Origin: Candidatus Latescibacterota bacterium
GTDB lineage: Bacteria; JAAXHH01; JABIQT01
Length of the DNA stretch: 8,841 nt
Assembly (NCBI GenBank): GCA_018667995.1
Contig: JABIQT010000384.1
Location: forward strand, 1 to 8,841
Direction: 5' to 3'
Part shown: piece after piece, positions 1 through 8,841 of the stretch
Layout: each line of letters opens with the position of its first letter
Position numbering within the stretch: the first letter of the stretch is position 1
Program-made: the position numbers and the translations under genes
The notes under the pieces: model-generated
Seen by the model: only the letters and a program-made list of their open reading frames with translations
Database searches by the model: none
Told to the model about the DNA's origin: nothing

Positions 1-1469
1 ACATCAAGTAACTGCGCAATCTGCCGTATGACATCGGTGTCCTGCTGCGCCCCTCCAGGCGGTGGGAAGGCTTTTCGCAGGCGCTGCACGCGACCGGCGA
101 CATTTGTCACGGTACCGTCTTTCTCAAATGGCGATGCACCTGGCAATACGATGTGGGCCAATGCCGTGAGTGCTGAAGGCGCGACGTCCTGGACGATAAG
201 CAGATCCAGCTTGCCCAATGTCTCTTGCTCCTCCGACGTGAGGCTACAATGCGTATCTCCATTTAGGAAATAAACAGTCTTCACCGTGCCAGCCTGTATC
301 CCATCTATAACTTGTTTCATGTCGGAAACACCCAGCATCTCCGCGGCGCCCCGCGCATTCGCCGATTTATCGGCCTCGATTCGAAATCCACTCTTGGCAA
401 CCCACTCCTCACCATCGGGTCTCCGATAGAGTCCACGGGCGGCGTCCTTCAATGACTGATCTCCGAGGCGTCTCAGGAGATAATTCTCTTCATTAGTCAT
501 CGCGGCCGAACCTACTAGAGCTACCGACGCCGAACTGTCGGCCGAATCTGTACTGACGATATGTTCGCCGACACGGGCTAAAGCCTCAGTCCAGGAAATA
601 GGGACAAGCTCGCCATCGACCCTTTCCATTGGTGATTTAAATCGGTCCAGATCCTGCCATTCGTTGTAAAGAAATCGTCCGTCATCACACATCCAGAATG
701 TGTTGACGTCCATGTTCTCTCGTGGCCTGGTCCTGTAAATCTTGTGATCCATCACCTCAAGAAGCGTATTACACCCTGTACTGCAGCCGGTGCATACGGT
801 ATTAACTTTGTCATAGTGCCAGATACGTGGTTTGTACAGAAAGTCTTTTGTCACGAGGGCACCAACCGGACAGATATCGGCCACATTACCGGACATCGGA
901 TTTTCGAGTGGCCTGTCAGGATGGATATCAATCTCAGATCTTGACCCCATTTTTGTCACGCCCAACTCGGAAGTCCCTGGAACCTGATCGCAGAATCTCG
1001 TACAACGCTGACAAAGAATGCAACGTGTGGAGAACAAGGTAATGTGCGACCCGAGATCTTTCTTAGGGGGGACGCGCTTATCTTCTACATAGCGGCTCTG
1101 CGAGCGACCGTGGTCGAACGAATAGTTTTGCAGTCGGCATTCACCGGCCTGATCACACCACGGGCAATCCAGAGGGTGATTGATCAGTAGAAACTCCATT
1201 ATTCCCTTGCGATTGTCGAGCACAGGAGGGGTGGTGGTCCGAATCTTCGTCCCATCACGATTGGCCGGTGTCGTACAGGAAGTAACCAATACCCATCGAT
1301 CGGGGGCGACCTCCATCTCCGTCAAACACATGCGACAATTGCCGTCAGCTTTCAAGCCAGGATGGTAGCAGAAGTGCGGAACTTCAATACCAGCCTGTGC
1401 GCAAGCTTGAACAATGTTCAAGCCATCATCAACCACGTAATCTTCGCCATCGATATTGATTGTAGGCAT
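1..1469 (-). CDS. nuoG: NADH-quinone oxidoreductase subunit G (NuoG), C-terminus cut by window edge
   Basis: NuoG is the largest peripheral-arm subunit of complex I and carries the chain of iron-sulfur clusters that moves electrons from the FMN of NuoF towards NuoB. The gene starts at ATG 1469, two bases after the nuoF stop, with AGG six bases upstream of the start. 489 codons are visible and the frame stays open at the left edge. The N-terminal ferredoxin-like domain has N1b ligands C34, C45, C48 and C65. N5 follows as H98-x3-C102-x2-C105-x5-C111. N4 is C150, C153, C156 and C200, with the canonical 43-residue gap before the last Cys. N7 is present as C226-x2-C229-x3-C233-x27-C261. A molybdopterin-oxidoreductase-like domain follows but is short: the late motif EKDGTVTNVAGRVQR is already reached at about residue 449, which suggests a compact NuoG. 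The assignment is secure; total length is unknown. Confidence 0.96.
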   Translation of the reverse strand, partial: MPTINIDGEDYVVDDGLNIVQACAQAGIEVPHFCYHPGLKADGNCRMCLTEMEVAPDRWVLVTSCTTPANRDGTKIRTTTPPVLDNRKGIMEFLLINHPLDCPWCDQAGECRLQNYSFDHGRSQSRYVEDKRVPPKKDLGSHITLFSTRCILCQRCTRFCDQVPGTSELGVTKMGSRSEIDIHPDRPLENPMSGNVADICPVGALVTKDFLYKPRIWHYDKVNTVCTGCSTGCNTLLEVMDHKIYRTRPRENMDVNTFWMCDDGRFLYNEWQDLDRFKSPMERVDGELVPISWTEALARVGEHIVSTDSADSSASVALVGSAAMTNEENYLLRRLGDQSLKDAARGLYRRPDGEEWVAKSGFRIEADKSANARGAAEMLGVSDMKQVIDGIQAGTVKTVYFLNGDTHCSLTSEEQETLGKLDLLIVQDVAPSALTALAHIVLPGASPFEKDGTVTNVAGRVQRLRKAFPPPGGAQQDTDVIRQIAQLLD

Positions 1470-1471
1470 AG

Positions 1472-2836
1472 TTAACCTAGGACCTGTTCCTTCAGTCTGA
1501 AATTACCCGGACCACCCATCGCTTCGTACCCCTCGTCTTGCTTCAGGTAGGCTTGCTCTACGGGTAGAACCACGGCCTTCTTCTGCTCGATGCTCGCTTT
1601 TATTTCGGGATAGTATTTTATCAGAAAAGTCTTGATCGGCCAAACAGCTGGAGCCATCCCAAAGGGGCAAACCGTTCTGCCATGGATCTGCACGCAAATA
1701 TCAAGCAGCAACGCAATATCCTCAATGCGTCCATCGCCGTCATGAATCCGGCGCAAAATATCGTTCATCCACGGGGTACCTTCTCGACAGGGCGTACACT
1801 GACCGCATGATTCATGCCGCGCGAAATTTGAGGCGTTAAGCATGACATCAATTATACTTACGGTCTCATCCATTACGATCACGCCGCCAGTGCCTCCCAT
1901 GGTGCCAATACTACCAAGCTTACCCAATTCCATGGTGGTGTCAATTTCATCAGGTGTAAGAACGGGTGCCGAGATACCTCCGGGTATCACGGCTTTGAGT
2001 TGCCTGTCTCCTCGAATACCACCAGCCACATCATAGATCACTTCGCGAAGCGTAATCCCTGGACTGAGCTCGTACAACCCGGGCGATTTCACGTGTCCCG
2101 AAACGCCAATTAAGCGTGTCCCGCTCGTGTCTTCCGTGCCAAGTTTTAAAAACCATTCTGCGCCATTTTTCAGTATGAGTGTCACATCGGAAAAGGTCTC
2201 AACATTATTCAAAATGGTCGGCTGGCCCCATAGACCAACAGCAGCTGGGAAGAAGGGAGGCTTCAAGCGAGGATAAGGGCGGTTGCCCTCAAGCGATTCG
2301 ATAAGTCCTGTTTCCTCCCCGCAGATATAGGCCCCAGCACCGGGATGCGGATAGATGTCAAGACTGAAGTCGGATCCCAAGATATTCTTTCCCAGAAATC
2401 CTTTTTCGCGGGCCTCGAGAAGGCAGTGTTCTACCTGGTCATAAATATGAAAAAACTCGCCGCGCATGTAGATGTAGCCGAGATTGACTCCCAGCGCATA
2501 GGACGTTAGTATCATTCCCTCTATGACCCGATGTGGATCGCCCTCCAACAGCTTGCGATCCTTGAAACTCCCGGGCTCACTTTCATCGGCATTTGCAAGT
2601 ACGTACCTTGGGTACCTGTCGGCACACATACTCCATTTTTGACCCGCAGGAAATCCCGCGCCTCCGCGCCCCTTGATGTTCGCTTCCTTGACGACATTTG
2701 TAACATCGTCAGGGGACATTTCCTTAATGACACGTTTCAGCGTCTCATATCCGCCCTGAGCTATATATTTCTCGATGTTAGCGAGATCGTCATGTTCTTC
2801 TATGGACGGCAAAAGTGCACGTGAGGCATCAGCCAT
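1472..2836 (-). CDS. nuoF: NADH-quinone oxidoreductase subunit F (NuoF), FMN and NADH binding
   Basis: NuoF oxidises NADH with a bound FMN and passes electrons to its [4Fe-4S] cluster N3, the entry point of the complex I chain on the cytoplasmic side. The 454-residue product is a usual length for the family. Visible motifs are the glycine-rich nucleotide loop GRGGAGFPAGQKW (residues 56-68), the FMN/NADH-site stretch NADESEPGSFKDR (82-94), the signature GAGAYICGEE (166-175), and N3 ligands C344, C347 and C350 in SCGQCTPCREG plus C390 in TVCPFG. The ATG lies 6 bases after the nuoE stop with only a weak GGA ribosome site about 10 bases upstream, so translation is probably coupled to nuoE. Nothing is missing or truncated. 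The N-terminal leader of about 20 residues is unremarkable. Confidence 0.98.
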   Translation of the reverse strand: MADASRALLPSIEEHDDLANIEKYIAQGGYETLKRVIKEMSPDDVTNVVKEANIKGRGGAGFPAGQKWSMCADRYPRYVLANADESEPGSFKDRKLLEGDPHRVIEGMILTSYALGVNLGYIYMRGEFFHIYDQVEHCLLEAREKGFLGKNILGSDFSLDIYPHPGAGAYICGEETGLIESLEGNRPYPRLKPPFFPAAVGLWGQPTILNNVETFSDVTLILKNGAEWFLKLGTEDTSGTRLIGVSGHVKSPGLYELSPGITLREVIYDVAGGIRGDRQLKAVIPGGISAPVLTPDEIDTTMELGKLGSIGTMGGTGGVIVMDETVSIIDVMLNASNFARHESCGQCTPCREGTPWMNDILRRIHDGDGRIEDIALLLDICVQIHGRTVCPFGMAPAVWPIKTFLIKYYPEIKASIEQKKAVVLPVEQAYLKQDEGYEAMGGPGNFRLKEQVLG

Positions 2837-2842
2837 GAGGTA

Positions 2843-3322
2843 CTATTCCAACCCTTCGATTATCGTATCGATTTTTTCGGGCGTGAGATGTGTATGGAGC
2901 TCCCGGTTAACCAGCATGACGGGTCCTCGATCGCAAGCTGCCAGGCATTCGATCTTCTTGAGGGTAAAACGACCATCCTCCGTCGTATCACCCACACCGA
3001 TACCAAGTTTCCCAGAAATATGAGTAACAATATCAGAGCAGCCAGCAAGCGCACAGGGCAAGGTATGGCAGACATTTATCAGGTGCCTGCCAACCGGTTC
3101 CTTATTGAACATCGGATAGAATGTAGCAATCTCGGCAACCTTCACTGGCGATTCTTCAATCAGATCCGCCACACAGGACATTGCGTCGGGTGAGATATAC
3201 CCCCACTCCTTCTGTGCAAGGTGAAGTAGCGGCACGACCGCGGCTTTTTTATGCTCTGCCGGGTAGCGGGCCAAGATTTCTTCCGCTCTTTTTTGAGAGT
3301 CTGGTGAAAAAGCCAGCGCCAT
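2843..3322 (-). CDS. nuoE: NADH-quinone oxidoreductase subunit E (NuoE), 24 kDa-type [2Fe-2S] protein
   Basis: NuoE is a thioredoxin-fold [2Fe-2S] protein that pairs with NuoF in the NADH-oxidising module and carries the off-path cluster N1a. The product is 159 residues, normal for the family. It has the helical N-terminal part typical of NuoE (about residues 10-70, including QKEWGYISPDAM) and then the four cluster ligands C85, C90, C126 and C130, in CHTLPC and ECLAACD, followed by the conserved GPVMLVN and LTPEKI segments. The start ATG is four bases after the nuoD stop. AGG lies seven bases upstream of it, inside the end of nuoD, so the ribosome site overlaps the preceding gene. Presence of nuoE and nuoF shows a true NADH-dependent complex I rather than the 11-subunit ferredoxin-type form. 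Confidence 0.97.
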   Translation of the reverse strand: MALAFSPDSQKRAEEILARYPAEHKKAAVVPLLHLAQKEWGYISPDAMSCVADLIEESPVKVAEIATFYPMFNKEPVGRHLINVCHTLPCALAGCSDIVTHISGKLGIGVGDTTEDGRFTLKKIECLAACDRGPVMLVNRELHTHLTPEKIDTIIEGLE

Positions 3323-3326
3323 TTAG

Positions 3327-4616
3327 CTACCTGTCCAGTTCGCCTGCGATGATATTCATGCTGCCCAGAATCGCGACTACATCGGCCAGCATATGTCCCG
3401 GCACCAACTTCGGGAACATAGAAAAATGAAACAGCGACGGGGGCCTAACTCTGAGCCTATAGGGATGACGACTCCCATCACTCACGATGTAAAAACCTAG
3501 TTCGCCATTGGGCGCCTCGGTACTCGAATACACCTCACCGGGCTCCGGTAGAGGGCCGTGTCCCTCCATGGTCAACTTAAAATGATATATGAGTGATTCC
3601 ATGGACTCGTAAACTTCGGCTTTTGTAGGGATCACCGTATGATCTTCGTCCGAGCTAATTGGACCATCTGGGATCTTGTCAATAATCTGCCGAACGATCT
3701 TTATGCTCTGTCGCATCTCCTCCATACGTACCAGGTACCTATCATAGACATCGCCGTTTTCACCAATGACAACATCGAAGTCCAACTGGTCGTAAATGAG
3801 GTAAGGCTCGTTTTTGCGCAAATCCCAATCCACTCCGGAAGCTCTGAGGATTGGGCCGGTGGCGCCAAATCCCAAGGCATCGTCTGCTGAAACCACACCG
3901 ACTCCCTGAGTACGATCACGCCAGATACGATTGTGCGTGAGCAGTTTATCGATCTCATCAATAGACCGATCGCACTCAATAAGGGCCTTTCCCACGATTT
4001 CCTGAAAGTTCGGCGGGACATCTCGTAGCAGACCACCAACTCGCGTATAGCTGGTAGTGAGACGGGTGCCGGTAACTGCCTCAAAAACATCATAGAGTTC
4101 CTCACGAGCACGAAAGCCGTAAAGAAACGCCGTAAAGGCACCAATATCGAGAGCGGCCGTTCCCACACAAACAAGGTGATCCGCAAGACGGGACAGCTCT
4201 GCCAAAATTGTTCGGATGTATTCGGTTCTCGGGGTAAGGGTAATGCCCATCAACTTCTCGACCGCAGTCGCGAAACCGATATTGTTCGAGAGCGGCGACA
4301 GGTAGTTCATTCTATCGGAGAGCGCCACAAATTGATTATAGCTACGGTGCTCGCCGATCTTCTCGAATCCGGTATGCAGATAACCTATGTGGGGAGTGAC
4401 CTTAACAATGCGTTCGCCGTCAAGTTCCAATACCATATGCAACGTGCCATGCGTTGCGGGGTGCTGCGGACCGAAATTGAGCGTCATAGTCTCGGTCGGC
4501 ATATCAGGCACCGTCTTGAACTGTGCACGCTCGTTGCGCAACTTTTCAAGATCATCCTGGTCGAGACTGTCTATCTTTGCATCGGTTGCATTCATATACA
4601 AATAACCTGAACCCAT
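3327..4616 (-). CDS. nuoD: NADH-quinone oxidoreductase subunit D (NuoD), 49 kDa-type quinone-site subunit
   Basis: NuoD forms most of the quinone-binding pocket together with NuoB, at the junction of the peripheral arm and the membrane. The 429-residue product carries the family signature NFGPQHPATHG (47-57), PHIGYLHTGFEK (75-86) and the conserved terminal GELDR. H56 and Y105 are 49 residues apart, the same spacing as the quinone-headgroup His and Tyr of the characterised 49 kDa subunits, so the pocket looks intact. The chosen ATG lies 12 bases after nuoC but has no clear ribosome site. An in-frame ATG at 4595 (residue 8) has AGG ten bases upstream and is a credible alternative start; either choice leaves the domain untouched. 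nuoC and nuoD are separate genes here, unlike the nuoCD fusion of enterobacteria. Confidence 0.97.
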   Translation of the reverse strand: MGSGYLYMNATDAKIDSLDQDDLEKLRNERAQFKTVPDMPTETMTLNFGPQHPATHGTLHMVLELDGERIVKVTPHIGYLHTGFEKIGEHRSYNQFVALSDRMNYLSPLSNNIGFATAVEKLMGITLTPRTEYIRTILAELSRLADHLVCVGTAALDIGAFTAFLYGFRAREELYDVFEAVTGTRLTTSYTRVGGLLRDVPPNFQEIVGKALIECDRSIDEIDKLLTHNRIWRDRTQGVGVVSADDALGFGATGPILRASGVDWDLRKNEPYLIYDQLDFDVVIGENGDVYDRYLVRMEEMRQSIKIVRQIIDKIPDGPISSDEDHTVIPTKAEVYESMESLIYHFKLTMEGHGPLPEPGEVYSSTEAPNGELGFYIVSDGSRHPYRLRVRPPSLFHFSMFPKLVPGHMLADVVAILGSMNIIAGELDR

Positions 4617-4628
4617 TCGGTTCGGAAT

Positions 4629-5174
4629 CTAAAATGCGAAATTATCACGCTCACCGTTGCCGTGGAGTGGATAGTCTTTGCGGAGGGGATGTGCTCCAAA
4701 ATCATCAGGCATCACCAGACGACGAAGGTCAGGGTGGCCTTCGAATTCTATACCGTATAGATCGTATACTTCACGCTCCATCCAGTCAGCCGCAGGCCAG
4801 ACAGATGCAGCAGATCCCACTACTGGATCCGACTCGGGAACGGGTACCTTAATACGGATTCTCTGATTAGAAAGGTGGGAATGAAGATGGTAGACCACAG
4901 CGAAACGCACATCCTCATCGAGATATAGACGATCCACTGCTGTCAGATCACAGAGTCTGGTGAAAGGAGTCGAAGATTCATCCTTCAGGAACCGAAGCAC
5001 CGCAATGATGGCGGATCGTTCAACAGTGACCGTTTCTTCGGATAGTGCGTCCTGATAATCGAGCACTGCATCGGAAAAATGCTCTTTGAGCTCGCGGACC
5101 GTGCCACTGGACGAATCGACTACTGCTTCTTCCACGATAGCCTCTTCTACCTCTATTTTCTCGTTATCCGCCAT
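4629..5174 (-). CDS. nuoC: NADH-quinone oxidoreductase subunit C (NuoC), 30 kDa-type
   Basis: NuoC is a cofactor-free structural subunit of the connecting module, packed against NuoD and NuoB. With the start at ATG 5174 the product has 181 residues. The family signature is the stretch around WMEREVYDLYGIEFEGHP (131-148), followed by LRRLVMPDDF and HPLRKDYPL (162-170), all well conserved. The frame is open further upstream to an ATG at 5225, which would add 17 residues and overlap pyrE by 49 bases. The downstream ATG was preferred because it lies just two bases after the pyrE stop, matching the tight packing of the operon. The first 24 residues are strongly acidic (EKIEVEEAIVEEAVVD) and lie outside the conserved domain, so they are probably a disordered tail. 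The ribosome site is weak, which suggests coupling to pyrE translation. Confidence 0.95.
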   Translation of the reverse strand: MADNEKIEVEEAIVEEAVVDSSSGTVRELKEHFSDAVLDYQDALSEETVTVERSAIIAVLRFLKDESSTPFTRLCDLTAVDRLYLDEDVRFAVVYHLHSHLSNQRIRIKVPVPESDPVVGSAASVWPAADWMEREVYDLYGIEFEGHPDLRRLVMPDDFGAHPLRKDYPLHGNGERDNFAF

Positions 5175-5176
5175 TG

Positions 5177-5818
5177 CTACTCGAACCCCATCTTTTCGCC
5201 CCAACCCTTGGGGTCTGATTTCCATCCCAGTGCGATGACCTTTTCTTCGTCCGTAAGATCGCCCCGGTCGCTCATCACATCAAGAATAGCCGTAAAATCA
5301 GAAAGACACCAGCGAGCTACCGATTCTTTGCCAAATGCTTCCTCTGAGGCCGGCAATCCGTATTCAAAAACGGCCGCCACGCCAACGACTTCGCCACCGC
5401 CCTGGCGCACATCCGAAACGGCACTGAGAACGCCGCCACCGGTCGTGATCAGGTCCTCGGTAAAAATCACTCGGGCTCCTTCCGGCAGAACTCCCTCAAT
5501 TTGACGTTCTTTTCCGTATCCCTTCTGTCCAGACCTTACGTATATCATGGGGAGATTCAAACGTTCTGCTACCCACGAGGCAAAAGGAATAGCGGCAGTC
5601 GCGGTACCGGCAATGACATCCGGTTTCAGATCCTGGTCATTGATTATTCCAACCATCCCATCTACGATAGCTGCTCTTTCCTCAGGAAAGGAGATGATAA
5701 GACGATTGTCACAATATATCGGTGAAATTATGCCGGATCGATAATGGTATGGAGCTTCAACATTTATTGTCACGGCACGGATGTTCAGAAGCAGTTCAGC
5801 TATAGATTTCTTATTCAT
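5177..5818 (-). CDS. pyrE: Orotate phosphoribosyltransferase (PyrE) inside the nuo operon
   Basis: PyrE joins orotate and PRPP to make orotidine 5'-monophosphate, the fifth step of de novo pyrimidine synthesis, in the cytoplasm. From ATG 5818 the product has 213 residues, a typical PyrE length. The N-terminal orotate-side segment contains SGIISPIYCDNR (28-39). Next come AGTATAAIPFA (70-80) and the catalytic loop with R95, K99 and K103, YVRSGQKGYGKERQIEG (93-109). The PRPP-binding motif is VIFTEDLITTGGG (117-129). No key residue is obviously missing, so the gene looks functional. The frame also runs upstream to a TTG at 5881, directly abutting the nuoB stop. That would add 21 poorly conserved-looking residues and was rejected as start. 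No strong ribosome site is seen. The stop is two bases before nuoC, so the gene is embedded in the complex I transcript. Confidence 0.94.
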   Translation of the reverse strand: MNKKSIAELLLNIRAVTINVEAPYHYRSGIISPIYCDNRLIISFPEERAAIVDGMVGIINDQDLKPDVIAGTATAAIPFASWVAERLNLPMIYVRSGQKGYGKERQIEGVLPEGARVIFTEDLITTGGGVLSAVSDVRQGGGEVVGVAAVFEYGLPASEEAFGKESVARWCLSDFTAILDVMSDRGDLTDEEKVIALGWKSDPKGWGEKMGFE

Positions 5819-5881
5819 GGGGCGTCTGGTTCTCTGAATTATGGGCGACGTTTTGAACGACTCTTGGGATCTCGACAGCAA

Positions 5882-6352
5882 TTACATGGCTTTAGAAACA
5901 GCCACTTTTTCCTGAACCTTCATCAGAGCTTGGATCACGTTCTCTGGTCGGGGTGGGCATCCAGGAATATATACATCTACTGGAATAAACTGATCCACAC
6001 CTTGAACCAGGGTGTAGGTATTAAATACCCCTCCTGATGATGCACAGGCTCCCATCGATATTACCCATTTGGGCTCGGGCATCTGATCATAGATTTTCTT
6101 TAGTACCGGCATCATCTTTATGGAGACTCTACCCGAGACAATCATTAAATCGGATTGCCTGGGAGAAAATCGAATGGCTTCCGCACCGAACCGCGCCAGG
6201 TCAAATCTTGAGGCAAGTGTAGCCATCAGCTCAATTGCACAACAAGCTGTACCGAACGGCATAGGCCAAAGCGAGTTCTTTCTTGCCCAACCGACGACTT
6301 GATCAACGGTTGTTGTCATCACATGATCGCTAAGTTGATCTTCTAATCCCAT
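5882..6352 (-). CDS. nuoB: NADH-quinone oxidoreductase subunit B (NuoB), PSST-type, cluster N2
   Basis: NuoB carries the terminal [4Fe-4S] cluster N2, which hands electrons to the quinone in the pocket shared with NuoD. From ATG 6352 the product has 156 residues and begins MGLEDQL, a usual NuoB N-terminus. The N2 ligands are the tandem pair C37-C38 in [10 protein letters not shown]103 in [10 protein letters not shown] and C132 in PGCPPRPE, all present. The frame is open to a GTG at 6373, but the ATG fits the family start better. The ATG overlaps the end of nuoA by 10 bases, a typical translational coupling arrangement. The adjacent Cys pair together with the downstream GCPPRP motif separates it from hydrogenase small subunits, and the nuoA/nuoC/nuoD context removes doubt. 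Confidence 0.97.
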
Positions 6353-6693
6353 TCCAAAGCACCCCGTTTCCACTCGTATACGAATCCAACGACGAGCATA
6401 AGGAAAAAGACGCCCATGGCCGCAGCTCCAAACAGGTGGAGGTCCTTGAAAACCACTGCCCAGGGGTACATATATATAATCTCGACATCAAAGAGGATGA
6501 ACAAGATAGCGATCAAATAGAATTTAACAGAGAAATTCTTCCGCGCGGTATCCTGAATCGGTACACCACACTCGTAAGACGCGAGTTTTTCGAAGTATTC
6601 TTTCTTGCGACCAACGAAGGAAGAAAGGGTAATGATGGTCAGTGCCAGTATCACTACAACAATGACGAGGAGTATCAGAGGAAGATAAACCAT
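6343..6693 (-). CDS. nuoA: NADH-quinone oxidoreductase subunit A (NuoA), membrane subunit
   Basis: NuoA is a small membrane subunit at the foot of complex I whose first loop lines the quinone cavity. The 116-residue product has three predicted membrane helices at about residues 2-25, 56-80 and 88-106. The loop after helix 1 contains the conserved YECGVP (40-45) with C42, and helix 2 contains [18 protein letters not shown] (54-71) with the conserved acidic pair D69 and E71. It is the first gene of the operon. ATG 6693 has a weak ribosome site (GGG seven bases upstream in CTGGGCAAAT). Its mRNA leader would be about 74 bases if the candidate promoter at 6774-6801 is used. Length and topology are normal for the family. 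Confidence 0.97.
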
Positions 6694-6773
6694 ATTTGCC
6701 CAGTGTTTGCGGGCTTGCCTCTCTCATAGGAGCGCCGATAAAAACGGTCAGATTAGGCTGAAAGTTCGGGATC

Positions 6774-6801
6774 AAAATACGGATGGGGTCTTAAATGTCA
6801 A
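6774..6801 (-). promoter_or_regulatory. Candidate sigma70-type promoter for the nuoA-pyrE-nuoG operon
   Basis: On the minus strand an exact TTGACA (6801-6796) is followed after a 16-base spacer by TATTTT (6779-6774), which matches the -10 consensus at four of six positions. Transcription would begin near 6767 and give a leader of about 74 bases before nuoA. This rests on consensus matching only. The position and orientation suit the operon, but sigma factor preferences of this organism are unknown. Confidence 0.45.
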
Positions 6802-6824
6802 GAGATATTGGGAAGGTATTTATC

Positions 6825-6854
6825 AAAAAAAGAAAGGGGCGTCAACAGCGCCTC
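6825..6854 (-). terminator. Terminator-like hairpin with T tract, minus-strand sense
   Basis: Read on the minus strand, GAGGCG (6854-6849) pairs with CGCCCC (6841-6836) across a 7-base loop, with one internal mismatch. It is followed directly by TTTCTTTTTTT (6835-6825). This is the shape of an intrinsic terminator. It lies upstream of the candidate nuo promoter, so it would not sit in the nuo leader. It could stop antisense transcripts leaving the AsmA-like gene or be a relic of a lost gene. Confidence 0.4.
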
Positions 6855-6856
6855 GC

Positions 6857-6876
6857 GCCGGGGCCTTCCGGCTTTT
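6857..6876 (+). terminator. Short terminator-like hairpin, plus-strand sense
   Basis: GCCGGG (6857-6862) pairs with TCCGGC (6867-6872), including one G-U pair, around a 4-base loop, and is followed by TTTT (6873-6876). The stem is compact and GC-rich but the T run is short, so termination strength is uncertain. It would block rightward read-through just before the candidate promoter of the AsmA-like gene. No plus-strand gene precedes it in the window. Confidence 0.3.
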
Positions 6877-6879
6877 GTA

Positions 6880-6908
6880 TTGACAAGATTTGCACCAACG
6901 TTTAGACT
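6880..6908 (+). promoter_or_regulatory. Candidate sigma70-type promoter for the AsmA-like gene
   Basis: An exact TTGACA (6880-6885) is followed after 17 bases by TAGACT (6903-6908), four of six matches to the -10 consensus. The predicted start near 6915 leaves an untranslated leader of about 75 bases. The support is consensus matching and location. A weaker alternative, TTGCCA at 6908-6913 with an AT-rich stretch near 6932, cannot be excluded. Confidence 0.4.
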
Positions 6909-6971
6909 TGCCATAACTTTTTTAACAGGTGTAATTTATGTTCATTTTGCGAAGCCATTTCACCCTCCATT

Positions 6972-6977
6972 AAGGAG
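6972..6977 (+). promoter_or_regulatory. Ribosome binding site of the AsmA-like gene
   Basis: AAGGAG is a near-perfect Shine-Dalgarno sequence, the strongest in the window, 13 bases before ATG 6991. The spacing is longer than usual. A TAA in the same frame at 6970-6972 closes the frame upstream, and no ATG, GTG or TTG lies closer in frame, so 6991 remains the best start. Confidence 0.65.
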
Positions 6978-6990
6978 AACATCTCTGGCC

Positions 6991-8841
6991 ATGAAGAAGT
7001 CCCTCATCGCAATGTCGCTTGCCGTGCTACTGGCGGTGACACTTCCGCTGGCAATTCTTAAACTTGCATACCCGCCTGAGTACCTCAAGGATGTTGTATT
7101 GCTGGAGGCCGGTAGGCGTTTGAAGAGGGAGATCGCGATCCAGGATGTTTCCTTGCAGGTCCTCCCAAGTATCGGAATCCGCGTATCAGGGGTTGAAGTA
7201 TTCGAGGCAGAAGGAGCACAGCCGCGAGAGGCCTCGATCCGGCTCGGAAGTTTTCTGATGAGCTTGGAGATTTTACCGTTGTTGAACCAACAATTGGTCA
7301 TCAATGAATTTGTGCTCTCAGCACCAGCGATTAATCTGCTCGTAACAGCAGAAGGATCCAGTCTAGACGGCCTGTTTGGCGGCGAGATCGATGAAGAAGC
7401 TTCATCCGCTTCAACCGCAGGGGAAGCATCAGCTCTCGACGTTGACGTTCATCACATTCGTATTAATGACGGCGAATTCAACTTTAAGGACTCGGCCACT
7501 GGAACTATCGTTGAAGTGGCCAAAATAGAGATCAATTCCGGATTGACGCTCAAAGACAACGGAAATCAACTCGACTTTGTCGGCTTTCTACGCGCCGGAA
7601 CGATCCGCTACTCATCAATTGATACGCAGGTTGAGGATATAACCTGTGCGTTGGATTTTGATGTAGGGGTCGACTACTCGTCCGACACTATAGTAATTAA
7701 GAATACCACAGTATCGTTCAATGAACTTCCTCTGCTGCTGAATGGAGATATTGAGGGATTTCAGTCCGAAAATCCCAATTATTCCCTTGTTTACAAGTCA
7801 AACGCCTTGACCCTACAGGCACTTCTCGCGGCAATACCGGAGGACATAATTGATGAGAGGGATGTGGGATCGGGGGACGGACAGATCAGTATATCCGGAT
7901 CCGTCTCAGGAGTAATGGGAAGCTCCGAGGCCCCAAACATAGAGACCGATTTGACAATAACTGATGTGCGGTATGATGCACCTGGATTACCGGTTTCGAT
8001 TGCCGATGCCAATGGAGATTTCAGCTTAAATCAAGGTATGATTGGACTGGACGGATTCAGCGCTAGACTTGGTCGCTCTGACGTCGCCATCTCAGCCAGT
8101 TACGGTCCGATCCAGCAAGGAGCGTCGTCGATATCATCTCCATCGTTGCGCGCGGAGATCTCGTCCCAGTATCTCGACCTGGATGAACTGGTTCCAGCTG
8201 TCGAGGAGCCTGAGGGTCCGACTCCATATGAACCAATGCCGGATATAGCCATATCGGCAGGATTCTCGGGTAGCAAAGTAATGCTCCGCGGTATTGAAAT
8301 GAGTGATCTGAAACTAACGGCTACAGCGGGAGATCAGATACTGAGATTGACAGATATTAACGCCAGAATGTACGGGGGATCGTTTACCGGATCGATCGTT
8401 CAGGACTTAACCGATATCTCAAAGCCGGCGGTACAGGTGGACGCTCGCATGAGCGAATTGGCGACAGGTGACATTATCTCTGAATTCCTACCCATTGGAA
8501 AATCACTGAATGGCACTCTCTCATCCACAATCTCCGCATCCACAATTCTTGATCAGCTGGGAAATCCGGTGGATCAAGCACTGAATGGTTTTGGGGACTT
8601 GGCCGTCAGTGAAGGCAAAATCATGAACTGGCCTCCATTTCAGAAAATGGCTGGTTTCCTGAAGCTCAAGAATAGTGAAGCGATCAACTTTCAGTCACTT
8701 ACCGGTGGATTCAGAGTCGACAATGGCAGATTGATCACACCGGATTTGACGATGGTAGGACCGGTCGGCAAATGGAATATTGAGGGCTCTGCAGGCCTGG
8801 ATGGTTCCCTTTCATTTGCTGTGTTGACAGAGTTGCCGGCG
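6991..8841 (+). CDS. AsmA-family envelope protein, C-terminus cut by window edge
   Basis: AsmA-family proteins are inner-membrane-anchored periplasmic proteins of diderm bacteria; characterised members are implicated in outer-membrane homeostasis and phospholipid transport between membranes. 617 codons are visible with no stop before the right edge. Residues 4-26 form one hydrophobic signal-anchor after MKK. Then comes the typical AsmA start, with PEYLKDVVLLEAGRRLKREI (29-48) and VLPSIGIRVSGVEV (57-70). The rest is rich in alternating beta-strand patterns, broken by an Ala/Ser/Glu-rich linker (about 131-149) and a Pro/Glu-rich linker (402-416). From about residue 440 the sequence fits the AsmA C-terminal region, for example LTDINARMYGGSFTGSI (453-469), an LNGTL segment (506-510) and FRVDNGRLITPDLTMVGPVG (574-593). 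It is transcribed away from nuoA. The family call is good; the specific role and full length are unknown. Confidence 0.85.
   Translation, partial: MKKSLIAMSLAVLLAVTLPLAILKLAYPPEYLKDVVLLEAGRRLKREIAIQDVSLQVLPSIGIRVSGVEVFEAEGAQPREASIRLGSFLMSLEILPLLNQQLVINEFVLSAPAINLLVTAEGSSLDGLFGGEIDEEASSASTAGEASALDVDVHHIRINDGEFNFKDSATGTIVEVAKIEINSGLTLKDNGNQLDFVGFLRAGTIRYSSIDTQVEDITCALDFDVGVDYSSDTIVIKNTTVSFNELPLLLNGDIEGFQSENPNYSLVYKSNALTLQALLAAIPEDIIDERDVGSGDGQISISGSVSGVMGSSEAPNIETDLTITDVRYDAPGLPVSIADANGDFSLNQGMIGLDGFSARLGRSDVAISASYGPIQQGASSISSPSLRAEISSQYLDLDELVPAVEEPEGPTPYEPMPDIAISAGFSGSKVMLRGIEMSDLKLTATAGDQILRLTDINARMYGGSFTGSIVQDLTDISKPAVQVDARMSELATGDIISEFLPIGKSLNGTLSSTISASTILDQLGNPVDQALNGFGDLAVSEGKIMNWPPFQKMAGFLKLKNSEAINFQSLTGGFRVDNGRLITPDLTMVGPVGKWNIEGSAGLDGSLSFAVLTELPA

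Follow-up and report, generated by a model that had tools for sequence, protein, structure and literature searches.

Introduction

The 14-gene nuo operon (nuoA to nuoN), which encodes complex I, is among the most conserved of bacterial operons and has no pyrE; the gene for orotate phosphoribosyltransferase (OPRT) normally stands alone or within pyr operons. The complex I gene cluster of Rhodothermus marinus reportedly contains homologues of nhaD and pcd, and replacement of complex I by Na+-NQR is a further known situation to which the present locus can be compared. Here we describe a window of 8,841 nucleotides, the whole stretch of DNA analyzed, in which the set, order and strand of nuoA-B-C-D-E-F-G are those of the canonical operon (nuoH onward being present in relatives), but a complete pyrE stands between nuoB and nuoC. 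A literature search whose coverage left most subscription journals outside found no earlier description of pyrE in a nuo operon.

The window belongs to a metagenome-assembled genome (MAG; G000, 6,060,494 bases, 85% complete) of phylum JAAXHH01, which is probably Candidatus Ifutiota. A review equates that name with JAAXHH01 and gives genomes of 3.06 to 6.06 Mb from freshwater and marine metagenomes, sponge tissue and hypoxic seawater (PMC11382960). Our phylum set comprised 16 genomes, all MAGs, distributed over five genera in three families of a single order, and accession JAAXHH01 occurs among the contigs of this group.

Results

The genes on the minus strand of the window run nuoA-nuoB-pyrE-nuoC-nuoD-nuoE-nuoF-nuoG, the last of them partial, and all are co-directional (Table 1). 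An earlier note on this DNA had placed an intact pyrE at 5177 to 5818, two bases before nuoC, and both the coordinates and the gap are correct: the pyrE stop is followed by the nuoC ATG at 5174. The identity given there also stands, as the 213-residue product scores 118 bits against TIGR00336 in an NCBIfam profile search (curated cut-off 106.8), which makes it a member of the PyrE family; NF001729 is matched as well, below that profile's own cut-off. Crystallized OPRTs (3m3h, E 7.6e-49; also 3dez) can be aligned with almost the entire protein, and alignment with the solved enzymes shows that SPIYCDNR, RSGQKGYGKE and EDLITTGGG are kept. The PRPP-binding motif VIFTEDLITTGGG and the flexible catalytic loop RSGQKGYGKE are largely invariant in 11 relatives. 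By profile and motifs, then, the gene encodes an ordinary orotate phosphoribosyltransferase with predicted activity.

Table 1. Features of the nuo-pyrE locus, in order of transcription
Feature	Position	Strand	Basis and remarks
Putative nuo operon promoter, TTGACA-16 nt-TATTTT	6774..6801	-	Promoter scan and conserved position; function putative
nuoA	6343..6693	-	PF00507, 1.4e-34; NF005922
nuoB	5882..6352	-	TIGR01957, 235 bits; probable ATG start at 6352, ORF open from GTG 6373
nuoB-pyrE spacer, 63 nt	5819..5881	-	In pyrE frame; 1-nt stop-start overlap instead in 13/16 genomes
pyrE, orotate phosphoribosyltransferase	5177..5818	-	TIGR00336 above cut-off; PDB relatives; orthologues at same locus in 16/16 genomes
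nuoC	4629..5174	-	TIGR01961, 145 bits; ATG two bases past pyrE stop
nuoD	3327..4616	-	TIGR01962, 527 bits
nuoE	2843..3322	-	TIGR01958, 175 bits
nuoF	1472..2836	-	NF010120, 435 bits, above cut-off
nuoG, cut by contig end	3..1469	-	TIGR01973, 453 bits over part present

The order nuoA-B-pyrE-C-D occurs in 15 of the 16 phylum genomes, the exception being a marine MAG (G001), and in all 15 that have the operon pyrE interrupts the canonical nuoB-nuoC adjacency. NuoB and PyrE-family matches lay within 3 kb of each other in none of 78 outside genomes having both (a breadth-first sample), a zero that is strong but non-exhaustive, given fragmented contigs and weak PyrE-family matches that may be other phosphoribosyltransferases. 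Widening the distance to 12 kb brought in one of the 78 (G066), versus 15/15 in the phylum. The nearest outside PyrE relatives (33 to 47% identity) have no nuo genes within about 1.5 kb on either side. The nuoB-pyrE-nuoC order is real, fixed and clade defining. Assembly error in one genome and chance were rejected because 15 assemblies carry the same order, which also disposes of the earlier note's proviso that the arrangement might be confined to one poor assembly, and its description of the order as unusual is upheld by the contrast between phylum and outside genomes. The phylum PyrE proteins form one clade, the internal order of which (G000 with G015, G014, the sponge genus) agrees with the NuoD tree where both exist. 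This agreement argues that the insertion was inherited vertically, and the comparison indicates a single ancient insertion of pyrE followed by vertical descent. The second pyrE that the earlier note proposed to look for is absent from 15 genomes, each with one copy, and present only in G001, which has two.

In G066, which is unrelated to the phylum, a PyrE-like phosphoribosyltransferase gene is located some 11 kb downstream from nuoB (L110 11960-12568, G066:C46). This is a second, independent proximity of such a gene and nuoB, and it was rejected as an outside example of nuoB-pyrE-nuoC because the gene appears to lie beyond the nuo cluster. G015 has a second nuoA-B-C-D cluster (L088 9454-12139, G015:C300; 44 to 55% identity) without pyrE. 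Two dihydroorotate dehydrogenases, of class 2 and class 1B, are encoded in G000 (L064, L087; C901, C512), and the sponge genus shows the same pair of matches.

The junctions of pyrE with its neighbors vary within the phylum. Reading upstream, the pyrE frame of the window stays open as far as the stop of nuoB, and TTG at 5881 is a possible alternative start. All 12 genomes of the sponge genus, and G001 as well, have a stop-start overlap between nuoB and pyrE (TAATG or TGATG), whereas spacers occur in G000 (63 nt), G014 (about 25-31 nt) and G015 (about 60 nt), the pyrE starts of the latter two being uncertain. On this division, the overlap is most likely a derived state of one sub-branch. The nuoC start falls about 0-13 nt from the pyrE stop in nearly all genomes. 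An Rfam scan of the window found no RNA family, and a regulatory RNA in the window was therefore rejected. G000 and G015 have an AsmA-like gene as the divergent neighbor of nuoA (window 6808-8841; L085 1-1274), and the sponge genus has mtnP there, with mtnP also upstream in G001, indicating that the upstream flank has been rearranged.

The alignment of all 15 genomes with nuo places a promoter-like element, TTGACA-16-TATYTT, 104-111 nt before nuoA. Chance alone is expected to give 2.4-3.4 such matches per scan, and it is the conserved position that argues for function.

The marine MAG that departs from the common order consists of 410 contigs (97% complete, 6% contamination). Across this whole genome NuoB was matched only by a C-terminal relic, the last 34 codons of nuoB, directly preceding an intact pyrE; no NuoD orthologue was found, the sole piece being 53 residues at a chimeric-looking contig end; and NuoF was matched only by 40% paralogues, which other genomes also have, with no orthologue. 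PhyH-like and MtnP-like genes lie upstream of the relic, as they do before nuoA in the sponge genomes. Downstream of pyrE, one methyltransferase gene is followed by ispB-like, glycosyltransferase, radical-SAM, glycosyltransferase and ABC genes. The series from ispB-like to ABC follows nuoN in G006, and G012 has relatives of these genes in matching order. A search of the stretch from pyrE to ispB gave no residual similarity to nuoC-nuoN. Since both flanks are syntenic with the nuo region of relatives, pyrE in G001 occupies its ancestral site, with nuo genes removed on both sides, and transposition of pyrE out of nuo was rejected because both flanks are ancestral. By its anatomy the locus is a natural deletion, which left the putative nuo promoter, part of the leader, the nuoB tail and an intact pyrE.

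The deletion point itself bears on expression. The TTGACA-16-TATYTT element also precedes the nuoB relic, as does the leader GGATAGAT-TAC, which in relatives lies upstream of nuoA, and the leader alignment (GGATAGATCTAC versus GGATAGATGTAC in G001) runs up to the deletion point. The deletion thus brought the putative nuo promoter and its leader up against the nuoB tail and pyrE. This join is the best evidence, comparative in kind, that pyrE may be read from the nuo promoter; a new pyrE promoter in G001 was rejected in favor of the old one because the element and leader match those upstream of nuoA. The earlier note's expectation of co-transcription gains comparative support from promoter conservation, gene spacing and the anatomy of G001.

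Of the 34 codons of the relic, 14-19 differ synonymously and 5-6 non-synonymously from those of relatives, and intact nuoB copies differ among themselves at 0-4 non-synonymous codons. Because the differences are mostly synonymous, the deletion may have happened too recently for maintenance to be tested: the tail could be retained for the translation of pyrE, or could be there only because it is young. The deletion argument comes from this one genome. Elsewhere in G001, the end of contig C46 (L084 4947-5884) holds nuoD C-terminal and nuoE N-terminal fragments (57% and 32% identity) that run into unrelated sequence, and it has the look of a chimeric assembly or of contamination. The second G001 PyrE (L111 6159-6695, G001:C34), a divergent protein of 178 aa from another subfamily (TIGR00336, 133 bits), is without counterpart in the other 15 genomes and was possibly acquired around the time of complex I loss; its contig looks native by composition, and the DapF encoded there has 53-57% relatives in G000 and G014. 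This second copy may make the pyrE of the nuo site partly redundant, so that the keeping of that gene need not imply that it is indispensable.

G001 carries a complete nqrABCDEF-apbE cluster with a full-length NqrF (687 bits), and NqrF was above cut-off in none of the other 15 phylum genomes. The nqr contig looks native, in that orthologues of its McsB (57-65%) occur throughout most of the phylum and its tetranucleotide profile agrees with those of other G001 contigs. The presence of nqr together with the absence of nuo orthologues makes it very likely that this lineage exchanged complex I for Na+-NQR.

Discussion

Starting from what is directly observed (gene order, distribution, congruent trees, deletion anatomy, the presence of nqr and conservation of the promoter-like element), we consider it probable that pyrE is a passenger of the nuo transcript, held by expression signals and independent of complex I in function. 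A single insertion between nuoB and nuoC would predate the phylum's last common ancestor, with inheritance at that site ever since, and pyrE would be transcribed from the promoter that precedes nuoA, presumably as part of a single transcript. In the larger sub-branch it probably also needs nuoB translation, to which the TAATG/TGATG overlap may couple it. Selection would have kept pyrE in place because moving it would mean loss of its expression signals, rather than because OPRT and complex I cooperate. When the marine lineage swapped complex I for Na+-NQR, deletions would have removed the nuo genes on either side of pyrE and spared the promoter, part of the leader, the nuoB tail and pyrE. The 63-nt spacer of the window, in place of an overlap, speaks against this reading. 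The earlier note had offered, as one option, a neutral insertion retained because nuoC translation became coupled to it; that option fits better than the quinone idea raised beside it, but the coupling is not only a dependence of nuoC on pyrE. It would lie mainly in the dependence of pyrE on nuo signals, namely the promoter and, in 13 of 16 genomes, the overlap with nuoB.

Alternatively, the position of pyrE could be an adaptive link in which the respiratory promoter and nuoB translation set pyrimidine synthesis, the unit being preserved through the Na+-NQR swap; we regard this as unlikely. Two more specific forms of metabolic coupling turn on the type of dihydroorotate dehydrogenase. If PyrD 1B produces NADH that complex I or Na+-NQR reoxidizes, pyrE expression might be tied to NADH-oxidizing capacity. 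All four genomes examined for it (G000, G001, G014 and G015) proved to encode this NAD-type enzyme (PyrD 1B/NF005574), weaker matches of the 1B kind occur in all 16, and G001 has kept an NADH:quinone oxidoreductase of another type. However, the operon contains pyrE and not pyrD or pyrK, pyrE stayed put after the NQR swap instead of joining nqr, and pyrimidine synthesis contributes only a minor NADH flux, and we judge the idea to be quite improbable. The earlier note had instead reasoned that class-2 PyrD reduces quinone, such that co-expression of pyrE with complex I would match orotate use to respiratory capacity. Its proposed look at the pyrD class gave a divided answer: the window genome and the sponge genus do have class 2 (10 above cut-off, 3 more as split pieces), but G014 (99% complete), G015 and G001 have only the 1B type and yet carry pyrE at the nuo locus. 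Absence of the enzyme from G014 and G015, both carriers of the arrangement, led us to reject quinone coupling as a shared cause, and with pyrD lying outside the nuo operon and pyrE retained in G001 after loss of complex I, we find the rationale unsupported and very improbable.

We give the least credence, and very little, to the view that the G001 scar is an artefact of a chimeric contig or of missing bin members, in which case the insertion alone would be real and nothing could be said of independence from complex I. The 410 contigs, the 6% contamination and the chimeric-looking end of C46 make the question a fair one, but an artefact would have to accommodate two pyrE flanks that match the two ends of the relatives' nuo region, a promoter and leader match at the junction, the absence of three different Nuo subunits and an nqrF above cut-off in this genome only.

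As a probable passenger of the nuo transcript, pyrE offers a natural experiment on why unrelated genes persist in operons, combining a phylum-wide insertion with the loss of the host operon in a single lineage. The unusually clear scar in G001, very likely a case of complex I exchanged for Na+-NQR, indicates that a passenger and its borrowed promoter can outlive the operon, and the nuoB-pyrE-nuoC order can serve as a marker for the candidate phylum. The relevance is to operon evolution; neither a new biochemical system nor a new kind of system is involved.

Measured against known systems, the window PyrE shares active-site motifs and a near full-length alignment with the solved proteins 3m3h and 3dez and differs from them in genomic setting. 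The Rhodothermus marinus complex I cluster reportedly likewise houses a gene unrelated to complex I, with different inserted genes in a different lineage. Departure from the canonical nuo operon goes furthest in G001, where the nuo genes are deleted around pyrE. As in other replacements of complex I by Na+-NQR, this genome has nqrABCDEF-apbE and no complex I orthologues were found in it; here, however, the replaced operon appears to have left a passenger gene and a promoter at the original site.
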